The position numbers and the translations under genes are program-made. Positions 1 to 64,000 of a stretch of DNA of 64,000 nucleotides are shown here, piece after piece. Source of the stretch: Pedobacter roseus. GTDB lineage: Bacteria; Bacteroidota; Bacteroidia; Sphingobacteriales; Sphingobacteriaceae. The notes beneath the pieces were generated by a model that ran no database searches, had not been told where the DNA came from, and saw nothing but the letters and a program-made list of their open reading frames with translations. The number at the start of each line of letters is the position of its first letter. Position 1 is the stretch's first letter. The stretch is from the NCBI RefSeq assembly GCF_014395225.1, contig NZ_CP060723.1, forward strand, positions 5,828,001 through 5,892,000. The letters run 5' to 3'.

Positions 1-997
1 ATTTAATGGTTTTCGACAAAAACTGATAAAATCCTTTCCAGTTTCCTTCTGTTTTGCCATCAACAGATGCCTTTGTAGAGGCTTCTCTGCCTGGCTCGTC
101 TACAACAATTGCCTGCACCATTTCTATTGGTTTGTCCAAAGGAATCTGATCGGTAATGGAAATCAATTTTTCGTTTTTACGTACTGTTGCGGATGAGAAC
201 ACAATCAGTAAAGCAAAAAGCGGAATAAAAATTCCATACTTCATAATAGCAGTCTTTTTTGACCGCTCTTTATGAAGCATGAAAATTCTTTTTTTGATCA
301 GTGATTTTTCAAGGAAACCATTGGTTAAACTATTTGGCGAAATGCCGAACGATTTACTCAATAACAACATGGCGTATTCGGCCTTATCACCTTGAAATTC
401 GGCCGCCTGTTCATCGGCTAAAAATTCATGAATGTTTTTGATTGTTTTTTTATAGAGGTAAATCACCGGGTTTAGCCAGGTAATAATGCCGATAATTTCG
501 AAGAAGAGCACATCAACAGTATGCCACTGTTTAATGTGCGCTTCTTCATGGATGTCGATCACGTCCATTTGCGGCAGTTCACGATCAATTATTTTCTTAC
601 CAAAAAAAGCAAATGCTGAGCCCGCTTTGTTTGATGCGATGAGTTTTTTAACCATTAAGAGGTTAAACACCAACCTACCCAGGAAAAACAAAATACCTGC
701 ACAATAAATATATACAAACGCGTTTGCCCAGTTAAAACCTGAATTACGTTCTGTTACTATTGTGGCCTGTGCCAATACTGCATCCCAGTTAACCGATGTG
801 TAAACCTGTTTTGCCGCTTTCTGTTCCGTTAACCACTCTAAGCGGATAAATGGTATGCACAGCGACAATACTCCCGAAGATATAAGATAAATGCGGTTGA
901 GTGTAAAATAGGTTTCCTTATCTAACAGTAGCTTGTAGAAGCAGTAAAAAACAATTAAGTATAAGTGTACCTGTAATAAGTAGTGCGCAAAACTCAT
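1..997 (-). CDS. BlaR1/MecR1-like M56 membrane metallopeptidase (C-terminus cut by window edge)
   Basis: This is the N-terminal 332 residues of an M56 family membrane sensor-protease; the reading frame is open to base 1 and continues outside the window. Several hydrophobic segments precede a cytosolic zinc motif HEEAH (HEXXH, residues about 150-154), followed by another membrane segment near residue 240. In the family an external signal activates the protease, which leads to loss of the paired BlaI repressor. The start ATG overlaps the stop of the upstream blaI-like gene by four bases (ATGA), so the two are translationally coupled. In Bacteroidota the periplasmic C-terminus is often not a penicillin sensor but a TonB-like or carrier domain, so a beta-lactam role should not be assumed. 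Confidence 0.88.
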   Translation of the reverse strand, partial: MSFAHYLLQVHLYLIVFYCFYKLLLDKETYFTLNRIYLISSGVLSLCIPFIRLEWLTEQKAAKQVYTSVNWDAVLAQATIVTERNSGFNWANAFVYIYCAGILFFLGRLVFNLLMVKKLIASNKAGSAFAFFGKKIIDRELPQMDVIDIHEEAHIKQWHTVDVLFFEIIGIITWLNPVIYLYKKTIKNIHEFLADEQAAEFQGDKAEYAMLLLSKSFGISPNSLTNGFLEKSLIKKRIFMLHKERSKKTAIMKYGIFIPLFALLIVFSSATVRKNEKLISITDQIPLDKPIEMVQAIVVDEPGREASTKASVDGKTEGNWKGFYQFLSKTIK

Positions 998-1371
998 TTT
1001 GGCTTATGTTTAATTTTATTGATCATTTTTAAAATTTCATCAACATCACTTAAATCAAGCTTTTCTTCTTTAACAAAGAAAGAAAACATACTCTCTACAG
1101 AGTTTTCGAAATAATTGCCCAGGAGCTTTTCTGTTGCATGGCGCTTATATTCTTCCCTGCTCACCAAAGGATGGTACTGATGTGCTTTACCAAATGCCTC
1201 GTGACCAATAAAGCCCTTTGTTTCCAGAATTCTAATAATTGTTGAAACGGTGTTGTAAGCAGGTTTGGGGAGCGGAAGCTCGTCGATTACTTCTTTGACG
1301 AATGCTTTTTCCAATTGCCATAAAACCTGCATAATCTGTTCTTCAGCTTTGGTTAAATCTTTAATTTCCAT
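994..1371 (-). CDS. BlaI/MecI/CopY family winged-helix repressor
   Basis: A 125-residue repressor of the Penicillinase_R family. The N-terminus (DLTKAEEQIMQVLWQ) and the winged-helix core (YNTVSTIIRILETKGFI) are typical, followed by a short dimerisation region. The start chosen is the ATG at 1371, giving the family N-terminus MEIKDLTKAEEQ; a longer frame from 1401 adds a non-homologous hydrophobic stretch and runs into the promoter. It is predicted to repress itself and the overlapping M56 protease gene. Palindromes just upstream fit a BlaI operator. Confidence 0.9.
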   Translation of the reverse strand: MEIKDLTKAEEQIMQVLWQLEKAFVKEVIDELPLPKPAYNTVSTIIRILETKGFIGHEAFGKAHQYHPLVSREEYKRHATEKLLGNYFENSVESMFSFFVKEEKLDLSDVDEILKMINKIKHKPK

Positions 1372-1398
1372 AATAGTTAATAATAATAAGGATAACGG

Positions 1399-1441
1399 CA
1401 AATTTATTTGCCTTAGCTAAAGTTAAAACTAATTCGTTAGT
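1399..1441 (-). promoter_or_regulatory. Predicted promoter and operator of the blaI-like operon
   Basis: On the minus strand a TAAATTTG box (1399-1406) matches the Bacteroidota -7 consensus TAnnTTTG and lies 27 bases before the chosen start. Upstream of it are two dyads, TTAGCTAA (1413-1420) and ACTAA-TTCG-TTAGT (1428-1441). Their position around the -33 region suits repression by the BlaI-like protein encoded directly downstream. Sites are read from sequence; binding is inferred. Confidence 0.55.
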
Positions 1442-1588
1442 TATCCAAATTTTATTTGAAAATTATTTCACAAAAAAATAGGGTTTATTTTTTGCGGATG
1501 GCGTAGCCTGTTTTTCGCTGAGAATTGCTAAGAGTGGTTTTATTAGTGGCTGATAATGAATAAGTTATTTTTTTATTACTTGGAGATG

Positions 1589-2230
1589 CTAAATAGTGAT
1601 GAGGTTATTTTTTATACCATACACCACTAAACCTGTGCGTGACTTAATATTTAGCTTTGCAAAAAGAGATTCCCTATAGTTGTCAACCGTGCGGGGACTC
1701 ACGTTCATCAGGTCAGCAATTTCTTTATAAGTAAGTTCGGTACTGCAATATTGTAAAAATGTAAGCTCTCTGCCAGAGAATACGGGCTTGGTATCAGTAT
1801 CCTTTAGAGCCACCAAAAGCCTGCCCGATACGAGTTCGTTTACGAAGAAACCTTTATCTACAATTACTTTTATTGCGGTTAACAGATCGGATGGGGTAGA
1901 TTCTTTAAGCATATAACCTCCGGCACCTGCTTTTAGCATCCCGATAATTGCTTTTTCATCTTCGAGCATACTCAAAGCTAGTACATGAACATTCGGGTAG
2001 TTGGTTTTAACCCATTTAGTAGCCGCAAAGCCATCCATAACGGGCATATTAATGTCCATCAGTACCAGTTGAATTTCTGAGTGGCGCGCAATCTTTGTTT
2101 GAAGATCGACACCATTAATGGCTTCGAATGCGATTTCGATTTCATCAAATTCTTCTAACAGACTTGCTAATCCTGAACGGAAAAGCGTGTGGTCATCAAC
2201 AATTGCTATGGCGATACTCTGGTTCTGCAT
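1589..2230 (-). CDS. NarL/FixJ (LuxR) family response regulator
   Basis: A 213-residue response regulator. The receiver domain (1-120) shows the acidic pair D12-D13, the phosphoacceptor D59 in LVLMDINMP and K109 in GYMLKES. The C-terminal LuxR/GerE helix-turn-helix (about 150-213) contains LTYKEIADLMNVSPRTVDNY. It lies 3 bases after the histidine kinase gene, its presumed partner, and is the last gene of a four-gene operon. Target genes are not evident. Confidence 0.92.
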   Translation of the reverse strand: MQNQSIAIAIVDDHTLFRSGLASLLEEFDEIEIAFEAINGVDLQTKIARHSEIQLVLMDINMPVMDGFAATKWVKTNYPNVHVLALSMLEDEKAIIGMLKAGAGGYMLKESTPSDLLTAIKVIVDKGFFVNELVSGRLLVALKDTDTKPVFSGRELTFLQYCSTELTYKEIADLMNVSPRTVDNYRESLFAKLNIKSRTGLVVYGIKNNLITI

Positions 2231-2233
2231 AAA

Positions 2234-3025
2234 TTAAGGATATGGGATTTCGATCGTAATGGACGTACCTTTGCCCGGGGCCGAATTTAATGCTAATTTT
2301 CCATTGATCATCTCAATTCTTTTATAAATAGAATTAAGTCCCATTCCTGCTTTTTTAGCGTTAATTTCATCAGGGTCAAAACCAATACCGTTTTCAATCA
2401 CCTTTAAGTGCAGGGCATCATTTTCCAGGTAAGAATCGATCTGGATGTGAGTAGCCTGGGCATGTTTGATCACGTTATTAATAATTTCCTGCAATAAACG
2501 CAGTATAATCAGGTCCTTATCAGGCGATATCAAGGTTGAATCGATCAGCTGGTTTTTGGTTTTTAACTCGTAGGTGCCAGCTTTATTAAGCCAGCTAATT
2601 TCCTGATCTATGGCATGCCCGATGCCATTTTCTACCAATTGCTCGCCGTGCAGAAGTTTGGCCAGCTCCCGTAGTTCTTTGATGGATTTATTTACAAGCG
2701 AGAGGGAATTTTCGATCTTTTTTTTTGCCTTTTCGGCATCGTTTAAATTTACCGAATTTAAGGTAAGTGTGGTAAGGCTAAGTAATTGACCAACGTTATC
2801 GTGCAGCTCTGTTGCGATGCTTTGCATGGTCTGGTCCTGTACTTCTATACGGGTTTGAAGGATTTCGGATTCGAACCTTTGCTGCATATTCTGCTTTTCG
2901 AGGAAATGGTTCTTTTTGTGCCGGTTGTAAGACCTGATATATAAAATCAGGAATACCGGCATCAGTAAGAATACCAATGTAGAAACGGCAACTAAGAGCG
3001 CAATTTTCGTTGTTTCATTCTGCAT
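2234..3025 (-). CDS. HisKA_3 sensor histidine kinase (DesK/NarX type)
   Basis: A 263-residue kinase with one N-terminal membrane helix (about 8-30), a short coiled coil, the HisKA_3 phosphoacceptor box (ATELHDNVGQ, His75 in this numbering), and a HATPase_c domain with the N box near EIINNVIKHAQA and G boxes ENGIGFD and GMGL. There is no extracellular sensor domain, so signal input probably comes from the neighbouring membrane protein. The start is set at 3025 (MQNETTK); the alternative upstream start adds six residues. It overlaps the upstream membrane-protein gene by 34 bases, suggesting coupled translation. Confidence 0.9.
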   Translation of the reverse strand: MQNETTKIALLVAVSTLVFLLMPVFLILYIRSYNRHKKNHFLEKQNMQQRFESEILQTRIEVQDQTMQSIATELHDNVGQLLSLTTLTLNSVNLNDAEKAKKKIENSLSLVNKSIKELRELAKLLHGEQLVENGIGHAIDQEISWLNKAGTYELKTKNQLIDSTLISPDKDLIILRLLQEIINNVIKHAQATHIQIDSYLENDALHLKVIENGIGFDPDEINAKKAGMGLNSIYKRIEMINGKLALNSAPGKGTSITIEIPYP

Positions 3026-3639
3026 ATAAACGAATATACCCAAAGGCTATATAAAATAAGGTTTAACAATACGTAAATACAATATCTTAATGTTGCAACA
3101 CCGATAATTTTTACCGAGAATAGGCCGTCAAAAATATTCGACATGGTACTTCCGAAGTAATAAAACAATACACCTGTTACCCACCAAAATTCAGGATGGG
3201 TTTTGATATTGATAAAATTTTCATCCTTTAACAACAGGTAATAATAGTAGAGGCAATAAAGGGTGAAAAATACCGACATTACACTAATGGTAAGCGTATT
3301 TGAATCGGTAAAAGGATGTGTAAAGAGAAAAATAAAATAGGTAAGGTAAACCACACCCGAGCCTATTAAAAAAATAGGTTTCGGGTTGGTATATTCTTTT
3401 AAACAACAATAAAGGCCATACAAAATGGTGCTGCTTTCGAATATTAAAAAAATATTGAAAAGCCATAAGTTGTGTATGTGTTTCGAAGCAAGATAAATGG
3501 CATAAAGTTCTGTCCCCAAAGCAATGGCAATGTAGCAAGTGATTACCTTCCAAAAAACCTTACCGTCTTTCCAAACCAACAAAATTGCGCTGATTAAACA
3601 GATGATTTCCGCTATAACTATGGGTGATACGTAACGCAT
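2992..3639 (-). CDS. Multi-pass membrane protein of unknown function, candidate sensor partner
   Basis: A 215-residue protein with about six to seven predicted membrane helices (for example VIAEIICLISAILLVW, WKVITCYIAIALGTEL, PIFLIGSGVVYLTYFIFLF, LNLILYSLWVYSFIC) and a basic C-terminal tail (RMKQRKLRS). I do not recognise a named family with certainty. Its place between a small soluble protein and a sensorless histidine kinase, overlapping the kinase gene, suggests it supplies membrane input to that kinase. This role is inference from operon structure only. Confidence 0.75.
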   Translation of the reverse strand: MRYVSPIVIAEIICLISAILLVWKDGKVFWKVITCYIAIALGTELYAIYLASKHIHNLWLFNIFLIFESSTILYGLYCCLKEYTNPKPIFLIGSGVVYLTYFIFLFTHPFTDSNTLTISVMSVFFTLYCLYYYYLLLKDENFINIKTHPEFWWVTGVLFYYFGSTMSNIFDGLFSVKIIGVATLRYCIYVLLNLILYSLWVYSFICRMKQRKLRS

Positions 3640-3642
3640 TTT

Positions 3643-4020
3643 TTATAAGCTTGTTCCTTCACACATATCCGGGCATGCAGTACCCCTGTTTTCAATATTG
3701 TCTAAATCATCTTTGTGTTCTTCTTCGTCGTTTCCACTACCTACACATGGTGTAGTTGGTACCAGCAATAAAGTATTTCTGCCTTCGTAAGATTTAGGAA
3801 CACCTTCGATTGCTCCCTCTAAATATTGTGCGAAATAAATTCTTAACCCATCATATTTGCCTTCGCTCATTGATTTTGCGATTGCTAAAATCTGTTCAGC
3901 CGGAAACCATACTGCCTTTGTGTAAGATTCTGTAGAGGTCATCCCATCTTTGGCGTAGGCAACAACCATAGCCTTTGCAACCTTCGGATCGATAGGTTCC
4001 ATATTTAATTTTTTGCTCAT
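3643..4020 (-). CDS. Hypothetical soluble protein, first gene of the kinase operon
   Basis: A 125-residue protein without a signal peptide or membrane segment. The first 95 residues look like a compact alpha/beta domain (PKVAKAMVVAYAKDG, PAEQILAIAKSMSEGKYDGLRIYFAQY). The tail is acidic (GNDEEEHKDDLDNIEN) and ends with two cysteines in CPDMCEG. It begins 3 bases upstream of the membrane-protein gene and heads the four-gene operon. I do not know its function; the paired cysteines could bind metal or respond to redox, which is a guess. Confidence 0.75.
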   Translation of the reverse strand: MSKKLNMEPIDPKVAKAMVVAYAKDGMTSTESYTKAVWFPAEQILAIAKSMSEGKYDGLRIYFAQYLEGAIEGVPKSYEGRNTLLLVPTTPCVGSGNDEEEHKDDLDNIENRGTACPDMCEGTSL

Positions 4021-4321
4021 AAAAGTTATAGAGTTTGTTTGTTTGTAAAAAGCCTAAAAATCGATAATAATAAATGATCTATCAAGAAGTATTTGCATTT
4101 AAAATACCGTAAAAATACCCTTTTATTTAAGGTGTTTTGCGATATCGGCGAACTATGGCGTAGCACTACTTTTGGTATACAGTAGCAGATCAAAAATTTG
4201 CACTGCGAAAAACAAACTCAATCTATCCTTAATAAACACAATTTTTGGACTTATTTAAAAATAAGTCTATTTGATGACGAAGCCGATTAATCTTATAATT
4301 AAAATTTAAATTCTTTCAAAA
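4021..4321. other. Divergent intergenic region
   Basis: About 300 AT-rich bases separate the kinase operon (minus) from the small LuxR gene (plus). It must hold both promoters, but I see no convincing TAnnTTTG box, strong dyad or small gene. Confidence 0.5.
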
Positions 4322-4552
4322 ATGATAAACAATATCCTACTACAGGAAAATCATGGTTCGATCAGCGAAAGGGAGGTTGAGATTGTACACCTTTTATCAA
4401 TGGGTTACAACAGTAAAGAAATCGGCGAAATGCTTTTTATTAGCGAACATACCGTTAATACGCACCGTAGAAATATGGTGAGAAAGCTCGACCTGAAAAA
4501 CTCATACCAATTGATCGTTTGGGCCTTTAAAGAAAGAATATTGTCCTTTTAA
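4322..4552 (+). CDS. Small stand-alone LuxR-type helix-turn-helix protein
   Basis: A 76-residue protein that is essentially one GerE/LuxR DNA-binding domain (SEREVEIVHLLSMGYNSKEIGEMLFISEHTVNTHRRNMVRKL), with no receiver or ligand domain. It is transcribed divergently from an operon that encodes a full NarL-type regulator, so it may bind related sites, heterodimerise with it, or act alone. It is followed by a strong terminator. Stand-alone domains of this size occur in Bacteroidota; the regulon is unknown. Confidence 0.85.
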   Translation: MINNILLQENHGSISEREVEIVHLLSMGYNSKEIGEMLFISEHTVNTHRRNMVRKLDLKNSYQLIVWAFKERILSF

Positions 4553-4592
4553 GGGCTTAAAGATATATTATAACCTCTCATTCTAAACAGCA

Positions 4593-4636
4593 AAGCCTGC
4601 TATTTGATTTTCTAAAGTCAAATCAGCAGGCTTTTG
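4593..4636. terminator. Intrinsic terminator, probably bidirectional
   Basis: AGCCTGCT-ATTTGA pairs with TCAAATC-AGCAGGCT (one bulged base), followed by CTTTTGTCTTTTC on the plus strand. It lies between convergent genes. Confidence 0.8.
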
Positions 4637-4648
4637 TCTTTTCTGGGT

Positions 4649-6217
4649 TTATGGTCTGGCAGGTTGCGGAGCAGGCAATTCTTTTCTGGGAATCTGTGCT
4701 TCACGTTGCGAGGTATTGTAAACAAAGGATGCAATAATCGTTGCTGCCTGTTTTAAATCATCTTCAACAAGCCTGTCGTAGGTATCCATATTGCTATGGT
4801 GGGTGCGGGTATTGTAATCAGCAGGGTCCTGGATAAACTGGAAACCCGGAATGCCCACCGCATCAAAAGCCTGATGATCAGTACCACCGGTATTATTAAT
4901 GGTAATGGTTGTTGCACCAAGATCGGCAAACGGCGTTAACCAGCTTTGAAAAATTGGTCCGGCGGCTGCATTGCCCTGTAAATAAACACCACGTATTTTT
5001 CCAGTTCCATTATCAAGGTTATAATAGGCTGATATTTTTTTCTGATCAGGCGTTAATACCATCGTTTTTGGATCGCCGAAATGTTTTGCAACATAACCCC
5101 TCGAACCAAATAAACCCTGCTCTTCTGAACTCCATAAGGCGATACGGATAGTACGTTTTGGTTTAAAATCAATCGCTTTTAAAATGCGCATGGCTTCCAT
5201 CATTACAGTAGAGCCGGCTGCATTATCAGTTGCTCCGGTTGCGGCATGCCACGAATCGAAATGACCGCCAATCATTACCACTTCGTCTTTCAATTTTTTA
5301 TCAGTTCCCGGAATTTCAGCAATTACATTGTAACCCTGCGGATCCTGATCGTAAAATGAAGTTTTGATATCGGCCTCAACTTCCACTGGTTTACCAGCAC
5401 GCAAAAGGCGTAATATATGCAAGAAATCTTCTGCTGCTACTTCCAGCTCTGGCGATACGGGTTTGGCATCTAAAGCATAAGATGCTCCATTGCTGGTGAA
5501 AAATGTACCCTGTCCGCCGCGGGCATAAGTTAAAATTAAGCCAACTTTTTCTTCAACCAACATGGCACTGATGGCTGCACGAACCTCGCGCATTTTCATC
5601 ATTTGTGCCATTCTATCAGCCATTGGTCCACCAGCCGGACGCTGCCTTGCGCCGGCAGCTTGTGGTTTTGCAGCAGCCATTTGTGCCAGTGTTGTGTCTG
5701 CATAGCGCGAAAAATCAGGTTTAATGCCACTGGTTAAAGGAGTGCCCTGATCCATCATAATGATTTTTCCGGCCAATTTGCCTTTGTATTTTGCCAAATC
5801 AGCTACGCTATCTGCCTTGATCAGGATTACTTCCGATTTTATCGGCCCGTTTGTGCCTGGTGTCCATGCTTTTGGTGAAGCAATAATGGCGCGATAATAA
5901 GGTAGCGTAGTAGCGGCATAGTATTTATCGATCTGCCATCCTTTACCGAAAGTTCCCCAGGCTTCGAGGTGCGCATTTTTTAATCCCCAATCGGTAAGTT
6001 GTTTTACAGCCCATTCCTGTGCTTTTTTTAAGCCTGGCGAATTTGATAAGCGTGGTCCGCTCACATCGGTTAGGTTAAAAGCAATGTTCATTGCCTTTGA
6101 GTTTTCTAAACCTTCCTTTCTTATTTTTTGCACTACAGCTGCATCAGGGGTATCTTGTGCAAAAGCGGAGAGGCAAAAGCCGAAAGCCAATGCCGTGAGG
6201 GTAAATCTTTTGATCAT
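4649..6217 (-). CDS. Secreted M28 family zinc peptidase with PA domain
   Basis: A 522-residue protein with a signal peptide cleaved near residue 20 (SAFA-QD). A protease-associated insertion occupies about 125-260. The M28 catalytic region shows likely dizinc ligands H319 (GGHFDSW), D331 (TDNAAG), the general base/ligand pair E365-E366 (SSEEQG), D402 (NLDNG) and H473 or H474 (RTHHSNMD). It is probably a periplasmic or exported aminopeptidase or carboxypeptidase. A low-complexity AAKPQAAGARQRPAGG linker sits near 180-200. No operon partners are apparent; a terminator follows. Confidence 0.92.
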   Translation of the reverse strand: MIKRFTLTALAFGFCLSAFAQDTPDAAVVQKIRKEGLENSKAMNIAFNLTDVSGPRLSNSPGLKKAQEWAVKQLTDWGLKNAHLEAWGTFGKGWQIDKYYAATTLPYYRAIIASPKAWTPGTNGPIKSEVILIKADSVADLAKYKGKLAGKIIMMDQGTPLTSGIKPDFSRYADTTLAQMAAAKPQAAGARQRPAGGPMADRMAQMMKMREVRAAISAMLVEEKVGLILTYARGGQGTFFTSNGASYALDAKPVSPELEVAAEDFLHILRLLRAGKPVEVEADIKTSFYDQDPQGYNVIAEIPGTDKKLKDEVVMIGGHFDSWHAATGATDNAAGSTVMMEAMRILKAIDFKPKRTIRIALWSSEEQGLFGSRGYVAKHFGDPKTMVLTPDQKKISAYYNLDNGTGKIRGVYLQGNAAAGPIFQSWLTPFADLGATTITINNTGGTDHQAFDAVGIPGFQFIQDPADYNTRTHHSNMDTYDRLVEDDLKQAATIIASFVYNTSQREAQIPRKELPAPQPARP

Positions 6218-6336
6218 TTTTGAATAATTAGTTGGTTGATTTTGATCTAAAATACGTTTTAAACCCCTTCAAATTATTTTCTAATGATATTTTTACATGA
6301 TTTTCAGGTTAATCATAGGTAGATGGTAGTTTTAAC

Positions 6337-7134
6337 CTATTTTATGCTCTTTTTGGTAACAATGAAATAGCCTATGATGAAAAGAATGGCCGCATAAATT
6401 AAACTTGTCCATATTTCCTGGGTAAAAATCGGAAAATCCAGAGGATCAGTTCCTTTTTTTACTTTAGCAATCCTTAAAGCGAGTGTAGGTAAAGAATAAG
6501 GGATTAGATAAGCATATTTCCAGCCTACATTTGCTGTGATGATGCCCATGATGGTGCCCACAAAACCTATTCCCATTGGTTTAAGGAAATCGGCCCACAA
6601 TAAACTCAGGATAAACTGTAACGATAATATGCCTAATGAAGACAGGAATAGTTTAACATAAGCATTGATGAGTAAATTTAATGGATTATAGTGGTCGAAA
6701 TTATATTTTGGAACTAAAACCTGTAATAAATGACCGAAGGCAAAGGTTAAAGAGGCAAAAAGGAATAAACAGGTAAAGATTAAAAATACGGCATAAAGGT
6801 ATTTAGCAGCATAAATGGAAAATTTATTCAAAGGCTGCGCAAAAAGCATTTTCCAGGTATCGTTTTTATGTTCAATATTATTGACCGAAAAAGCCATAAA
6901 TATCACATAAAAAGGCATAATTAATAAGCCCATTACTCCAAGTGCCGCACCGCTATACTGTGCCCATAATACCATGGGAGGGTAATGGAAGGCAAGGATT
7001 TTTTCAGAACCGGAATAAAAACCAAAAGTGATTAAACCGCATATAATAACAGGCAATAATATCGCTGCCCAAAAAGCCAGTGTTTTCCGAGATTTATAAA
7101 ATTCTGATATTAAAGATATGTAGAGCGTGCGCAT
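6337..7134 (-). CDS. ABC-2 type exporter permease
   Basis: A 265-residue membrane protein with six predicted helices, in the ABC-2 (BcrB/lantibiotic-permease-like) style: an N-terminal helix after RKTLAFWAAILLP, a cytosolic loop with EHKNDTWKMLFAQPLNKFSIYAAK, and four C-terminal helices ending in FIIGYFIVTKKS. It starts 1 base after the ATPase gene. With the ATPase it should form an exporter, perhaps for a peptide or envelope-active compound; the substrate cannot be read. Confidence 0.9.
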   Translation of the reverse strand: MRTLYISLISEFYKSRKTLAFWAAILLPVIICGLITFGFYSGSEKILAFHYPPMVLWAQYSGAALGVMGLLIMPFYVIFMAFSVNNIEHKNDTWKMLFAQPLNKFSIYAAKYLYAVFLIFTCLFLFASLTFAFGHLLQVLVPKYNFDHYNPLNLLINAYVKLFLSSLGILSLQFILSLLWADFLKPMGIGFVGTIMGIITANVGWKYAYLIPYSLPTLALRIAKVKKGTDPLDFPIFTQEIWTSLIYAAILFIIGYFIVTKKSIK

Positions 7135-7135
7135 A

Positions 7136-8044
7136 TTAGTTGGTTTTTGTAATGTCCAGAAAAAGATTTTCTAAATCCTTTTTCTGTTGGTAAAGGCTGC
7201 TTACCGTAAATCCATTTTGAATAAGTAGTGTATTTAATTCGCCGCTTTTTTGTGCTGAAGTAAATGGAACGATGATTTTTTTATCGGTTTGGGTTATAAT
7301 TTCATAACCTGTTTTTGCTATAAACGCGCTCGCATTTTCGATGTTGTTCACTTCAATTTCGAGCATAGGTTTGCTCAGCAGGTGCAGTTCGTCGATGGTA
7401 CCCTGAAATAAGAGCTGTCCTTTATTGATAATGCCAACATGTGTAGCTGTTCTTTCAATTTCGGCCAGTAAATGGCTCGAAACCAATATCGTTTTTTGGT
7501 GTTTGGTTGCTAATTCGATCATGAGGTTACGTACCTCGATAATACCGTTGGGGTCTAAACCATTGGTAGGTTCATCCAAAAGCAAGAGTTCGGGATCTGA
7601 GATGAGCGCCTGGGCAATACCGAGACGTTGTTTCATTCCTAGAGAATATTTACTTGCTTTTTTATTTGCTGCCTCTGTAAGGCCTACTAAAGCCAACATT
7701 TCGTCGGCTTTGGTTTTTTTTATGCCGAGCAGGATGCAACGGTTGATCAGGTTTTCTTTGCCTGTTAAATGACCATAGATGGCCGGTTGTTCTACCAACG
7801 CACCCACCCGCTTAAGGATGGCTATACGGTTGCTGTTTATTTCTTTGCCAAATATAAAAACCTGATCAGCGGGAGACTTCAGCAGGTTGAGCAAAATTTT
7901 TATAGTAGTTGTTTTTCCGGCTCCGTTTGGTCCCAAAAAGCCATAAATACTGCCTTTTGGTACTTGTAATGAAAGGTCTTTTACAATGGTTTGATTACCA
8001 AAGTTAAAGTTTAAGCCTACAGTTTCGATAGCGTAATTACTCAT
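7136..8044 (-). CDS. ABC exporter ATP-binding protein (BcrA-like)
   Basis: A 302-residue ATPase with Walker A GPNGAGKTT (38-46), Q-loop region EQPAIYGHLT, signature SLGMKQR (134-140), Walker B LLLLDEPT (153-160) and H-loop H191. The C-terminal 80 residues are the DUF4162-like extension found in drug and lantibiotic exporters. It lies between a small single-helix protein (5 bases upstream) and the permease (1 base downstream), in an operon divergent from a LytS/LytTR pair that probably controls it. Confidence 0.93.
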   Translation of the reverse strand: MSNYAIETVGLNFNFGNQTIVKDLSLQVPKGSIYGFLGPNGAGKTTTIKILLNLLKSPADQVFIFGKEINSNRIAILKRVGALVEQPAIYGHLTGKENLINRCILLGIKKTKADEMLALVGLTEAANKKASKYSLGMKQRLGIAQALISDPELLLLDEPTNGLDPNGIIEVRNLMIELATKHQKTILVSSHLLAEIERTATHVGIINKGQLLFQGTIDELHLLSKPMLEIEVNNIENASAFIAKTGYEIITQTDKKIIVPFTSAQKSGELNTLLIQNGFTVSSLYQQKKDLENLFLDITKTN

Positions 8045-8049
8045 TACTA

Positions 8050-8307
8050 TTATTTAAAAATAGCTGTAGCCTGTTTTACGATCGTTTCTGAAGTTTTAGC
8101 AGGTTTAACTACTATTTCAGCATCATTTTGGTTGGTGCTTACTGTAAGTGTTAAAATGATCATCATAAATACTGGTAATAATAAAAGTAAAAATGGCGAT
8201 GTGTTTCCTAACTTTTTCATGATGGTTTGTTTTATTTGAGCGGCTGCGAAAATAACATCAGCCATTACTGTTTGATTTTTTAAGTTGATTGCTGATGTAG
8301 TTTTCAT
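8050..8307 (-). CDS. Small single-pass membrane protein, first gene of the ABC operon
   Basis: An 85-residue protein with one strong membrane helix (PFLLLLLPVFMMIILTLTV) near its middle and a polar C-terminal tail (NQNDAEIVVKPAKTSETIVKQ). The start is placed at the ATG at 8307 (MKTTSAINLK); a TTG eight codons upstream and an ATG at 8220 (MKKLGNTSP) are alternatives. I recognise no family. Its place 5 bases before the ATPase gene suggests an accessory subunit or a small regulatory protein of the exporter. Confidence 0.65.
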   Translation of the reverse strand: MKTTSAINLKNQTVMADVIFAAAQIKQTIMKKLGNTSPFLLLLLPVFMMIILTLTVSTNQNDAEIVVKPAKTSETIVKQATAIFK

Positions 8308-8405
8308 ATTGTTATCGTTTTGATGATTCAAAGAAACTCAAGAAAAACAACCTGCTAAAATCTATTATACCAAGTGTTCAAGATTCTAGATCAACAGCCG
8401 TTTTT

Positions 8406-8468
8406 GGCGTTGGTCGATAAAAATTGCCCATTGGGCCGTTGGTAGAAAAAAAATGCCCGTTGGTAGAT
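8406..8468. promoter_or_regulatory. Paired direct repeats, candidate LytTR regulator binding sites
   Basis: Four half-sites of the form C(G/A)TTGG lie at 8408, 8429, 8437 and 8458. They make two pairs, each with 21-base spacing, and the two pairs repeat with a 29-base period. LytTR regulators are known to bind two direct repeats about two helical turns apart. The sites lie between the LytS/LytTR genes and the divergent ABC operon, so either or both could be controlled. Confidence 0.7.
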
Positions 8469-8566
8469 TGTGTAAGTAAATCGATAAAACTTTATTTATT
8501 TTGTGGCTTGAACGATAGGCGTTATTAAACGTATATCAGTATTCATTACTATTTAATACATTTCAA

Positions 8567-9598
8567 ATGAAACAAAGTAGGGGCCCTTTAATACTAAATG
8601 CTATTTTTTGGGGATTTATATGCCTTTTTATTATAGTTATATCTATGATGGGGAGTGAAAAGCATACCATGAAAGATTACTTTCTGTCGTATTTTGTTTT
8701 TGGTATCGTTAATGTTTCTGTATTCTACATCAATTATATTTTCCTGATCCCATCACTGATCAAGAAGAGAAAAAAGTACTGGTTATATGTCCTGTCGTTT
8801 GTTCTTTTAATTGTTGTTGCAACATTTGTTAAAACTGTTATCGCTGTTTTAAACCCCGAAGAGATGCTTCGTTATACATTCGATGGCAAAAGCCATAATA
8901 TGTCTGTTAATAATTTTGCTATCAACACGGTTTTTATAATTGGTTTTTTCCTGGTTTCGAGCTGTATTATCAAATTCACTATTGATTGGTTTGCAAGCGA
9001 AAGGATTCAGCGCAATTTAGAGAGCGAACGCCGCGAAATGGAACTTCAGTTTTTAAAGTCGCAGTTAAATCCGCATTTTCTTTTCAACTCGCTTAATAAT
9101 ATCTACTCATTGGCTTATCAAAAATCGGATAAAACTGCTGATGCCATTATGAAGCTTTCGGAAATTATGCGTTATATGATTTATGAAAGCAACACGCCAA
9201 CCGTAGCTTTAAGCAAAGAGGTAGATTATTTAACCAGTTATATTGAACTCCAGAAAATAAGGTTTAAAGATGGTGCTTATATCGAACTTACTTTAAACGG
9301 CGAGATAGACAATCAAAAAATTGTTCCGCTTATGCTGATTTCGTTTGTAGAAAATGCATTTAAACATGGCGTGGTAACCGATCCCACCGAACCGGTAAAG
9401 ATCAATATCATAGCCAACCAGAAAATTTTGCATTTTAGTGTCATCAATAAAAAGAACCAGCAGAATAAAGATGCTCAGGGTGGCGTGGGTTTAACAAATG
9501 TAGAGCGTAGATTACAATTGGTTTATCCCGACAGATATAAATTAAATGTTGTAAATTCGGCTACCCATTATACCTGCGAACTGATGATTGACATATAA
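8567..9598 (+). CDS. LytS/YehU-type sensor histidine kinase
   Basis: A 343-residue kinase of the His_kinase (PF06580) class. Four predicted membrane helices (about 10-30, 40-62, 70-93, 118-140) lead into a short coiled coil and the phosphoacceptor H170 in SQLNPHFLFNSLN. An HATPase domain follows (PLMLISFVENAFKHG; GGVGLTNVERRL). There is no periplasmic sensor domain, as in cell-envelope stress kinases. The partner LytTR regulator starts 57 bases downstream. Confidence 0.93.
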   Translation: MKQSRGPLILNAIFWGFICLFIIVISMMGSEKHTMKDYFLSYFVFGIVNVSVFYINYIFLIPSLIKKRKKYWLYVLSFVLLIVVATFVKTVIAVLNPEEMLRYTFDGKSHNMSVNNFAINTVFIIGFFLVSSCIIKFTIDWFASERIQRNLESERREMELQFLKSQLNPHFLFNSLNNIYSLAYQKSDKTADAIMKLSEIMRYMIYESNTPTVALSKEVDYLTSYIELQKIRFKDGAYIELTLNGEIDNQKIVPLMLISFVENAFKHGVVTDPTEPVKINIIANQKILHFSVINKKNQQNKDAQGGVGLTNVERRLQLVYPDRYKLNVVNSATHYTCELMIDI

Positions 9599-9655
9599 TC
9601 CGGCATTAAACTAAGCGGATTATAAGTAAATCATGAATTAAATAGATTAACCAAA

Positions 9656-10405
9656 ATGAACTTAAACTGTATTGTTGTTGATGATGAGCCTTTAGCGCTT
9701 GATATTTTACAGGATTATATATCGAAAGTACCTTTTTTAACGATGGTTAAAAGGTGCGAAAACCCAATTGAAGCTTTGCAGATTGTACAGGGCGGGGGCA
9801 TTGATCTTGTGTTTTTGGATATCCAGATGCCTGAATTAACAGGAATCCAGTTTTTAAAGATAGCAGGTAATAAATGCCATTATATTTTAACCACTGCTTA
9901 CCCTGAATATGCTTTAGAAAGTTACGACCTCAATGTTTCAGATTATTTATTAAAGCCTATTGCCTTCGATCGTTTTTATAAAGCGGTGGAAAAAGTACAC
10001 AATCAGGTTAAGCCCGTTGAAACACCAGCCAGCGTAGCACAACCCATTATTACACCTGCTCCTTTTTCAGCACCATCCAACCCGGTTCAGGACTATATTT
10101 TTGTAAAAACGGAACATAAGATCCAAAAAATCTATCTCCATGATATCTTGTTTATAGAGGGTTTAAAAGATTATATTTCGATTTTCACCAAAGATGAACG
10201 CGTAATTACGCTGCAGAGTATGAAGAAAATGGAAGAAGCCTTACCTCAAAGCCAGTTTATCAGGGTGCACAAATCGTATATTGTTGCGGTTGATAAAATT
10301 GAAAGTATTGAGCGCAGCCGGATTACGATTAACCAGAAAATTATCCCTGTAGGCGATACTTACCGCGATGAATTTTTCAGGGTGATTGGGAACAAGAATA
10401 TCTAG
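9656..10405 (+). CDS. LytTR family response regulator
   Basis: A 249-residue regulator. The receiver domain (1-120) has D9-D10, phosphoacceptor D55 (LVFLDIQMPE) and a lysine in YLLKPI. A proline-rich linker (about 120-145) joins a C-terminal LytTR DNA-binding domain (YIFVKTEHKIQKI ... QFIRVHKSYIVAVDKI). It is paired with the LytS-type kinase upstream, and candidate LytTR direct repeats lie in front of that kinase, suggesting autoregulation and control of the divergent ABC exporter. Confidence 0.94.
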   Translation: MNLNCIVVDDEPLALDILQDYISKVPFLTMVKRCENPIEALQIVQGGGIDLVFLDIQMPELTGIQFLKIAGNKCHYILTTAYPEYALESYDLNVSDYLLKPIAFDRFYKAVEKVHNQVKPVETPASVAQPIITPAPFSAPSNPVQDYIFVKTEHKIQKIYLHDILFIEGLKDYISIFTKDERVITLQSMKKMEEALPQSQFIRVHKSYIVAVDKIESIERSRITINQKIIPVGDTYRDEFFRVIGNKNI

Positions 10406-10787
10406 ATGTAAGAGGTGGAATGGAAAATGGCAAATGGGCGTTTAGCGTTTATTAACCAATAACTACTTTGTTGCCACGGATTCACAGAAATACGGAATAT
10501 TTTACGAGATATATCTTCATTTCGACCGCAGTGGAGAAATCTTTTAATTTATTAGCATGAGGATTTTTCCATTCCATTTACTTTTAAAAATGATAGCGAT
10601 CTAAAAATCTGTCATCCTGAGAGGTAGTTTCTTGTATAAAAGTCAATATGAATAACAGATCTTTTTGGCAAATGATAGGCTGCGAGAGATCATCATTCCC
10701 AACCCGATAGCTATCGGATGACGGGCGTATTAATGGATTCTGTATATGATAGCGTAGTCAAAGGATCTTTAAGGAGGTTAATAAAAA
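10406..10787. repeat. Intergenic dispersed-repeat cluster
   Basis: No gene is seen. Fragments of two repeat families common in this window occur: TTGCCACGGATTCACAG near 10471 and TTCATTTCGACCGCAGTGG near 10518. A longer element runs from GTCATCCTGAG (10611) to GGATGACG (about 10723), and contains the palindrome CCGATAG-CTATCGG (10704-10717) that recurs near 46175 and 46471. Confidence 0.6.
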
Positions 10788-11546
10788 TTACAAAGTAGCT
10801 GGTTGCTCCATTGGCTGACCTAAAACTTTCCTGATTTCGTTTTCTACCTCAAGTGTGATGTCATTTGGTGTTTTTACGCCTGATTCTATTGGCTTTAAAA
10901 CCGTCCATTTTAGGGCATTGCCTGTGGTTAACGGGAACATACCAAAGCGTACAATTTTCCACGAATTTTCTATAGCTACAGGAACAACCAATGCATTGGG
11001 TACCACTTTTAAAATGGTGGCAATACCGCCAAACTGGAATGTTTTTAACTGGCCATCTTTCGCCCGTGTTCCCTCTGGGAAAATAACGGTACTCCAGTTG
11101 TTTTCTTTCATCCTACGGCCAAGTTTGATGATTTCGGAAATGGCCTGTTTGTTGTCTTTACGGTTGATATTGGCCCCACCGCCCAAACGCAGATTAATAG
11201 AGATTGAAGGGATTCCTTTGGTAAGCTCGATCTTTGAGATGAACTTTGCGCTGTGTTTCCTCAAAAACCAAATTAATGATGGTATATCATACATACTTTG
11301 GTGGTTGGATGCAAAAATGATCGGTCTATCGGTTGGCAGATCGTATTCGTTTTTAAAGCTGATGGAGTTGAATAGAAAAATCTGGCAATAGGTGAGGAAA
11401 AAATTGAGCATATCGACCGAAACTTTATGTGCTTTATAGCCAAAAAACTTAAAACATACCCATTGTACAGGGTGAAAAATGCAAAGCATTAATCCAAAGA
11501 AAATATAAAAAATAGGGCTTAAAATATATCCAAAAAGCTTACTCAT
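10788..11546 (-). CDS. plsC: 1-acyl-sn-glycerol-3-phosphate acyltransferase (PlsC family)
   Basis: A 252-residue membrane-associated acyltransferase. N-terminal hydrophobic segments (about 8-30 and 45-62) precede the HX4D motif NHQSMYD (His82, Asp87) and the substrate motif FPEGTR (156-161). It transfers an acyl chain to lysophosphatidic acid in phospholipid synthesis at the inner membrane. The length fits the family. A good -7 box TATCTTTG precedes it. Confidence 0.92.
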   Translation of the reverse strand: MSKLFGYILSPIFYIFFGLMLCIFHPVQWVCFKFFGYKAHKVSVDMLNFFLTYCQIFLFNSISFKNEYDLPTDRPIIFASNHQSMYDIPSLIWFLRKHSAKFISKIELTKGIPSISINLRLGGGANINRKDNKQAISEIIKLGRRMKENNWSTVIFPEGTRAKDGQLKTFQFGGIATILKVVPNALVVPVAIENSWKIVRFGMFPLTTGNALKWTVLKPIESGVKTPNDITLEVENEIRKVLGQPMEQPATL

Positions 11547-11566
11547 CTGCTTGATTTAATAGATGG

Positions 11567-11574
11567 CAAAGATA
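11567..11574 (-). promoter_or_regulatory. -7 promoter box for the PlsC gene
   Basis: TATCTTTG on the minus strand is an exact TAnnTTTG match 20 bases before the start codon. Confidence 0.5.
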
Positions 11575-11605
11575 ATAATAAATTATTCTGCTTTGTTCGC
11601 TGGCA

Positions 11606-12160
11606 CTACAATTCCCGATTCAATATCATCAGCTTTGCTTTCAGGATGGCGGCAACGCTCATTGAATCCGTAATTTTTCCGTTTAAGACCATTTGATAAG
11701 CCTCTTCAAAGGGTAATTTTTTTACCACAAGCTCTTCCGTTTCTTCTGGCATGGCGATTCCTTGAATTAAATCGGTAGCGATATAAATAATGCTCAATTC
11801 ATCACTCACTGAATTGGAGAGGTGCATCCTTTGAATTTCCTTCCAGTTTCTGGCACTCATACCGGTTTCTTCCAATAATTCTCTGCGGGCACTTTCTAAA
11901 GGATCTTCGTTGAGCGGGCCGCCGCCTTCAGGAATTTCCCAGCTGTAGGCATCCAGCGCATATCGGTACTGGCCAACCAGCCAGGTGTTGTAATTTTCGT
12001 CTAAAGGAAGGATCCCAATGGCCAGATTTTTAAAATTAACGGTGCCATAAATCCCCTTTCCGCCAGATGGGTTAATGACCTGGTGTTCGGTTAAGCGGAT
12101 CCAGTTGTTATCGTATTTTACCTCGCTCTCCAGCGTTTTCCAGGGGTTGATCTCTTCCAT
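11606..12160 (-). CDS. Nudix hydrolase, ADP-ribose pyrophosphatase-like
   Basis: A 184-residue Nudix protein. The complete Nudix box G-x5-E-x7-RELLEETGM lies at residues 79-101, with the ADPRase-type upstream region (NLAIGILPLDENYNTWLVGQYRYAL). It likely hydrolyses ADP-ribose or related nucleoside diphosphate sugars. Substrate class is inferred from overall resemblance, not from a diagnostic residue. Confidence 0.9.
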   Translation of the reverse strand: MEEINPWKTLESEVKYDNNWIRLTEHQVINPSGGKGIYGTVNFKNLAIGILPLDENYNTWLVGQYRYALDAYSWEIPEGGGPLNEDPLESARRELLEETGMSARNWKEIQRMHLSNSVSDELSIIYIATDLIQGIAMPEETEELVVKKLPFEEAYQMVLNGKITDSMSVAAILKAKLMILNREL

Positions 12161-12211
12161 GGTGCAAGATAATAACTTACCGTGGTTTTTAAGGAAGAAG
12201 AAATGTAGGAC

Positions 12212-12246
12212 AAAAAAAAGTGCTTAGATTTTTTTCTAAGCACCTT
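12212..12246 (-). terminator. Intrinsic terminator of the TonB-receptor gene
   Basis: GTGCTTAG (12220-12227) pairs with CTAAGCAC (12236-12243); on the minus strand the stem is followed by eight T. Confidence 0.85.
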
Positions 12247-12255
12247 TGGTTTAAA

Positions 12256-14748
12256 TTAGAATGATCCTTCATCAGGACGGTTATCCTGCTGATCGTCTTT
12301 TTTCTTTTTATTAGCACCAGTAAAGGTGGTTTTTCCGAAACGGTATGAGAAGGTTAAGCTGCCCATGGTTCCCTGCATCTGACGTTGGAAATCAACTATT
12401 GTAAAGTTGTCTTCAGTTGTCATACTCCATCTGCGGGTATTAAATACATCCCTAACATTGAAGCTTAAAGATGCTTTTTTGTTCGGGAAATCATATTTGG
12501 CTCCGCCATCAATTCCGTACATCGCGTTACGTTTTCCCTGTGCCATTACTTCTGCTGCCCTGTAATCGCCACGTACCTGCAGCGATAAATTTTTAACTAC
12601 CGTTAAATTTCCGGTTACGTTTGCATTCCAGCTAAATCCGCTGCTTGGTGCAATATCAAAGCGCTCGTCGCCAGCAAACTTGGCCTGGTATAAGTTTACG
12701 TTGGTGGTGAAATTTAAAGCTTTAATCAGATCAAAACGGCCAATCAATTCTACACCGCTATTAATCTGGTTCGACAAGTTTTGAGGAGTTGAAGTGATGA
12801 TACCGTTAACAGGCGTACTTCTTACACGCTGAATTACGTCGTTGGTTTGACGGAAGTATAAACTCGATGTTAAGGTTACTTTTTTCCAGTATTTGCTATA
12901 ACCCAATTCGAACGAGTGAACATCCTCCGGTAATAAATTCGGGTTACCACCTCTATAGTTTAAAGGATCTGAAACATCCAAAAACGGATTGGTATCCCAT
13001 GGACGTGGACGGTTTACACGGCGGGTATAGCTCAATTGAAGCTGATTATCGCCTTTTAATTTCTGCGTTAAGAATATACTTGGGTATAACCTTTTATAAT
13101 GAATATTTCCTTCAGCTGTAGTTAATACGTTATTGGTATAACCTTCTAAATGGGTATCTAAACGTGCATCTTCAGCCCTTAAACCTACCTGATAGCCAAA
13201 ATCCTTAATCTGGTTCTGATAGTTGAAATAAAGCGCGTGTACCTGATCTTTACTATCAAAACCATTGATCAACTTGTTGTTGCTTATAAAGATATTGGTA
13301 TTGGTTGGGATTGAATCTGCATACTGATCATTATTTCCCAAGCGAATCTGGCTGCGGTAGCCCAATTCAATTTTACCCGCTTTACCTATAGGTAGGGCAT
13401 AATCCGTCTGGATATTGTAATTGGTGTTATTACCCGTGTTAAACACACGTTGTAAACTTAAGGTTTCATCAATGGGTACACCATTGCGGTTAGTGGTATT
13501 GGTGCTGTAAGCCTGATCGTTGTTGTTAGTACCATAAGAGTAACCGAAGTTAAAAGTTAATTCTTCTTTAGGCTTTTTAAACTTCTGTACATAATCCAGG
13601 TTTGCATCATAGCTGTTGCCATAACCATCAGTGGTATTGGTTCTGTTGCTCAGTAAAACCGGAGCATTGTTTGAATTTAGCTGTCTGATGTTCAAAAGGT
13701 CGTTGCGGTCGTTTTCTCTCGAGTTAAAACCTCCTGATAAACTGATCACACTTTTCGGCGCTAAATAATAATCGATACCCGCTTTAGCATTGTGGCCTTT
13801 ATCTAAAGAGTTTGAAACTGTATTCTGGTTTGCAAAAGCTGTTGAACCTGGTGCTGCTGTTTTATAGGTGATGTCCTGAAAACCGCCACCCCTACGGTTA
13901 CCATAACGGTAGCTGTAGTTACCATAAATGTTTACTTTACTATTTTGAAAGCTTAAATTGGTGTTGGCGTTATAGTTATCGCGGTTACCTGCAGTTACTG
14001 CAGCAGAACCGTTAAAACCCAATTTGGTATTTTTCTTTAATACAATGTTGATGATCCCTGACTGACCTTCGGCATCGTATTTAGCAGAGGGATTGGTAAT
14101 CACCTCAACACTTTCGATTGAACTGGCCGGTATAGATTGCAAGATCTGCGCCACGTTACCACCAGCAATTAAAGATGGTTTGCCATCAATTAAAACTTTT
14201 ACACCGGTTGATCCACGAAGGCTTACATTACCGTCCATATCGGTAGAAACTGAAGGAACATTTTGCAATAAATCGCCAGCAGAACCGCCTTCGCTTATTA
14301 CACTCTGATCTACCGCGAAAATCTTTTTATCGATTCCCATTTGCATGCCTTGCTTTTGGCCGGTTACGGTAATTTCGCTTAATACATTGCCTTTTGCAGC
14401 ATTCATTTTAATGTCGCCAAAATTTAATGTACCTGTAGAGGCCGTAATCGTTACATTGTCCCTAACCATGGTTTGGTAACCAACAAAGCTGATTTTAAAG
14501 GTAAAAGTCCCGGTAGGGAGATCAGTCATTACAAATGCGCCGTTCACATCTGTTTGAACTATTTTGGCATTTTTTGCCGTGGCTTTATTAATTAAAACTG
14601 CTGTTGCAAAAGGAATGGTTTCTTGTGTTTTGGCATCTTTAAGTACTCCGGTAATTTTTGCTTTTCCACCTGTTTGTGCGAAAAGACTAAATGATAAGGT
14701 AAGAAGAAGGAGGGTAATCTGTATTGTTCTGTATTGAAAAAGTCTCAT
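12256..14748 (-). CDS. TonB-dependent receptor-like outer membrane protein (OMP_b-brl_3 type)
   Basis: An 830-residue outer membrane protein. Start at 14748 (MRLFQYRTIQITLL) gives a clean signal peptide ending SLFA-QTGG; a start 13 codons upstream is less likely. A CarboxypepD_reg-like domain (KITGVLKDAKTQETIPFATAVL, about 30-115) precedes a plug (QMGIDKKIFAVDQS ... GSTGVKVLIDGKPSL) and a long 22-strand type barrel. This family differs from SusC and is often found without a SusD partner, as here. A role in uptake of a small ligand or in envelope homeostasis is possible; the substrate is unknown. Confidence 0.9.
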   Translation of the reverse strand: MRLFQYRTIQITLLLLTLSFSLFAQTGGKAKITGVLKDAKTQETIPFATAVLINKATAKNAKIVQTDVNGAFVMTDLPTGTFTFKISFVGYQTMVRDNVTITASTGTLNFGDIKMNAAKGNVLSEITVTGQKQGMQMGIDKKIFAVDQSVISEGGSAGDLLQNVPSVSTDMDGNVSLRGSTGVKVLIDGKPSLIAGGNVAQILQSIPASSIESVEVITNPSAKYDAEGQSGIINIVLKKNTKLGFNGSAAVTAGNRDNYNANTNLSFQNSKVNIYGNYSYRYGNRRGGGFQDITYKTAAPGSTAFANQNTVSNSLDKGHNAKAGIDYYLAPKSVISLSGGFNSRENDRNDLLNIRQLNSNNAPVLLSNRTNTTDGYGNSYDANLDYVQKFKKPKEELTFNFGYSYGTNNNDQAYSTNTTNRNGVPIDETLSLQRVFNTGNNTNYNIQTDYALPIGKAGKIELGYRSQIRLGNNDQYADSIPTNTNIFISNNKLINGFDSKDQVHALYFNYQNQIKDFGYQVGLRAEDARLDTHLEGYTNNVLTTAEGNIHYKRLYPSIFLTQKLKGDNQLQLSYTRRVNRPRPWDTNPFLDVSDPLNYRGGNPNLLPEDVHSFELGYSKYWKKVTLTSSLYFRQTNDVIQRVRSTPVNGIITSTPQNLSNQINSGVELIGRFDLIKALNFTTNVNLYQAKFAGDERFDIAPSSGFSWNANVTGNLTVVKNLSLQVRGDYRAAEVMAQGKRNAMYGIDGGAKYDFPNKKASLSFNVRDVFNTRRWSMTTEDNFTIVDFQRQMQGTMGSLTFSYRFGKTTFTGANKKKKDDQQDNRPDEGSF

Positions 14749-14951
14749 TAAAAAATAAAATTTGTGTGTTTTTATAAAGGGAGACAAAGTAACGGCAAGT
14801 AAGTTTAATAAATGGGCCGTAACTATTTTATTACAGCCATTTTATAGTAATATTTTTGTGGGTTAGCTTATCGTTAGCGGTTAATAATCGGCAGTTCTCC
14901 CTTTTGTAAAAACAATGATGGAATATTACAATTGAACAATGTGCAAAATGT

Positions 14952-14959
14952 TACTTTTG
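14952..14959 (+). promoter_or_regulatory. -7 box of the dehydrogenase gene, predicting a leaderless mRNA
   Basis: TACTTTTG matches TAnnTTTG exactly, with ATTG 17 bases upstream (14931-14934). Its last base is 7 bases before the ATG at 14966, so transcription should start at or next to the start codon. Confidence 0.55.
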
Positions 14960-14965
14960 TTCATT

Positions 14966-15892
14966 ATGAATAAGATATTAATTGTTGATGACCTGCATCC
15001 TGTATTTAAAGAACAGGCCATTGCCATGGGCTACCACGTTGATGATGAACCGCAGATTACCCGTCAGCAAACATTAGATAAAATAAAAGATTATACCGGT
15101 ATTGCCGTTCGGACGAAGTTTAGAATTGATGCCGAAATTTTTGCTGCCGCCCCCAATTTAAAGTTTGTGGCCAGGGCAGGGGCAGGTTTGGATAATATTG
15201 ATGATAAAATCGCTTTTGAAAGAAATATAGAGTTGATTAATGCTCCGGAGGGTAATTGTGATGCAGTTGGCGAACATGCTACGGGCTTGCTGTTATCTTT
15301 GATGAATAACTTCCGCAGGGCAGATATGGAAATCAGGAACGGTGTTTGGAACCGTGAAGGTAACCGTGGTTATGAACTGAAAGGGAAAAAGGTTGGCATT
15401 ATCGGTTATGGTTTTATGGGGCAGAGCTTTGCTAAAAAACTGGCAGGTTTTGAGGTGGACGTAATGGCTTACGATAAATATAAAACGGGTTTTAGCGATG
15501 CTTTTGCCCGTGAAGTAAGCATGGAAGAAATTGTAAAACACAGTGATGTGCTCAGTTTGCATATTCCACTAACAGCTGAAACCAAACAAATGGTAAATGA
15601 TGAATACTTTTTCCACTTTAAAAAACCAATCTTCTTTATCAATACGGCCCGCGGCGAAATTGTAAATACACCTGCAGTGCTAAATGCTATAAAAACCGGA
15701 AAAATTTTAGGTGCCGGGTTGGATGTTTTGCAGACTGAGAAATTCCCGGCATTAGGAGAACAGCCCTGGTATGATGAATTAAAGAATAATGATCAGGTAA
15801 TTTTAACACCACATGTTGGTGGCTGGACTTTTGATTCGTACCGGAAAATCTCTGAAGTTTTAGCTGAGAAGTTAAGCGGACTTAGTTTTTAA
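14966..15892 (+). CDS. D-2-hydroxyacid dehydrogenase (phosphoglycerate dehydrogenase-like)
   Basis: A 308-residue NAD-dependent dehydrogenase. The Rossmann motif G147-x-G149-xx-G152 (GIIGYGFMG) and catalytic R229 (NTARGE), E258 and H283 (LTPHVGG) are all present. It lacks the regulatory ACT domain of long SerA enzymes, so either a short phosphoglycerate dehydrogenase of serine synthesis or another 2-hydroxyacid dehydrogenase is possible. The start at 14966 (MNKILIVDD) is chosen because a promoter -7 box lies directly before it; an upstream in-frame ATG at 14939 precedes that box. Confidence 0.88.
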   Translation: MNKILIVDDLHPVFKEQAIAMGYHVDDEPQITRQQTLDKIKDYTGIAVRTKFRIDAEIFAAAPNLKFVARAGAGLDNIDDKIAFERNIELINAPEGNCDAVGEHATGLLLSLMNNFRRADMEIRNGVWNREGNRGYELKGKKVGIIGYGFMGQSFAKKLAGFEVDVMAYDKYKTGFSDAFAREVSMEEIVKHSDVLSLHIPLTAETKQMVNDEYFFHFKKPIFFINTARGEIVNTPAVLNAIKTGKILGAGLDVLQTEKFPALGEQPWYDELKNNDQVILTPHVGGWTFDSYRKISEVLAEKLSGLSF

Positions 15893-15897
15893 GTTAA

Positions 15898-16079
15898 ATT
15901 AACGTGAGTTTGGGTCTTAATTTAGTCATTGCGAACTGAAGAAGGGTTTTGCGTAGGAGTGAAGCAATCTTTTTGGATAATAAATAGATGATAAATTGCT
16001 TCGGCTCGCAGATATCCAGCCTCTCAATGACTAAATATTTTGTAATAAACTGATAGAAAGACCCAAAATTCACATTAAA
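15898..16079. repeat. Nested inverted repeats (one palindromic element inside another)
   Basis: Outer arms near 15898-15918 (ending GTTTGGGTCTT) and 16059-16079 (starting AGACCCAAAATTCACATTAA) are near-perfect inverted copies. Inside lies a second element with perfect 10-base arms TTAGTCATTG (15922-15931) and CAATGACTAA (16025-16034), containing GAAGCAATC and its inverse. Confidence 0.7.
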
Positions 16080-16080
16080 T

Positions 16081-16115
16081 CAGACCTCGCAGGTTTTAAA
16101 AACCTGCGAGGTCTG
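16081..16115. repeat. Perfect 35-base palindrome
   Basis: Arms CAGACCTCGCAGGTTTT and AAAACCTGCGAGGTCTG (17 bases each) surround a single A. Partial copies occur at 16301-16331 and near 26535 (CCTCGCAGGTTT). Confidence 0.85.
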
Positions 16116-16141
16116 GATACTCCGATTGTGCTACTAGCTAT

Positions 16142-16334
16142 GTTAAATAAACCTGATTGAAGTGAACATTCCGATTTTTCATCGGAATAAAACGGAAAGC
16201 AGGACTTTCGGAACCGAAGCACACCAAACCCTGTTTTTCCTATTAATATTAACCACCTAAGCCATCTTAGAACATCTATGTGATAAGCGCTTATATCATG
16301 ACCTATGAGGTTTCAAAAACCTGCGAGGTCTGAA
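16142..16334. repeat. Dispersed repeat, copy 1, plus partial palindrome
   Basis: Bases 16199-16271 match 26708-26780 with ten mismatches in 73. The block also holds TAAACCTGAT (16148-16157) and GGAAAGCAGGACT (16194-16206), both of which recur in inverse order and orientation near 46110-46200. A damaged copy of the neighbouring palindrome lies at 16301-16331. No gene is seen here. Confidence 0.75.
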
Positions 16335-16406
16335 AGTAGGGGCGAAAAATACGAAAATCTCCATTTTATTTTCTTAAATTGGCAATACAATCTAACCAAT
16401 TTTATC

Positions 16407-16877
16407 ATGCCGAAAGATCACTTATATTCTACTACAGTTACCTGGACGGGCAATAAAGGCTCGGGCACTATGGATTACCGTTCGTACGATCGCGATTATG
16501 TTATTTCAGTAAAAGGCAAGGCCGATATTTCCGGTTCATCAGATTCTGCCTTTTTGGGCGATAAATCTAAATATAACCCTGAGGATCTTTTGCTGGCATC
16601 AATTTCCAGTTGCCACATGCTCTGGTATTTGCATTTATGCTCTAAAAACGAAATCGTAGTAATCGATTATAAAGATGAGGCGGTGGGTACAATGGAAGAA
16701 TTGGCTGATGGAAGTGGTAGGTTTAGAGAAGTTACCCTTCATCCACAGGTTTTAATTGCTGATAAAGCACATTATGAACTTGCTTCGTCACTACATCATG
16801 AAGCCAATAAAATGTGTTTTATTGCCAATTCATTGAATTTTCCGGTTAAACACGAACCGGTACTCAGTTTCAGTTAA
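16407..16877 (+). CDS. OsmC family peroxiredoxin-like protein
   Basis: A 156-residue OsmC-fold protein with the conserved cysteines C69 (SISSCHML) and C137 (NKMCFIAN), about 68 apart, as expected for thiol-dependent reduction of organic peroxides. The short loop arrangement resembles the YhfA/OsmC subgroup. The start is the ATG at 16407 (MPKDHLYSTT); the frame is open further upstream only because it runs through a dispersed repeat. A strong terminator follows. Confidence 0.88.
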   Translation: MPKDHLYSTTVTWTGNKGSGTMDYRSYDRDYVISVKGKADISGSSDSAFLGDKSKYNPEDLLLASISSCHMLWYLHLCSKNEIVVIDYKDEAVGTMEELADGSGRFREVTLHPQVLIADKAHYELASSLHHEANKMCFIANSLNFPVKHEPVLSFS

Positions 16878-16878
16878 C

Positions 16879-16919
16879 AGTTTTCAGTTGGCAGTTATAC
16901 AAACTGCCAACTGAAAATT
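16879..16919. terminator. Bidirectional intrinsic terminator
   Basis: TTTTCAGTTGGCAGTT (16881-16896) and AACTGCCAACTGAAAA (16902-16917) form a perfect 16-base stem with a 5-base loop between convergent genes. Confidence 0.85.
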
Positions 16920-16931
16920 GCAAAATGTTAA

Positions 16932-18812
16932 TTATTTCGCTTCCCAAACATTGTCTTTCGGCGTAGCATCTACATAAATGCCGTTGTCCAAACTAATTGA
17001 AGTTATTTTTTTTGTGGTGTTAACCGTAATATTAACTTCTTTCTGGTTTGCTTTCCACACCGCTGGAGTTTGGTGGATGGTATCAGCTTTTCCATCAGTA
17101 TAAGTGACTACCACATCAAACGGAATAGCAAAACCACCAACATTTTTAACAGCTACTGTCGATTTTCCTTTTGCAGGCGTTACTTTGGTAATCGATAAAT
17201 CAAGATAGTTGTTGGTAAAGAACCAGTTTTGGAAAAACCAGTTCAGGTTCTGTCCGGCACCGGCATTCATTGAGTTAAAATAATCCCATGGAATAGGATG
17301 TTTACCATTCCAGTTGGTCATATAAGTATGTAATGCTTTCTTGAATAAGTCATCTCCCAACATATCTTTTAATGCCAGATAAGACAACGAAGCCTTACCA
17401 TAAGAGTTATTTCCATAACCAGCACCCGAAACCTGATCAGACATTGAAATCACTGGTTGGTCTTCTTCCGCAGATTTATCGTTAATGTATTGATCAACTC
17501 TAAATTTCTTGTAAAAATCATCAGCAGCCTGTTTGCCATGCTCGGCAATGCCAATTAAATATTCGAATGTAGTGGCCCAACCTTCGTCCATATAGGCGTA
17601 ACGGGTTTCGTTAATACCCATGTAGAAGGGAAAGTAAGTATGTGCCACTTCATGATCCTGAACCAACTGTGCAAAAACAGGGTCACCAAACTGAGAATCG
17701 TTTACCATCATCGGGTATTCCATATCGGCAAAACCCTGAAAAGCAATTGTTTTTACATAAGGGTAGGGGATGCCAGGCCAATTGTTCGAGAACCAGTCTA
17801 AAGCATTCAAATTGTATTTAACCGAGTTCACAAAATCTTTTCCGGTTGTTGGATTATATGCCGCCTGGGCGCTTGATCTTCTGTTGGTTTTTTTATCTAC
17901 AATTACACTTGCGCCATCCCAAACATAGTGGTTGCTTAGGGCAAAAGTAACATCGGTAATGTGGTTTACGGCAAATTTCCAGGTGTTCCAGTCTTTTTGC
18001 TGGGTTACTTTACCATCCTTCATTTCCTGCTCGGTAGCAATGTGGATCACCTCATCACCATTATACGATTTTTTTAAACGGGCAGAAATTTCTGGCTGTA
18101 AAACCTCATCTGGATTTAAGAAATCGCCTGTGGCATAGACCACATAGTTTTTAGGTGCTTTAACCGAGAATTCGTAATCGTTAAAATCGTTATAAAACTC
18201 AGCTCTATCGGTATGTGGAATGCGGTCCCAGCCGTTATAATCGTCGTAAACTGAAATGCGGGGATAACTGTAAGCCACAAAGAAAGAGTTTTGATCAATC
18301 TGCCCTTCGCGGCCACTTTCTTTTGATAAAGGGTAATCCCATTCAATTTTAACCGTAATTTTCGATTTTGGACCTAACGGTTTTTTCAATTTTACATTGC
18401 CAACTGTTCCCCAGTTTTTGCTGTCAACCTTGTAGGTTTCTCCATCTATCGAAAAAGAACTAATGTTTAACCCGGTGCTTAAAAAATCTTCGCTCACTGC
18501 GCCATTTCTTGGAGAAGTTGGTTTATGCAGGTTATTTACGAATCGGATGGCCAGGTTTCTTAAGGTATCGGAACTGTTGTTGCTGTACAAAATTTCTTCC
18601 TTACCGCTTACCACTTTGGTGTCGGCATCTACCTTGATATCCATGTTGTACTTGCCATGGTTCTGCCAGTAATTGGGCCCGGGTTTCCCACTCATAGCAC
18701 GTGTGCCTTTAGCATAAGCAGCTTTGATATTCCGGGGCATGTAGAGCTCCTGGGCCGAAGCCATATACCCACCCAAACTAAGAAGCAGGGTGATAGAAAA
18801 TAACTTTTTCAT
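16932..18812 (-). CDS. Secreted M1 family (gluzincin) metallopeptidase
   Basis: A 626-residue zinc peptidase with a signal peptide (cleavage near ASA-QE, residue 20). The zinc site is HEVAH (387-391) with the third ligand E410 nineteen residues on (DEGWATTFE), exactly the M1 spacing. The exopeptidase GAMEN motif is degenerate (FADMEYP, about 361-367), seen in several Bacteroidota M1 homologues. It is probably a periplasmic or exported aminopeptidase-like enzyme. The C-terminal 110 residues are a beta domain. Confidence 0.92.
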   Translation of the reverse strand: MKKLFSITLLLSLGGYMASAQELYMPRNIKAAYAKGTRAMSGKPGPNYWQNHGKYNMDIKVDADTKVVSGKEEILYSNNSSDTLRNLAIRFVNNLHKPTSPRNGAVSEDFLSTGLNISSFSIDGETYKVDSKNWGTVGNVKLKKPLGPKSKITVKIEWDYPLSKESGREGQIDQNSFFVAYSYPRISVYDDYNGWDRIPHTDRAEFYNDFNDYEFSVKAPKNYVVYATGDFLNPDEVLQPEISARLKKSYNGDEVIHIATEQEMKDGKVTQQKDWNTWKFAVNHITDVTFALSNHYVWDGASVIVDKKTNRRSSAQAAYNPTTGKDFVNSVKYNLNALDWFSNNWPGIPYPYVKTIAFQGFADMEYPMMVNDSQFGDPVFAQLVQDHEVAHTYFPFYMGINETRYAYMDEGWATTFEYLIGIAEHGKQAADDFYKKFRVDQYINDKSAEEDQPVISMSDQVSGAGYGNNSYGKASLSYLALKDMLGDDLFKKALHTYMTNWNGKHPIPWDYFNSMNAGAGQNLNWFFQNWFFTNNYLDLSITKVTPAKGKSTVAVKNVGGFAIPFDVVVTYTDGKADTIHQTPAVWKANQKEVNITVNTTKKITSISLDNGIYVDATPKDNVWEAK

Positions 18813-18845
18813 TTTTTAAGAATAATTTAAGCTAAATTAAAACTA

Positions 18846-18902
18846 ATGATTGAATTAGAAAATGATTGAATGATAGATTTTTGAATGAGTTTATGATTGA
18901 AT
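18846..18902. repeat. Four phased TTGAAT repeats, period about 16
   Basis: TTGAAT occurs at 18850, 18866, 18881 and 18897, three times as ATGATTGAAT. The spacing (16, 15, 16) suggests a decayed tandem repeat upstream of the M1 peptidase gene. Confidence 0.6.
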
Positions 18903-18996
18903 GTTACGTTTTTGGTGATTCTTACCTGTCATATAAACCGATTGATGTAAAAAAGAGATCCTGAAATCTAAAAATCCGTTAAATCTTAATCTTTTA

Positions 18997-19028
18997 TTTG
19001 CTTTTGTAATTTCCACATTTTATCTTCG
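18997..19028 (+). promoter_or_regulatory. Predicted greA promoter
   Basis: TTTG (18997-19000), 20 bases, then TATCTTCG (19021-19028, seven of eight to TAnnTTTG). The predicted start near 19034 puts an intrinsic terminator inside the leader. Confidence 0.5.
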
Positions 19029-19040
19029 TTATAATTGAAG

Positions 19041-19085
19041 CAAGACTATGTAGCAAACCAACTATATAGTCTTGTTTGTTTTTTA
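19041..19085 (+). terminator. Intrinsic terminator within the greA leader
   Basis: Bases 19041-19053 pair with 19062-19074 over 13 positions (one G-U pair; CAAGACTAT against ATAGTCTTG at the base), with an 8-base loop, followed by TTTGTTTTTT. No plus-strand gene lies upstream closer than 16877, and that gene has its own terminator, so this stem must act on the greA leader transcript. Confidence 0.75.
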
Positions 19086-19112
19086 TAGCGTTTGAATAAA
19101 ATTAATAGAGCA

Positions 19113-19586
19113 ATGACAGAGGTAACATACTACACCCAAGAGGGGTTGGATAAATTGAAAGAGGAGGTACATTATCTAACTACCACCGGTCGTCAGCTTA
19201 TATCTAAAGCAATTGCAGAAGCAAGGGATAAAGGTGATTTATCGGAGAATGCAGAATACGATGCCGCAAAAGAGGCGCAGGGTTTGCATGAAGCTAAAAT
19301 TTCAAAATTAAAGAATACGTTGGCAAATGCACGTTTAATTGATGAGTCGAAATTGGATTTATCAAAAGTATTGGCATTGTCTATCGTGAAAATAAAAAAT
19401 GTTAAAAACGGTGCAACCATGACTTACCAATTGGTGGCAGAAACAGAAGCCGATTTAAAAACCGGAAAAATTTCTGTTAAATCGCCAATTGCGCAAGGTT
19501 TATTGGGAAAATCGGTAGGCGAGTTTGCCGAAATTGAAGTGCCTGCAGGTAAAATGCAGTTTGAAGTTTTAGAGATTTCGAGATAA
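19113..19586 (+). CDS. greA: Transcription elongation factor GreA
   Basis: A 157-residue GreA. The N-terminal coiled-coil domain carries the family signature (ARDKGDLSENAEYDAAKEAQ) with the acidic tip residues that coordinate magnesium in the polymerase secondary channel. The C-terminal FKBP-like domain includes SPIAQGLLGKSVGE. It rescues backtracked RNA polymerase by stimulating transcript cleavage. The start at 19113 (MTEVTYYTQEG) matches family N-termini; a TTG seven codons upstream is not needed. A HIT gene follows, separated by 89 bases. Confidence 0.95.
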   Translation: MTEVTYYTQEGLDKLKEEVHYLTTTGRQLISKAIAEARDKGDLSENAEYDAAKEAQGLHEAKISKLKNTLANARLIDESKLDLSKVLALSIVKIKNVKNGATMTYQLVAETEADLKTGKISVKSPIAQGLLGKSVGEFAEIEVPAGKMQFEVLEISR

Positions 19587-19675
19587 GCGAATAGCGTTTG
19601 GCGATTAGTGTAAATTGATCGCTTATCACCAAACGCTTTGCGCAAATCACCTTCCACCTTTTAACCTTCCACCTT

Positions 19676-20074
19676 ATGACTATCTTTTCAAAAATCGTTG
19701 CAGGCGAAATCCCTGCGCATGTTGTAGCCGAAACTGTAGAATATTTAGCTTTTTTAGATGTTCAGCCTTTAACGGCAGGGCATGTTCTGGTAATCCCTAA
19801 AATTGAAACCGACTATATCTTCGATATGGACGAAGATCTGTATGTTGGTCTCTGGATGTTTGCTAAAATTGTAGCCAAAGGTGTAAAAATTGCTTTTCCT
19901 TGTAAAAAAGTTGGTGTTTCGGTAATCGGATTGGAAGTTCCGCATGCACACATTCATTTAATACCAATGAATAGTGTAAGCGATATGAACTTTAGTAAAG
20001 AAAAATTAAAGCCAACAACCGAGGAGTTGGCAGAGGCTGCTGAGAAAATTAAGCAAGCCTTATTAGCAGTATAA
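19676..20074 (+). CDS. HIT family (HINT-like) nucleotide-binding hydrolase
   Basis: A 132-residue histidine triad protein with the complete motif HAHIHLIP (H90, H92, H94) and the N-terminal IFSKIVAGEIPAHVV of the HINT branch. Such proteins hydrolyse adenosine phosphoramidates or AMP-lysine type substrates. It follows greA on the same strand. Confidence 0.93.
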   Translation: MTIFSKIVAGEIPAHVVAETVEYLAFLDVQPLTAGHVLVIPKIETDYIFDMDEDLYVGLWMFAKIVAKGVKIAFPCKKVGVSVIGLEVPHAHIHLIPMNSVSDMNFSKEKLKPTTEELAEAAEKIKQALLAV

Positions 20075-20078
20075 AAAA

Positions 20079-20104
20079 AGGCCGGCTGATACCATCAGCC
20101 GACC
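20079..20104 (-). terminator. Intrinsic terminator of the Lipoprotein_15-type gene
   Basis: CGGCTGAT and ATCAGCCG form an 8-base stem with a 3-base loop; on the minus strand it is followed by GGCC and seven T. Confidence 0.8.
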
Positions 20105-20130
20105 ATTCTACCCGCCTAACCCAAGTATTT

Positions 20131-20994
20131 TTATTGTGCCGGAGCAACTGTCGCATTTAGCTGCAATACCGGCCAAACCGATCCTGGCGTTTTTCCAACC
20201 AGGAAACCTTTATTATCACCCCTGTTTGTATCTGGTGCATAATAATACAAAGGCCATCCTTTATAGGTTAACTGTTTTTTGCTAATTGTTGCTACAGTAA
20301 TTACCCCGATATCGGTTTTTGTTACAGCCGAAGGCACATTAAGTATTTCAGATTCATAAACCGGCCATATCCCTTCCTGAGCTGTACCTTTTGTATAGGT
20401 ATTAACCCCATTTTTATCTGGTGCGAAAGCATATAAAGTACGCCCTCTATTATCAGTTAAGTAAATGGTTTTGCCATCTCCAACAGCATAAGTGCTGGTG
20501 TAATTGATGCTGTTTCCAGTTAGCTGTGCATTAGCCAGCATTAACGAATAATCGGGTTTGGCCACAAACCAGATTCCACCAACGCCATCGCCCTTGGTAT
20601 CGCCTTTCGCAACATCGCCCGCAAAGTAGTAAAGTGGGTAACCACGATAAGTACTTTGTTTACTGCCATCGGCGCGGGTAACTTCACCAACTTCGGCTTT
20701 GTTCAGGTTTAAATCTGTACTGGCATCGGCAGAATAATAAAGTGGCCAGGTGGTTTCGCAACCATTGATACAGGTTGGCGTACCAGCAGCATCAGATGAG
20801 AAAAAGTACAAAGTTTTACCGTCTTTATCAGTTAATACTGATCCAAATTTAGCATCAGTTGCCAGTTGGATTCCTTTGTTATTATTAACGACAGGCGGAG
20901 TTGTGGGATCTTCCGAACTATTTTTCTTGCAGCCTGTAAATACCATGGCTAAACATATTAGCGCCAATAGATTCTTTTTTAAGTAGATTAGCAT
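20131..20994 (-). CDS. Lipoprotein with two secreted-repeat (Lipoprotein_15-like) domains
   Basis: A 287-residue lipoprotein: lipobox FTGC with lipidated C22, then a threonine/proline linker. Two similar domains follow (GKTLYFFSSDAAGTPTCINGCETTWPLYY and TLYAFAPDKNGVNTYTKGTAQEGIWPVYE; each ends with a GxPLYYxAxDxxxGDxxG motif, YPLYYFAGDVAKGD and WPLYYYAPDTNRGD). This is the short secreted repeat of unknown function seen in many bacteria (PF03640). Two cysteines in the first domain (CINGC) may form a disulfide. Molecular function is unknown. Confidence 0.85.
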   Translation of the reverse strand: MLIYLKKNLLALICLAMVFTGCKKNSSEDPTTPPVVNNNKGIQLATDAKFGSVLTDKDGKTLYFFSSDAAGTPTCINGCETTWPLYYSADASTDLNLNKAEVGEVTRADGSKQSTYRGYPLYYFAGDVAKGDTKGDGVGGIWFVAKPDYSLMLANAQLTGNSINYTSTYAVGDGKTIYLTDNRGRTLYAFAPDKNGVNTYTKGTAQEGIWPVYESEILNVPSAVTKTDIGVITVATISKKQLTYKGWPLYYYAPDTNRGDNKGFLVGKTPGSVWPVLQLNATVAPAQ

Positions 20995-21183
20995 AAGATT
21001 TTTGTTTTAGTTTAACTTTAATAAAAATTGATATGCCGCTATTACGCCGCCAAGTTGTAAATGGTTGCTTGTAGAATGGATATTTTTGACCAAAACGAAC
21101 GAAATAAAATTTTTTAAAAAAAATAAATTTTTAAGGCAACCTTTTGTTATCCCTTGCCGTAATGTTTGTTGAAAGGAGAACTT

Positions 21184-21807
21184 GTGACCGCTAACCGCGA
21201 TAGTGAAGAAATTATACAAAAGTATATCCAGGGCTGCATTAGAAATGAAAGAGATAGTCAAAAAGCGCTATACAAGCATTTCTATAGCTTTGCTATGGGT
21301 ATATGTTTACGTTATGCACACGACCGGTTAGATGCTGCAGGGATACTGAACGATGGATTTTTTAAAGCCTTTAAAAATATAGCCAAATATGAAAATTCTA
21401 AGGCATTTATGCCCTGGCTCGGACGGATTATAACCAATACCGCTATCGATTATTACCGGGCCAATCTAAAATTTGCTGATCATCTGGATATCCAGGAGCA
21501 CGAAAATATTGCTCAGGTGAGTTCGGTGTACGATAAATTGGCCTATAACGATCTGCTGGCATTGGTACAGGCGCTAAGTCCTGCCTACCGAACGGTTTTT
21601 AACCTTTTTGCTATAGATGGTTATAACCATGAGGAAATTGCCGAAATGTTGGGTATATCTATCGGAACATCAAAGTCTAACCTGTTTAAGGCCAGGCAAA
21701 AATTACAGGAAATGTTAAAAGCTACTGATTCGAAAACTTACCAGGTGAGGAGTTCGGGCGTAGAAAAAAACCTTTTACATATAAGGTTAAACACAAACAT
21801 GCAATGA
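21184..21807 (+). CDS. ECF-type RNA polymerase sigma factor
   Basis: A 207-residue sigma-70 family factor: region 2 (AGILNDGFFKAFKNIAKYENSKAFMPWLGRIITNTAIDYYR) and region 4 (LSPAYRTVFNLFAIDGYNHEEIAEMLGISIGTSKSNLFKARQKL). The start is taken as GTG at 21184 because AAGGAG (21173-21178) lies 5 bases upstream, a good Shine-Dalgarno site that is unusual for Bacteroidota; TTG codons further upstream would place this site inside the gene. Its stop overlaps the next gene by four bases (ATGA), marking that protein as its likely regulator. Confidence 0.9.
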   Translation: MTANRDSEEIIQKYIQGCIRNERDSQKALYKHFYSFAMGICLRYAHDRLDAAGILNDGFFKAFKNIAKYENSKAFMPWLGRIITNTAIDYYRANLKFADHLDIQEHENIAQVSSVYDKLAYNDLLALVQALSPAYRTVFNLFAIDGYNHEEIAEMLGISIGTSKSNLFKARQKLQEMLKATDSKTYQVRSSGVEKNLLHIRLNTNMQ

Positions 21808-22985
21808 AAGAGGGAAAAGATATAGATAAATTATTTAAGGATGGATTGGGAAACCCCGACCTGCCTTTTAATGATTTAGAATGGGATAATCTGGAGGAAA
21901 GATTGCATCCAACTCCGAAAAGGAGGGTTGTGCCTTTGTTTTGGCTAACCGCTGCAGCCGGAATAGCAGCAATGTTACTGATCGTATTTTTATTGGTAAA
22001 GCCATCAAATAATAAAACAGACGTTAAGGCGGTGCTAAAAACCGATAGGGAGAATCAGCATAATAATAAACAAAATAATTCAGGAAATTTAACCGGGTTA
22101 CCAACAAAACAGATTGATCCTGTTGTAAATACGGATTCAAATTCATTGGCTGTAAACCAACAAAATATTGAAACAGGTAAATCAGTTCAAAAGCGTATTA
22201 CTGATGTAAATGTAGAAATTGGTCAAAAAGCCATCGAAACTGCAGGTAATAATTCCAATTTGTTAGCCAATGTGCAGTTTAAGCCAGATTTAAGTTCTAA
22301 AATCGATCCTGTTGAGCTTAAAGATCAAAAATTGGCTGCTCATGTTGCCGTAGGTAAGTCCGAGCGGATTAAACCACCGGTTTTGAAACAAAAATCACGG
22401 TTTGTACTGAGTATTTTAGCCGCACCAGATTTAACAGGTGTTCAAAAATCAGGTACAAGCAATTTAAGCGGCGGTTTTGGAGTAGAGGCCACTTATATGA
22501 TAACCAAAAAGTTGAGCATAACCACAGGAGCATCCTATGCCAAGAAAATTTACGATTCGGATTTTAGTTTATACAATCCCAATACGAGTTATATTTTTAA
22601 AATAGCCCCATCAAATATCCACGCCAATTGCGATGTAATTGATATTCCTTTAAATGTAAATTATAAGGTTTTTGGCAATAGCAGAAATTCGATTTCGGTG
22701 AGTACCGGGCTTTCGAGTTACCTGATGTTAAAGGAAAAATACAGCTATTCTTATACAGGAGATTATAAAGGCCCTCAAGATTTTGAAATTAAGGGTCAAA
22801 ATCAACATTATTTAGGCATAGCGAATGTTGGGGTAGAGTTTCAGCATAAGATAAACAATAATTTAAGCATCAGCGCCAAACCTTTTATGAAAATCCCTTT
22901 AACCGACATTGGTTATGGCAATTCAAAGCTATCCTCAACAGGTGTAGCGGTTTCGGTAAATATGAATTTATTTAAGAAAAATTAA
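21804..22985 (+). CDS. Inner-membrane-anchored protein with C-terminal outer-membrane beta-barrel domain, candidate anti-sigma partner
   Basis: A 393-residue protein coupled to the ECF sigma gene by an ATGA overlap. Order: cytosolic N-terminus (about 1-45, KDIDKLFKDGLGNPDLPFNDLEWDNLEERL), one membrane helix (about 46-66, LFWLTAAAGIAAMLLIVFLLV), a long Asn/Gln-rich periplasmic linker (about 67-190), and a C-terminal beta-barrel-like domain (about 195-393, with alternating strands such as GFGVEATYMITKKLSITTGASYAKK, ending in NMNLFKKN). The layout suggests a protein spanning the envelope that holds the sigma factor at the inner membrane; the anti-sigma role is inferred from position. It overlaps the convergent pirin gene by four bases. 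Confidence 0.8.
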   Translation: MKEGKDIDKLFKDGLGNPDLPFNDLEWDNLEERLHPTPKRRVVPLFWLTAAAGIAAMLLIVFLLVKPSNNKTDVKAVLKTDRENQHNNKQNNSGNLTGLPTKQIDPVVNTDSNSLAVNQQNIETGKSVQKRITDVNVEIGQKAIETAGNNSNLLANVQFKPDLSSKIDPVELKDQKLAAHVAVGKSERIKPPVLKQKSRFVLSILAAPDLTGVQKSGTSNLSGGFGVEATYMITKKLSITTGASYAKKIYDSDFSLYNPNTSYIFKIAPSNIHANCDVIDIPLNVNYKVFGNSRNSISVSTGLSSYLMLKEKYSYSYTGDYKGPQDFEIKGQNQHYLGIANVGVEFQHKINNNLSISAKPFMKIPLTDIGYGNSKLSSTGVAVSVNMNLFKKN

Positions 22986-23872
22986 TGTTTAATATTCTTA
23001 ATTGGGTCGGGTAAAGGCACAAAACCTGTTTCTCCAGGCACAGGTTTAAAGCTTTGTTCCAGCCACTTTTGCTTTGCCTTCTCGATAAGTTCTCTATCCG
23101 AAGCTACAAAATTCCAGTAAATAAAGCGCTCTTCAGGAAAAGGCTCGCCGCCGAAAATGTAAACCGTGGTATTGGCGTGCATGGTAAATTCGCAGAGTTT
23201 GGCATCGTTGGCAATTAAAATCTGGCGGGGCTCGAAAATATGTCCGTCGCTTTCTATAGCACCTTCCAAAATATACAGGGCACTTTCTCCGAAAAGATAA
23301 TCGCCAATATTTACTTTCTGGCGGTCAGTGCTTTTTAACTCTAAAAAATACAGCGGACTATAAACGGGCACGGGTGATTTTTGTCCGAAAGCTTCACCAG
23401 CAATTAATTTAATGGCAACGCCATCTTGTTCCCATGCGGGGATATCGGCACCCTCTACATGAAAAAATTCCGGTTCCATTTGCTCCAGTGCTTTGGGCAA
23501 AGCTACCCAGATTTGTAAACCATGCAGCATTTTATCGGTATGACGAAGGTATTCTGGCGTTCTTTCAGAGTGTACGATGCCACTGCCTGATGTCATCCAG
23601 TTTACCTGGCCTGGTTTGATGACTACATCAGACCCCAGGCTATCTTTATGGGTAATTTCTCCTTCGAACAAAAAGGTTAAGGTAGAAAGTCCGATATGTG
23701 GATGTGGCGGAACATCGAGATTTTCGTGATCGCTCATCGCTGCGGGCCCCATGTGGTCGATAAAAGAAAAAGGACCAACCATGCGTTTCTCTCTGAAAGG
23801 CAAAAGCCTGCCAACCATAAAATTGCCAATGTTTGCTGGCCTTTCCTCGATAATCAGTTTAATATTCGACAT
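22982..23872 (-). CDS. Pirin family protein
   Basis: A 296-residue bicupin. The N-terminal cupin has the pirin metal ligands H57, H59 (HPHIGL), H101 and E103 (GIVHSE), and the family signature VGPFSFIDHMGP. Bacterial pirins are iron proteins, some with quercetin dioxygenase activity. The C-terminal Pirin_C domain (YSPLYFLELKS ... FIYWNFVASDRELIEKAKQKW) is complete. Confidence 0.93.
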   Translation of the reverse strand: MSNIKLIIEERPANIGNFMVGRLLPFREKRMVGPFSFIDHMGPAAMSDHENLDVPPHPHIGLSTLTFLFEGEITHKDSLGSDVVIKPGQVNWMTSGSGIVHSERTPEYLRHTDKMLHGLQIWVALPKALEQMEPEFFHVEGADIPAWEQDGVAIKLIAGEAFGQKSPVPVYSPLYFLELKSTDRQKVNIGDYLFGESALYILEGAIESDGHIFEPRQILIANDAKLCEFTMHANTTVYIFGGEPFPEERFIYWNFVASDRELIEKAKQKWLEQSFKPVPGETGFVPLPDPIKNIKH

Positions 23873-23942
23873 GTGGTGATCTGTTTTAATGAGGTGAATT
23901 TAAGGAAAAAGGGCGGGATTTAGGTTGAAATTTTCTTCATCA

Positions 23943-24104
23943 CGTCATCTCGACCGGAGCATCGCGGAGTGGAGAGATCTATCTAGATAGATTTCTCGAC
24001 TGCGTTGCACTCCGCTCGAAATGACGCCATGGGAGGGCGACGGTAAGGCTTCTTCCTTGAAAAACCAACTAACTCCGTGATTTCTGTGTTTTCCGTGGCA
24101 AAAA
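23943..24104. repeat. Two intergenic repeats
   Basis: A palindromic element runs from CGTCATCTCGACCGGAG (23943) to CTCGAAATGACG (ending 24026), with GATCTATCTAGATAGAT at its centre. A second fragment, CTCCGTGATTTCTGTG with TTTTCCGTGGC (about 24073-24100), belongs to the CACGGAGGC family. Confidence 0.65.
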
Positions 24105-24135
24105 ATGCTAATGTCAGGTAACATCAGACATCACA

Positions 24136-24170
24136 AACAAAAAAAGCATCCCTTTCGAGATGCTTTTAAA
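24136..24170 (-). terminator. Intrinsic terminator of the Old Yellow Enzyme operon
   Basis: AAAAGCATC pairs with GATGCTTTT across an 8-base loop; on the minus strand seven T follow. Confidence 0.85.
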
Positions 24171-24196
24171 CTTAAAAAGAAAAATAGGGATTTTTT

Positions 24197-25297
24197 TTAT
24201 ACTAACTGCATTAAAGCCTCTTTGCTAAAGCCTTTCAATTCCTCAGTGCGGTTATGTTTAATTTTTTCTACCCAGTTCGGATCTGCTAAAAGCGGACGGC
24301 CAACGGCAACCAAATCAAAATCGCCACGGTCCATTCTGCGCACCAATTCATCTAATGAGCTTGGTTGAGAACTCTGGCCAGCAAATGCACCAAAGAAATC
24401 GCCATCCAAACCAACAGATCCTACTGAAATGGTTGCTTTTCCGGTTACTTTTTTCGCCCAGCCTGCAAAGTTCAAATCAGAACCTTCAAACTCGGGCTCC
24501 CAGAAACGGCGTTGCGAGCAATGGAAAATATCAATACCGGCATCGGCCAATGGTGTTAACCACTGCTCCATTTCCTGCTCATTTTTAGCCAGTTTAAAGT
24601 CGTAAGCAGCAGGTTTAAATTGCGACAAACGGATAATTACCGCGAAATCTTCGCCAACTCTTTTGCGTACTTCTTTAATTACTTCCACACCAAAACGGGT
24701 ACGTTCGGCCAAAGTTTTACCGCCGTAAATGTCGGTACGGTTATTTGTACCTTCCCAGAAAAACTGATCGATTAAATATTGGTGGGCACCATGTATTTCA
24801 ACGGTATCGAAACCTAAAGCTTTTGCATCAGCAGCAGCCTGGCCAAAAGCGGCAATGGTATCGGCAATAGCAGCATCTGTCATAGGCACACCGTTTTCGA
24901 AACCTGGTTTGTTAAAGCTTGACGGACCTTCGAAAGGTGTTCTTGGCAACCAGCCTGATGCATGGTTTTCCATAATTCCCTGGTGCCAGATCTGTGGACC
25001 CATTTGCCCGCCAGCCTGGTGAACATCATTAATTACCTGCTGCCATCCTGCCAAAGCTTCGTTGCCATAAAAATGTGGAATGTTTGGATCTGCCGAAGAA
25101 GATGGGCGGTTAATTACCGTACCTTCTGATAAAATTAAACCTACTTCGCCAGCAGCTCTTTTTGCATAATAAGCTGCAACTTCGGGTGTTGGCACTCCAC
25201 CTGGAGAGAAAGATCTCGTCATTGGAGCCATTACTATTCTGTTTTTTGTATTTAATGTTTTAAGGCTAAAAGGCCTGAATAAACTATCTGTGTTCAT
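24197..25297 (-). CDS. Old Yellow Enzyme family NADH:flavin oxidoreductase
   Basis: A 366-residue FMN-dependent (beta/alpha)8 barrel. Family marks are the N-terminal FMN region (NRIVMAPMTRSFSPGG), EGTVINRPSSS, the HGAHQYLIDQFF active-site segment, NRTDIYGG and the C-terminal phosphate-binding AVGRPLLADPNW. It reduces activated alkenes such as enones, maleimides or nitro compounds. It is 14 bases downstream of an ArsR-type repressor gene in one operon, so induction by an electrophile or thiol-reactive signal is plausible. Confidence 0.93.
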   Translation of the reverse strand: MNTDSLFRPFSLKTLNTKNRIVMAPMTRSFSPGGVPTPEVAAYYAKRAAGEVGLILSEGTVINRPSSSADPNIPHFYGNEALAGWQQVINDVHQAGGQMGPQIWHQGIMENHASGWLPRTPFEGPSSFNKPGFENGVPMTDAAIADTIAAFGQAAADAKALGFDTVEIHGAHQYLIDQFFWEGTNNRTDIYGGKTLAERTRFGVEVIKEVRKRVGEDFAVIIRLSQFKPAAYDFKLAKNEQEMEQWLTPLADAGIDIFHCSQRRFWEPEFEGSDLNFAGWAKKVTGKATISVGSVGLDGDFFGAFAGQSSQPSSLDELVRRMDRGDFDLVAVGRPLLADPNWVEKIKHNRTEELKGFSKEALMQLV

Positions 25298-25311
25298 ATT
25301 ATTTTAACTAT

Positions 25312-25614
25312 TTATAATGCTTTATGGATGATTTCGCTTAATTTTTCCAAACCTTCTTTATTGCGTTTGTAATAAGTCCATTGCCCAACACGGGTGGAGC
25401 TGATTAATTCCGCACGCTGTAAAATAGAAAGGTATTCGGAGATGGTACTTTGTGATAAACCACTTTTAATCTGGATCTGCCCAACACAAACACCAACGTT
25501 TTCAAAATCGGCATTTGGCTGTTCCGGAAAATTAAGCTCGGGCTCTTTTAGCCAGCCTAAAATCTGTAAACGTGTTTTGTTCGAAAGGGCTTTAAATATT
25601 TCTACCTGATCCAT
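25312..25614 (-). CDS. ArsR family winged-helix repressor
   Basis: A 100-residue regulator with the ArsR helix-turn-helix (GLSQSTISEYLSILQRAELI) and a wing (RVGQWTYYKRN). Two residues upstream of the helix-turn-helix region is a CVGQIQIK segment with one cysteine, which could sense electrophiles rather than bind metal; no metal-binding pair such as ELCVC is seen. The start at 25614 (MDQVEIFKAL) is supported by a promoter and operator directly before it; the longer frame would run through that promoter. Confidence 0.9.
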   Translation of the reverse strand: MDQVEIFKALSNKTRLQILGWLKEPELNFPEQPNADFENVGVCVGQIQIKSGLSQSTISEYLSILQRAELISSTRVGQWTYYKRNKEGLEKLSEIIHKAL

Positions 25615-25618
25615 AACA

Positions 25619-25650
25619 CAAAGGTATATCGGAATTTCCCGATATGCCAA
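25619..25650 (-). promoter_or_regulatory. ArsR promoter with operator filling the -33/-7 spacer
   Basis: On the minus strand, TTG (25650-25648), 21 bases, then TACCTTTG (25626-25619), which ends 4 bases before the ATG. A perfect dyad ATATCGG-N6-CCGATAT (25626-25645) occupies the spacer, a position where a bound dimer would block polymerase. Confidence 0.75.
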
Positions 25651-25735
25651 TTAAAGAATCAAACTTTACAATTGTGTGTAAAAAGTTGATATAAACGTTA
25701 TTAAAACGTTTTAAACTCTCTGTACAATTAAAATA

Positions 25736-26368
25736 ATGTTAGGATTTACATCAAACAATTTCTTACATTCGTTTAATCATTCTAACCAGGTGTCATCATA
25801 TCAAACATTAAGCGATCACGAACTTTTCGTCCTGATGCAGGATGGGGATAAGTATGCGTTCGAAGAAATTTACGAACGGTTTAACGGTTTGTTATATATC
25901 TATGCCTGCAAAATGGTACCCGATAGGGAAGATGCAAGGGATATTGTGCAGGAAATTTTTGTATACCTCTGGAGCAACCCTAATATTAAAATCAAATCAC
26001 AGTTATCAGGCTATCTTTATACTGCAGTGAGGTATAAAGTTTTCGATTGGCTGGATAAAAATAAATCGCGTTCCAATTATTTACAATCATTGGAAAATTT
26101 TGCCGATCAGGGCGATTATGTTACCGATAACTATATCCGTGAACGCGAATTTGCTTCAATTATTGAAAAGGAAGTATCGTTACTACCGCCTAAAATGCGC
26201 CTCATCTTCGAAATGAGCCGCCAGCAGCACCTTAGCCAGAAAGAAATTGCCGATATTTTGCATTTATCAGATAAAACGGTAAAAAAACAAATGAGCAATG
26301 CACTTAAGGTTTTGAGGCTAAAACTCACTTCGTTTTTATTGCTGGCCATAATTTTAATGATCCGTTGA
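25736..26368 (+). CDS. FecI-like ECF sigma factor of a polysaccharide utilisation locus
   Basis: A 210-residue sigma factor of the Bacteroidota FecI expansion. Region 2 (YAFEEIYERFNGLLYIYACKM, DARDIVQEIFVYLW) and region 4 (LLPPKMRLIFEMSRQQHLSQKEIADILHLSDKTVKKQMSNAL) are complete, and the C-terminus ends in a short hydrophobic tail (LTSFLLLAIILMIR) as is common in this group. It is expected to be held by the FecR protein encoded downstream and released when the SusC-like transporter binds its glycan. Confidence 0.93.
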   Translation: MLGFTSNNFLHSFNHSNQVSSYQTLSDHELFVLMQDGDKYAFEEIYERFNGLLYIYACKMVPDREDARDIVQEIFVYLWSNPNIKIKSQLSGYLYTAVRYKVFDWLDKNKSRSNYLQSLENFADQGDYVTDNYIREREFASIIEKEVSLLPPKMRLIFEMSRQQHLSQKEIADILHLSDKTVKKQMSNALKVLRLKLTSFLLLAIILMIR

Positions 26369-26406
26369 TTTTTATTCTAACCCAAAAATTATAAATTGAT
26401 TGATTT

Positions 26407-26780
26407 GGGCGTTACCCAATCCCGTGAAATACGGGAAAGGGGCGGGCTTTTCAGGGCTACGCTGCGCTCCGGTACCGATGAAGGATCGGTACTGAACCCT
26501 TACAATCCCTAACGCAAAACCCACCGGTTTAAACCTCGCAGGTTTAATTCGATGTTAATATTGTTTTAATGGCCTCATTGAAGGCTGCGCCGTTTAAAAA
26601 CCCCTAAGGTCTAAAATTATCAGTCCTTTTAAAAAGCAGGCTTTGTTAACTAAACCTGATAGGACGGAAAGCCCGGAGCGAGGCACGAGTGAGGACTTGG
26701 AGGGATAGCAGGACTTTCGTAACCGAAGTACACCAAACCCCGTTTTTCTAAATAATACTAACCACCTAAGTCATTTTAGG
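26407..26780. repeat. Two dispersed repeats between the sigma gene and fecR
   Basis: Element A (26407-26515) has outer arms GGGCGTTA and TAACGC and an inner hairpin GTACCGAT-GAAGG-ATCGGTAC (26472-26492). Element B (about 26651-26780) repeats the 16142-16271 block: 26708-26780 matches 16199-16271 with ten mismatches in 73 and TAAACCTGAT recurs at 26651. A palindrome fragment CCTCGCAGGTTT lies near 26535. The 543-base gap contains no gene. Confidence 0.75.
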
Positions 26781-26911
26781 GCAACTGGATAATACAAGTT
26801 TGCGCAGGTGAAAATTTATCATTCAGAAAAAAATAAAAATATTTTCTTTTCATCTACTACCTGGGCTTTGGTTAACCTACATGTATTTAATTAGCCAAAT
26901 ATTTTGAAGTA

Positions 26912-28090
26912 ATGAATACAGCCGAAGTTGAAAAACTTTTAGAACGATACAGAAATGGATTGTGTACTGAAGACGAAAAAGCTTTAGTAGAATCGTGGCA
27001 CTTATCCGAACTGTCTAAAAGGGTATCCGATCTGGATCACTCCGAGTTAATTAATGCCAAAAACCAAATCTGGAATGCAATTGAAGAAGAAACAGCGCTG
27101 AAACCTGCACGTAAACGAATGCTTTGGACAAAACTGGCGTCTGCGGCAGTGGTGCTCTTTTTTATTGGTTTCGTGATTAATAACCAGCTGAAAAAACAAT
27201 TCTCAAATCCTCAACAAATTACTAAAACGGCAGAAAAAATAATAAGGCCTGGTGGAAATAAAGCAACTTTGACATTGGCCGATGGTTCTAAAATATCGTT
27301 AACAGATGCTACTGATGGTATAATTGCTAAACAAGCAGGCATTAACATTACCAAAACCAATAAAGGGGAGCTGATTTATACCGTTGCTGCACAATCGGCA
27401 TCGAATGTTAAAAATGCTGTTTATAATACGATTGAAACACCGCGTGGCGGACAATACCAGATCAACCTTCCTGATGGGACTAAAGTTTGGCTCAATGCCG
27501 AATCGGTTTTAAAATATCCGGCTGCTTTTAATGGCGAAGAAAGAAAAGTAGAACTGAAAGGTGAAGCCTATTTCGAAGTAGCTAAGTTAACCGGTAAAAA
27601 TGGTGCAAGGCTTCCATTCAAAGTAAAAAGCGACATCGGTACAGGCAGAAGTCAGGAAGTGGAAGTTTTGGGTACGCATTTTAACATTAATGCCTATAAC
27701 AACGAACCCAGCAATAAAACCACCTTGCTTGAAGGTAGTGTAAGGATTAAAAATTTACAGTCGAACCTTTCGCAACTATTAAAACCGGGCCAGCAATCAA
27801 TCATCACCTCTTCATCACCATCAGTGAAAGTTGAAACCGTAGATGCAGAAGAATCAATAACCTGGAAAGATGGTTATTTCAGTTTTAATGAAGAGAATTT
27901 AGAAACCATTATGAATAAAATTGCCCGTTGGTACAATGTAGAAATAGATTACCGCGGTAATAAAATCAATAAAACCTTTGGTGGGCGCATTTCGCGTTTC
28001 AATAGTGTAAACGAGGTGTTAGATATGCTTCAGACCACCGGGGCCGTACATTTTAGAATTGAGGAGAGGAGGATTTTAGTTATGCCATAA
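26912..28090 (+). CDS. FecR-type anti-sigma factor
   Basis: A 392-residue inner-membrane protein: cytosolic N-terminal domain (1-70, LLERYRNGLCTEDEKALVESWH) that should bind the sigma factor, one membrane helix (about 72-88), a periplasmic FecR domain (about 170-270, ETPRGGQYQINLPDGTKVWLNAES) and a C-terminal DUF4974 domain (about 315-390). DUF4974 should contact the STN domain of the SusC-like protein that follows. Unusually, 543 bases of repeats separate it from the sigma gene. Confidence 0.94.
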   Translation: MNTAEVEKLLERYRNGLCTEDEKALVESWHLSELSKRVSDLDHSELINAKNQIWNAIEEETALKPARKRMLWTKLASAAVVLFFIGFVINNQLKKQFSNPQQITKTAEKIIRPGGNKATLTLADGSKISLTDATDGIIAKQAGINITKTNKGELIYTVAAQSASNVKNAVYNTIETPRGGQYQINLPDGTKVWLNAESVLKYPAAFNGEERKVELKGEAYFEVAKLTGKNGARLPFKVKSDIGTGRSQEVEVLGTHFNINAYNNEPSNKTTLLEGSVRIKNLQSNLSQLLKPGQQSIITSSSPSVKVETVDAEESITWKDGYFSFNEENLETIMNKIARWYNVEIDYRGNKINKTFGGRISRFNSVNEVLDMLQTTGAVHFRIEERRILVMP

Positions 28091-28145
28091 CCTATACTTT
28101 TTCATCAAAACGATGATGATTTTTAGAATATGCCTGACTAAAAAA

Positions 28146-28169
28146 CCGGAAGCGCGGCAACGCTCCCGG
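28146..28169 (+). other. Hairpin between fecR and susC-like genes
   Basis: CCGGAAGCG and CGCTCCCGG pair over nine positions with one mismatch and a 6-base loop. No U-run follows, so it is not a standard terminator; it could protect or attenuate the mRNA. Confidence 0.4.
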
Positions 28170-28239
28170 CCATAATTAAGGCTTTATTCTAATCGTAAAA
28201 TTGTGAGATACAACTATTCTAAACCTAATAACCAAATAT

Positions 28240-31200
28240 ATGAATTTTTATACTGAATGGTTGCCCAAACCAAAGGGACGCCTGTTTAAAATTTTGTTGA
28301 TTATGAAATTGACTTTTGTCTTGCTAATCACTACATTTTTACAGCTCAGTTACGGGGCTGCAAATGCACAAAACGTAACATTATCAGAAAAAAATACCAC
28401 ACTACTTAAAGTTTTTCGCAAGCTGAACAAAAGCGTGGGTTATAGTTTTCTGTACGATTTAGATCTTTTAAAGGAAGCTAAACCAGTAACCATCGATATC
28501 CGTAATACTGATATTAAAGAAGCGCTCAAACGTATTTTTAGTGATCAGCCGCTTGGCTACACCATAAAAAACAATACCATTATTATCCACCGTAAATCGG
28601 CAGAAGGTACGCCTTTAATGATACGTTCTTTTGTTGATATCAGGGGTAAGGTAGTTGATGAGAAAGGCCAACCCATGGCAGGAGCCAGTGTGAAGGTAAA
28701 AGGTACCAATCAAGGTTCGGTAACTGATGAAACGGGTACATTTATTTTAAAAGATGTAAGCGAAGGCGCAACGCTGGTGATTTCTTATATCGGTTACGAA
28801 AATAAAGAAGTAACGGCAACCAATGGCCTGACCGTAAAACTAGAACCGCAGGCAGGTTTATTGGCCGATGCAGTGGTAATTGGTTATGGTACACAAAAGA
28901 AAAGTGTGGTAACGGGCGCCATAGCTTCGGTTAAAGCTGCCGATCTGGAAAATGCACCGGTGGTACGTTTGGAGCAATCGCTACAAGGTAGGGCATCAGG
29001 TGTAAACGTAATGACGAGTTCTGGTCAGCCGGGCGATGGAGGTACCATCAGGATCCGCGGTACAGCCAATATCAATAATGCAAATCCATTATTTGTTGTG
29101 GATGGTGTGGTAATCGGTGGAGGTATCGAATATTTGAATCAATCAGATATCGAATCAATTGAGGTGTTAAAAGATGCCGCATCTGCCGCAATTTATGGTA
29201 CACGCGCTGCAAACGGGGTAATTATTGTGACAACCAAAAAAGGCGCCAATACAGGGAGGATCAGATTGGAGTATAATAATTATATCGGTACACAGGCACC
29301 TTCTACAAAACTTAATTTGTTAAATGCTACGCAATATGCTACCATTTACAACGAATCGCAATTGGCCGATGGAATTACCGCGGTGCGTTTCCCTAATCCG
29401 GCACAATATGGTGAAGGAACTGATTGGCAGGCGGCAGTTTTTAATAACAGCGCCAAAATCCAAAACCACGATTTAAACATGAGTGGAGGAAATGATAAGT
29501 CTATATATTATGGCTCGTTCAGTTATTTCGATCAGGATGGTATTGTGGCTACATCCAATTCGAATTTTAAAAGATTTACTGCCAGGTTTAACTTCGAACA
29601 TAAAATTACAAAGAACATCAAGTTTGGTAATTCGATCGGTTATACCAGGATCAATTCGGTTGGCGTAAGTACCAATACCGAATATGGTTCGCCATTAAGC
29701 AGGGCCATTAATATGGATCCGATAACACCTGTTGTGGAAACCGATCCGGCTAAATATGGTGCTTCAAAGTACCTTAATAATCCGGTAGTGAGAAATGATG
29801 CTGGTTTCCCTTATGGTATTTCTGATTATGCCCAATCGGAGGTTCTAAACCCGGTTGCAGCACTAAAGGTTGCCCAGGGCAATAGCTGGAGCGATAAAAT
29901 AGTGGGTAATGCTTTTGCAGAGGTAGAATTTATAAAAGGTTTAAAATTTAGAAGTACCGGAGGTGTGGATCTTGCTTTTTGGGGCGGGCAGACTTTTCGC
30001 CCGATTTATTACCTGAATTCGATTAATCAATCAACCCTAACCGCTTATACCAGAGATAATAACAGAGGTTTATTCTGGTCTTTAGAAAATACCTTAAGCT
30101 ATGATAAAACCATTGGTAAACATGTATTTACGGCTTTATTAGGTTATTCGGCACAGAAAAACAAAGGCGAAACTCAGGGCGGAATTAAAGAAGGTATTCC
30201 GGTTGATAACATTAAAGATGCCTCCTTACAGTTTCCGGTGGCTAGAACAAATTCTGATTTTTATGGGGGCGAATACCTGAACACTTTAAACTCCATATTT
30301 GGTCGTGTAATTTATAATTACGATGAAAAATACCTTTTTACGGGTATCATCCGTAGAGATGGTTCCTCACGTTTTGGCCCTAATAATAAATACGGTTATT
30401 TCCCTTCTGCATCGGCAGGTTGGGTAGCCTCTCGTGAAGATTTCTGGCCTAAAAATGATATCATCACCTTTTTAAAGTTTAGAGGATCGTATGGTATTAA
30501 CGGTAATGATAATATTCCCGATTTCAGCTACCTGGCAACGGTTAGCGGCGGCCGGAATTACTCATTGGGAACAGCGTCAGGCCAAACGCTTATTAATGGC
30601 GTGAGTCCGAATGCGCTTTCCAATCCTGATTTAAAATGGGAAGAAACCTCTTCAGTTGATTTAGGTTTTGATGCTACCTTATTTGAAGGCATTACTTTAA
30701 GTACCAGCTATTTTAATAAAAAAACGTATGGAATGTTATTGCAACAGGTAGTGCCATCATACGTGGGTAATAGTGGTCCTTATGCCAATACTGCCGATTT
30801 ATACAACAGAGGTTTCGAAATTGAACTGGGATGGAACAAAAAAATTGGTGAAGTGAGCTTCCATGTTGCCGGTAATGCTTCATTTATCAAAAACCAGGTA
30901 ACCTTATTAGGTGCAGATAAAGATTATATCCCAAGCAGACAAACCATTACGCCGCAAGGTTTAGAGGTAACGCGTGTAGCTGTTGGCCAGCCGGTTGATT
31001 CGTTTTTCGGATACCAGACTGCAGGCCTTTTCCAGAACCAGGCAGAAATCAACAATTATAAAAATGGTGCAGGTGCTTTAATTCAGCCCAATGCAAAACC
31101 AGGTGATATTAAATTTTTGGATCTGAATGGTGATGGTGTAATCAGCGATGCTGACAGAACCTTCTTAGGCCGATCGAATCCGAATTTTACTTATGGTTTA

Positions 31201-31659
31201 ACATTTTCTGCAAAATATAAAGGCTTTGATATTTCGTTGTTTGGACAGGGTGTTTCAGGAAATATGATCTTCAATGGATTAAGAAGGTTCGATTTAACTC
31301 CATCAAACTACACCACCAATATTTTAAACAGGTGGACAGGTGAGGGAACAAGCAATACCATACCAAGGGTAACCCTACAGGATGATAACAAAAACTATAG
31401 CCGGGTATCGAGCCTGTTTTTAGAAAGCGGTGCATATTTCAGGTTAAAGAATGTTCAATTGGGCTACACCTTGCCTAAGCAACTGGTAAATAAGGTTGGT
31501 TTGGATAAGTTAAAAGTTTATGTAATGGGTAACAACCTATTTACGCTGACGAAATACACCGGTTATGATCCGGAAATCGGAGGCGGAAGCTTAGGTGTAG
31601 ACCGTGGTTTTTATCCTCAGGCCAGATCATTTTTTGTAGGCGTAAATGTTGGATTTTAA
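28240..31659 (+). CDS. SusC/RagA-type TonB-dependent glycan transporter with STN domain
   Basis: An 1139-residue outer membrane transporter. After a signal peptide (ending ANA-QN, about residue 44) come an STN signalling domain (about 45-110), a CarboxypepD_reg-like domain (about 130-215, VDIRGKVVDEKGQPMAGASVKVKGT), a plug (VVIGYGTQKKSVVTGAIASV ... NPLFVVDGVVIGG) and a large barrel ending FFVGVNVGF. The STN domain marks it as the signal transducer for the FecR/ECF pair upstream. It should import oligosaccharides with the SusD-like lipoprotein whose gene follows after 10 bases. Confidence 0.96.
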   Translation: MNFYTEWLPKPKGRLFKILLIMKLTFVLLITTFLQLSYGAANAQNVTLSEKNTTLLKVFRKLNKSVGYSFLYDLDLLKEAKPVTIDIRNTDIKEALKRIFSDQPLGYTIKNNTIIIHRKSAEGTPLMIRSFVDIRGKVVDEKGQPMAGASVKVKGTNQGSVTDETGTFILKDVSEGATLVISYIGYENKEVTATNGLTVKLEPQAGLLADAVVIGYGTQKKSVVTGAIASVKAADLENAPVVRLEQSLQGRASGVNVMTSSGQPGDGGTIRIRGTANINNANPLFVVDGVVIGGGIEYLNQSDIESIEVLKDAASAAIYGTRAANGVIIVTTKKGANTGRIRLEYNNYIGTQAPSTKLNLLNATQYATIYNESQLADGITAVRFPNPAQYGEGTDWQAAVFNNSAKIQNHDLNMSGGNDKSIYYGSFSYFDQDGIVATSNSNFKRFTARFNFEHKITKNIKFGNSIGYTRINSVGVSTNTEYGSPLSRAINMDPITPVVETDPAKYGASKYLNNPVVRNDAGFPYGISDYAQSEVLNPVAALKVAQGNSWSDKIVGNAFAEVEFIKGLKFRSTGGVDLAFWGGQTFRPIYYLNSINQSTLTAYTRDNNRGLFWSLENTLSYDKTIGKHVFTALLGYSAQKNKGETQGGIKEGIPVDNIKDASLQFPVARTNSDFYGGEYLNTLNSIFGRVIYNYDEKYLFTGIIRRDGSSRFGPNNKYGYFPSASAGWVASREDFWPKNDIITFLKFRGSYGINGNDNIPDFSYLATVSGGRNYSLGTASGQTLINGVSPNALSNPDLKWEETSSVDLGFDATLFEGITLSTSYFNKKTYGMLLQQVVPSYVGNSGPYANTADLYNRGFEIELGWNKKIGEVSFHVAGNASFIKNQVTLLGADKDYIPSRQTITPQGLEVTRVAVGQPVDSFFGYQTAGLFQNQAEINNYKNGAGALIQPNAKPGDIKFLDLNGDGVISDADRTFLGRSNPNFTYGLTFSAKYKGFDISLFGQGVSGNMIFNGLRRFDLTPSNYTTNILNRWTGEGTSNTIPRVTLQDDNKNYSRVSSLFLESGAYFRLKNVQLGYTLPKQLVNKVGLDKLKVYVMGNNLFTLTKYTGYDPEIGGGSLGVDRGFYPQARSFFVGVNVGF

Positions 31660-31669
31660 TTAGAGCGAT

Positions 31670-33178
31670 ATGAAAATTAGACATATAAAATATTCGATTG
31701 CCATTTTGGTGATCATGCAATTAACAGTTTCTTGCAAAAAAGACTTTTTAGAACTTGTACCCAAAGGAACTGCAACAGAAGAAAATTTTTACCGTAATGA
31801 AACCGAGGTTTATCAGGGCCTGATATCGGTTTATGATGTAATGCAATGGGGTACAACGGGTGGTTATACCATGAAACAGCCACTGCTTAGTGCCGCCTCC
31901 GACGATTGTTTTGCGGGTGGCAGTAATGCTTCCGATCAGCCGGGCTGGGTGGCTTACGATAACTTCAATATGGATTCGAGGTTAGGACCACAGGTGGGTT
32001 TATGGAGTAAAAACTTTACGGGAGTTAACCGCGCCAATATTATTTTAGAGAAAATTGCAAAAGCAACAACGCTAAGTGCGGGTTTTAAAACCAGGGTTAC
32101 GGCAGAAGCTAAATTTTTAAGGGCGTATTTCTATTTCGACCTGGTAAGGTTTTTTGGAAACGTTCCGTTAATTACAGCTACCATCCCTACAGGAGAGTTG
32201 TATACCCAAACACAATCTGCACCGGCAGCAATTTATGCACAGGTAGAAAAAGACCTCCGCGAAGCATACCCTTCATTGCCTACCACCATTGCTACGAACG
32301 AAAAAGGCCGGATTTCGATGGGGGCTGCAAAAGCATTGCTGGCAAAGGTATTGTTATATCAAAATGATAATGCCAAACTTCAGGAAGCGGCTACATTGTT
32401 TAACGATATCAACAAGGTTGGAAATCCTTATGGATATTCCTTATTACCAAATTATGCCGATATTTTTAGGCCGGATAATAAATTCAATGCTGAAGTAATC
32501 CTCGAAATTCCACATTCTAATTTGGCAGCCTGGGGCGACTGGGGCTGGGTTAACGGTGGAGAAGGTAACGTAGGTACGCAGTTTGTGGGTATGGACAGTT
32601 ACAATGGCGATACATATTCTGCAGGTTGGGGCTTCTGTCCGGTAACGCTGAGCCTGGTAAATGCCATGAAAACTGACCCACGATTTGCCACTTCTATCAT
32701 AGATGGTGCTGCATTAAAAGCTGCAGGCGCAACTTATAACGGAAGGTACCAGAACACCGATTATTTTATCAAAAAATATGCGCCATTAAAAGCATACCGT
32801 TCAAACAGTGGTACTGCCGAATTAAACTGGCCGATTGATGAAATTGAAATGCGTTTGGCCGATACTTATTTAATGGAAGCTGAGGCTTTGGTGAGGTTAA
32901 ACAGCGATCCAACTCGTGCATTATCATTACTTACTGCTGTAAGGGCAAGGGTAGGCTTGCCTGCGGTTCCTGCAACTTTAGATAATATCTTCAACGAGCG
33001 CAGGTTAGAACTTGCTTTTGAAGGGCACCGTTTCTTTGATCTTGTTCGCAGTGGCAGGGCCGTTACCGTTTTAGGTCCGGTGGGTTATAAAGCAGGTAAA
33101 AGTGAATTTATACCGATCCCACAGCAGGAAATCGATCTTACAAAAGGGGTAATTAAACAAAATCCAGGCTATAATTAA
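31670..33178 (+). CDS. SusD/RagB-type glycan-binding lipoprotein
   Basis: A 502-residue surface lipoprotein with lipobox LTVSC (C22). It has the alpha-helical TPR-like SusD_RagB fold: N-terminal SusD-like part (DFLELVPKGTATEENFYRNETEVYQGLISVYDVMQWG), helical repeats (TAEAKFLRAYFYFDLVRFFGNVPLIT), and the C-terminal signature (RRLELAFEGHRFFDLVRSGRA). It forms the lid over the SusC-like barrel and binds the target glycan. Confidence 0.96.
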   Translation: MKIRHIKYSIAILVIMQLTVSCKKDFLELVPKGTATEENFYRNETEVYQGLISVYDVMQWGTTGGYTMKQPLLSAASDDCFAGGSNASDQPGWVAYDNFNMDSRLGPQVGLWSKNFTGVNRANIILEKIAKATTLSAGFKTRVTAEAKFLRAYFYFDLVRFFGNVPLITATIPTGELYTQTQSAPAAIYAQVEKDLREAYPSLPTTIATNEKGRISMGAAKALLAKVLLYQNDNAKLQEAATLFNDINKVGNPYGYSLLPNYADIFRPDNKFNAEVILEIPHSNLAAWGDWGWVNGGEGNVGTQFVGMDSYNGDTYSAGWGFCPVTLSLVNAMKTDPRFATSIIDGAALKAAGATYNGRYQNTDYFIKKYAPLKAYRSNSGTAELNWPIDEIEMRLADTYLMEAEALVRLNSDPTRALSLLTAVRARVGLPAVPATLDNIFNERRLELAFEGHRFFDLVRSGRAVTVLGPVGYKAGKSEFIPIPQQEIDLTKGVIKQNPGYN

Positions 33179-33189
33179 TTAAATATATC

Positions 33190-34593
33190 ATGAAATTAAA
33201 TTATATCATTAAACAAACAGCCGGGTTTATGGCCTTGCTGCTTTTGCTGAGCTTTAGTGCCTGCAAAAAAGGAAATACACATAAAGATTTGGGTGCTGCA
33301 CCCACGGCCGATCAGGTTAAGTTTAGCGTAACGCCTACTGCCACCAATGCCAATATTGTTACTTTGGTTAATCAGTCGCCAGGTTTCAAGGCCCTATGGG
33401 ATTTTGGTAACGGCGCAACTGCTGATGGCAATACGGTTACCGCTTCTTATCCACTTGCAGGAACCTATACCGTTAAATTAACCATTGTTACTGATGGTGG
33501 TTCGGTTTCGAGTACCAAATCGGTGGTTATTGCAGCTACAAACCCTGCCATGTTAACTGACCCAGCTTTTACCACCCTTTCAGGTGGTTTGTCAAACGCT
33601 ACAGGTTTTACCTGGGTGATCGATCAGAAATCTGCCGGACATTTGGGTGTTGGTCCTGTAACTTCTCAAACGCCAGACTGGTATCAGGCTGGTCCTGATG
33701 AGAAAGTCGGACTAGGCTTTTACGATGATGAGATGACTTTCAACATGAATGCCTTAAAATATACATACGACAATAAAGGCACAACCTTTGCCAATGCATC
33801 TAACGCGCCGGGTATTGGTGGACCAACAGGTTCAAATGATCCAACGGTAAATTATACGCCACCCACCAATTTAACCTGGCTGGTTACCGAAACCAATGGT
33901 GCGAAATACATTACCATTTCTGGTGGAGGTTTTATAGGTTATTATCTTGGCGTTTCGCAATATCAGATCTTATCGTTAAATGAAAACGAAATGTGGCTGC
34001 GCTGTTTGGATAAAGCCAACAGTGGCAATGCCTGGTATTTAAAACTGGTTAGAAAAGGTTATGTAAGGCCAATTGTGCAAAAGCCGATTCAGGCCGCAAA
34101 CCTTGCTGATGATTTCCAGGGTACATCGAACTTCACCTGGACGGCGGAGAACATCAATTTTACAAGTCCTTACGATAATCCAGGCAAATTTCCTGTTAAT
34201 ACATCCGCAAAAGTGGGTTATTATGAAAAAAGAACAGGCGATGACGGTCAGTATGGAAACCTCAATGTAACCTTACCATACCGTTTTGACCTTGCGGCAA
34301 AAAACAAAGTCCGTTTAAAAGTTTTCATTCCCGGGGGTAACGATTTTACCAAATTACAGCCAAAAGTTTCGGTTAAGCTGCAAAACTCGCTGTTGGGTGG
34401 CAACGCTTATACGACACAGATCGAGATTGTTAAAACAATTGCTGCTGCCGATTACAATAAGTGGATACAGTTAGAGTTCGATTATTCAGGCTCGGCTGCC
34501 CAAACGTTATATGATAAAATTGTGGTTCAGTTGGGTGGCGAAGGTCATCCTGCTCCGGGCATATTTTACATCGATGATTTTGAGTTTAAGTAA
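33190..34593 (+). CDS. PKD-domain lipoprotein, likely SusE/F-position glycan-binding protein
   Basis: A 467-residue lipoprotein (lipobox SFSAC, C25). A PKD domain at about 35-120 (FKALWDFGNGATADGNTVTASYPLAGTYTVKLTI) is followed by a region resembling beta-glucan locus surface proteins, and a C-terminal carbohydrate-binding-like beta domain (about 300-467, ENINFTSPYDNPGKF ... IFYIDDFEFK). It begins 11 bases after the SusD-like gene. It probably displays glycan-binding modules at the cell surface; ligand identity is inferred from the GH16 gene next to it. Confidence 0.85.
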   Translation: MKLNYIIKQTAGFMALLLLLSFSACKKGNTHKDLGAAPTADQVKFSVTPTATNANIVTLVNQSPGFKALWDFGNGATADGNTVTASYPLAGTYTVKLTIVTDGGSVSSTKSVVIAATNPAMLTDPAFTTLSGGLSNATGFTWVIDQKSAGHLGVGPVTSQTPDWYQAGPDEKVGLGFYDDEMTFNMNALKYTYDNKGTTFANASNAPGIGGPTGSNDPTVNYTPPTNLTWLVTETNGAKYITISGGGFIGYYLGVSQYQILSLNENEMWLRCLDKANSGNAWYLKLVRKGYVRPIVQKPIQAANLADDFQGTSNFTWTAENINFTSPYDNPGKFPVNTSAKVGYYEKRTGDDGQYGNLNVTLPYRFDLAAKNKVRLKVFIPGGNDFTKLQPKVSVKLQNSLLGGNAYTTQIEIVKTIAAADYNKWIQLEFDYSGSAAQTLYDKIVVQLGGEGHPAPGIFYIDDFEFK

Positions 34594-34603
34594 AGCCTGA
34601 TTC

Positions 34604-34637
34604 ACAGGCAGTTTGTAAATAGCAAACTGCCTGTTTT
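34604..34637 (+). terminator. Strong hairpin between the PKD lipoprotein and GH16 genes
   Basis: ACAGGCAGTTTG (34604-34615) and CAAACTGCCTGT (34623-34634) form a perfect 12-base stem with a 7-base loop, followed by TTTAAAAA. The U-run is short, so partial termination or 3-prime-end protection inside the operon is likely. Confidence 0.6.
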
Positions 34638-34650
34638 AAAAATTTATAAC

Positions 34651-35529
34651 ATGATACATTCAGTAAAGCATTTTAAAAGTGTGGTTTTTGCTTTTGCAAT
34701 TGGTGCAATGGCATTGAGTTCCTGTTCGAAAAAAGGGGGAGATGAAGGCTTGGTTTATGTACCGCCTGTAGTTGGACCACCTGTTGATAAAGGCTGGGCT
34801 TTTGAAACTACCCCCACATGGGCCGATGAATTTACCAATAACGGTGCGCCGCTTTCGAGCAATTGGGATTACGATACCGGAGGTGGTGGCTGGGGAAATA
34901 ACGAGCTGGAGTATTACACCAATACCACCAATAATGCCAATGTGGCTAACGGAATATTAACCATTACCGCTAAAAAAGAGAATATGGGCGGCATGGCCTA
35001 CACCTCATCCCGTATGGTAACCCGTAATAAACTTGATGCTTTATATGGACGTTTCGAAATTAAGGCGAAACTTCCGACAGGAAAAGGTACATGGCCTGCA
35101 ATATGGATGTTACCAACCGACCGTGCTTATGGCGATTGGCCTAAATCAGGAGAAATAGACATTATGGAACATGTGGGCTACGATCAGGATATGGTACATT
35201 TTAGTACCCATAGCGAAGCTTATTATTTCAAAATTAATACCCAGAAAACCATTACAAAAAAAATTGATGGGGCAAGTACAGCTTTCCATTTGTACCGTGT
35301 AGATTGGACACCTTTTGCCATCCGGGGTTATTACGATGATGTAAAGGTATTTGAATTTACCAATGAAGGAACGGGTTACAAGGTTTGGCCTTTTGATAAA
35401 CGTTTCCACCTGTTGTTAAATGTTGCTGTTGGTGGCGATTGGGGCGGAGCAAACGGTATTGATGATAAGATCTGGCCACAAAAAATGGAAGTAGATTATG
35501 TCCGTTATTACAAAATGATCGATAAATAA
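34651..35529 (+). CDS. GH16 family beta-glucanase lipoprotein
   Basis: A 292-residue surface or periplasmic lipoprotein (lipobox ALSSC, C25). The GH16 catalytic motif E-I-D-I-M-E gives nucleophile E168, D170 and acid/base E173 (SGEIDIMEHVG, the long laminarinase form with an extra residue). Other marks are WDYDTGGGGWGNNELEYYT and HLLLNVAVGGDWGG. It likely cuts beta-1,3-glucans such as laminarin; sites do not exclude mixed-linkage glucan. Loss of this single GH would leave the locus without a glycosidase. Confidence 0.94.
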   Translation: MIHSVKHFKSVVFAFAIGAMALSSCSKKGGDEGLVYVPPVVGPPVDKGWAFETTPTWADEFTNNGAPLSSNWDYDTGGGGWGNNELEYYTNTTNNANVANGILTITAKKENMGGMAYTSSRMVTRNKLDALYGRFEIKAKLPTGKGTWPAIWMLPTDRAYGDWPKSGEIDIMEHVGYDQDMVHFSTHSEAYYFKINTQKTITKKIDGASTAFHLYRVDWTPFAIRGYYDDVKVFEFTNEGTGYKVWPFDKRFHLLLNVAVGGDWGGANGIDDKIWPQKMEVDYVRYYKMIDK

Positions 35530-35549
35530 GATACGTTAGTTTGATTGTG

Positions 35550-35579
35550 AAGTCGCTGAGGATTCAGCGGCTTTTTTTG
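35550..35579 (+). terminator. Terminator of the polysaccharide utilisation locus
   Basis: GTCGCTGA and TCAGCGGC pair (one G-U) with a short loop and are followed by seven T. Confidence 0.85.
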
Positions 35580-35626
35580 TGCTGTTCCGTGGTCTGTCTC
35601 CCACAGACCAGATTGAAATCTTTTTT

Positions 35627-35748
35627 GCCACGGAGGCACTGAAAACACGGAAAATTCTATAAAATTTGTCATCCCGAGCGGAGTTGTGGTGGTTTGAATT
35701 AGAACAGTGTTTTATTGGCTAGAGATTCTTCATTGCATTCAGAATGAC
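35627..35748. repeat. Intergenic dispersed repeats
   Basis: GCCACGGAGGCACTG with AAACACGG (about 35627-35650) belongs to the CACGGAGGC family. A second element runs from GTCATCCCGAGCGGAG (35668) to GAATGAC (35748). Confidence 0.6.
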
Positions 35749-35751
35749 ACA

Positions 35752-35790
35752 CAAAAAAACGGGGATCGATCATACCGACCTATCCCCGTC
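35752..35790 (-). terminator. Terminator of the histone H1-like gene
   Basis: ACGGGGAT (35759-35766) and ATCCCCGT (35782-35789) form an 8-base stem; on the minus strand seven T follow. Confidence 0.8.
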
Positions 35791-35861
35791 ATCTAAATTA
35801 ACGCTCTCATATATATAAACAACCAAAAAGGCGATTTATTATATTCGATATAAAATATTTT

Positions 35862-36392
35862 TTATTTTTTTGGTGCAGGCTTTTTCGCTGCGGTTTTTGC
35901 TTTCTTTTCAACCGCCGGAGTTTCTTCTGTAGCTTCGGCTTTTTTCTTGGCTGGCGCTTTTGCTTTCTTTACCTCTGCAACAGGCTCTTCCGCTACTTCA
36001 ACTTTCTTTTTTGCAGGCGCTTTAGCTTTTTTAACCTCGGCAGGAACTTCTTCCGCTACTGCTTCTTTTTTCTTGGCCGGTGCTTTTGCTTTTTTAGCCT
36101 CAACAACTGGTGCTTCAACAACCTCTTCTTTCACTTCTTCTGCTTTAGGAGCATGATCTTGTTGCAGGTAATTGGCTAAAATCTGCCTTAAATACACCTC
36201 TGGTTTAGGCATATTAATGATTGTTCCAGGCTCTTTATCCTGAGATTGTTTAATATAAGCCGATTTAATTTTACCCCAATCTTTAGAGTAAAGTCTGATG
36301 AACATCTCTACAAACTGTTCATCTGTATATTTTTTAGGTAACCTACCCAGCACTGCCTGAATTTTTTCTTCTTTTTTATGTAATACCGCCAT
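35862..36392 (-). CDS. Histone H1-like protein with lysine/alanine/proline repeats
   Basis: A 176-residue protein. Residues 1-85 form a helical domain (MAVLHKKEEKIQAVLGRLPKKYTDEQFVEMFIRLYSKDWGKIKSAYIK). The rest holds repeats of the type KKAKAPAKKK separated by acidic EVAEEP-type spacers, ending in AAKKPAPKK, like bacterial H1 homologues and eukaryotic H1 tails. It probably binds DNA or RNA without sequence preference. The start at 36392 is preferred: the longer frame from 36476 overlaps the upstream HxlR gene and begins with a cysteine-rich non-homologous stretch. Confidence 0.82.
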   Translation of the reverse strand: MAVLHKKEEKIQAVLGRLPKKYTDEQFVEMFIRLYSKDWGKIKSAYIKQSQDKEPGTIINMPKPEVYLRQILANYLQQDHAPKAEEVKEEVVEAPVVEAKKAKAPAKKKEAVAEEVPAEVKKAKAPAKKKVEVAEEPVAEVKKAKAPAKKKAEATEETPAVEKKAKTAAKKPAPKK

Positions 36393-36468
36393 CGATTTTA
36401 TTTTGTACAAAGATAGCCGAATTTTATCATTATCAGTTTTTTGCTTTTTCTGGCAATTACAGGACTGA

Positions 36469-36861
36469 TTAAGCACTCATCGCCTCTAAAATGGGCTCAG
36501 TTTTCCTGTTTTTTACCAATCTTTCGCGGTGTTTTAAGCCCCATTCCCTCAACTCATTAATTACCTTATCCAGCGATTCGCTGTAAGGCGTTAGTTCATA
36601 AGTTACCGTAACTGGTGTAGTAGAAAATACCTTGCGCACTACAAACTCATTCAATTCTAAATCCTTTAGTTCTTTTGATAAAATTTTTGGTGTAATTTCT
36701 CCCACCGACTTCTGGATTTCATTAAACCGTTTCGGCCCTTCCTGTAAAGAGATGATTAAAGGCAGTTTCCACTTACCATTTAATACATAAAGTGCATCTT
36801 TTACAGCATTTAAGCTGGCTGTACAAGCCTCTTTACTACGGTGTTCTTTTGCTGGTCCCAT
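36469..36861 (-). CDS. HxlR family winged-helix regulator
   Basis: A 130-residue regulator with the HxlR domain (LNGKWKLPLIISLQEGPKRFNEIQKSVGEITPKILSKELKDLE) and the conserved upstream cysteine C13 (SKEACTAS). HxlR proteins respond to aldehydes or other electrophiles, some through this cysteine. No target gene lies beside it on the same strand except the H1-like gene; the divergent sulfatase is another option. Two tandem palindromes precede it. Confidence 0.9.
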   Translation of the reverse strand: MGPAKEHRSKEACTASLNAVKDALYVLNGKWKLPLIISLQEGPKRFNEIQKSVGEITPKILSKELKDLELNEFVVRKVFSTTPVTVTYELTPYSESLDKVINELREWGLKHRERLVKNRKTEPILEAMSA

Positions 36862-36865
36862 AATA

Positions 36866-36919
36866 CAAAGGTATATGCTTTCATAAAGGATACTGCTATC
36901 CTTTTGGATACTAGTATCT
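36866..36919 (-). promoter_or_regulatory. HxlR gene promoter with two tandem palindromes
   Basis: TACCTTTG (36873-36866 on the minus strand) is an exact -7 box ending 4 bases before the ATG. Upstream are GGATA-CTGC-TATCC (36888-36901) and GGATACTAGTATCT (36906-36919), two dyads 18 bases apart, with a further GATAGTA half-site beyond. They are likely HxlR operators. Confidence 0.65.
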
Positions 36920-37144
36920 TTTTGATAGTAATATTACATAATTATTGGATATCCGCAATAACCGAAAACTTAAAGTTATTATCTCATAGCTTCATATTAT
37001 TCCATCTATGTTTTAATCATATCCGTGATTACTTCGCGGTTCTTCACTGCCTTCAAAATGATAATGTATAAAACGATTTAGCTGTATTTGCAACAAATTA
37101 ATTGATGAAATACGCTCTTTCCGAATTTTATCTTAATTTGGGTT

Positions 37145-38836
37145 ATGATGCGCACATTTACCAAATATTCAGCCCTGTTTTTAATCGTTTCGATTGGCAT
37201 TTTAACCGCTTTTACCAATACACCTAAACCTAAAAAAGTGGTGGATAAAAGGCCAAATATCATTGTAATCCTGGCCGACGATCTGGGTTTTTCTGATATC
37301 GGTTGTTATGGAGGAGAAATTAAAACACCCAATATTGATTACCTCGCCAGCGAAGGGGTACGGTTTAAAAACTTTTACAATACCTCTCGCTGTTGCCCTA
37401 CCCGTGCCGCATTATTAACAGGGCTTTACAACCATAATGCCGGCATCGGCGAAATGACAACCGACCGGAATATAGAAGGATATCGCGGCGCCATCACCAA
37501 AAATACGGTAACGTTGGCCGAGGTGTTAAAAGATGCTGGCTACAGAACAGCAATGTCGGGCAAATGGCATGTTTCCAATACCATCGAGCAGCCCACACCA
37601 CAGGCACAGTTGGATTGGCTGAATCATAAAACTTCTTTCCCGTTATTTTCTCCGATAGATCAATATCCAACCAGCAGGGGTTTTGAAAAATTCTTCGGCA
37701 CACTCTGGGGTGTAGTCGATTTTTTTGATCCTTTTAGTCTGGTAAGTGGTACCACCCCCATTAAAGACGTGCCCAAAGATTATTACCATACCGATGCGAT
37801 TAATGATACGGCTGCCACCTACATCCGCGAATTTAGTAAAGGTAATAAACCTTTTTTCCTTTATGTTGCCGAAAACGCCCCTCATTGGCCATTACAGGCA
37901 AAACCCGAAGACATTGCTAAATATAAAGATACTTACAAAGTGGGCTGGGATGCCATCCGGGAAGCGAGATACAAAAAGATGGTATCGATGGGATTGATTG
38001 ACCCTAAAACAGCTCCATTATCTCTACGGAAATCAACCATGAAATGGGAAGATAACCCAACAAAAGCTTTTGATGAAATGGCGATGGCCGTACATGCAGC
38101 CATGATCGATCGTATGGACCAGGGCGTTGGCCGGATCATTAAAACCTTGAAAGAAACCAATCAACTGGATAATACACTGATCATCTTTTTAAGTGACAAT
38201 GGTGCAAGCCCCGAAGATGCCATGCGGTACGGGCCAGGTTTTGATCGCCCTAGTGAAACCAGGGCAGGCGATAAAATAGTCTATCCGATATATAAAAAGG
38301 TAATGCCGGGTCCGCAGACGAGTTATACTTCCATCGGACCGATCTGGGCAAATGTAGCCAATACTCCTTATCAACTGGCAAAAGCGCAATCTTATGAAGG
38401 TGGTGTACATACACCAATGATTGCTTTCTGGCCAAAAGGAATAACTGCAAAAAGAGGAAGTTATACAGATCAGGTAGGACATGTAATGGATTTCATGACT
38501 ACTTTTGTCGAATTAGCCAATGCCAAATATCCAGAGAAGTATAAGGGCAACAGTATTAAACCGATGCAAGGCCTGAGCCTGGTGCCTGCCTTAAAAGGAA
38601 AAGTTTCAAATGGCCACGAAATTTTATTTAATGAGCATTTTAATGCAAGTTTCGTACGTGCCGGAGATTGGAAAATGGTGAATTTATCTGATGATTCTAC
38701 CTGGCATCTTTACAATATTAAAAGTGATAGAACGGAGCTGAATGATGTAGCCGCCCAACATCCTGATAAGGTAAAAGAGCTGACTGCAAAATGGCAGGCC
38801 TTGGCGAAGGAAAACCACGTGCTGCCGAAGCGATAA
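37145..38836 (+). CDS. Type I sulfatase (arylsulfatase family)
   Basis: A 563-residue secreted sulfatase with an N-terminal signal sequence (LFLIVSIGILTAFT). The formylglycine motif is CCPTRAALLTG with C83 as the modified residue; metal ligands D45-D46 (LADDLG) and a later DNGASPED segment (LSDNG) are present. It hydrolyses sulfate esters; the substrate could be a sulfated glycan or an aryl sulfate. A maturase of the anSME type must be supplied elsewhere. It is not inside the beta-glucan locus and has no GH neighbour, so its target is open. An ATG one codon downstream (37148) is equally possible. Confidence 0.93.
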   Translation: MMRTFTKYSALFLIVSIGILTAFTNTPKPKKVVDKRPNIIVILADDLGFSDIGCYGGEIKTPNIDYLASEGVRFKNFYNTSRCCPTRAALLTGLYNHNAGIGEMTTDRNIEGYRGAITKNTVTLAEVLKDAGYRTAMSGKWHVSNTIEQPTPQAQLDWLNHKTSFPLFSPIDQYPTSRGFEKFFGTLWGVVDFFDPFSLVSGTTPIKDVPKDYYHTDAINDTAATYIREFSKGNKPFFLYVAENAPHWPLQAKPEDIAKYKDTYKVGWDAIREARYKKMVSMGLIDPKTAPLSLRKSTMKWEDNPTKAFDEMAMAVHAAMIDRMDQGVGRIIKTLKETNQLDNTLIIFLSDNGASPEDAMRYGPGFDRPSETRAGDKIVYPIYKKVMPGPQTSYTSIGPIWANVANTPYQLAKAQSYEGGVHTPMIAFWPKGITAKRGSYTDQVGHVMDFMTTFVELANAKYPEKYKGNSIKPMQGLSLVPALKGKVSNGHEILFNEHFNASFVRAGDWKMVNLSDDSTWHLYNIKSDRTELNDVAAQHPDKVKELTAKWQALAKENHVLPKR

Positions 38837-38886
38837 GGTTTCGGTCGGTGAGACACGGATGGAAAGAATTAATTATATTTAGATTT

Positions 38887-38976
38887 GTCGTCATTCTCGC
38901 GTTTGCGGAAATCTTAATGCTTATGAAATAACAATCATTTTGCATTAAGATTCCCAATCAAGTTGGGAATGACGAC
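38887..38976. repeat. Palindromic dispersed element
   Basis: Outer arms GTCGTCATTC and GAATGACGAC (10 bases, perfect) enclose inner arms AATCTTAATGC and GCATTAAGATT (11 bases, perfect). Confidence 0.8.
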
Positions 38977-39002
38977 CTACCGCAGCTGCCTGCATGGCCA
39001 TT

Positions 39003-39571
39003 TTACACGTGGGCCGCCAATACTTCAATAATCTTATCCGTTTCACCAACTTCTCCCAACCTCGGGAAAATACGTTTTACGCTATGTTCGTGCGCATCGA
39101 TATTGGTATCTGCTATGGCGTCCTCGGCGAAAGTAATGTTATATCCATGCTCACTGGCTGCCCTTGCGGTTCCTTCAACACCCACACTGGTAGAAATACC
39201 GGCCAAAACAATTCCTGTAATGCCTCTTTTTTTTAATTCAATATCCAGATTGGGGTTTGTAAAAGCGTTCCATGCATTTTTGGTGATGAAAATATCACCT
39301 TCAATGGTTTTAATTTCTGGAGCAATTTCGAACCATTCCGATGGAAAACTGGTGAATTTTGCATTGGCATCAGTGCGTAAATTATTGAGCAGAGATTTTG
39401 TAGGATCAACATTTACCACTACAACAGGCAGATTTGCCTTGCGAAATGCCGAAACTAATGCTGCGGCCTTTTCCAAAATTTCGTTAACAGGTTTTGCGAC
39501 TGGAAACTGTAAAATCCCTTTCTGAAGATCGATGAGCACTAAAGCTGTTTTTTATCTATTGAAGTAATCAT
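39003..39571 (-). pseudogene. Isochorismatase-like hydrolase, frameshifted near its start
   Basis: The long frame (39003-39539) lacks the usual N-terminus. Upstream, an ATG at 39571 begins MITSIDKK in another frame, and the home frame then reads TALVLIDLQKG; adding one base to the run of six A on this strand (39548-39553 on plus) joins them into a normal family N-terminus of about 189 residues. So it is either a pseudogene, phase-variable, or a sequencing error. The family triad is D15 (LIDLQK), K in ITKNAW, and a Gly where cysteine hydrolases have Cys (STSVGVEGTAR), the arrangement of true isochorismatases such as EntB and PhzD. It is 17 bases after the MFS gene. Confidence 0.8.
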
Positions 39572-39588
39572 TTTTGTATTGATTTAAA

Positions 39589-40848
39589 TTAAACTTTTTC
39601 TAATTCGAGCTGGTTAATTTCTGGTTTGATGGACGTGTTTTTGATTTCTTCTTTCCGGAGTCTCCGGTATAAAAATGCGCCAATGATGAGGGCAATTGCA
39701 CCTTCCAATAAAACGGTATCAGGTGTGCCGATCCATTGTGAGATGCCGCCAACGAGCAATCCGCCCAGTGGTTGCATACCAAAAAAGGCCATGGCATAAA
39801 AACTGATTACCCGGCCACGCATTGATGGATCAACAGTCGTTTGGATCAGGGTATTGCTAATGGTAATCTGCGACATCATGCCGAAGCCAGAAATGGTCGC
39901 AAAAACCAATGCGATGGGGTAGTAGGTGGTGTGTGAAAATAAAATAAGGCTCAAACCGAAAATCAGCGTATTGATGGCCAGTATTTTTCGAAGATTTCTT
40001 CCTGGTTTTAGCGAAGCCAGAAAAATTGCACCCGAAAAGGCACCTAAACCGATTACACTGTCAATTACGCCGAAAGTGGAAGCGGTGCCTTTAAATATAT
40101 CTTTTGCATAAACCGGAATTAACGTACTGAAGGGTAAAACGGTTAAACTGATCAGCGCCAGCATCATCAAAATAATGCTGATGGAAGGTGTTTTTTTGAT
40201 ATAGGCAAAACCTTCTTTCAGTTCTTCCACTACATTTTTAGTGCCCGGCTTGGCCATGTATTTTGGCAGTTTCATCATTAATAACGAACCGATAACTGCG
40301 ATAAAACTTACCGCATTTAACCCAAAACAGATGTCGTCGCCAAATTTTTCTAACGCTAGTCCTGCTAAACCCGGGCCAATTAACCTTGATAAATTTACCA
40401 TCGATGAGTTTAGTGCCAGGGCATTGGGCAGATCGGCTTTATCATCAACCATTTCGTAAACCAGCGATTGCCTTGCCGGAACGTCAAAAGCATTGATCAG
40501 CCCTAATAAAGCACTTAAAGCAATAATTTCCCATACGGAGTAGTGCCTGAAAAAAATCAACAAGGTTAACAATACCGCCTGTATCATTGAGGCGATTTGC
40601 GTGATCAACAATAATTTGTAGCGATTATAACGGTCGGAAGCCACGCCGCCCAAAAAAGAAAAGATAAATGAAGGGAACAGGCTGGCAAAAAGCGTTAAGC
40701 CCAACATAAATTTAGAATGCGTTTCGGAATAAATTACCCAGCTTACGGCAGTTTTCTGCATCCAGGTGCCGATTAGCGAAATAGACTGGCCGCCGAAATA
40801 TAACCTGTAGTTCCGGCTTTTAAAGGCATTAAATGTGCTGATTTTCAT
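39589..40848 (-). CDS. MFS exporter, EntS-like (DHA3 type)
   Basis: A 419-residue transporter with 12 predicted helices and the DHA3/enterobactin-exporter style N-terminus (FKSRNYRLYFGGQSISLIGTWMQKTAVSWVIY), the motif DRYNRYKLLL and NAFDVPARQSLVYEMV. The start at 40848 (MKISTFNAFK) leaves a 4-base gap after the MarR gene; a start 12 codons upstream would overlap it. MarR, exporter and isochorismatase-like enzyme form one operon, suggesting export of a drug or a small aromatic or siderophore-like compound. Confidence 0.9.
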   Translation of the reverse strand: MKISTFNAFKSRNYRLYFGGQSISLIGTWMQKTAVSWVIYSETHSKFMLGLTLFASLFPSFIFSFLGGVASDRYNRYKLLLITQIASMIQAVLLTLLIFFRHYSVWEIIALSALLGLINAFDVPARQSLVYEMVDDKADLPNALALNSSMVNLSRLIGPGLAGLALEKFGDDICFGLNAVSFIAVIGSLLMMKLPKYMAKPGTKNVVEELKEGFAYIKKTPSISIILMMLALISLTVLPFSTLIPVYAKDIFKGTASTFGVIDSVIGLGAFSGAIFLASLKPGRNLRKILAINTLIFGLSLILFSHTTYYPIALVFATISGFGMMSQITISNTLIQTTVDPSMRGRVISFYAMAFFGMQPLGGLLVGGISQWIGTPDTVLLEGAIALIIGAFLYRRLRKEEIKNTSIKPEINQLELEKV

Positions 40849-40852
40849 TTTC

Positions 40853-41284
40853 TTAAAATTCAACAAGTTTAGCCATCGGACCAATTGCTGCTTTTAAAAT
40901 TTCCTGTTCCTGGGCAGTGCAAACCTCAGAAATAGCCTTGCTTAGCCATTCATCGCGCTCATTCCGCACCTGCTGGATCATTTCCTTTCCTAATGTTGAA
41001 ATGGAAAGATACACCTTACGTTTATCGGTTGCTGATGGGGTTTTTTCAATCAGGCCAAGTGAATTTAAATGTGTAATCACCTGTCCCATTGATTGCGGCG
41101 TTATTTTTTCGATCACAGCAAGCTCTGCCGATAAAAGGCTTTGGTTTTCTAAGGAGACCAACACTGCTCTTTCGGTTTGCGATAACGGGGTATCGATGGG
41201 CGAAAGTTTTCGCATCTTTCGCACCAGCCTGGTTAAAACAGGGCGAAGTTGTGCAGCGATATTATGACTATTTTTCGTACTCAT
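40853..41284 (-). CDS. MarR family transcriptional regulator
   Basis: A 143-residue winged-helix regulator (SLLSAELAVIEKITPQSMGQVITHLNSLGLIEKTPSATDKRKVYLSIS), first gene of an operon with an MFS exporter and an isochorismatase-like gene. A large near-perfect palindrome covers its own leader, so it probably represses the operon and is relieved by a phenolic or similar ligand. Confidence 0.92.
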   Translation of the reverse strand: MSTKNSHNIAAQLRPVLTRLVRKMRKLSPIDTPLSQTERAVLVSLENQSLLSAELAVIEKITPQSMGQVITHLNSLGLIEKTPSATDKRKVYLSISTLGKEMIQQVRNERDEWLSKAISEVCTAQEQEILKAAIGPMAKLVEF

Positions 41285-41286
41285 TA

Positions 41287-41323
41287 TTGTAAGTAAAACT
41301 TATAAGTTTACCTTACAAATATA
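41287..41323 (-). promoter_or_regulatory. MarR promoter and 32-base operator palindrome
   Basis: Bases 41287-41318 form a palindrome with 28 of 32 symmetrical positions, arms TTGTAAG...CTTACAA around the core AAACTTATAAGTTT. TATATTTG (41323-41316 on minus) is an exact -7 box at its edge, so bound MarR would cover the transcription start. Confidence 0.75.
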
Positions 41324-41384
41324 AAGCTATTTTTTTTTAAGAAACTATGTTATTAAAAAAATAGACAGAGCATTTACAAATGGA

Positions 41385-41576
41385 CTACTTTTTCCAGCCC
41401 TTCTGCATTTTCTTATAAGCCTTTTTGCTGATCTTAGATTTCTTTTTCGATCGAGATTTACCTTTTTTCTTTCTGGCATTGATGTTATTCACCAGCGAAT
41501 TTTTAACGCCTAGTTTGTTTTTCTTGCCTTTCTTTTTGTCCTTTTTTTTCTTGCTTTTTTTCTTTGCCTTCGTCAT
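41385..41576 (-). CDS. Lysine-rich 63-residue protein
   Basis: Of 63 residues, 30 are lysine and 2 arginine, in runs such as KKKSKKKKDKKKGKKNK and RKKKGKSRSKKKSK; the end is KKAYKKMQKGWKK with an aromatic motif. No signal peptide or membrane helix. I do not recognise a named family; very basic proteins of this size bind nucleic acids or ribosomes. The frame is on the coding strand of its neighbourhood with a clean ATG and stop, but composition alone makes coding status less certain. Confidence 0.6.
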   Translation of the reverse strand: MTKAKKKSKKKKDKKKGKKNKLGVKNSLVNNINARKKKGKSRSKKKSKISKKAYKKMQKGWKK

Positions 41577-41647
41577 AATATATTTAACTGATTACCATTA
41601 TTTAACATCACTTCATCTAAAAAGGTTCCGATAAAATTTTATGAGCT

Positions 41648-41708
41648 TTTTAACAAAGTAAATTGAGCCTTTTAACAAAGCTTTGCCATGCAGTTCAACC
41701 TACCTTTG
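41648..41708 (+). promoter_or_regulatory. SDR gene promoter with 22-base-spaced direct repeats
   Basis: TTTTAACAAAG occurs at 41648-41658 and again at 41670-41680, 22 bases apart, followed by a TTTG (41682-41685) and an exact -7 box TACCTTTG (41701-41708). Two direct repeats two helical turns apart upstream of -33 fit an AraC-type activator, such as the one encoded after the SDR gene. Confidence 0.6.
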
Positions 41709-41729
41709 ATTTACTAAATGATAGAAAAA

Positions 41730-42608
41730 ATGAAAAAAGTTTGGTTTATAACAGGTAGCTCCCGTGGATTGGGACGTAGCCTAACCGCACAGGTATTGGC
41801 AAAAGGAGATATGGTTGCTGCAACAGCAAGAAATACCGAAGCCTTAAAAGATTTGGTAGAAAAATATCGTGATCAGGTTTTGCCAATCACTTTAGATGTT
41901 ACCGATTACAATCAGGTTAATTTAGCGGTAGAGGCTGCCATAGAACATTTTGGTAAAATAGATGTATTGGTAAATAATGCGGGTTTTGGAATTATAGGTG
42001 CTGCCGAAGCTTTTACTGAAAAACAGGTGCGCAGTCAATTGGAGACTAATTTATATGCGCCGATTGAGATTACCCGTGCTGTATTGCCATTTATGCGCAA
42101 ACAACTTTCGGGCAGGATTTTGCAGATCAGTTCGGTAGGTGGCCGTGTGGGCAATGCAGGATTGAGCATGTATCAGGCCGCAAAATTTGGTTTAGGTGGC
42201 TTTACCGAAGCTTTGGCAAAAGAGGTGGTAGATTTAGGTATTTATGTTACCAGTGTAGAGCCAGGTGGTTTCCGTACCGATTGGGCTGGCGATTCAATGA
42301 CTTATGCACCTGCGGTGGAAGGTTATGAAAATTCGGTCGAAAAACGTTCTGATTTCTTTAAAAGCGGCAATTTTGTGCCAATGGGCGATCCGGAAAAGGC
42401 TGCAAAAGTTATGATTGATCTGGTAGAAAGCCCTGAGCCACCCGTACATTTGGTATTGGGAAGCGAGGCCATTGGCTTACTGAAACAAGCCGATGCTGCA
42501 AGAACTGCCGAAATGGAAAAATGGATGGAAGTGAGTTTATCAACCGATCATGATGAAGCAGAGAATTTTTTAGCCACTGATCTGGGAAAATCTTTTATAA
42601 AGAAGTAA
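41730..42608 (+). CDS. Short-chain dehydrogenase/reductase
   Basis: A 292-residue classical SDR with nucleotide motif TGSSRGLG, NNAGFG, catalytic Ser in QISSVGG and YQAAK. The subgroup resembles those annotated as oxidoreductases of unknown substrate next to AraC regulators. The start at 41730 (MKKVWFITG) is preferred over the ATG at 41718, which lies only 10 bases from the -7 box. An AraC-type gene follows 0.5 kb downstream. Confidence 0.88.
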   Translation: MKKVWFITGSSRGLGRSLTAQVLAKGDMVAATARNTEALKDLVEKYRDQVLPITLDVTDYNQVNLAVEAAIEHFGKIDVLVNNAGFGIIGAAEAFTEKQVRSQLETNLYAPIEITRAVLPFMRKQLSGRILQISSVGGRVGNAGLSMYQAAKFGLGGFTEALAKEVVDLGIYVTSVEPGGFRTDWAGDSMTYAPAVEGYENSVEKRSDFFKSGNFVPMGDPEKAAKVMIDLVESPEPPVHLVLGSEAIGLLKQADAARTAEMEKWMEVSLSTDHDEAENFLATDLGKSFIKK

Positions 42609-42614
42609 GTTTCA

Positions 42615-43078
42615 GCCACGGAGGCCCAGATTTGCACGGAGGATTTATAGAATAGTTCTTTCGCTCGTTTTGTCATCCTGAGCGGAGTCGAAGGATCCTT
42701 GCTCCAGTTAAGATCAGACAATTATGTCGCCACGGAGGCTCAGATTTGCACGGAGATAAATTTCTCTGTGTTTTCCGTGCCTCCGTGGCAATTATAAATA
42801 ATATTAACCACAGATAAAAAGAATGAACTCAGATGACGTATTGCATGACTAAGATCTGTGTTTATCTGTGTGCACCTGTGGTAAAAATAGTAAGCCAGGC
42901 AAGTGGGGTAACACATAGTAATATTAAGATCTGTGTTTTCCGTGCCTCCGTGGCAATTATAAATAATATTACCCACAGATAAAAAGGATGAACACAGATG
43001 ACGTATTGCATGACTAAGATCTGTGTTTATCTGTTTGCACCTGTGGTAAAAAATAGTAAGCCAGGCAAGTGGGGTAAC
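42615..43078. repeat. Dispersed-repeat block including a 147-base tandem duplication
   Basis: CACGGAGGC-type elements (42615, 42730) and a GTCATCCTGAGCGGAG element (42672) lead into two near-identical tandem copies, 42766-42912 and 42931-43078 (offset 165). Each copy contains the inverse arm GCCTCCGTGGC and an inner dyad CCACAG...CTGTGG. No gene is seen. Confidence 0.8.
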
Positions 43079-43115
43079 CGTGGTTAAAAAGTACACCAAA
43101 TCTCCTTAAAAACCT

Positions 43116-43123
43116 TAAATTTG
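43116..43123 (+). promoter_or_regulatory. -7 box of the AraC-type gene
   Basis: TAAATTTG is an exact TAnnTTTG match, 7 bases before the ATG at 43130. No clear -33 element is seen, which suits an activator-dependent promoter. Confidence 0.4.
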
Positions 43124-43129
43124 ATCAGC

Positions 43130-43933
43130 ATGCCAAATCAAGTCAAACGTCCAGATATCATGTTTTCCTGTTATGCCCAAAAAAGCAGCGAAGGTGAACA
43201 GTTTATCCCCAGCCATTCGTTAGGATTGGTGATTGCGGGTACTTCGGAGATATTTATAGGCGGAGAGAAATTTACATTTTCGGATGGCGATTTCAGGTTT
43301 TTCAGGCGTAACCAGTTAGCAAGATATACCAAATATCCGCCAGCAGGTGGGGAGTTTAAATCCATCAGTATCACCATTGATCAGGAGATTCTGCACAGCA
43401 TCAGCAGCGAATATAACCTGCAAATGGAAAAGCCCAACCATAACCTTAAAGGTTTGGCACTCGAAAGTAACAGTTTATTAAAAAACTACATCGATTCGAT
43501 ATGGCCTTATCTCGACGGAAATAATGCATCCAACCAGGCTTTGGTTGATTTAAAAATTAAAGAGGCTGTAATGATCCTGTTGCAGACCAACCCCATACTA
43601 AAAGATGTGCTTTTCGATTTCTCGGAACCCGGAAAAATTGATCTGGAAGCATACATGAATGCCAATTACAAATTCAACGTAGATATTAACCGTTTTGCTT
43701 ATTTAACGGGGAGAAGTTTAGCTACATTTAAAAGAGATTTTGAGAAAACTTTTAACCTTTCACCTAACCGCTGGTTACAGAAAAAGCGGTTGAACGATGC
43801 TTATTACCTGATTACAGAAAAAGGCTGGAAATCGTCGGATGTATATCTGGAAGTGGGTTTTAAAGACCTTTCTCATTTTTCATTTGCTTTTAAAAAAGCC
43901 TTTGGAATGGCGCCATCGCGGGTGGGCATTTAA
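43130..43933 (+). CDS. AraC family transcriptional regulator
   Basis: A 267-residue regulator: an N-terminal cupin-like sensing region (about 1-130) and a C-terminal pair of helix-turn-helix motifs (NRFAYLTGRSLATFKRDFEKTFNLSPNRWLQKKRLNDAYYLI and SDVYLEVGFKDLSHFSFAFKKAFGMAPSR). The start at 43130 (MPNQVKRPDIM) is preferred over an upstream TTG. It probably controls the SDR gene upstream. Confidence 0.9.
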   Translation: MPNQVKRPDIMFSCYAQKSSEGEQFIPSHSLGLVIAGTSEIFIGGEKFTFSDGDFRFFRRNQLARYTKYPPAGGEFKSISITIDQEILHSISSEYNLQMEKPNHNLKGLALESNSLLKNYIDSIWPYLDGNNASNQALVDLKIKEAVMILLQTNPILKDVLFDFSEPGKIDLEAYMNANYKFNVDINRFAYLTGRSLATFKRDFEKTFNLSPNRWLQKKRLNDAYYLITEKGWKSSDVYLEVGFKDLSHFSFAFKKAFGMAPSRVGI

Positions 43934-43963
43934 AAAAGAATCCCGGTTAACCGGGATTCTTTT
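43934..43963. terminator. Bidirectional terminator, perfect 30-base palindrome
   Basis: AAAAGAATCCCGGTT and AACCGGGATTCTTTT form a perfect palindrome with A and T runs on both sides, between convergent genes. Confidence 0.88.
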
Positions 43964-43987
43964 AGATCTAAAATCCAATCTGTATTT

Positions 43988-45604
43988 TTAATATAATCCC
44001 AGCTCAGCAAGCGCTGCAAACTGCAGTCCATCGTAAGCTGAATTAGCAATGATTTTAAAATATCTTAACGATTTTGGCGTACCAAAGCTAAAATATTGCG
44101 CGCCATTCGTATTGGCGGCTACATAATTGTTTACCGAAGTAAAATTAATACCATCGGTACTGGTTAATACCTGGAAATTTTTAACTGCCCTTGATAAGCC
44201 ACTGCGCTGGGTTAAACTTAACCCATTTGCTGTTTTAAGTGAGCCGAGATCCACCACAATGGTATGTGGATAGCTGGTTGCAGAACTGCTCCACCTCGAA
44301 TGCCAGTAGGTTGCAGAGCTGCCATCAATTAATTTACTCGCCCTTCCGTTTACCGTGCCCTCGCCACTGGTTTCTTCAGAGCTGAAAGAGGCAATAGACC
44401 AGCCGGTTTTGCTTAATTCGTTCTGGGTGCTAAAAGTTAAAACAGGTATTCCGCTGGCGAAAGTATAATTATATACGGTTTCGGTTACTGTTCCATTTTC
44501 GTGCACCAGTTTTACCTTTAATTCGTAAGGAATGCCGTCAGATTTGTATTGCAGATCAGAAATAGGCATTTCGACATAAAAGCTATCCAAACCTATTGAT
44601 TTAGATTCCCAGGTAGTAGCATTATAATCGTGATTTACGCCGGTACCTTCATTATTTACGTTCGGATCGTTATAGTATACAATGCTGTTTACCTTTACAC
44701 TGGCAGAATATTTTCCTGAAACAACTATGGCACCTTTGGTTGATGAATAACTCGCATGTATTTTATCAACAGATGCAGTAACTGCACCATAGTAGGTTTT
44801 ATTATCATTATTGAAAATCTGGTTCACATTTAAAATTGCAGCATCGGTAGCGGTTAAAAAGGTTGGAGATTTACCAAGCGTTCCGTTACCTGCCCACATT
44901 AAAGCCATACCGAGTGTTGAATTTTCTGATACTTTTTGGCAATTGTGTGGTAAGTTTAAACCATGCCCCAGTTCGTGCATCATGCCACCAAACCATACGC
45001 TAAAACGGTTACCTTCTGTATCCGTTTTTCCAAGGTTCTTAATGTCCATACCTTCATAATCGAGTGCATAACACCATCTGCCTGTTCCATAAAAAGGACC
45101 GCCGCTTGGTGTGCCATCGGCCTGGAAACTGTATCTTGGAATGATAACTAAAGTATGTTCGCTGGTTTTTTCAGTAGGGTGGGCAGCAAAATAAGCGTTG
45201 ATCTCGCTGGCTACTGCACCGCTTCCGCCCGAATAAGGATAACTGCTTTTTGGCAGGCTCCCCCTTATCAGGATAATTTTCACTAAACCGTTACTGGTAT
45301 CAGGCAATAAACCAAAAGATTTGGCACCATATCCATTGCGCTGCATTTCACTTTTGTACCAATTTTGGCCCCAGATCATTAAATCACCTAATCTTTTTCT
45401 GAAACCTGCCAGTGTATCCAGGTCGTTAGGCACAAAATAGATCAGGTTAAGGTTGTGTGTTTGTGTAATCAGATTAGGGTTTACCAATGAGGATTTGTTC
45501 TTTAACGTCGGCGAAATTTCCTGATTTTCTGCGATCTGGTTTTTCCGACAGGCCGTGCTAAGCGCTGCAAGCAATATGCAGGCATAAAAGGCAATTTTTT
45601 TCAT
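43988..45604 (-). CDS. Metzincin-like zinc metalloprotease lipoprotein with F5/8 C-type domain
   Basis: A 538-residue lipoprotein (lipobox LSTAC, C19). The zinc motif HELGHGLNLPH gives ligands H210, H214 and H220 with catalytic E211; the usual metzincin glycine is replaced by N217. A middle beta domain (about 290-390) is followed by a C-terminal F5/8 type C (discoidin) carbohydrate-binding domain (about 400-538, SKLIDGSSATYWHSRWSS ... AALAELGLY). This layout is seen in glycan-targeted proteases such as mucin-active enzymes, but the substrate here is unknown. Confidence 0.88.
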   Translation of the reverse strand: MKKIAFYACILLAALSTACRKNQIAENQEISPTLKNKSSLVNPNLITQTHNLNLIYFVPNDLDTLAGFRKRLGDLMIWGQNWYKSEMQRNGYGAKSFGLLPDTSNGLVKIILIRGSLPKSSYPYSGGSGAVASEINAYFAAHPTEKTSEHTLVIIPRYSFQADGTPSGGPFYGTGRWCYALDYEGMDIKNLGKTDTEGNRFSVWFGGMMHELGHGLNLPHNCQKVSENSTLGMALMWAGNGTLGKSPTFLTATDAAILNVNQIFNNDNKTYYGAVTASVDKIHASYSSTKGAIVVSGKYSASVKVNSIVYYNDPNVNNEGTGVNHDYNATTWESKSIGLDSFYVEMPISDLQYKSDGIPYELKVKLVHENGTVTETVYNYTFASGIPVLTFSTQNELSKTGWSIASFSSEETSGEGTVNGRASKLIDGSSATYWHSRWSSSATSYPHTIVVDLGSLKTANGLSLTQRSGLSRAVKNFQVLTSTDGINFTSVNNYVAANTNGAQYFSFGTPKSLRYFKIIANSAYDGLQFAALAELGLY

Positions 45605-46066
45605 AGTTTTTTAGAGGTTTAGGTTGTTTAATATTGGTTAGGTATAAATGGGATTTTAGATTTCAGTGTTGGGGGAAAAGGGGGAAATAACAAAGGAATA
45701 GATACTGAAGAGGAGAATGACAATGCTTTTTTAGTAGAATTGAAATCATAAGTGATTGTGTTAGATTTGTTTATTGTTTAAATCAAGATAAACACAATTG
45801 GTAACTGGCAGCGAAAGAAACTCAACGCAAACGTTTGATGATTTTTTTTGAAAATCAGACTTTAAAGTGTGAAAAACAGCTTATTTAATATAAAAAAGTT
45901 GCTTTTTAAGACCGTTTTTCCGCTAAAGCTTGGTCATTGCTCTGAAAAAGAGAGGAAGTTTGGCTGTATGGTTAAAAAGACAAACGTTTGTTCAGTTTTT
46001 TCTATAAATGAAGTTTACTGGAGGGATAGTGGATTACAGACCACCATGTAAGTAAAAGATAAATGG
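45605..46066. other. Intergenic region with two CAAACGTTTG palindromes
   Basis: No convincing gene is seen. CAAACGTTTG occurs at 45828-45837 and 45981-45990, 153 bases apart. Such 10-base palindromes resemble LacI-family operators, but no LacI gene is in the window. Confidence 0.4.
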
Positions 46067-46663
46067 TGTTTTTTTGGGGAAAGCAGAATCACTGCTCATC
46101 GGTTACATCAGTCCTGCTTTCCTTACAGCTTCAATGGCATTGCTCATTCAAAGAAACTGCATCAGCTTTCATCCATCCGATAGCTATCGGATCAGGTTTA
46201 TTTGGGTAAGGGCGGTGCAAACAAACCTTTCGAACCTAAGCCCGATTGTACGGATGCCGTTTTATCGGAATATTTTCTTTTTCTAAGGTTTAAAAACGGC
46301 AGGAGGGAAAGCGGGGCTGCAGGCCGCCACAGGGAACCGGACTTTTCACTTCCAAAAAAAAGAAAGTGTTTTTAGGAAAGCAGAATCACTGCTCATCGGT
46401 TAAATCAGTCCTGCTTTCCTTACAACTTTAGTGGCTTGCTTATTCAAAGAAACTGCATCATCTTTCATCCATCCGATAGCTATCGGATCAGGTTTATTTG
46501 AGCAAGGCCGGTGCAAAAAACAGACCTTTCGAACCTAAGCCCGATTGTACAGATGCCGTTTTATCGGAATATTTTCTTTTTCTAGGGTTTAAAAACGGCA
46601 GGAGGGAAAGCGGGGCTGCAGGCCACTTCAGGGAATTAGACTTCTCACTTCCAAAAAAGAATG
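46067..46663. repeat. Tandem duplication of a repeat of about 297 bases
   Basis: Copy 1 (about 46067-46365) and copy 2 (about 46366-46663) are highly similar. Each holds the perfect palindrome ATCCGATAGCTATCGGAT (46175-46192 and 46471-46488) and an open frame encoding PFEPKPDCTDAVLSEYFLFL then FKNGRRESGAAG. The frame is preserved across a 3-base length difference. The repeat shares AGTCCTGCTTTCC and ATCAGGTTTA, inverted, with the elements at 16142 and 26651. Confidence 0.85.
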
Positions 46664-46712
46664 AATATCTTATTTTCAATTAATTTTTACTTATAGTTCA
46701 ATCGAATTACCA

Positions 46713-46814
46713 TCATTTCGAGCGAAGTGCAACAAGGTCGAGACCCGGGGTTCAGCGAAGTTAAATCTACTTTGATAGATCTCTCCATTTCGCTGCGCTT
46801 CAGTCGAGATGACG
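46713..46814. repeat. Palindromic dispersed element
   Basis: Starts TCATTTCGAGCGAAGTGC and ends GTCGAGATGACG, with the inner pair ATCTACTTTGATAGATCTC; same family as 23943-24026. Confidence 0.7.
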
Positions 46815-46821
46815 ATCGATT

Positions 46822-47046
46822 TTAAACTTTTTTAGGAGGAAGATCGAATGCGATTGCCTCATGTTCGAAATGGCCATTGTGTGCACCATCGCAAAAAGGT
46901 TTGTTTTTAGATAAACCGCAACGGCAGATAGAAAGTACTTCTCTGCCCTGTAAGCCATAAACGTTTCCGTTTCTATCTACAATTTCGAAATCGCCCTCAA
47001 TTTTAACAGAGCCGTTATTGTTAATGGTAAGTTTTGTTTTAGACAT
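46822..47046 (-). CDS. CDGSH iron-sulfur domain protein
   Basis: A 74-residue protein with the full 2Fe-2S motif C41-R-C43-x8-C52-DGA-H56 (three Cys, one His). It is the short bacterial mitoNEET-like form, with roles in electron transfer or cluster transfer. A -7 box TAGTTTTG lies upstream at 47065-47072. Confidence 0.93.
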   Translation of the reverse strand: MSKTKLTINNNGSVKIEGDFEIVDRNGNVYGLQGREVLSICRCGLSKNKPFCDGAHNGHFEHEAIAFDLPPKKV

Positions 47047-47064
47047 GTTTTGTTATTTGTTCAG

Positions 47065-47072
47065 CAAAACTA
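47065..47072 (-). promoter_or_regulatory. -7 box of the CDGSH gene
   Basis: TAGTTTTG on the minus strand matches TAnnTTTG exactly, 18 bases before the ATG. Confidence 0.45.
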
Positions 47073-47130
47073 AGCCATAAAAACCGCAATTTTTTTGCTG
47101 ATTTCTATTTAGAAACATTCTCCCTTGAAT

Positions 47131-47817
47131 CTATAAAGCCTCTTTTTTGATCACATAAGCAATCATATCGGTCCTGATTTCGAAACCCAGTTTCTGATAG
47201 AGTTTGATGGCAGCCTCATTATCGTTCCTTACATGCAGAAAAGGGATTTCGTTGCGGAGCAATATGCGCTTAATCTGTTCCTGCAGGATCTTAAAGGAAT
47301 AGCCTTTCCCCAAATGATCGGGATGGGTACAAACCGCGCTTACCTCGCGGTAGGGGCTGGGGAAAAAGCGGTGACCAGCCATAGATGCGAGTTTACCGTT
47401 AACAAATACGCCGGTATAATTGTTCAATTCGATCGTTTTAGCAAGGAAAGGCCCTGGTTTAGTCAATTCCACAAGATCAATCATTTCGGCAACATGTTCA
47501 AAATCAAGATCTGTGAGTTCGGCTCCATCTGTATCGGGAACTTTTGTGCCCCGAAAAATAAACTGGAACATATCAATATGCGTCAATAATTTCCACTGTT
47601 CAGGAATTTTGACTGGTGTTTTTGCGAAAAAAACAAAAAGGCTTTCAGGAGGACTGATCTGATAAAGCGTATCTAAATCCTCCTGCGAATTATCTTTTAA
47701 CCCGGCAAAGGCCGTAATATCTTCGATATAATATTTTACCGTATCAACACCTTTTGCCAGGTGAGCATGGCCAGAATTTAAGGCATGATAAATGGGATTA
47801 TCCAATACGTATTCCAT
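47131..47817 (-). CDS. GNAT family N-acetyltransferase
   Basis: A 228-residue acetyltransferase of the FR47-like type: a variable N-terminal half (about 1-100) and a C-terminal GNAT core with the acetyl-CoA loop VCTHPDHLGKGYSFKIL and the C-terminal strand HVRNDNEAAIKLYQKLGFEIR. The substrate is unknown. A -7 box ends 4 bases before the ATG, so a leaderless mRNA is predicted. Confidence 0.88.
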   Translation of the reverse strand: MEYVLDNPIYHALNSGHAHLAKGVDTVKYYIEDITAFAGLKDNSQEDLDTLYQISPPESLFVFFAKTPVKIPEQWKLLTHIDMFQFIFRGTKVPDTDGAELTDLDFEHVAEMIDLVELTKPGPFLAKTIELNNYTGVFVNGKLASMAGHRFFPSPYREVSAVCTHPDHLGKGYSFKILQEQIKRILLRNEIPFLHVRNDNEAAIKLYQKLGFEIRTDMIAYVIKKEAL

Positions 47818-47821
47818 CCGG

Positions 47822-47829
47822 CAAAGATA
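47822..47829 (-). promoter_or_regulatory. -7 box of the GNAT gene
   Basis: TATCTTTG on the minus strand matches TAnnTTTG exactly and ends 4 bases before the ATG. Confidence 0.5.
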
Positions 47830-47885
47830 TTAAAAGCTAAATCACGCGAGGGTAAATTTTAACCGTATAGATTATCTCTGTGGTA

Positions 47886-48668
47886 TTATTGATTCAAAAA
47901 AGTCTGTACAAAGTGCGCCGTAATCCCGATCGTTTTATCGCTTACATCCGGGTTCAGGTTTTCGCCAATCATGGCACCATGCACGCCAGGCAATATAACC
48001 AACTGTGCATTTGAAATCAATTTCGACATTTTTACCACATGTTCAGCTCTGATTACATCACGGTCTGCTACCATTAATAAGGCCTGGGATTTGATTCCCC
48101 TAATATCGTCATCACGAAGGTCAACAAAATCGAGCATCCGCTGTTTGTCTTTCTCAAACATGGTTTGCAATGCCATTTGATCTGGATTTACAGCTAAGAA
48201 AGCTGCTTTCAGTGGTTCAGGCATGTGGTCGATAGTAGCATCTCCAAAGCCATTATAAAAACCTTCAATTAAACCTTCCCGTTGGTAATTAGCAGATATC
48301 ACAATGATTTTATTTACTACATCGGGATAATGGGCAGCAATGTGTAGCGCAGTTGTTCCTCCATTACTAAAACCCAAAAAATTAGCCTTTGCTATTTTGA
48401 GTTGATTTAATAAAGTGGTCACATCTTTTGCATCCTGGGCAAAAGATTCTGGCTGGTCGCGGTCGCTGGTTCGTCCATGGGCCTGAAGTTCAACTGCTAT
48501 TACCTTGCCGCATTTGGCCAAATAAGGAATAAACCTGCCGAATGTTGATTGAATGGTGGAGCCGCCGCCATGGATTAATACGAGAGGGATTTCTCCTTCG
48601 CCATAAACTTCATAATACATGTTAATGCCATTTACCTGCTCATGTCCGGCTTTATGATAAGTTTCCAT
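47886..48668 (-). CDS. Alpha/beta hydrolase
   Basis: A 260-residue single-domain hydrolase. The oxyanion segment LIHGGGST, nucleophile elbow GFSNGG (S101), likely acid D202 or D204 (VADRDVI) and H230 (LPGVHGAM) make a full triad. The fold is of the esterase/haloperoxidase kind; substrate unknown. No signal peptide. Confidence 0.9.
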   Translation of the reverse strand: METYHKAGHEQVNGINMYYEVYGEGEIPLVLIHGGGSTIQSTFGRFIPYLAKCGKVIAVELQAHGRTSDRDQPESFAQDAKDVTTLLNQLKIAKANFLGFSNGGTTALHIAAHYPDVVNKIIVISANYQREGLIEGFYNGFGDATIDHMPEPLKAAFLAVNPDQMALQTMFEKDKQRMLDFVDLRDDDIRGIKSQALLMVADRDVIRAEHVVKMSKLISNAQLVILPGVHGAMIGENLNPDVSDKTIGITAHFVQTFLNQ

Positions 48669-48696
48669 TGGTTTAGAAAATTTGAATGTTACTAAA

Positions 48697-48704
48697 CAAA
48701 GCTA
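48697..48704 (-). promoter_or_regulatory. -7 box of the alpha/beta hydrolase gene
   Basis: TAGCTTTG on the minus strand matches TAnnTTTG exactly, 28 bases before the ATG. Confidence 0.4.
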
Positions 48705-48772
48705 AGTAAGATGGCTGAAAATAAGGCACCCATAACAGACAAGTTTAGGGGTTATTGCGCCATTTTAAAGCC

Positions 48773-50026
48773 TTATTTCTTTAACTTTTTGGCTTTTTTG
48801 ATGCAGGCTTCCAGAAATTGATCAATACCCGATGCAGTATAACCCAACAACCTTGAGTTTTCGCCAAGCTCCGAAGAGGCAATGGTGGTTTTTTCCCGAA
48901 TCTGCGTCATGCAATACATATTGATGGCCTGTTGCATGGGTAAAGTAATATACTGCTTTGCTTCGGCAATTTTGCCGCTTAAAACAATCAGTTCCGGGTT
49001 AAACAACTGGATCAGCATCGAGATCCCTTTGCCCATATAGGTACCCACATTCGATAATAACTGGATGGCGTACTGATCGCCTTTGTTGGCCGCTTTGATG
49101 ATTACGGCAGGTTCAATTCTTTCTAGCTCCTCGTTGGTGAGTTTGTTAAGCATCGAGTTTTTTCCTGATAAAATACCTTCTTTAGCCATTTCCGATAAAG
49201 CATTTCCCGAAGCAACGGTTTCTAAACAGCCATGTTTGCCACAATAGCACAATACCCCATTTTCAACAAAAGGGATGTGACCGAGTTCGCCTGAAAAACC
49301 GCAGTTGCCGCGCCTCAGCTTGCCGTCCATGATAATGCCCAAACCAACGCCCCAATCCATTAATAGTACGAGTACATTTTTCTTGCCTTTAGCCATTCCA
49401 TGTGTAAATTCGGCCATTGATGAACCATTTACGTCGTTCTGGATTACCACAGGTAAATTTAATATCTTTTCAAAAGCCTCCGTTAAAGAAGTGTTTTCTA
49501 CGTCGTTTAAAAAGTAACTGTAATTCTCACCCTTTTCTGCGTCGATTAAGCCGGGCATGCCCACGCTACATCCAATTAACTGTTTGTGATCAATTGCTGA
49601 AGATTTTAAGAAACCCTGCAATTCTGTGTTTAAAATATGGAAAAAATCGGTCCGGCTTTTTGAAATGGGGAGCAGGAAGGTTTTGACTTCTGTCACCAGG
49701 TTATAATTGTTGTCGATAATGGCAATTTTAGTATGAAATAACTCAATATCGATGCACAATATGAGGATTTTTTTGTCTTTCAAACGGTAAAGGTCTGGTT
49801 TTCGTCCGCCTATCGATACACCATAACCCTTCTTCTCAACCCATCCCTCCTCTATCAGTGCGGTTAATAGTTTCAATATACTGGGGGTACTCATATCCAT
49901 CACTTCGCATAAGGAAGAAACTGAAGCCGCGCTCAAATTAAAAAGATGTTTAATGAGCTGGTGTTTATGCACGGCCTGTTTATCGCTGCGTTCTGATATT
50001 AAGTGATTTAATAGGGTAAGATTCAT
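48773..50026 (-). CDS. ROK family transcriptional regulator (NagC/XylR type)
   Basis: A 417-residue ROK protein: N-terminal winged helix (about 15-75, AASVSSLCEVMDMSTPSILKLLTALIEEGWVEKKG) and a sugar-kinase-like domain with the ROK zinc motif CYCGKHGCLE and DWGVGLGIIMDGKL. It is divergent from the Gfo/Idh-DUF1080 operon and is the obvious candidate regulator, with a sugar or 3-keto sugar as effector. Whether it retains kinase activity is not clear. An AT-rich imperfect dyad precedes its start (about 50060-50095). Confidence 0.92.
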   Translation of the reverse strand: MNLTLLNHLISERSDKQAVHKHQLIKHLFNLSAASVSSLCEVMDMSTPSILKLLTALIEEGWVEKKGYGVSIGGRKPDLYRLKDKKILILCIDIELFHTKIAIIDNNYNLVTEVKTFLLPISKSRTDFFHILNTELQGFLKSSAIDHKQLIGCSVGMPGLIDAEKGENYSYFLNDVENTSLTEAFEKILNLPVVIQNDVNGSSMAEFTHGMAKGKKNVLVLLMDWGVGLGIIMDGKLRRGNCGFSGELGHIPFVENGVLCYCGKHGCLETVASGNALSEMAKEGILSGKNSMLNKLTNEELERIEPAVIIKAANKGDQYAIQLLSNVGTYMGKGISMLIQLFNPELIVLSGKIAEAKQYITLPMQQAINMYCMTQIREKTTIASSELGENSRLLGYTASGIDQFLEACIKKAKKLKK

Positions 50027-50221
50027 GAGGTTAATGATAGTATTTTGATAAATATAGATAACTTCTATTAAAATTTTATTAAAGTTTTTTTAATGCGTAA
50101 AGAAATCATCGTTGTTTTGCCAATACAATAAATTCTTGCTAACATTAAACTAAATAATAGACTGTAAACCACACGGAATAACCACCCGTTACAGCTTATT
50201 GTATACAACACCCTAACCAAA

Positions 50222-51508
50222 ATGAAAACTAAAGAAAAACCACAAAAACAATCCAACTCCAGAAGGGATTTTATCAAAAAATCGGCAATCGGTCTGGCCA
50301 CTTTTACCATTGTTCCACGTTATGTAATGGGCGGACAAGGTTATCTTGCCCCAAGCGATAAACTGACCAAAGCCGTAATTGGCGTTGGCGGGATGGGAAG
50401 AGGACATTTCGAATATGAAGGTACACAGGTAGTGGCCATTTGCGATGTTGACCAGAACCATCTCAAACAGGCAGCAGCCATGCTGGATAAAGGGGTAAAA
50501 ACATTTAGTGATTATAGAGAACTGATCCAGTTACCCGAAGTAGATATTGTACATATTGCCACACCGCCGCACTGGCATGGTATTATGGCAGTTGATGCTG
50601 CAAATGCAGGTAAGGATATCTGGTGCGAAAAACCGATGACCCATACCATTGGTGAAGGTAAAAGGGTGGTAGAAGCCGTAAAACAACACGGCAGGATGTT
50701 CAGGTTAAATACCTGGTTCAGGTTTAAAGATACTTTTTATGGGATGGGCACTACCGTAAAACCGATTAAAAAACTGGTTGATAGTGGTATGTTGGGCTGG
50801 CCTTTAAAAGTAACCGTAAGTAAACACACGGGTTACGATTGGAAATTTTATTGGGTGGGTAAAGATCATTTAGAGCCTCAGCCTGTGCCACCAGAGCTGG
50901 ATTATAATGCATGGTTAGGTCCTGCACCTTATAAGCCATATAATGCTCACCGTGTGCACCAAACTTTTAGAGGTTATTGGGATTATGATGGTGGCGGATT
51001 AAGCGATATGGGTCAGCATTACATCGATCCTATACAATACTTCCTGGGGAAAGATGATACCAACCCGATTTCGGTTGAAGTAGATGCGCCACAGCAACAT
51101 ACCGATGCTGTGGGTATATGGCGCCGCATTACTTATACCTATGCCGATGGCTGTCAGATTATATTGGATGGCGAGGGTAAAGATGCCAATGTACCTTATA
51201 TAGAAGGACCAAAGGGCAAATTGTATCCGGGCTTCAAATCTGATATTCCTGATCTGGAACGCAAACTGGCTCAATTTCCTGATCCGGATCCTGAAATTGT
51301 AGAATTTTCGGAATCGGTAAGAACAAGGAAGAAGTTTGCCCTGAATGAAGAGAACGGGCACCGTTCGTGTAATATTGTAAATATCGGTTTGGCTGCCTTG
51401 CGACTGGGTAGATCGTTAAAATTCGATCCGGTTAAGCAAGAGTTTATTGATGATGAGGCCGCAAACAGGTTGATTAATCCCGTAATGCGTGCACCATTTT
51501 CCATTTAA
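50222..51508 (+). CDS. Gfo/Idh/MocA oxidoreductase with Tat signal (1 of 3)
   Basis: A 428-residue secreted oxidoreductase. The N-terminus has a twin-arginine signal (SRRDFIKKSAIGLATF), followed by the Rossmann start (GVGGMGRGH), the EKP motif (CEKPMTHT) and the C-terminal GFO_IDH domain (GLSDMGQHYIDPIQYFLG). Export by Tat with a bound nucleotide suits this family. It opens an operon with a DUF1080 protein and two more Gfo/Idh/MocA enzymes, so oxidation of a sugar C3 hydroxyl, or the reverse, is likely. Confidence 0.92.
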   Translation: MKTKEKPQKQSNSRRDFIKKSAIGLATFTIVPRYVMGGQGYLAPSDKLTKAVIGVGGMGRGHFEYEGTQVVAICDVDQNHLKQAAAMLDKGVKTFSDYRELIQLPEVDIVHIATPPHWHGIMAVDAANAGKDIWCEKPMTHTIGEGKRVVEAVKQHGRMFRLNTWFRFKDTFYGMGTTVKPIKKLVDSGMLGWPLKVTVSKHTGYDWKFYWVGKDHLEPQPVPPELDYNAWLGPAPYKPYNAHRVHQTFRGYWDYDGGGLSDMGQHYIDPIQYFLGKDDTNPISVEVDAPQQHTDAVGIWRRITYTYADGCQIILDGEGKDANVPYIEGPKGKLYPGFKSDIPDLERKLAQFPDPDPEIVEFSESVRTRKKFALNEENGHRSCNIVNIGLAALRLGRSLKFDPVKQEFIDDEAANRLINPVMRAPFSI

Positions 51509-51531
51509 AACCTTCCTTCATACCAATCATC

Positions 51532-54500
51532 ATGAATAAAAAAATAATATTGGCGCTGTTGGCCATTGTAATGCTTTCGAATGCATTATTTACCTCAACT
51601 GTTTTTGCCCAGGATAAAAAAGACGAAAGGACTACAACCACACGTATTGCCGATCTGCTGGCGCAGTTGCCTGCCCGGGATGCCGCTCAGTTAACACGCA
51701 ATATGAAAGAAGTTGCCGATTTGGGCGAAGATGGATATGTAACCTTAATCAGCGGTTTAACTTCCTCTGGAAAGGGAAATAATGTTTTAATCGAATATGC
51801 TGTTGGCGGTTTTACTGCTTTTGCAACTAAAAAAGATCAGCAGGCGGCAAGAGATATGGCTGTTAAAGCTTATTGTAAAGCTTTGCCTAAATTAACCGAT
51901 AAACAAAATAAAGCTTTTATCATTAGTCAGTTCGACCTCGTAGGGAATGATGCTGCCGTAAGCTGTTTAGAAAGTTACCTTACCGATGAGCTGTTGGCCG
52001 ATGAGGCATCCAGGGCTTTATCTAAAATTGGTACTGCCTCAGCTACAACAGCATTAATTAATGGCCTAAATAAAGCAAGCGGCAAAGCAAAAATGGCCAT
52101 TGTAGAAGCTTTAGGGCACAGCAATACCAAAGCTGCCGCTACCGCCATTGCACCTTTGGCTGCGGGTACCGACAAAGAATTAACTAAAGTGGGTTTATAT
52201 GCGCTGGCCAACATCGGCGATGCTTCATCTAAAGAAATTTTAATAAAAGCTGCTGAACAGGCAGGTTATAAATACGATCAAACCAATGCTGTAGCCGCAT
52301 TATTGGTTTATGCTCAAAAAAATGTAACGAATAACAAAGTTGAGGTTGAAAGTATAGCCAAAACGATTTTACAAAAAGCAACGGCTGCTGATCAGGTAAA
52401 TGAGCGTATTGCAGCCTTAAAATTACTTGCTGATACACAAACTGATCAACAGGTTCTGTTATCGGCCATGGCCGATCAGCAATTTGAGTACCGAGCAGCT
52501 GCAGTTAAATTTGCTGCTGCTGGTGTAAATTATAGCAATAGCGCCGCCTGGATGAGTCAACTGAAAAAGGTTGATGCACCAACGCAGGTGGCTATTTTGG
52601 ATATGCTGGCCAATAGTAAGGCAAAATCTGTACTGCCTGATGTATTAAAACTGGTTAAAAGTGAAAATCAACAGGTAAAACTGGCAGCCATTAACGCAGC
52701 CGTAAAACTTGGTCAGGAGGCGGTGTTAGATGATTTGCTAAAATTAATGGGTAAAGGCGACGCTGCAGATATTACTGCTATTTCGAATGGAATTTTGAGG
52801 ATTAAAGGAGAAACCGTAGCTACAAAAGTGGCTGCTTATGTTCCTAAAGCCAAACCAGAAGTTCAGGTAGCCTTGATCAATATCTTAGCCGCCCGTGCAG
52901 CAACAAATCAAACCTCTGTTATTTATACTTCGTTAAACAGTAAAAATCCTGAAGTAAGGAAAGCAGCATTTCTATCTTTAAAACAAGTTTCTACGGCAGA
53001 AAACAAGGCGCAATTATTTGACCTTTTGAATAAAACAACTGATCAGGCCGAACTGGTTGCCGTTCAGGATGCCATCATTGCTTCGGTAAAAGGAAGTACA
53101 GATAACGCTACACAAACGGATGCCATCTTAGCACAAATGGGCAATACAGCTGCCGATAAGAAATTATTGTTTTATAAAGTATTAGCTAGTTTAGGCGGAC
53201 AGAAATCATTAAAAGCGGTTTCCGAAGCTTATGCCTCAGGTGATGACGCGACAAAGAAAGCGGCAATAGAAGCACTTTCATCATGGTCTGATGCAGGCTC
53301 AACCGATGCATTAATCACCATTGCACGCACCACAACCAATGCAGATTTTTTAAACCAGGCCATTACAGGTTACCTTAGTCTGATAAGAAAAAACAGCTAT
53401 CCCGCAGAGCAGCGCTTATTGTTATTGCGTGCTGCAATGGTCGTGGCTAAAACCCCGGCGCAGCAGCAGCAGATTCTTAAAGATACTGAACAGGCCAAAT
53501 GTTTTAACGCAATTGTATTCGGTGGTCAGTATTTAGACAATACAGCTTTACAACAGGCTGCGGCAAATGCGGTAATGAATATCACCATGGCTGGTACCTA
53601 CAATGGCGATATTGTGAAAAACCTGCTGAACAAAACCATCGCTGTAATTACTGGTGGCGATGCGGGTTATCAAAAGGAAGGCATGCGTAAATACATTTCA
53701 GAAATGAAGGCAGGTGAAGGTTTTGTAAAGGTATTTAACGCTCAGGATTTATCGGGCTGGAAAGGCCTGGTTGCCGATCCGATCAAAAGATCAAAAATGG
53801 ATGCCAAAACCCTTGCAGATGCACAGGTGAAAGCCGATGCCGAAGCAAAGGAAAGCTGGAAAGTGATAAACGGAGAATTGCAGTTCCAAAGTCATGGCAA
53901 TAACCTGGCAACGGTTAAAAAATACGGCGATTTTGAGATGCTGGTAGATTGGAAAATCATCGATGATAAAAAAGGAGAAGGCGACGCCGGTATTTATCTG
54001 CGTGGTACACCACAAGTACAGATCTGGGATCTTGCCCGTACAAAAGTGGGTGCCCAGGTTGGTTCTGGTGGTTTATACAATAACCAAACCAACGAAAGCA
54101 AGCCCCTTAAAGTGGCCGATAATAAATTAGATGAATGGAACACCTTCAGGATTTTAATGAAAGGCGATCGCGTTACCGTTTACCTGAACGGACAATTGGT
54201 GACCGATAACGTAATTTTAGAAAATTACTGGGACAGAAGCCTGCCAATTTTTACCGAAGAACAGATTGAATTACAGGCACACGGATCGCCAGTGGCTTAC
54301 CGCGATATTTACATCAAAGAAATCCCTCGTCCGAAACCTTTCGAACTCAGCGCTCAGGAAAAAAAAGAAGGTTATAAAATTCTTTTCGACGGGACCAACA
54401 TGCACAGCTGGACCGGTAATACTACTGATTATGTGATTGAAGATGGCAACATCGCCATCCGTCCAAAGCCTGGAAAAGGATCTGGCGGTAATTTATTCAC

Positions 54501-54978
54501 CAAAGAAGAATTTAGCGATTTTGTTTATCGTTTCGAGTTTCAGTTAACTCCGGGTGCCAATAATGGTTTAGGCATCAGGGCTCCATTGGAAGGTGATGCG
54601 GCTTATGCAGGCATGGAATTACAGATTCTGGATAATGATGCGCCCATTTATAAAGACCTTAAAGTGTACCAGTACCATGGCTCTGTTTACGGAACCATTC
54701 CGGCCAAAAGAGGCTTTTTGAAACCCACCGGAGAGTGGAATTACGAAGAAGTGATTGCCAAAGGATCAAAGATCAAAGTTATCCTTAATGGCACCGTGAT
54801 TTTAGACGGAGATATCGAACCTTTCAAAAAAGGAGGAACGCCTGATCACCAGGAACATCCAGGTTTGTCGCGTACGAGCGGTCATATCGGTTTCCTTGGT
54901 CATGGCTCGCCGGTTCAGTTTCGCAACATCAGGATTAAAGACCTCAGCAAAAAAGAAACAGCTACTAAAAAGAAATAA
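51532..54978 (+). CDS. HEAT-repeat protein with two DUF1080 (3-keto-disaccharide hydrolase) domains
   Basis: An 1148-residue exported protein (signal peptide ending VFA-QD). Residues about 60-700 are alanine-rich helical HEAT-like repeats. Two DUF1080 domains follow, at about 729-930 (GFVKVFNAQDLSGWKG ... RDIYIKEI) and 945-1140 (GYKILFDGTNMHSWTG ... FRNIRIKDL), each a LamG-like jelly roll. DUF1080 members cleave 3-keto glycosides; two domains could be two active sites or one enzyme plus one binding module. The neighbouring oxidoreductases supply the 3-keto substrate. Confidence 0.9.
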   Translation: MNKKIILALLAIVMLSNALFTSTVFAQDKKDERTTTTRIADLLAQLPARDAAQLTRNMKEVADLGEDGYVTLISGLTSSGKGNNVLIEYAVGGFTAFATKKDQQAARDMAVKAYCKALPKLTDKQNKAFIISQFDLVGNDAAVSCLESYLTDELLADEASRALSKIGTASATTALINGLNKASGKAKMAIVEALGHSNTKAAATAIAPLAAGTDKELTKVGLYALANIGDASSKEILIKAAEQAGYKYDQTNAVAALLVYAQKNVTNNKVEVESIAKTILQKATAADQVNERIAALKLLADTQTDQQVLLSAMADQQFEYRAAAVKFAAAGVNYSNSAAWMSQLKKVDAPTQVAILDMLANSKAKSVLPDVLKLVKSENQQVKLAAINAAVKLGQEAVLDDLLKLMGKGDAADITAISNGILRIKGETVATKVAAYVPKAKPEVQVALINILAARAATNQTSVIYTSLNSKNPEVRKAAFLSLKQVSTAENKAQLFDLLNKTTDQAELVAVQDAIIASVKGSTDNATQTDAILAQMGNTAADKKLLFYKVLASLGGQKSLKAVSEAYASGDDATKKAAIEALSSWSDAGSTDALITIARTTTNADFLNQAITGYLSLIRKNSYPAEQRLLLLRAAMVVAKTPAQQQQILKDTEQAKCFNAIVFGGQYLDNTALQQAAANAVMNITMAGTYNGDIVKNLLNKTIAVITGGDAGYQKEGMRKYISEMKAGEGFVKVFNAQDLSGWKGLVADPIKRSKMDAKTLADAQVKADAEAKESWKVINGELQFQSHGNNLATVKKYGDFEMLVDWKIIDDKKGEGDAGIYLRGTPQVQIWDLARTKVGAQVGSGGLYNNQTNESKPLKVADNKLDEWNTFRILMKGDRVTVYLNGQLVTDNVILENYWDRSLPIFTEEQIELQAHGSPVAYRDIYIKEIPRPKPFELSAQEKKEGYKILFDGTNMHSWTGNTTDYVIEDGNIAIRPKPGKGSGGNLFTKEEFSDFVYRFEFQLTPGANNGLGIRAPLEGDAAYAGMELQILDNDAPIYKDLKVYQYHGSVYGTIPAKRGFLKPTGEWNYEEVIAKGSKIKVILNGTVILDGDIEPFKKGGTPDHQEHPGLSRTSGHIGFLGHGSPVQFRNIRIKDLSKKETATKKK

Positions 54979-55008
54979 ATTAAATTAGCATTATAACCTG
55001 AGATAATA

Positions 55009-56460
55009 ATGGAAGATAAGGCAAATTCGAATACTGAAAATTCGAGACGGAACTTTATTAAAACAACCGCTCTTGCTGCAGCGGGATTTATGATTGTACC
55101 CCGCCATGTGTTGGGTGGGCAAGGTTTTCTGGCGCCGAGCGATCGCCTGCAACTGGCAGGTATTGGTGCAGGTGGGAAAGGAGAGGGTGATATTGCCAGT
55201 ATTGTTAGGGGTGGGAAAACAGATGTAGCTTTTTTATGCGATGTGGATGATAGAAGAGCTGCAAATTCACTGAAAAATTTCCCCAAGGCAAAATATTATA
55301 AAGATTACCGCGAGTTGTTGGATAAGGAAGGCAAAAATATTGACGCCGTAACCGTATCCACACCTGATCATACCCACGCACAGATTGCCATGGCTGCCAT
55401 GCAGTTGGGTAAACACGTGTACGTACAGAAACCATTAACGCACGATATTTATGAAGCCAGGATGTTAACCGAAGCTGCAAACCGTTATAAAGTGGTTACG
55501 CAGATGGGTAATCAGGGTGCATCGGGTGATGGAGTAAGGCGACTGCAGGAATGGTATGATGCTGGCCGGATCGGTAAAGTACATACGGTTTACTGCTGGA
55601 CTAACCGACCAGTATGGCCGCAGGGAATCTCCTGGCCGACAGCAAAAGAAGCCGTGCCAAAAGAACTCGATTGGGATCTTTGGTTAGGCAGTGCTCCGTA
55701 TAAAGATTACATCAATAAACTTGTTCCCTTCAATTGGCGTGGCTGGTGGGATTACGGTACGGGTGCCATTGGCGATATGGGCTGCCATTTGGTAGAACCA
55801 CCATTCAGGGTATTGGCACTCGATACGCCGATCAGCGTTGAATGCAGCGTGGGTAGTGTGTATGTTGATGAATTTAAACGCGCTTATTTGCCGGAGAGCT
55901 GTCCGCCATCAAGCCATGTGATTATGACTTTTGCCAAAACCCCTAAAACCAGACACGAAGTACAGGTACATTGGATGGATGGGGGAATCAAACCCGAACG
56001 TCCGGAAGAATTAGGCGCAAACGAAAGCTTTGGCGACAATGGGGTATTGTTTATCGGTACAAAAGGAAAAATGATCTGCGAAACTTATGGTAAAAATCCA
56101 AGGCTGTTGCCCTTGTCCCGCAACGAATCGGATAAAACAAAAATCACCATTCCACGTATAGTTAATCAGGAAGAAGGTCATTATACCCAGTTTGCCGAAG
56201 CCGCAATTGCGGGATACGGAAAAATGCAGCTCAGCTCACCTTTTGAAATTGCCGGGCCACTTACCGAAACTTTATTAATTGCCAATTTAGCCATCCGTGG
56301 AACTGACGTTCAGCGCAGAGATGCAGCAGGCAAAATCAGTTATCCGGGCAGGGACATCAAAATGTTATGGGATAAGGTAAATATGAAAGTGACCAATTTT
56401 GACGAAGTAAACCAGTTTGTGAAACGCGAATACCGAAAAGGCTGGACTTTAGGTGTTTAA
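55009..56460 (+). CDS. Gfo/Idh/MocA oxidoreductase with Tat signal (2 of 3)
   Basis: A 483-residue oxidoreductase with a Tat signal (SRRNFIKTTALAAAGF), Rossmann start (GIGAGGKGEGD), and VQKPLTHDIYEAR in the EKP position, where the usual Glu is Gln. The C-terminal domain includes GAIGDMGCHLVEPPF. Its length and sequence differ from the first enzyme, so it probably has a distinct substrate or direction within the same 3-keto sugar pathway. Confidence 0.92.
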   Translation: MEDKANSNTENSRRNFIKTTALAAAGFMIVPRHVLGGQGFLAPSDRLQLAGIGAGGKGEGDIASIVRGGKTDVAFLCDVDDRRAANSLKNFPKAKYYKDYRELLDKEGKNIDAVTVSTPDHTHAQIAMAAMQLGKHVYVQKPLTHDIYEARMLTEAANRYKVVTQMGNQGASGDGVRRLQEWYDAGRIGKVHTVYCWTNRPVWPQGISWPTAKEAVPKELDWDLWLGSAPYKDYINKLVPFNWRGWWDYGTGAIGDMGCHLVEPPFRVLALDTPISVECSVGSVYVDEFKRAYLPESCPPSSHVIMTFAKTPKTRHEVQVHWMDGGIKPERPEELGANESFGDNGVLFIGTKGKMICETYGKNPRLLPLSRNESDKTKITIPRIVNQEEGHYTQFAEAAIAGYGKMQLSSPFEIAGPLTETLLIANLAIRGTDVQRRDAAGKISYPGRDIKMLWDKVNMKVTNFDEVNQFVKREYRKGWTLGV

Positions 56461-56485
56461 CTTTAAAACTTTCTAACTTTTACAA

Positions 56486-57568
56486 ATGACAGAAAATAAG
56501 AATTTAAGGGTTTTAGTGGTGGGCTGTGGCAATATGGGAGCTTCCCATGCCACAGCTTATCATACTTTGCCTGGTTTTGAAATATGCGGATTAGTCTCAA
56601 CCGGAAAAAGTAAGGAAATCCTCAATCAAAAATTAGGTGGCCAATATGATCTGTACACCGATTTTTACGAAGCCTTAGCGATTACCAAACCTGATGCCGT
56701 TTGCATTTCTACTTATCCTGATACGCATGAGGCTTATGCCATTAAATCTTTCGAAAGCGGTTGTCATGTATTTATTGAAAAGCCATTGGCCGATACCGTA
56801 GAAGGTGCAATAAAAGTAGCCGAAGCGGCTAAAAAGGCCAATAAAAAATTATTGGTGGGTTATATTCTTCGTTATCACCCTTCATGGGAGAAATTTACCG
56901 AGCTGGCGCAGGAAATGGGAAAACCATTGGTGATGCGAATGAACCTGAACCAACAAAGCCATGGACCAAAGTGGACCGTACACCGCAACCTGATGAAAAG
57001 TTTAAGTCCTATCGTAGATTGCGCCGTACATTACATTGATATCATGTGTCAGATGACACGATCAAAACCTGTGCAGGTGAGTGCCATTGGCGCAAGGCTT
57101 ACCGACGATATTCCAGATTGGAACTATAATTACGGTCAGTTGCAGATCCGTTTCGAAGATGGTTCTGTTGGATGGTACGAAGCAGGCTGGGGGCCTATGG
57201 TAAGCGATAACGCCTTTTTTATTAAAGATGTTTTTGGTCCGAAAGGTTCCGTATCCATCATGGCCAAAAAAGCCGGCGCCGCCGGAAACTCCGATAATAT
57301 TGATGCGCATACCAAAACCGAATCCATTAAAGTGCACCATGCCGGTTTAAACGCACAGGATGAATTTAGCAAAACCGATGAATGGATCGACCTGACCGAC
57401 GAACCTGATCACCAGGAACTTTGCAACCGCGAACAACGGTATTTCTTAAAAGCGATAACAGAAGATCTTGATTTAGCCGATGCCACACAGGATGCTGTAA
57501 ATAGTTTGAGAATCGCTTTTGCCTGCGATGAATCAGTCAAAACAGGTGAAATGATCCGATTAGGTTAA
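56486..57568 (+). CDS. Gfo/Idh/MocA oxidoreductase, cytoplasmic (3 of 3)
   Basis: A 360-residue enzyme without a Tat or Sec signal, with Rossmann motif VVGCGNMGASHA and EKP motif FIEKPLAD. It starts 25 bases after the previous gene and ends the operon. Being cytoplasmic, it could reduce imported 3-keto sugar back to the parent sugar, completing a cycle begun by the exported enzymes. That division of labour is inference. Confidence 0.92.
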   Translation: MTENKNLRVLVVGCGNMGASHATAYHTLPGFEICGLVSTGKSKEILNQKLGGQYDLYTDFYEALAITKPDAVCISTYPDTHEAYAIKSFESGCHVFIEKPLADTVEGAIKVAEAAKKANKKLLVGYILRYHPSWEKFTELAQEMGKPLVMRMNLNQQSHGPKWTVHRNLMKSLSPIVDCAVHYIDIMCQMTRSKPVQVSAIGARLTDDIPDWNYNYGQLQIRFEDGSVGWYEAGWGPMVSDNAFFIKDVFGPKGSVSIMAKKAGAAGNSDNIDAHTKTESIKVHHAGLNAQDEFSKTDEWIDLTDEPDHQELCNREQRYFLKAITEDLDLADATQDAVNSLRIAFACDESVKTGEMIRLG

Positions 57569-57684
57569 AATTTTCGTCATTTCTTTTGTAGCGAAACGAA
57601 ATGCTTGCCTTACAGGCGGGAATAATTTTTTAACAACCAATTTTTGTTATCATTGTTCATCGAAATGCTTCCCTAAGTTTAACT

Positions 57685-58377
57685 ATGAACGATAACGATA
57701 CCAAAAGACTTTCGCGCCTCACCGCAATTTTAACTCAATTGCAAACCAAACGTCTTTTAACGGCTCCGGAACTCGCGCGAAAATTTTCGGTAAGTGTACG
57801 AACCATTTACCGCGACATTAAAGCTTTAGAACAGGCAGGTGTTCCGGTTTTTACAGAAGAAGGAAAAGGGTATAGGTTAATGGAAGGTTACAAAATTCCT
57901 CCCGTAATGTTTACCGAAAGCCAGGCCAATGCTTTAATAATTGCCGAACAATTGGTGCTGAAAAACAAGGATACTTCTTTTATTAAAGATTATTTAGAAG
58001 CCATCGACAAGATCAAAGCGGTATTGGGACATCAGGTAAAAGACAATGTAAATCTTCTCTCCGAACGCACGCGTTTTACCCAAAACTTTAACAACGAGAG
58101 AAACAGTAATAACCTGTCTGATCTGCAATTTGCCCTCACTAATTTTTATGTTACCAAGATCGAATATACCAATGAAGCAAACCAGACAAGCAACCGCTTA
58201 ATTGAACCTTTTGCACTGTTAAGTACTCAGGAAAACTGGTTATTAGTAGCCTGGTGCCGTTTAAGAACCGAATTTCGCTTCTTCCGCTTAGATCGGATCA
58301 AAAAACTCGAAATGCTTACTGAGAAATTTGCTCCGCACAAAATGACCCTGCAAGAATATTTCGATAAAAATCATTAA
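57685..58377 (+). CDS. WYL-domain transcriptional regulator (YafY type)
   Basis: A 230-residue regulator: N-terminal HTH_11 (LARKFSVSVRTIYRDIKALEQAGVPVFTEEGKGYRL) and a WYL domain (about 135-215, TKIEYTNEANQTSNRLIEPFALLSTQENWLLVAWCRLRTEFRFFRLDRIKKLE). It lies directly upstream of DUF1569 and YdeI-like genes with a dyad between them that may be its operator. Confidence 0.92.
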   Translation: MNDNDTKRLSRLTAILTQLQTKRLLTAPELARKFSVSVRTIYRDIKALEQAGVPVFTEEGKGYRLMEGYKIPPVMFTESQANALIIAEQLVLKNKDTSFIKDYLEAIDKIKAVLGHQVKDNVNLLSERTRFTQNFNNERNSNNLSDLQFALTNFYVTKIEYTNEANQTSNRLIEPFALLSTQENWLLVAWCRLRTEFRFFRLDRIKKLEMLTEKFAPHKMTLQEYFDKNH

Positions 58378-58391
58378 GGCATTTATACCCC

Positions 58392-58426
58392 TGACATAGG
58401 GCTGTCATTAGCCTGCATTAGTTTTG
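58392..58426 (+). promoter_or_regulatory. Candidate WYL-regulator operator and promoter
   Basis: The perfect dyad TGACA-TAGGGC-TGTCA (58392-58407) lies 11 bases upstream of an exact -7 box TAGTTTTG (58419-58426), that is, over the -33 region. The position allows either repression or activation by the WYL protein encoded just upstream. Confidence 0.65.
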
Positions 58427-58444
58427 TACTATAACATAAAATTA

Positions 58445-58903
58445 ATGAACATGCACAATTTATTTAATCCTTCCGATACTGCCGCCATTTTAGCACGAAT
58501 TGAAAAACTAACGCCAGCTGCCCAAAAGCAATGGGGCAAAATGAACGTTAGCCAGATGCTCGCACATTGCAATGCATCGCTCGAAACGGCTATGGGATTG
58601 CACAATCCAGATAGATTGGGTTTTTTAGGACGTTTTTTTGGTAAATTAATGAAACAAAAATTTTTTAGCGAAATGCCGTTTCCTAAAAACAGTGCCACGG
58701 ATAAAAGTTACATCATTAAAGGTAATCCCGATTTCGAAGATGAAAAAGCAAAAGTAATCAAACAGATCAAAGCCTTTTTTGAAGGTGGCCCGGCTAAATG
58801 CACCACACATCCACAAGCCTTTTTTGGGCCATTAACACCCGAAGAATGGGCATTGATGCAGTGGAAACATTTCGATCATCATTTAAGACAGTTCGGATTT
58901 TAA
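58445..58903 (+). CDS. DUF1569 (DinB-like) protein
   Basis: A 152-residue protein of the DUF1569 family: AAQKQWGKMNVSQMLAHCNASLETAMG in the N-terminal helix pair and GPLTPEEWALMQWKHFDHHLRQFGF at the C-terminus, with conserved histidines (H in MLAHCN, H-x3-H in HFDHHL) that suggest a metal site as in DinB-like proteins. The biochemical role is unknown. The start at 58445 (MNMHNLF) follows the promoter box; the earlier TTG overlaps it. Confidence 0.85.
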   Translation: MNMHNLFNPSDTAAILARIEKLTPAAQKQWGKMNVSQMLAHCNASLETAMGLHNPDRLGFLGRFFGKLMKQKFFSEMPFPKNSATDKSYIIKGNPDFEDEKAKVIKQIKAFFEGGPAKCTTHPQAFFGPLTPEEWALMQWKHFDHHLRQFGF

Positions 58904-58909
58904 TTGAAA

Positions 58910-59497
58910 ATGAAAAAGGAAGAAAAAGAAATCGAAAGCTTTTGTCCGGCAAGCCAGGAGGAATGGAGAGCATGGTTGGCTGAAAACCATAGCTCAAAAC
59001 AGTCCGTTTGGCTTGTTTACCATAAAATAAAATCTGGTGTACCATCAATTTCATGGAACCAGGCTGTAGACGAAGCGCTGTGTTTTGGCTGGATTGACAG
59101 TACCGCAAGATCGATAGATGATAAAACCTTTATGCAGTTTTTCTGCAGGCGTAAACCAAACAGTGTATGGTCTAAAATTAACAAGGCAAAAGTGGAGCGT
59201 TTGATCAAAGAAGGCTTAATGACAACCGCTGGTTTTGACAGCATCGAAAAAGCAAAACAGAATGGCTCATGGATCATCCTCGATAAAGTGGAAGAATTGA
59301 AAATCCCGAAAGATTTAACTGCTGCATTTAAAGTTCATCGCGGATCGAGACCCTTTTTTTTGAGTTTAAGCAAATCTGTTCAAAAAAGCATATTGCAATG
59401 GCTTGTACTGGCTAAAAAGCCTGAAACCAGACAGAAAAGAATAAACGAAATAGCTACTTTGGCGGGCCAGAAACTTAAACCAGTACAATTTAGGTAG
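58910..59497 (+). CDS. YdeI/OmpD-associated family (OmdA-like) protein
   Basis: A 195-residue protein with the YdeI signature (EEWRAWLAENHSSKQSVWLVYHKIKSG, EALCFGWIDSTARSIDD, FCRRKPNSVWSKINKAKVERL). Its molecular function is unknown. It follows the DUF1569 gene by 6 bases, in the operon headed by the WYL-linked promoter. The ATG at 58910 is preferred to a TTG two codons upstream. Confidence 0.9.
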   Translation: MKKEEKEIESFCPASQEEWRAWLAENHSSKQSVWLVYHKIKSGVPSISWNQAVDEALCFGWIDSTARSIDDKTFMQFFCRRKPNSVWSKINKAKVERLIKEGLMTTAGFDSIEKAKQNGSWIILDKVEELKIPKDLTAAFKVHRGSRPFFLSLSKSVQKSILQWLVLAKKPETRQKRINEIATLAGQKLKPVQFR

Positions 59498-59555
59498 GCT
59501 TGTATCATTTTTTTCTAATTAATCAGGCAAAATTACCTTGTTCAGATTAAAAGTC

Positions 59556-59592
59556 ATTTTAAGTGGACGTTAAAATTGCGCCCACTTAAATA
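59556..59592. terminator. Hairpin between convergent genes
   Basis: TTTAAGTGG (59558-59566) pairs with CCACTTAAA (59582-59590) around a 15-base loop. U-runs are weak, so termination strength is uncertain. Confidence 0.45.
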
Positions 59593-59604
59593 ATATCAAG
59601 GGAT

Positions 59605-60339
59605 TTACCATGGACTAATTCCCGTTTCAGGGGCATTATCATCGCTGAAAAACTGTCCGGTTGGCCCATCTGCACCCAATGTAGCCGCTTTTACCACCCT
59701 TGCTGCGGCATCAGGTACGGTACCCGGGCCTGATTGGTGATTAAAATCGGTTGCCGTATAACCCGGATCAACAGCATTAACTTTAAAAGAAGTATCTCTT
59801 AAGTGATGTGCCAGTACAATGGTATAGGCATTAAGCGCAGCCTTTGATGAAACATAAGCTGCAGGTTTTACCCCATAATATTTCCAGGTTGGGTCGTTAT
59901 GCAATGCAAGCGATCCTAAACCCGATGTAACGTTAACAATCCTGGGTTCTGTCGATTGCTTCAATAAATCGATAAATGCCTGTGTAACTTCTATTACACC
60001 AAAAAAATTGGTTTCAAACACTTCTTTAAATACATTAATATCGGTTTCTAATGCCGCTTGCATGGTACCGGCAATACCTGCATTATTAATCAATACATCA
60101 AGTGTTTTGGTTTTTTGAGCAAGTAGTTCGGCTGCGGCTTTAATTGATCCGGCATTGTTAACGTCAATTTCAATGGGTTCTACCTCATTTAATCCTTCTG
60201 ATTTTAGCTGATTAACCGCCAGTTCTCCCTTATTAATATCTCTACATCCCAGATATACATAATATCCTTGCTGTAATAACTGTTTGGCTGTTTCAAAACC
60301 AATACTTTTATTTGCTCCTGTAATGAGTACTGTTTTCAT
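59605..60339 (-). CDS. Short-chain dehydrogenase/reductase
   Basis: A 244-residue classical SDR: TGANKSIGFE, NNAGIAG, catalytic Ser in VNVTSGLGS and YVSSK. It resembles carbonyl-reductase-like SDRs (GPTGQFFSDD near the end). The start at 60339 (MKTVLITGANK) is fixed by a promoter box just upstream; the longer frame would run through it. A divergent-looking arrangement is absent: the AraC gene lies upstream on the same strand. Confidence 0.92.
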   Translation of the reverse strand: MKTVLITGANKSIGFETAKQLLQQGYYVYLGCRDINKGELAVNQLKSEGLNEVEPIEIDVNNAGSIKAAAELLAQKTKTLDVLINNAGIAGTMQAALETDINVFKEVFETNFFGVIEVTQAFIDLLKQSTEPRIVNVTSGLGSLALHNDPTWKYYGVKPAAYVSSKAALNAYTIVLAHHLRDTSFKVNAVDPGYTATDFNHQSGPGTVPDAAARVVKAATLGADGPTGQFFSDDNAPETGISPW

Positions 60340-60358
60340 ATTTAAATTTTTTATGGTA

Positions 60359-60389
60359 CAAATGTATACTGCGATGCTAACCGGGTTAG
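60359..60389 (-). promoter_or_regulatory. Promoter of the SDR gene with a small dyad
   Basis: TACATTTG (60366-60359 on minus) is an exact -7 box 19 bases before the ATG. CTAAC-CGG-GTTAG (60377-60389) lies in the spacer region and may be an operator. Confidence 0.5.
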
Positions 60390-60405
60390 AACACATCCAT
60401 CGGTA

Positions 60406-61296
60406 TTAATGGTACATTTTGCGGATGCTGGCACGGTATGCTGAAGGTGTCAGGCCAGTTTCGCGTTTAAAAAAGCGGTTAAAATAAGAAGTATCAGAAA
60501 AACCAAGATCAAATGCAATTTCTTTCAACGCATGATCGGTATGAAAGAGCAAACGCTGTGCCTCGAGTATCAGGCGCTCGTGAATATGTTTAATGGCAGG
60601 TTTGCCACTCTGTATTTTCACTACTTCGCTTAAATGTCCGGGAGAAATATTCAATAAAGAAGCATAATCGCCCACTTCGCGCAGTTTCCGGTAGGATTCA
60701 TTAATCTTCGACAGGAAATCTTTTAACAACAGTTTCTCTGCAGAGCGGTCGTTATCTTTAAACTGCTCAGTATATAGCCTGCTCAGGTAGGTGAGGAGTA
60801 GGGTGAGGTAGGCCGTAAGCATGCGTTGCTGCCACTCACTTTGGTGCTGGTATTCTACATTTATTTTTGCGAGCATATCCTCAACAAAATCAAGGTCAGC
60901 TACGCTAAGGGCCAGTTCATGCCCGTCGTGTGGGTTTTGGATTAGTGGAAGTTTACTTAATGAAGCGTTTTCCTGAAACGACAGAAACTCTTTGGTAAAG
61001 GCAATACCGGTACTCCATAACTGCTTAAAACCTTCTTTAACAATGATGTGATTCGGTCCGGAAAAATAAACGGTATTATTTTTAAGCTTATAGGGCGTCA
61101 TATCGATCCACTGGCGGCTATCTGCTTTTCTAATCAAAACAATCAGGTAATGATTTTTCCTGTGGGGAATAAGTAGTTCCGATTGGTTTGGTAAAGTTCC
61201 TTCAAATTGATAAAGCCTGAAGTTTTTATTACCCGCAATTTCATCAGGTTCTAGTCTGTAAATGGGTAATTGTTGATTGTGGTTAAGTGTCTGCAT
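60406..61296 (-). CDS. AraC family transcriptional regulator
   Basis: A 296-residue regulator: an N-terminal sensing region (about 1-170) and C-terminal double helix-turn-helix (VGDYASLLNISPGHLSEVVKIQSGKPAIKHIHERLILEAQRLL and LKEIAFDLGFSDTSYFNRFFKRETGLTPSAYR). It lies 66 bases upstream of the SDR gene on the same strand and probably controls it. Confidence 0.93.
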   Translation of the reverse strand: MQTLNHNQQLPIYRLEPDEIAGNKNFRLYQFEGTLPNQSELLIPHRKNHYLIVLIRKADSRQWIDMTPYKLKNNTVYFSGPNHIIVKEGFKQLWSTGIAFTKEFLSFQENASLSKLPLIQNPHDGHELALSVADLDFVEDMLAKINVEYQHQSEWQQRMLTAYLTLLLTYLSRLYTEQFKDNDRSAEKLLLKDFLSKINESYRKLREVGDYASLLNISPGHLSEVVKIQSGKPAIKHIHERLILEAQRLLFHTDHALKEIAFDLGFSDTSYFNRFFKRETGLTPSAYRASIRKMYH

Positions 61297-61828
61297 GGCT
61301 TACTTACAAATGAAAGAAAAACCTCATGGGTACATGAATAATATACGTTGATTTTTTGTAAAAAGAATTAAATGTCAACGTTCTTAAAACAGCATTCTAA
61401 AAATTTGACGATTATCAGTAGTTTAATTATGTATTATATATATTACTTTATCGTAATAAATAAATGTATTTATGTGTAATTTTTAGTGATATTATATGTA
61501 TGTATTTTTTATTAAAAATAAAGTCCGTATCTATGTACAACTCAAAGCCATCTCATCATTCCAAAACTTAAACCGCTCATCAAAATGCAACACGCTCTTT
61601 CATCAGTTATTTCGATTACTATCCTTTAATTTCATTATTTAACTGTATATTATTATATATCAGTTATTTGTGTTTTTTATTTTGCTTAACTATATTAAAG
61701 ATTTTGCCAAATAATCTGATATGGTAATAACAGACCGATCTCCTGCCTGTTATTAATTTTTTAAACAAAATAAGAATATTTTAATCTGTATTTATTTACA
61801 TTTTTAATAAACCTTAAACCAAAAAATT
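61297..61828. other. AT-rich intergenic region upstream of the right-edge cluster
   Basis: About 530 very AT-rich bases with long A/T runs. It must hold promoters for the AraC gene and for the cluster to the right. I see no exact -7 box, dyad or small gene that I can support. Confidence 0.5.
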
Positions 61829-62656
61829 GTGAAAAATTTATTGTCAATCATCATTCCCGTGCTCGAAGGAATGGAAGAATCTCCATTAAAGCACCAACTT
61901 TTGGCCTATTTCCCTCAACAGGCTGAACATTTTACAACAATCGAAGAAAGTTTTGTTAAACTTACGGCAATTCCGCATGACAGGGATCACCTTAAGCCCT
62001 TTTTTCATAGCTGGAGTCAAACCAACAACAGTGCAGTTACCGTTGCCGGATTGAGTAACCGCATGACGATGCTGATTCATAAAAATATACCTGTACCAGA
62101 TGAAGCACAGCTTTTCAGGTCGGTGGCAAGCTTAAACAGAATTGTTGATGAAGACCTGGCTGTTGTTGGAAAAGTACTGCACTCTGACCTGTTTTATACC
62201 ATGGCTACAAATACCTGTGGCGATGATGGATGGTTGTTGAGGCAATACCTTGATCCAAGTGCCCGTGCTTTTAAATATTGGAAAGATCAGAATTCGCTGC
62301 GCAACAAAGATTTATTGATCGGTCTTTTAACCACGTTGGTGCATGAGATTTATACACATGGCGAGGTAGAGTTTATATTACCAAAATTTACGCGTTGGCT
62401 GGAAGATGATTTTGGCTTTGATAAAGATACCCTAAAACATACTTTGGCCTGGATAACCGTTCACTGTGGACCAACTGAGAAAAACCATTTCTTTTATGCC
62501 GTTAATGCCATCAATTATTATGTTAAGGCAATGGACGTAAATTTGGCTGATTACGACTTAAGCGAAATTGTTGCCGATTATTTAAGTAAAAAAGCGGCCG
62601 TAATGGAAACCATTAGCGCTAGTTTAGAACCGGTATTGGCAGATGAAATTGCATAA
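61829..62656 (+). CDS. Helical protein of unknown function, possibly heme-oxygenase-like
   Basis: A 275-residue, mostly helical soluble protein with a GTG start. His and acidic residues cluster in the style of heme-oxygenase-like diiron proteins: VDEDLAVVGKVLHSDLF (about 107-123), LVHEIYTHGEVEFI and VHCGPTEKNHF (H-x4-E-x2-H). The spacing does not match the textbook diiron motif exactly, so the assignment is tentative. It is 3 bases upstream of a permuted ATP-grasp-like gene, so it should belong to that pathway. Confidence 0.7.
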   Translation: MKNLLSIIIPVLEGMEESPLKHQLLAYFPQQAEHFTTIEESFVKLTAIPHDRDHLKPFFHSWSQTNNSAVTVAGLSNRMTMLIHKNIPVPDEAQLFRSVASLNRIVDEDLAVVGKVLHSDLFYTMATNTCGDDGWLLRQYLDPSARAFKYWKDQNSLRNKDLLIGLLTTLVHEIYTHGEVEFILPKFTRWLEDDFGFDKDTLKHTLAWITVHCGPTEKNHFFYAVNAINYYVKAMDVNLADYDLSEIVADYLSKKAAVMETISASLEPVLADEIA

Positions 62657-62659
62657 ATT

Positions 62660-63890
62660 ATGACGGGTGAACTTGTAGAAGGAAAAAGCATTTGCAGCAG
62701 GGATGCGCTGAATGAATTGCTGATGAAACACCTGGGCGAAATACCCTGTAATGGTGCCGATTCATTTTCTCCGGTTCCCGTTGCTGTAAACCGTAACGAA
62801 ATTGTACGGATGGAAAAACTGTGCCAGGTTTTAAATAAAGCGTTAATCAGTGTTGTCAATGCTTATTTTGCTGATGAAAGGATGCGTGCCATTTATAACT
62901 TTGATGATCGCTTGAACAATATTTTAAATATCGCAAACGCACAGCCTTACGAAGTGGGCATGTATCGCCCTGATTTTTTACAGGCAGAAGATGGCAGTAT
63001 CAAAATCTGCGAAATAGGCGCAAGGTACCCGATTAATGGGTGGATGTTGAGTTATTACCTTAACGTGATTTCTGAAGATAGCAGTTTGCCCTTACTCGAG
63101 GCTGTTCCTCATCAGCGTGAATTTATTAACACCATTTTTGGCCGATTCAATAGTAAAGAACCCATCGTGTTGGTGCACGAGAGAGAAAAAGGTACTGAGG
63201 TGTTTTACCTGTTAAATGAATTTAGCAAGCAGGGTCTGAATTACGTTTCGGCAAGTCCTGCACAGTTAACCTGCCAAAATGGGGCAATTATGCTGCATGG
63301 TAAAGCCGTTGATCAGTTTATATTGGAAATGGACCGTGAAGAACTGCGTAATTTTGATCCCGAAGTATTAGAGTTGATCATCAAACAAGGTAACTACTTT
63401 AATGATGTACGTACACTGATATTGGTTCATGATAAACGCATTCTTGCTGTTTTGTGGAGTGAAGAGATCATGAAAGATTATCTTTCTAAGGAAGAATATC
63501 TTTTTTTACGATCATTTTTAATCCCCACTTACGCCCTCCATACCCCGAAAAACGGGTTGAAGTAAGTAATTCCCTCAAAATTGGGTGTTAAAAAGGAATA
63601 GCGGTGGCCGTGGTATCGATATGTATGTGAAAAGTGATTGTGAAACCGCGGTTTGGTCTGATATTATAGCCAAACAATGGCCCGAATACATGGTACAGGA
63701 ATATGTGCCCCAGCGTTGGTTTAAATATAGCAATGGTCCGGATAAAACATTGATCAATTTAGTAGGCATGTTATTATGTTATAATAACCGGTCTTTTGGC
63801 CCTGGTTTGTTCCGTGGCTCAGCAGAAAGCGTGGTTAATGTTCACCAGGGGAGGGGAGTCATTTTTCCCGCAATGATGTCGGACTCATAA
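62660..63890 (+). pseudogene. Circularly permuted ATP-grasp-like gene with two frameshifts
   Basis: The first 301 residues (to a stop at 63565) include MYRPDFLQAEDGSIKICEIGARYP, the acidic core expected early in permuted ATP-grasp enzymes. A second frame from about 63570 reads FPQNWVLKRNSGGRGIDM, the glycine-rich nucleotide segment. Adding one C at 63543-63546 gives HTPEKRVEVSN, and one T near 63570 then gives FPQNW, restoring about 410 residues. Both sites are homopolymers. It is either a recently broken gene or carries sequence errors. The reaction would be ATP-dependent ligation of a carboxylate to an amine. Confidence 0.7.
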
Positions 63891-63892
63891 AC

Positions 63893-64000
63893 ATGACACA
63901 TGCCATCATTATACCGCTGTTTAATAAAGCGGCTTATGTTAGCCAAACCTTAAATTCACTCATCCGGCAAAGTAAACTGCCGGATGAGTTGATTATTGTC
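63893..64000 (+). CDS. GT2 family glycosyltransferase, N-terminus only
   Basis: Thirty-six codons starting at the ATG at 63893, 2 bases after the previous stop, and cut by the window edge. The N-terminus THAIIIPLFNKAAYVSQTLN then LIRQSKLPDELIIV is the start of a GT2 GT-A fold (nucleotide-sugar-binding first strand). It extends the right-edge cluster. Confidence 0.85.
   Translation, partial: MTHAIIIPLFNKAAYVSQTLNSLIRQSKLPDELIIV

Follow-up and report, generated by a model that had tools for sequence, protein, structure and literature searches.

Outward-facing direct repeats as predicted LytTR operators between a kinase/regulator operon and a divergent small-peptide operon in Pedobacter roseus

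How a histidine kinase gene and a LytTR response regulator gene are controlled, together with the genes that diverge from them, is the question raised by the intergenic region at 8308–8566 of a 64-kb stretch (the window, to which all positions refer) of the Pedobacter roseus genome (6.33 Mb, one contig). This region separates the kinase/regulator genes from divergent genes for a small membrane peptide and an ABC transporter (Table 1), and an earlier note on the window had proposed that two pairs of direct repeats within it bind the LytTR protein and control both operons. The regulator carries both the receiver and the LytTR DNA-binding domain of a LytTR response regulator, and its LytTR domain shows weak sequence similarity to the solved LytTR domains of AgrA and ComE. 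The kinase had been labelled LytS, which is a loose description of a protein whose sole domain match was PF06580 and in which no LytS sensor domain (5TMR-LYT) was found. An orthologue of this kinase was present in all 35 other same-genus genomes searched. At one locus (L070, G005:C2), the spacer between kinase and regulator genes is unusually long, at ~550 bases, and is built of CTTTGGTCTTTCTG-type tandem repeats.

Table 1. Genes, predicted binding sites and promoter boxes of the divergent locus, in window coordinates.
Feature	Position	Strand	Details
ABC-2 permease	6337–7134	−	PF12730; TIGR03733 MutG 1.4e-10, below cut-off
ABC transporter ATPase, lantibiotic-protection-like	7136–8044	−	PF00005; TIGR03740 5.5e-68, below cut-off
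Small membrane peptide, 85 aa from MKT	8050–8307	−	~56-aa common core begins at 8220 (MKKLGNTSPFLLLLLPVF)
−7-like box TTTCTTTG, divergent promoter	8329–8336	−	Distance to site B fixed
Site B (predicted)	8364–8397	−	Half-sites TGTTGATCTA and ACTTGGTATA, 21-bp period; faces small-peptide/exporter operon
Accessory single half-site CGTTGGTCGA	8408–8417	+	15.4 bits as half-site
CATTGG, partner of 8408 in earlier note	8429–8434	+	Degenerate even among close relatives
Site A (predicted)	8436–8468	+	Half-sites CGTTGGTAGA at 8437–8446 and 8458–8467, 21-bp period; faces kinase/regulator operon
−7-like box TATTTTG, kinase promoter	8497–8503	+	Near match to TAnnTTTG; aligned, conserved
Membrane histidine kinase	8567–9598	+	PF06580 7.2e-28
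LytTR response regulator	9656–10405	+	PF00072 8.8e-17 and PF04397 3.1e-19, both over cut-off

The four plus-strand half-sites reported earlier, CGTTGG at 8408, CATTGG at 8429 and CGTTGG at 8437 and 8458, lie exactly where claimed, and the sequence confirms their spacing of 21 bp inside each pair and 29 bp from pair to pair. The pattern CRTTGG-N15-CRTTGG is found at two places in the window, where 0.02 are expected. Genome-wide it gave 23 matches and the reversed control 21, which is no enrichment, and many of the matches fall in a heptamer tandem repeat. The (CATTGGT)n arrays at G000:C1:4868990–4869072 and 840839–840872 mimic the crude half-site pattern and inflate simple counts, because 21 is a multiple of 7. 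Since the crude pair is not enriched across the genome, the informative evidence is conservation.

We aligned, in one orientation, the 330 bases before the kinase gene from 34 same-genus loci and the window (n = 35). The earlier note had named lack of conservation at orthologous loci as fatal to its proposal. The pair 8437/8458, here termed site A, was present in all 35 Pedobacter loci, with invariant spacing and no indel, and its alignment consensus is GTTSGTAGA-N12-GTTSGTMGA. Direct repeats of ~9 bp with a 10–13 bp spacer, about two helical turns from one to the next, are the form of a LytTR-type operator, and the 21-bp-period pair shows this form at every locus; the earlier assignment to LytTR-type repeats with a two-turn period is thereby supported. 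The autoregulation that had been predicted is likewise supported.

A second pair, on the minus strand and absent from the earlier note, was also conserved at 35/35 loci, with the consensus GTTKATCTA-N12-CTTGGTMTA (site B). A weight matrix from the 35 loci gave site A 36.6 bits, site B 29.8 and the pair 8408/8429 5.6, these scores being partly circular because the matrix was built with the window's own sites. In simulated 64-kb sequences, read on both strands, the maximum was 5.2 bits on average and 10.8 at most. The out-of-genus, specificity, DUF2807-regulon and motif-free spacing tests described below are less circular. When a profile of the Pedobacter sites was run against the whole P. roseus genome, the best two matches were site A (E 1.1e-6) and site B (E 1.2e-4).

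The earlier claim of two pairs thus stood for 8437/8458 and failed for 8408/8429, which scored at null level, and we rejected the latter as a full operator on this score and on the degeneracy of its second half. CATTGG at 8429–8434 is probably not a functional half-site. It is accordingly very improbable that tandem plus-strand sites at 8408/8429 and 8437/8458 serve both operons, as literally proposed: the four half-sites are real and the one at 8408 is good and kept in close relatives, but its partner is not, and the divergent operon has a conserved site of its own on the opposite strand. In the 35-locus alignment the 8408 half-site (mostly GTTTGTCGA among relatives) is retained in the 16 closest loci and two more. 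Upstream of the kinase at L072 and L092, an insertion at this half-site makes an extra GTTTRTCGA pair, 21 bp apart, which suggests that the accessory half-site can be extended to a full site.

Both sites hold a fixed position relative to predicted promoters. From the first base of site A to the TTTG end of the −7-like box is 68–70 nt (three matches ran past it to a TTTG further on), and the corresponding distance for site B is 69 nt in all 32 loci caught by the search expression. The −7-like boxes at both divergent promoters are imperfect. LytTR-type operators lie upstream of promoters that serve the regulator's own genes or its targets; here this location is seen as a fixed distance to predicted −7-like boxes and, at the distant sites described below, to ECF-like boxes. 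Judged by these predicted boxes, sites A and B are two outward-facing activator-type positions with near-identical promoter geometry and not two tandem sites. Because they lie at a fixed distance upstream of weak Bacteroidota promoters, we propose that binding would activate transcription in both directions. The same operators could instead serve a regulator that represses both divergent promoters until a signal releases it, much as CoxC, a LytTR protein, acts as a repressor at a promoter whose −35 box is overlapped by three repeats (PMC11347149). We consider this unlikely, since the sites here stand at a fixed distance upstream of the promoter boxes, which is where LytTR activators are placed, and the boxes are weak.

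On the divergent side, the constant partner of site B is the small peptide. A membrane peptide of ~56 aa with the core MKKLxNxSPFLLLLxPVFxMM is encoded divergently at 35/35 loci; inspection of its sequence shows one membrane span, a pN/pS of 0.28 over 27 codons indicates purifying selection, and family searches with it returned no useful match. An in-frame N-terminal extension (MKT..., 8220–8307 of the minus strand in the window) is present in about half of the species, with ~29 aa here and up to ~39 aa elsewhere, and the shared start is the inner MKKL. A related peptide was found in Mucilaginibacter and Olivibacter, and in Mucilaginibacter it is placed before ABC genes. In Pedobacter, the ABC genes are absent at 13 of the 35 loci, where site B is nonetheless kept. 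We rejected the exporter as a constant target on these grounds, BlaI/M56-type genes often being found in its place. The ATPase and permease of P. roseus are nearest to lantibiotic-protection transporters, yet both fall under the curated cut-offs for lantibiotic-immunity ABC families (TIGR03740, 229 bits vs 309.75; TIGR03733, 41 vs 117.2). The exporter-operon control proposed earlier is upheld as control of the divergent operon and better assigned to site B than to the plus-strand repeats; as the ABC genes are not constant, control of the exporter itself may be incidental.

The P. roseus genome encodes 27 LytTR domains, and the motif could belong to another of these regulators, with the kinase locus as one of its targets; GTT-based half-sites of similar type do occur at several of them. 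The genome's other 26 LytTR loci lack the site: there the best 21-bp pair reached at most 4.2 bits and the best pair at 20–23 bp 8.9, and it is accordingly best read as the site of the regulator at 9656–10405. This association extends beyond the genus. We searched 121 genomes of the family with a sequence-only profile (R1) built from the Pedobacter sites; of the best 17 loci fetched from other genera, 15 were the orthologous kinase/LytTR locus, with kinase identity of only ~41–48%. In named Mucilaginibacter genomes a strong minus-strand site is kept and the plus-strand sites are more variable. Absence at the paralogous loci and persistence at the kinase/regulator locus across genera together make ownership by a different regulator improbable. 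In another genus, at L194 (G163:C2:725364), a strong site (33 bits) lies ahead of an ECF-like promoter, and the gene there encodes a secreted coiled-coil-like protein and not DUF2807; regulon content may vary from genus to genus.

Repeat spacing was also analysed independently of the motif: within the 230 bases that precede the kinase gene, the best 11-base self-match was taken for every spacing, and in three independent groupings the peak fell at exactly 21 bp. Among Pedobacter orthologues, spacing 21 gave 9.05 matches against 5.2–7.3 at other spacings, and in the Mucilaginibacter group 8.8 against 5.3–6.3. For 47 more distant LytTR operons the value was 7.87 against 5.9–6.5, with at least 9/11 matches at spacing 21 in 16 of the 47 and in 0–3 at each other spacing. 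Among paralogous LytTR operons of the P. roseus genome, the corresponding numbers were 6/22 and 0–3. These counts are not independent, as the loci include related paralogues. The half-site letters vary from group to group. That the repeats arose by chance and have no function is scarcely credible: the unenriched crude pattern would fit such an origin, but it is already contradicted by conservation at all 35 loci, and the profile matches outside the genus and the sharp peak at 21 bp speak against it as well.

We searched for the motif across the genus in the form GTTSGTMGA-N12-GTTSGTMGA. With at most one mismatch it was found in 79/79 same-genus genomes, and the reversed control gave far fewer matches. 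We inspected 21 sites outside the kinase locus, from 12 Pedobacter genomes picked for variety: 18 lie 122–178 bases upstream of a gene for a short secreted DUF2807-type protein, and three are without an evident gene. These DUF2807 calls are based on PF10988 matches over the cut-off for two representatives and on resemblance for the other downstream genes. In P. roseus, eight DUF2807 genes match PF10988 over the cut-off and five are preceded by the site (15–32 bits), those without it being two long genes and one short; a random sequence of genome size holds 0–1 pairs of at least 15 bits per strand. Among weak profile matches in this genome (E > 0.1), those upstream of a DUF2807 gene were retained and the rest were attributed to chance. 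The DUF2807 genes are unlinked to the kinase locus, and their products, which belong to the Toastrack superfamily (PMC11237479), begin with apparent signal peptides.

At most DUF2807 promoters a further half-site continues the 21-bp register, making three. At every scored DUF2807-type site, a −35-like TGNAACnTTT box starts 48 bases (two half-sites) or 69–70 bases (three half-sites) past the site start, and a −10-like GTCTTA or CGTCT lies ~22 bases beyond this box. By its shape, the box looks like that of an ECF sigma promoter. The proximal half-site has about the same position as at sites A and B. Because the motif is shared, we infer that the regulator at 9656–10405 controls these genes in trans, although a different LytTR regulator of similar specificity might own the sites. 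At L144 (G000:C1:5388634, minus strand) and L145 (G030:C9:77464), a three-half-site array with an ECF-like promoter is followed by no evident gene and then by a terminator-like stem and T run; at L160, a DUF2807 gene occupies the place left empty there. A remnant promoter and a small RNA are the two readings of these arrays.

From these computational observations, the paired repeats very probably let a LytTR protein activate its own genes, the small-peptide/exporter genes and several distant genes for envelope proteins. In the reading that we favour with good confidence, the intergenic region is a bidirectional control region from which the regulator at 9656–10405 would activate both ways through sites A and B, and would also activate the distant DUF2807 genes. 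The kinase would activate the response regulator, which presumably binds sites A and B with two protein copies per site on one DNA face, occupying half-sites two helical turns apart at a fixed position upstream of the −33/−35 element. Binding at site A would raise expression of the kinase/regulator operon, giving positive autoregulation, and binding at site B would raise that of the small membrane peptide and, here, of the ABC exporter. The same activated regulator would act on the DUF2807 genes through the same motif, upstream of their ECF-sigma-like promoters. The signal is probably envelope stress or a membrane-active peptide; envelope stress is suggested because a lantibiotic-protection-like transporter, a membrane peptide and Toastrack proteins occur together. 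Possible, if rather doubtful, is a broader reading in which the locus is an undescribed envelope-stress module of the Sphingobacteriaceae, in which the peptide would act in feedback on the kinase, as an LRS-like inhibitor or as an accessory to the sensor, and one regulator would work from the same fixed position at housekeeping-sigma promoters and at the ECF-sigma promoters of DUF2807 genes.

The predicted operators resemble those of several known systems. Known LytTR sites are 9-bp direct repeats ~12 bp apart that precede the −35 box and in many cases serve autoregulation (PMC6193735; PMC11347149). AgrA at P2/P3 (PMC4227749) and HdrR, with its 9-bp repeats and 12-bp spacer (PMC6193735), act in the way proposed here. 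The HdrRM and BrsRM systems of Streptococcus mutans (LytTR Regulatory Systems, LRS; PMC6193735) share with this locus a LytTR regulator, autoregulatory repeats of this size and spacing, a membrane protein and sometimes linked ABC genes. They differ in that the P. roseus locus encodes a true two-component pair of kinase and receiver-LytTR protein, its membrane peptide is encoded divergently and belongs to another type, and the half-site sequence is not the same. As LRS pair a LytTR regulator that has no receiver with an inhibitory membrane protein encoded in the same operon, the receiver domain and linked kinase place this locus outside that group. The arrangement is also like that of AgrA/AgrC in Staphylococcus aureus (P2/P3; PMC4227749), where a LytTR regulator dimer sits on direct repeats upstream of weak promoters in a divergent intergenic region, its own operon included; such binding is predicted here. 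Unlike that system, the P. roseus locus has a PF06580-type kinase and a divergent product consisting of a small membrane peptide and exporter instead of RNAIII, and phylum, promoter type and half-site all differ.

The triple arrays at most DUF2807 promoters recall the CoxC/RcoM operators, with three direct repeats in an 18–21 bp register (PMC11347149), although CoxC itself, a one-component membrane regulator, is a repressor whose site covers the −35 box. Lia/Vra envelope-stress systems likewise combine two-component regulation with Toastrack-superfamily (DUF2807) proteins and, in some contexts, ABC transporters (PMC11237479); unlike in those systems, no PspA, PspC or LiaI-LiaF-TM gene was seen at the kinase locus and the DUF2807 genes are unlinked. 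LRS-like repeats of 11 bp with an 11-bp spacer have been proposed in Bacteroides thetaiotaomicron and B. ovatus (PMC6193735). Apart from these, we found no direct precedent in the open-access literature for the operator of a Bacteroidota kinase/LytTR two-component pair or for the regulation of DUF2807 genes.

LytTR direct-repeat autoregulation is a known type of switch, and the assignment of the predicted operators to it is well supported. What appears new, by the literature searched, is the candidate target sequence and gene set of such a switch in Bacteroidota, in an unusually complete definition at the level of sequence. Kinase/LytTR pairs are very common in this phylum, and for one of them the predicted operator now has a half-site sequence, a spacing, a promoter geometry, a likely cognate regulator and a list of targets. 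Many other LytTR pairs of Bacteroidota may have operators that are readable from sequence by one simple rule, a 21-bp direct repeat that precedes the kinase gene. The predicted switch would also bring DUF2807 envelope proteins under the same regulator as a membrane peptide that is conserved yet unannotated.
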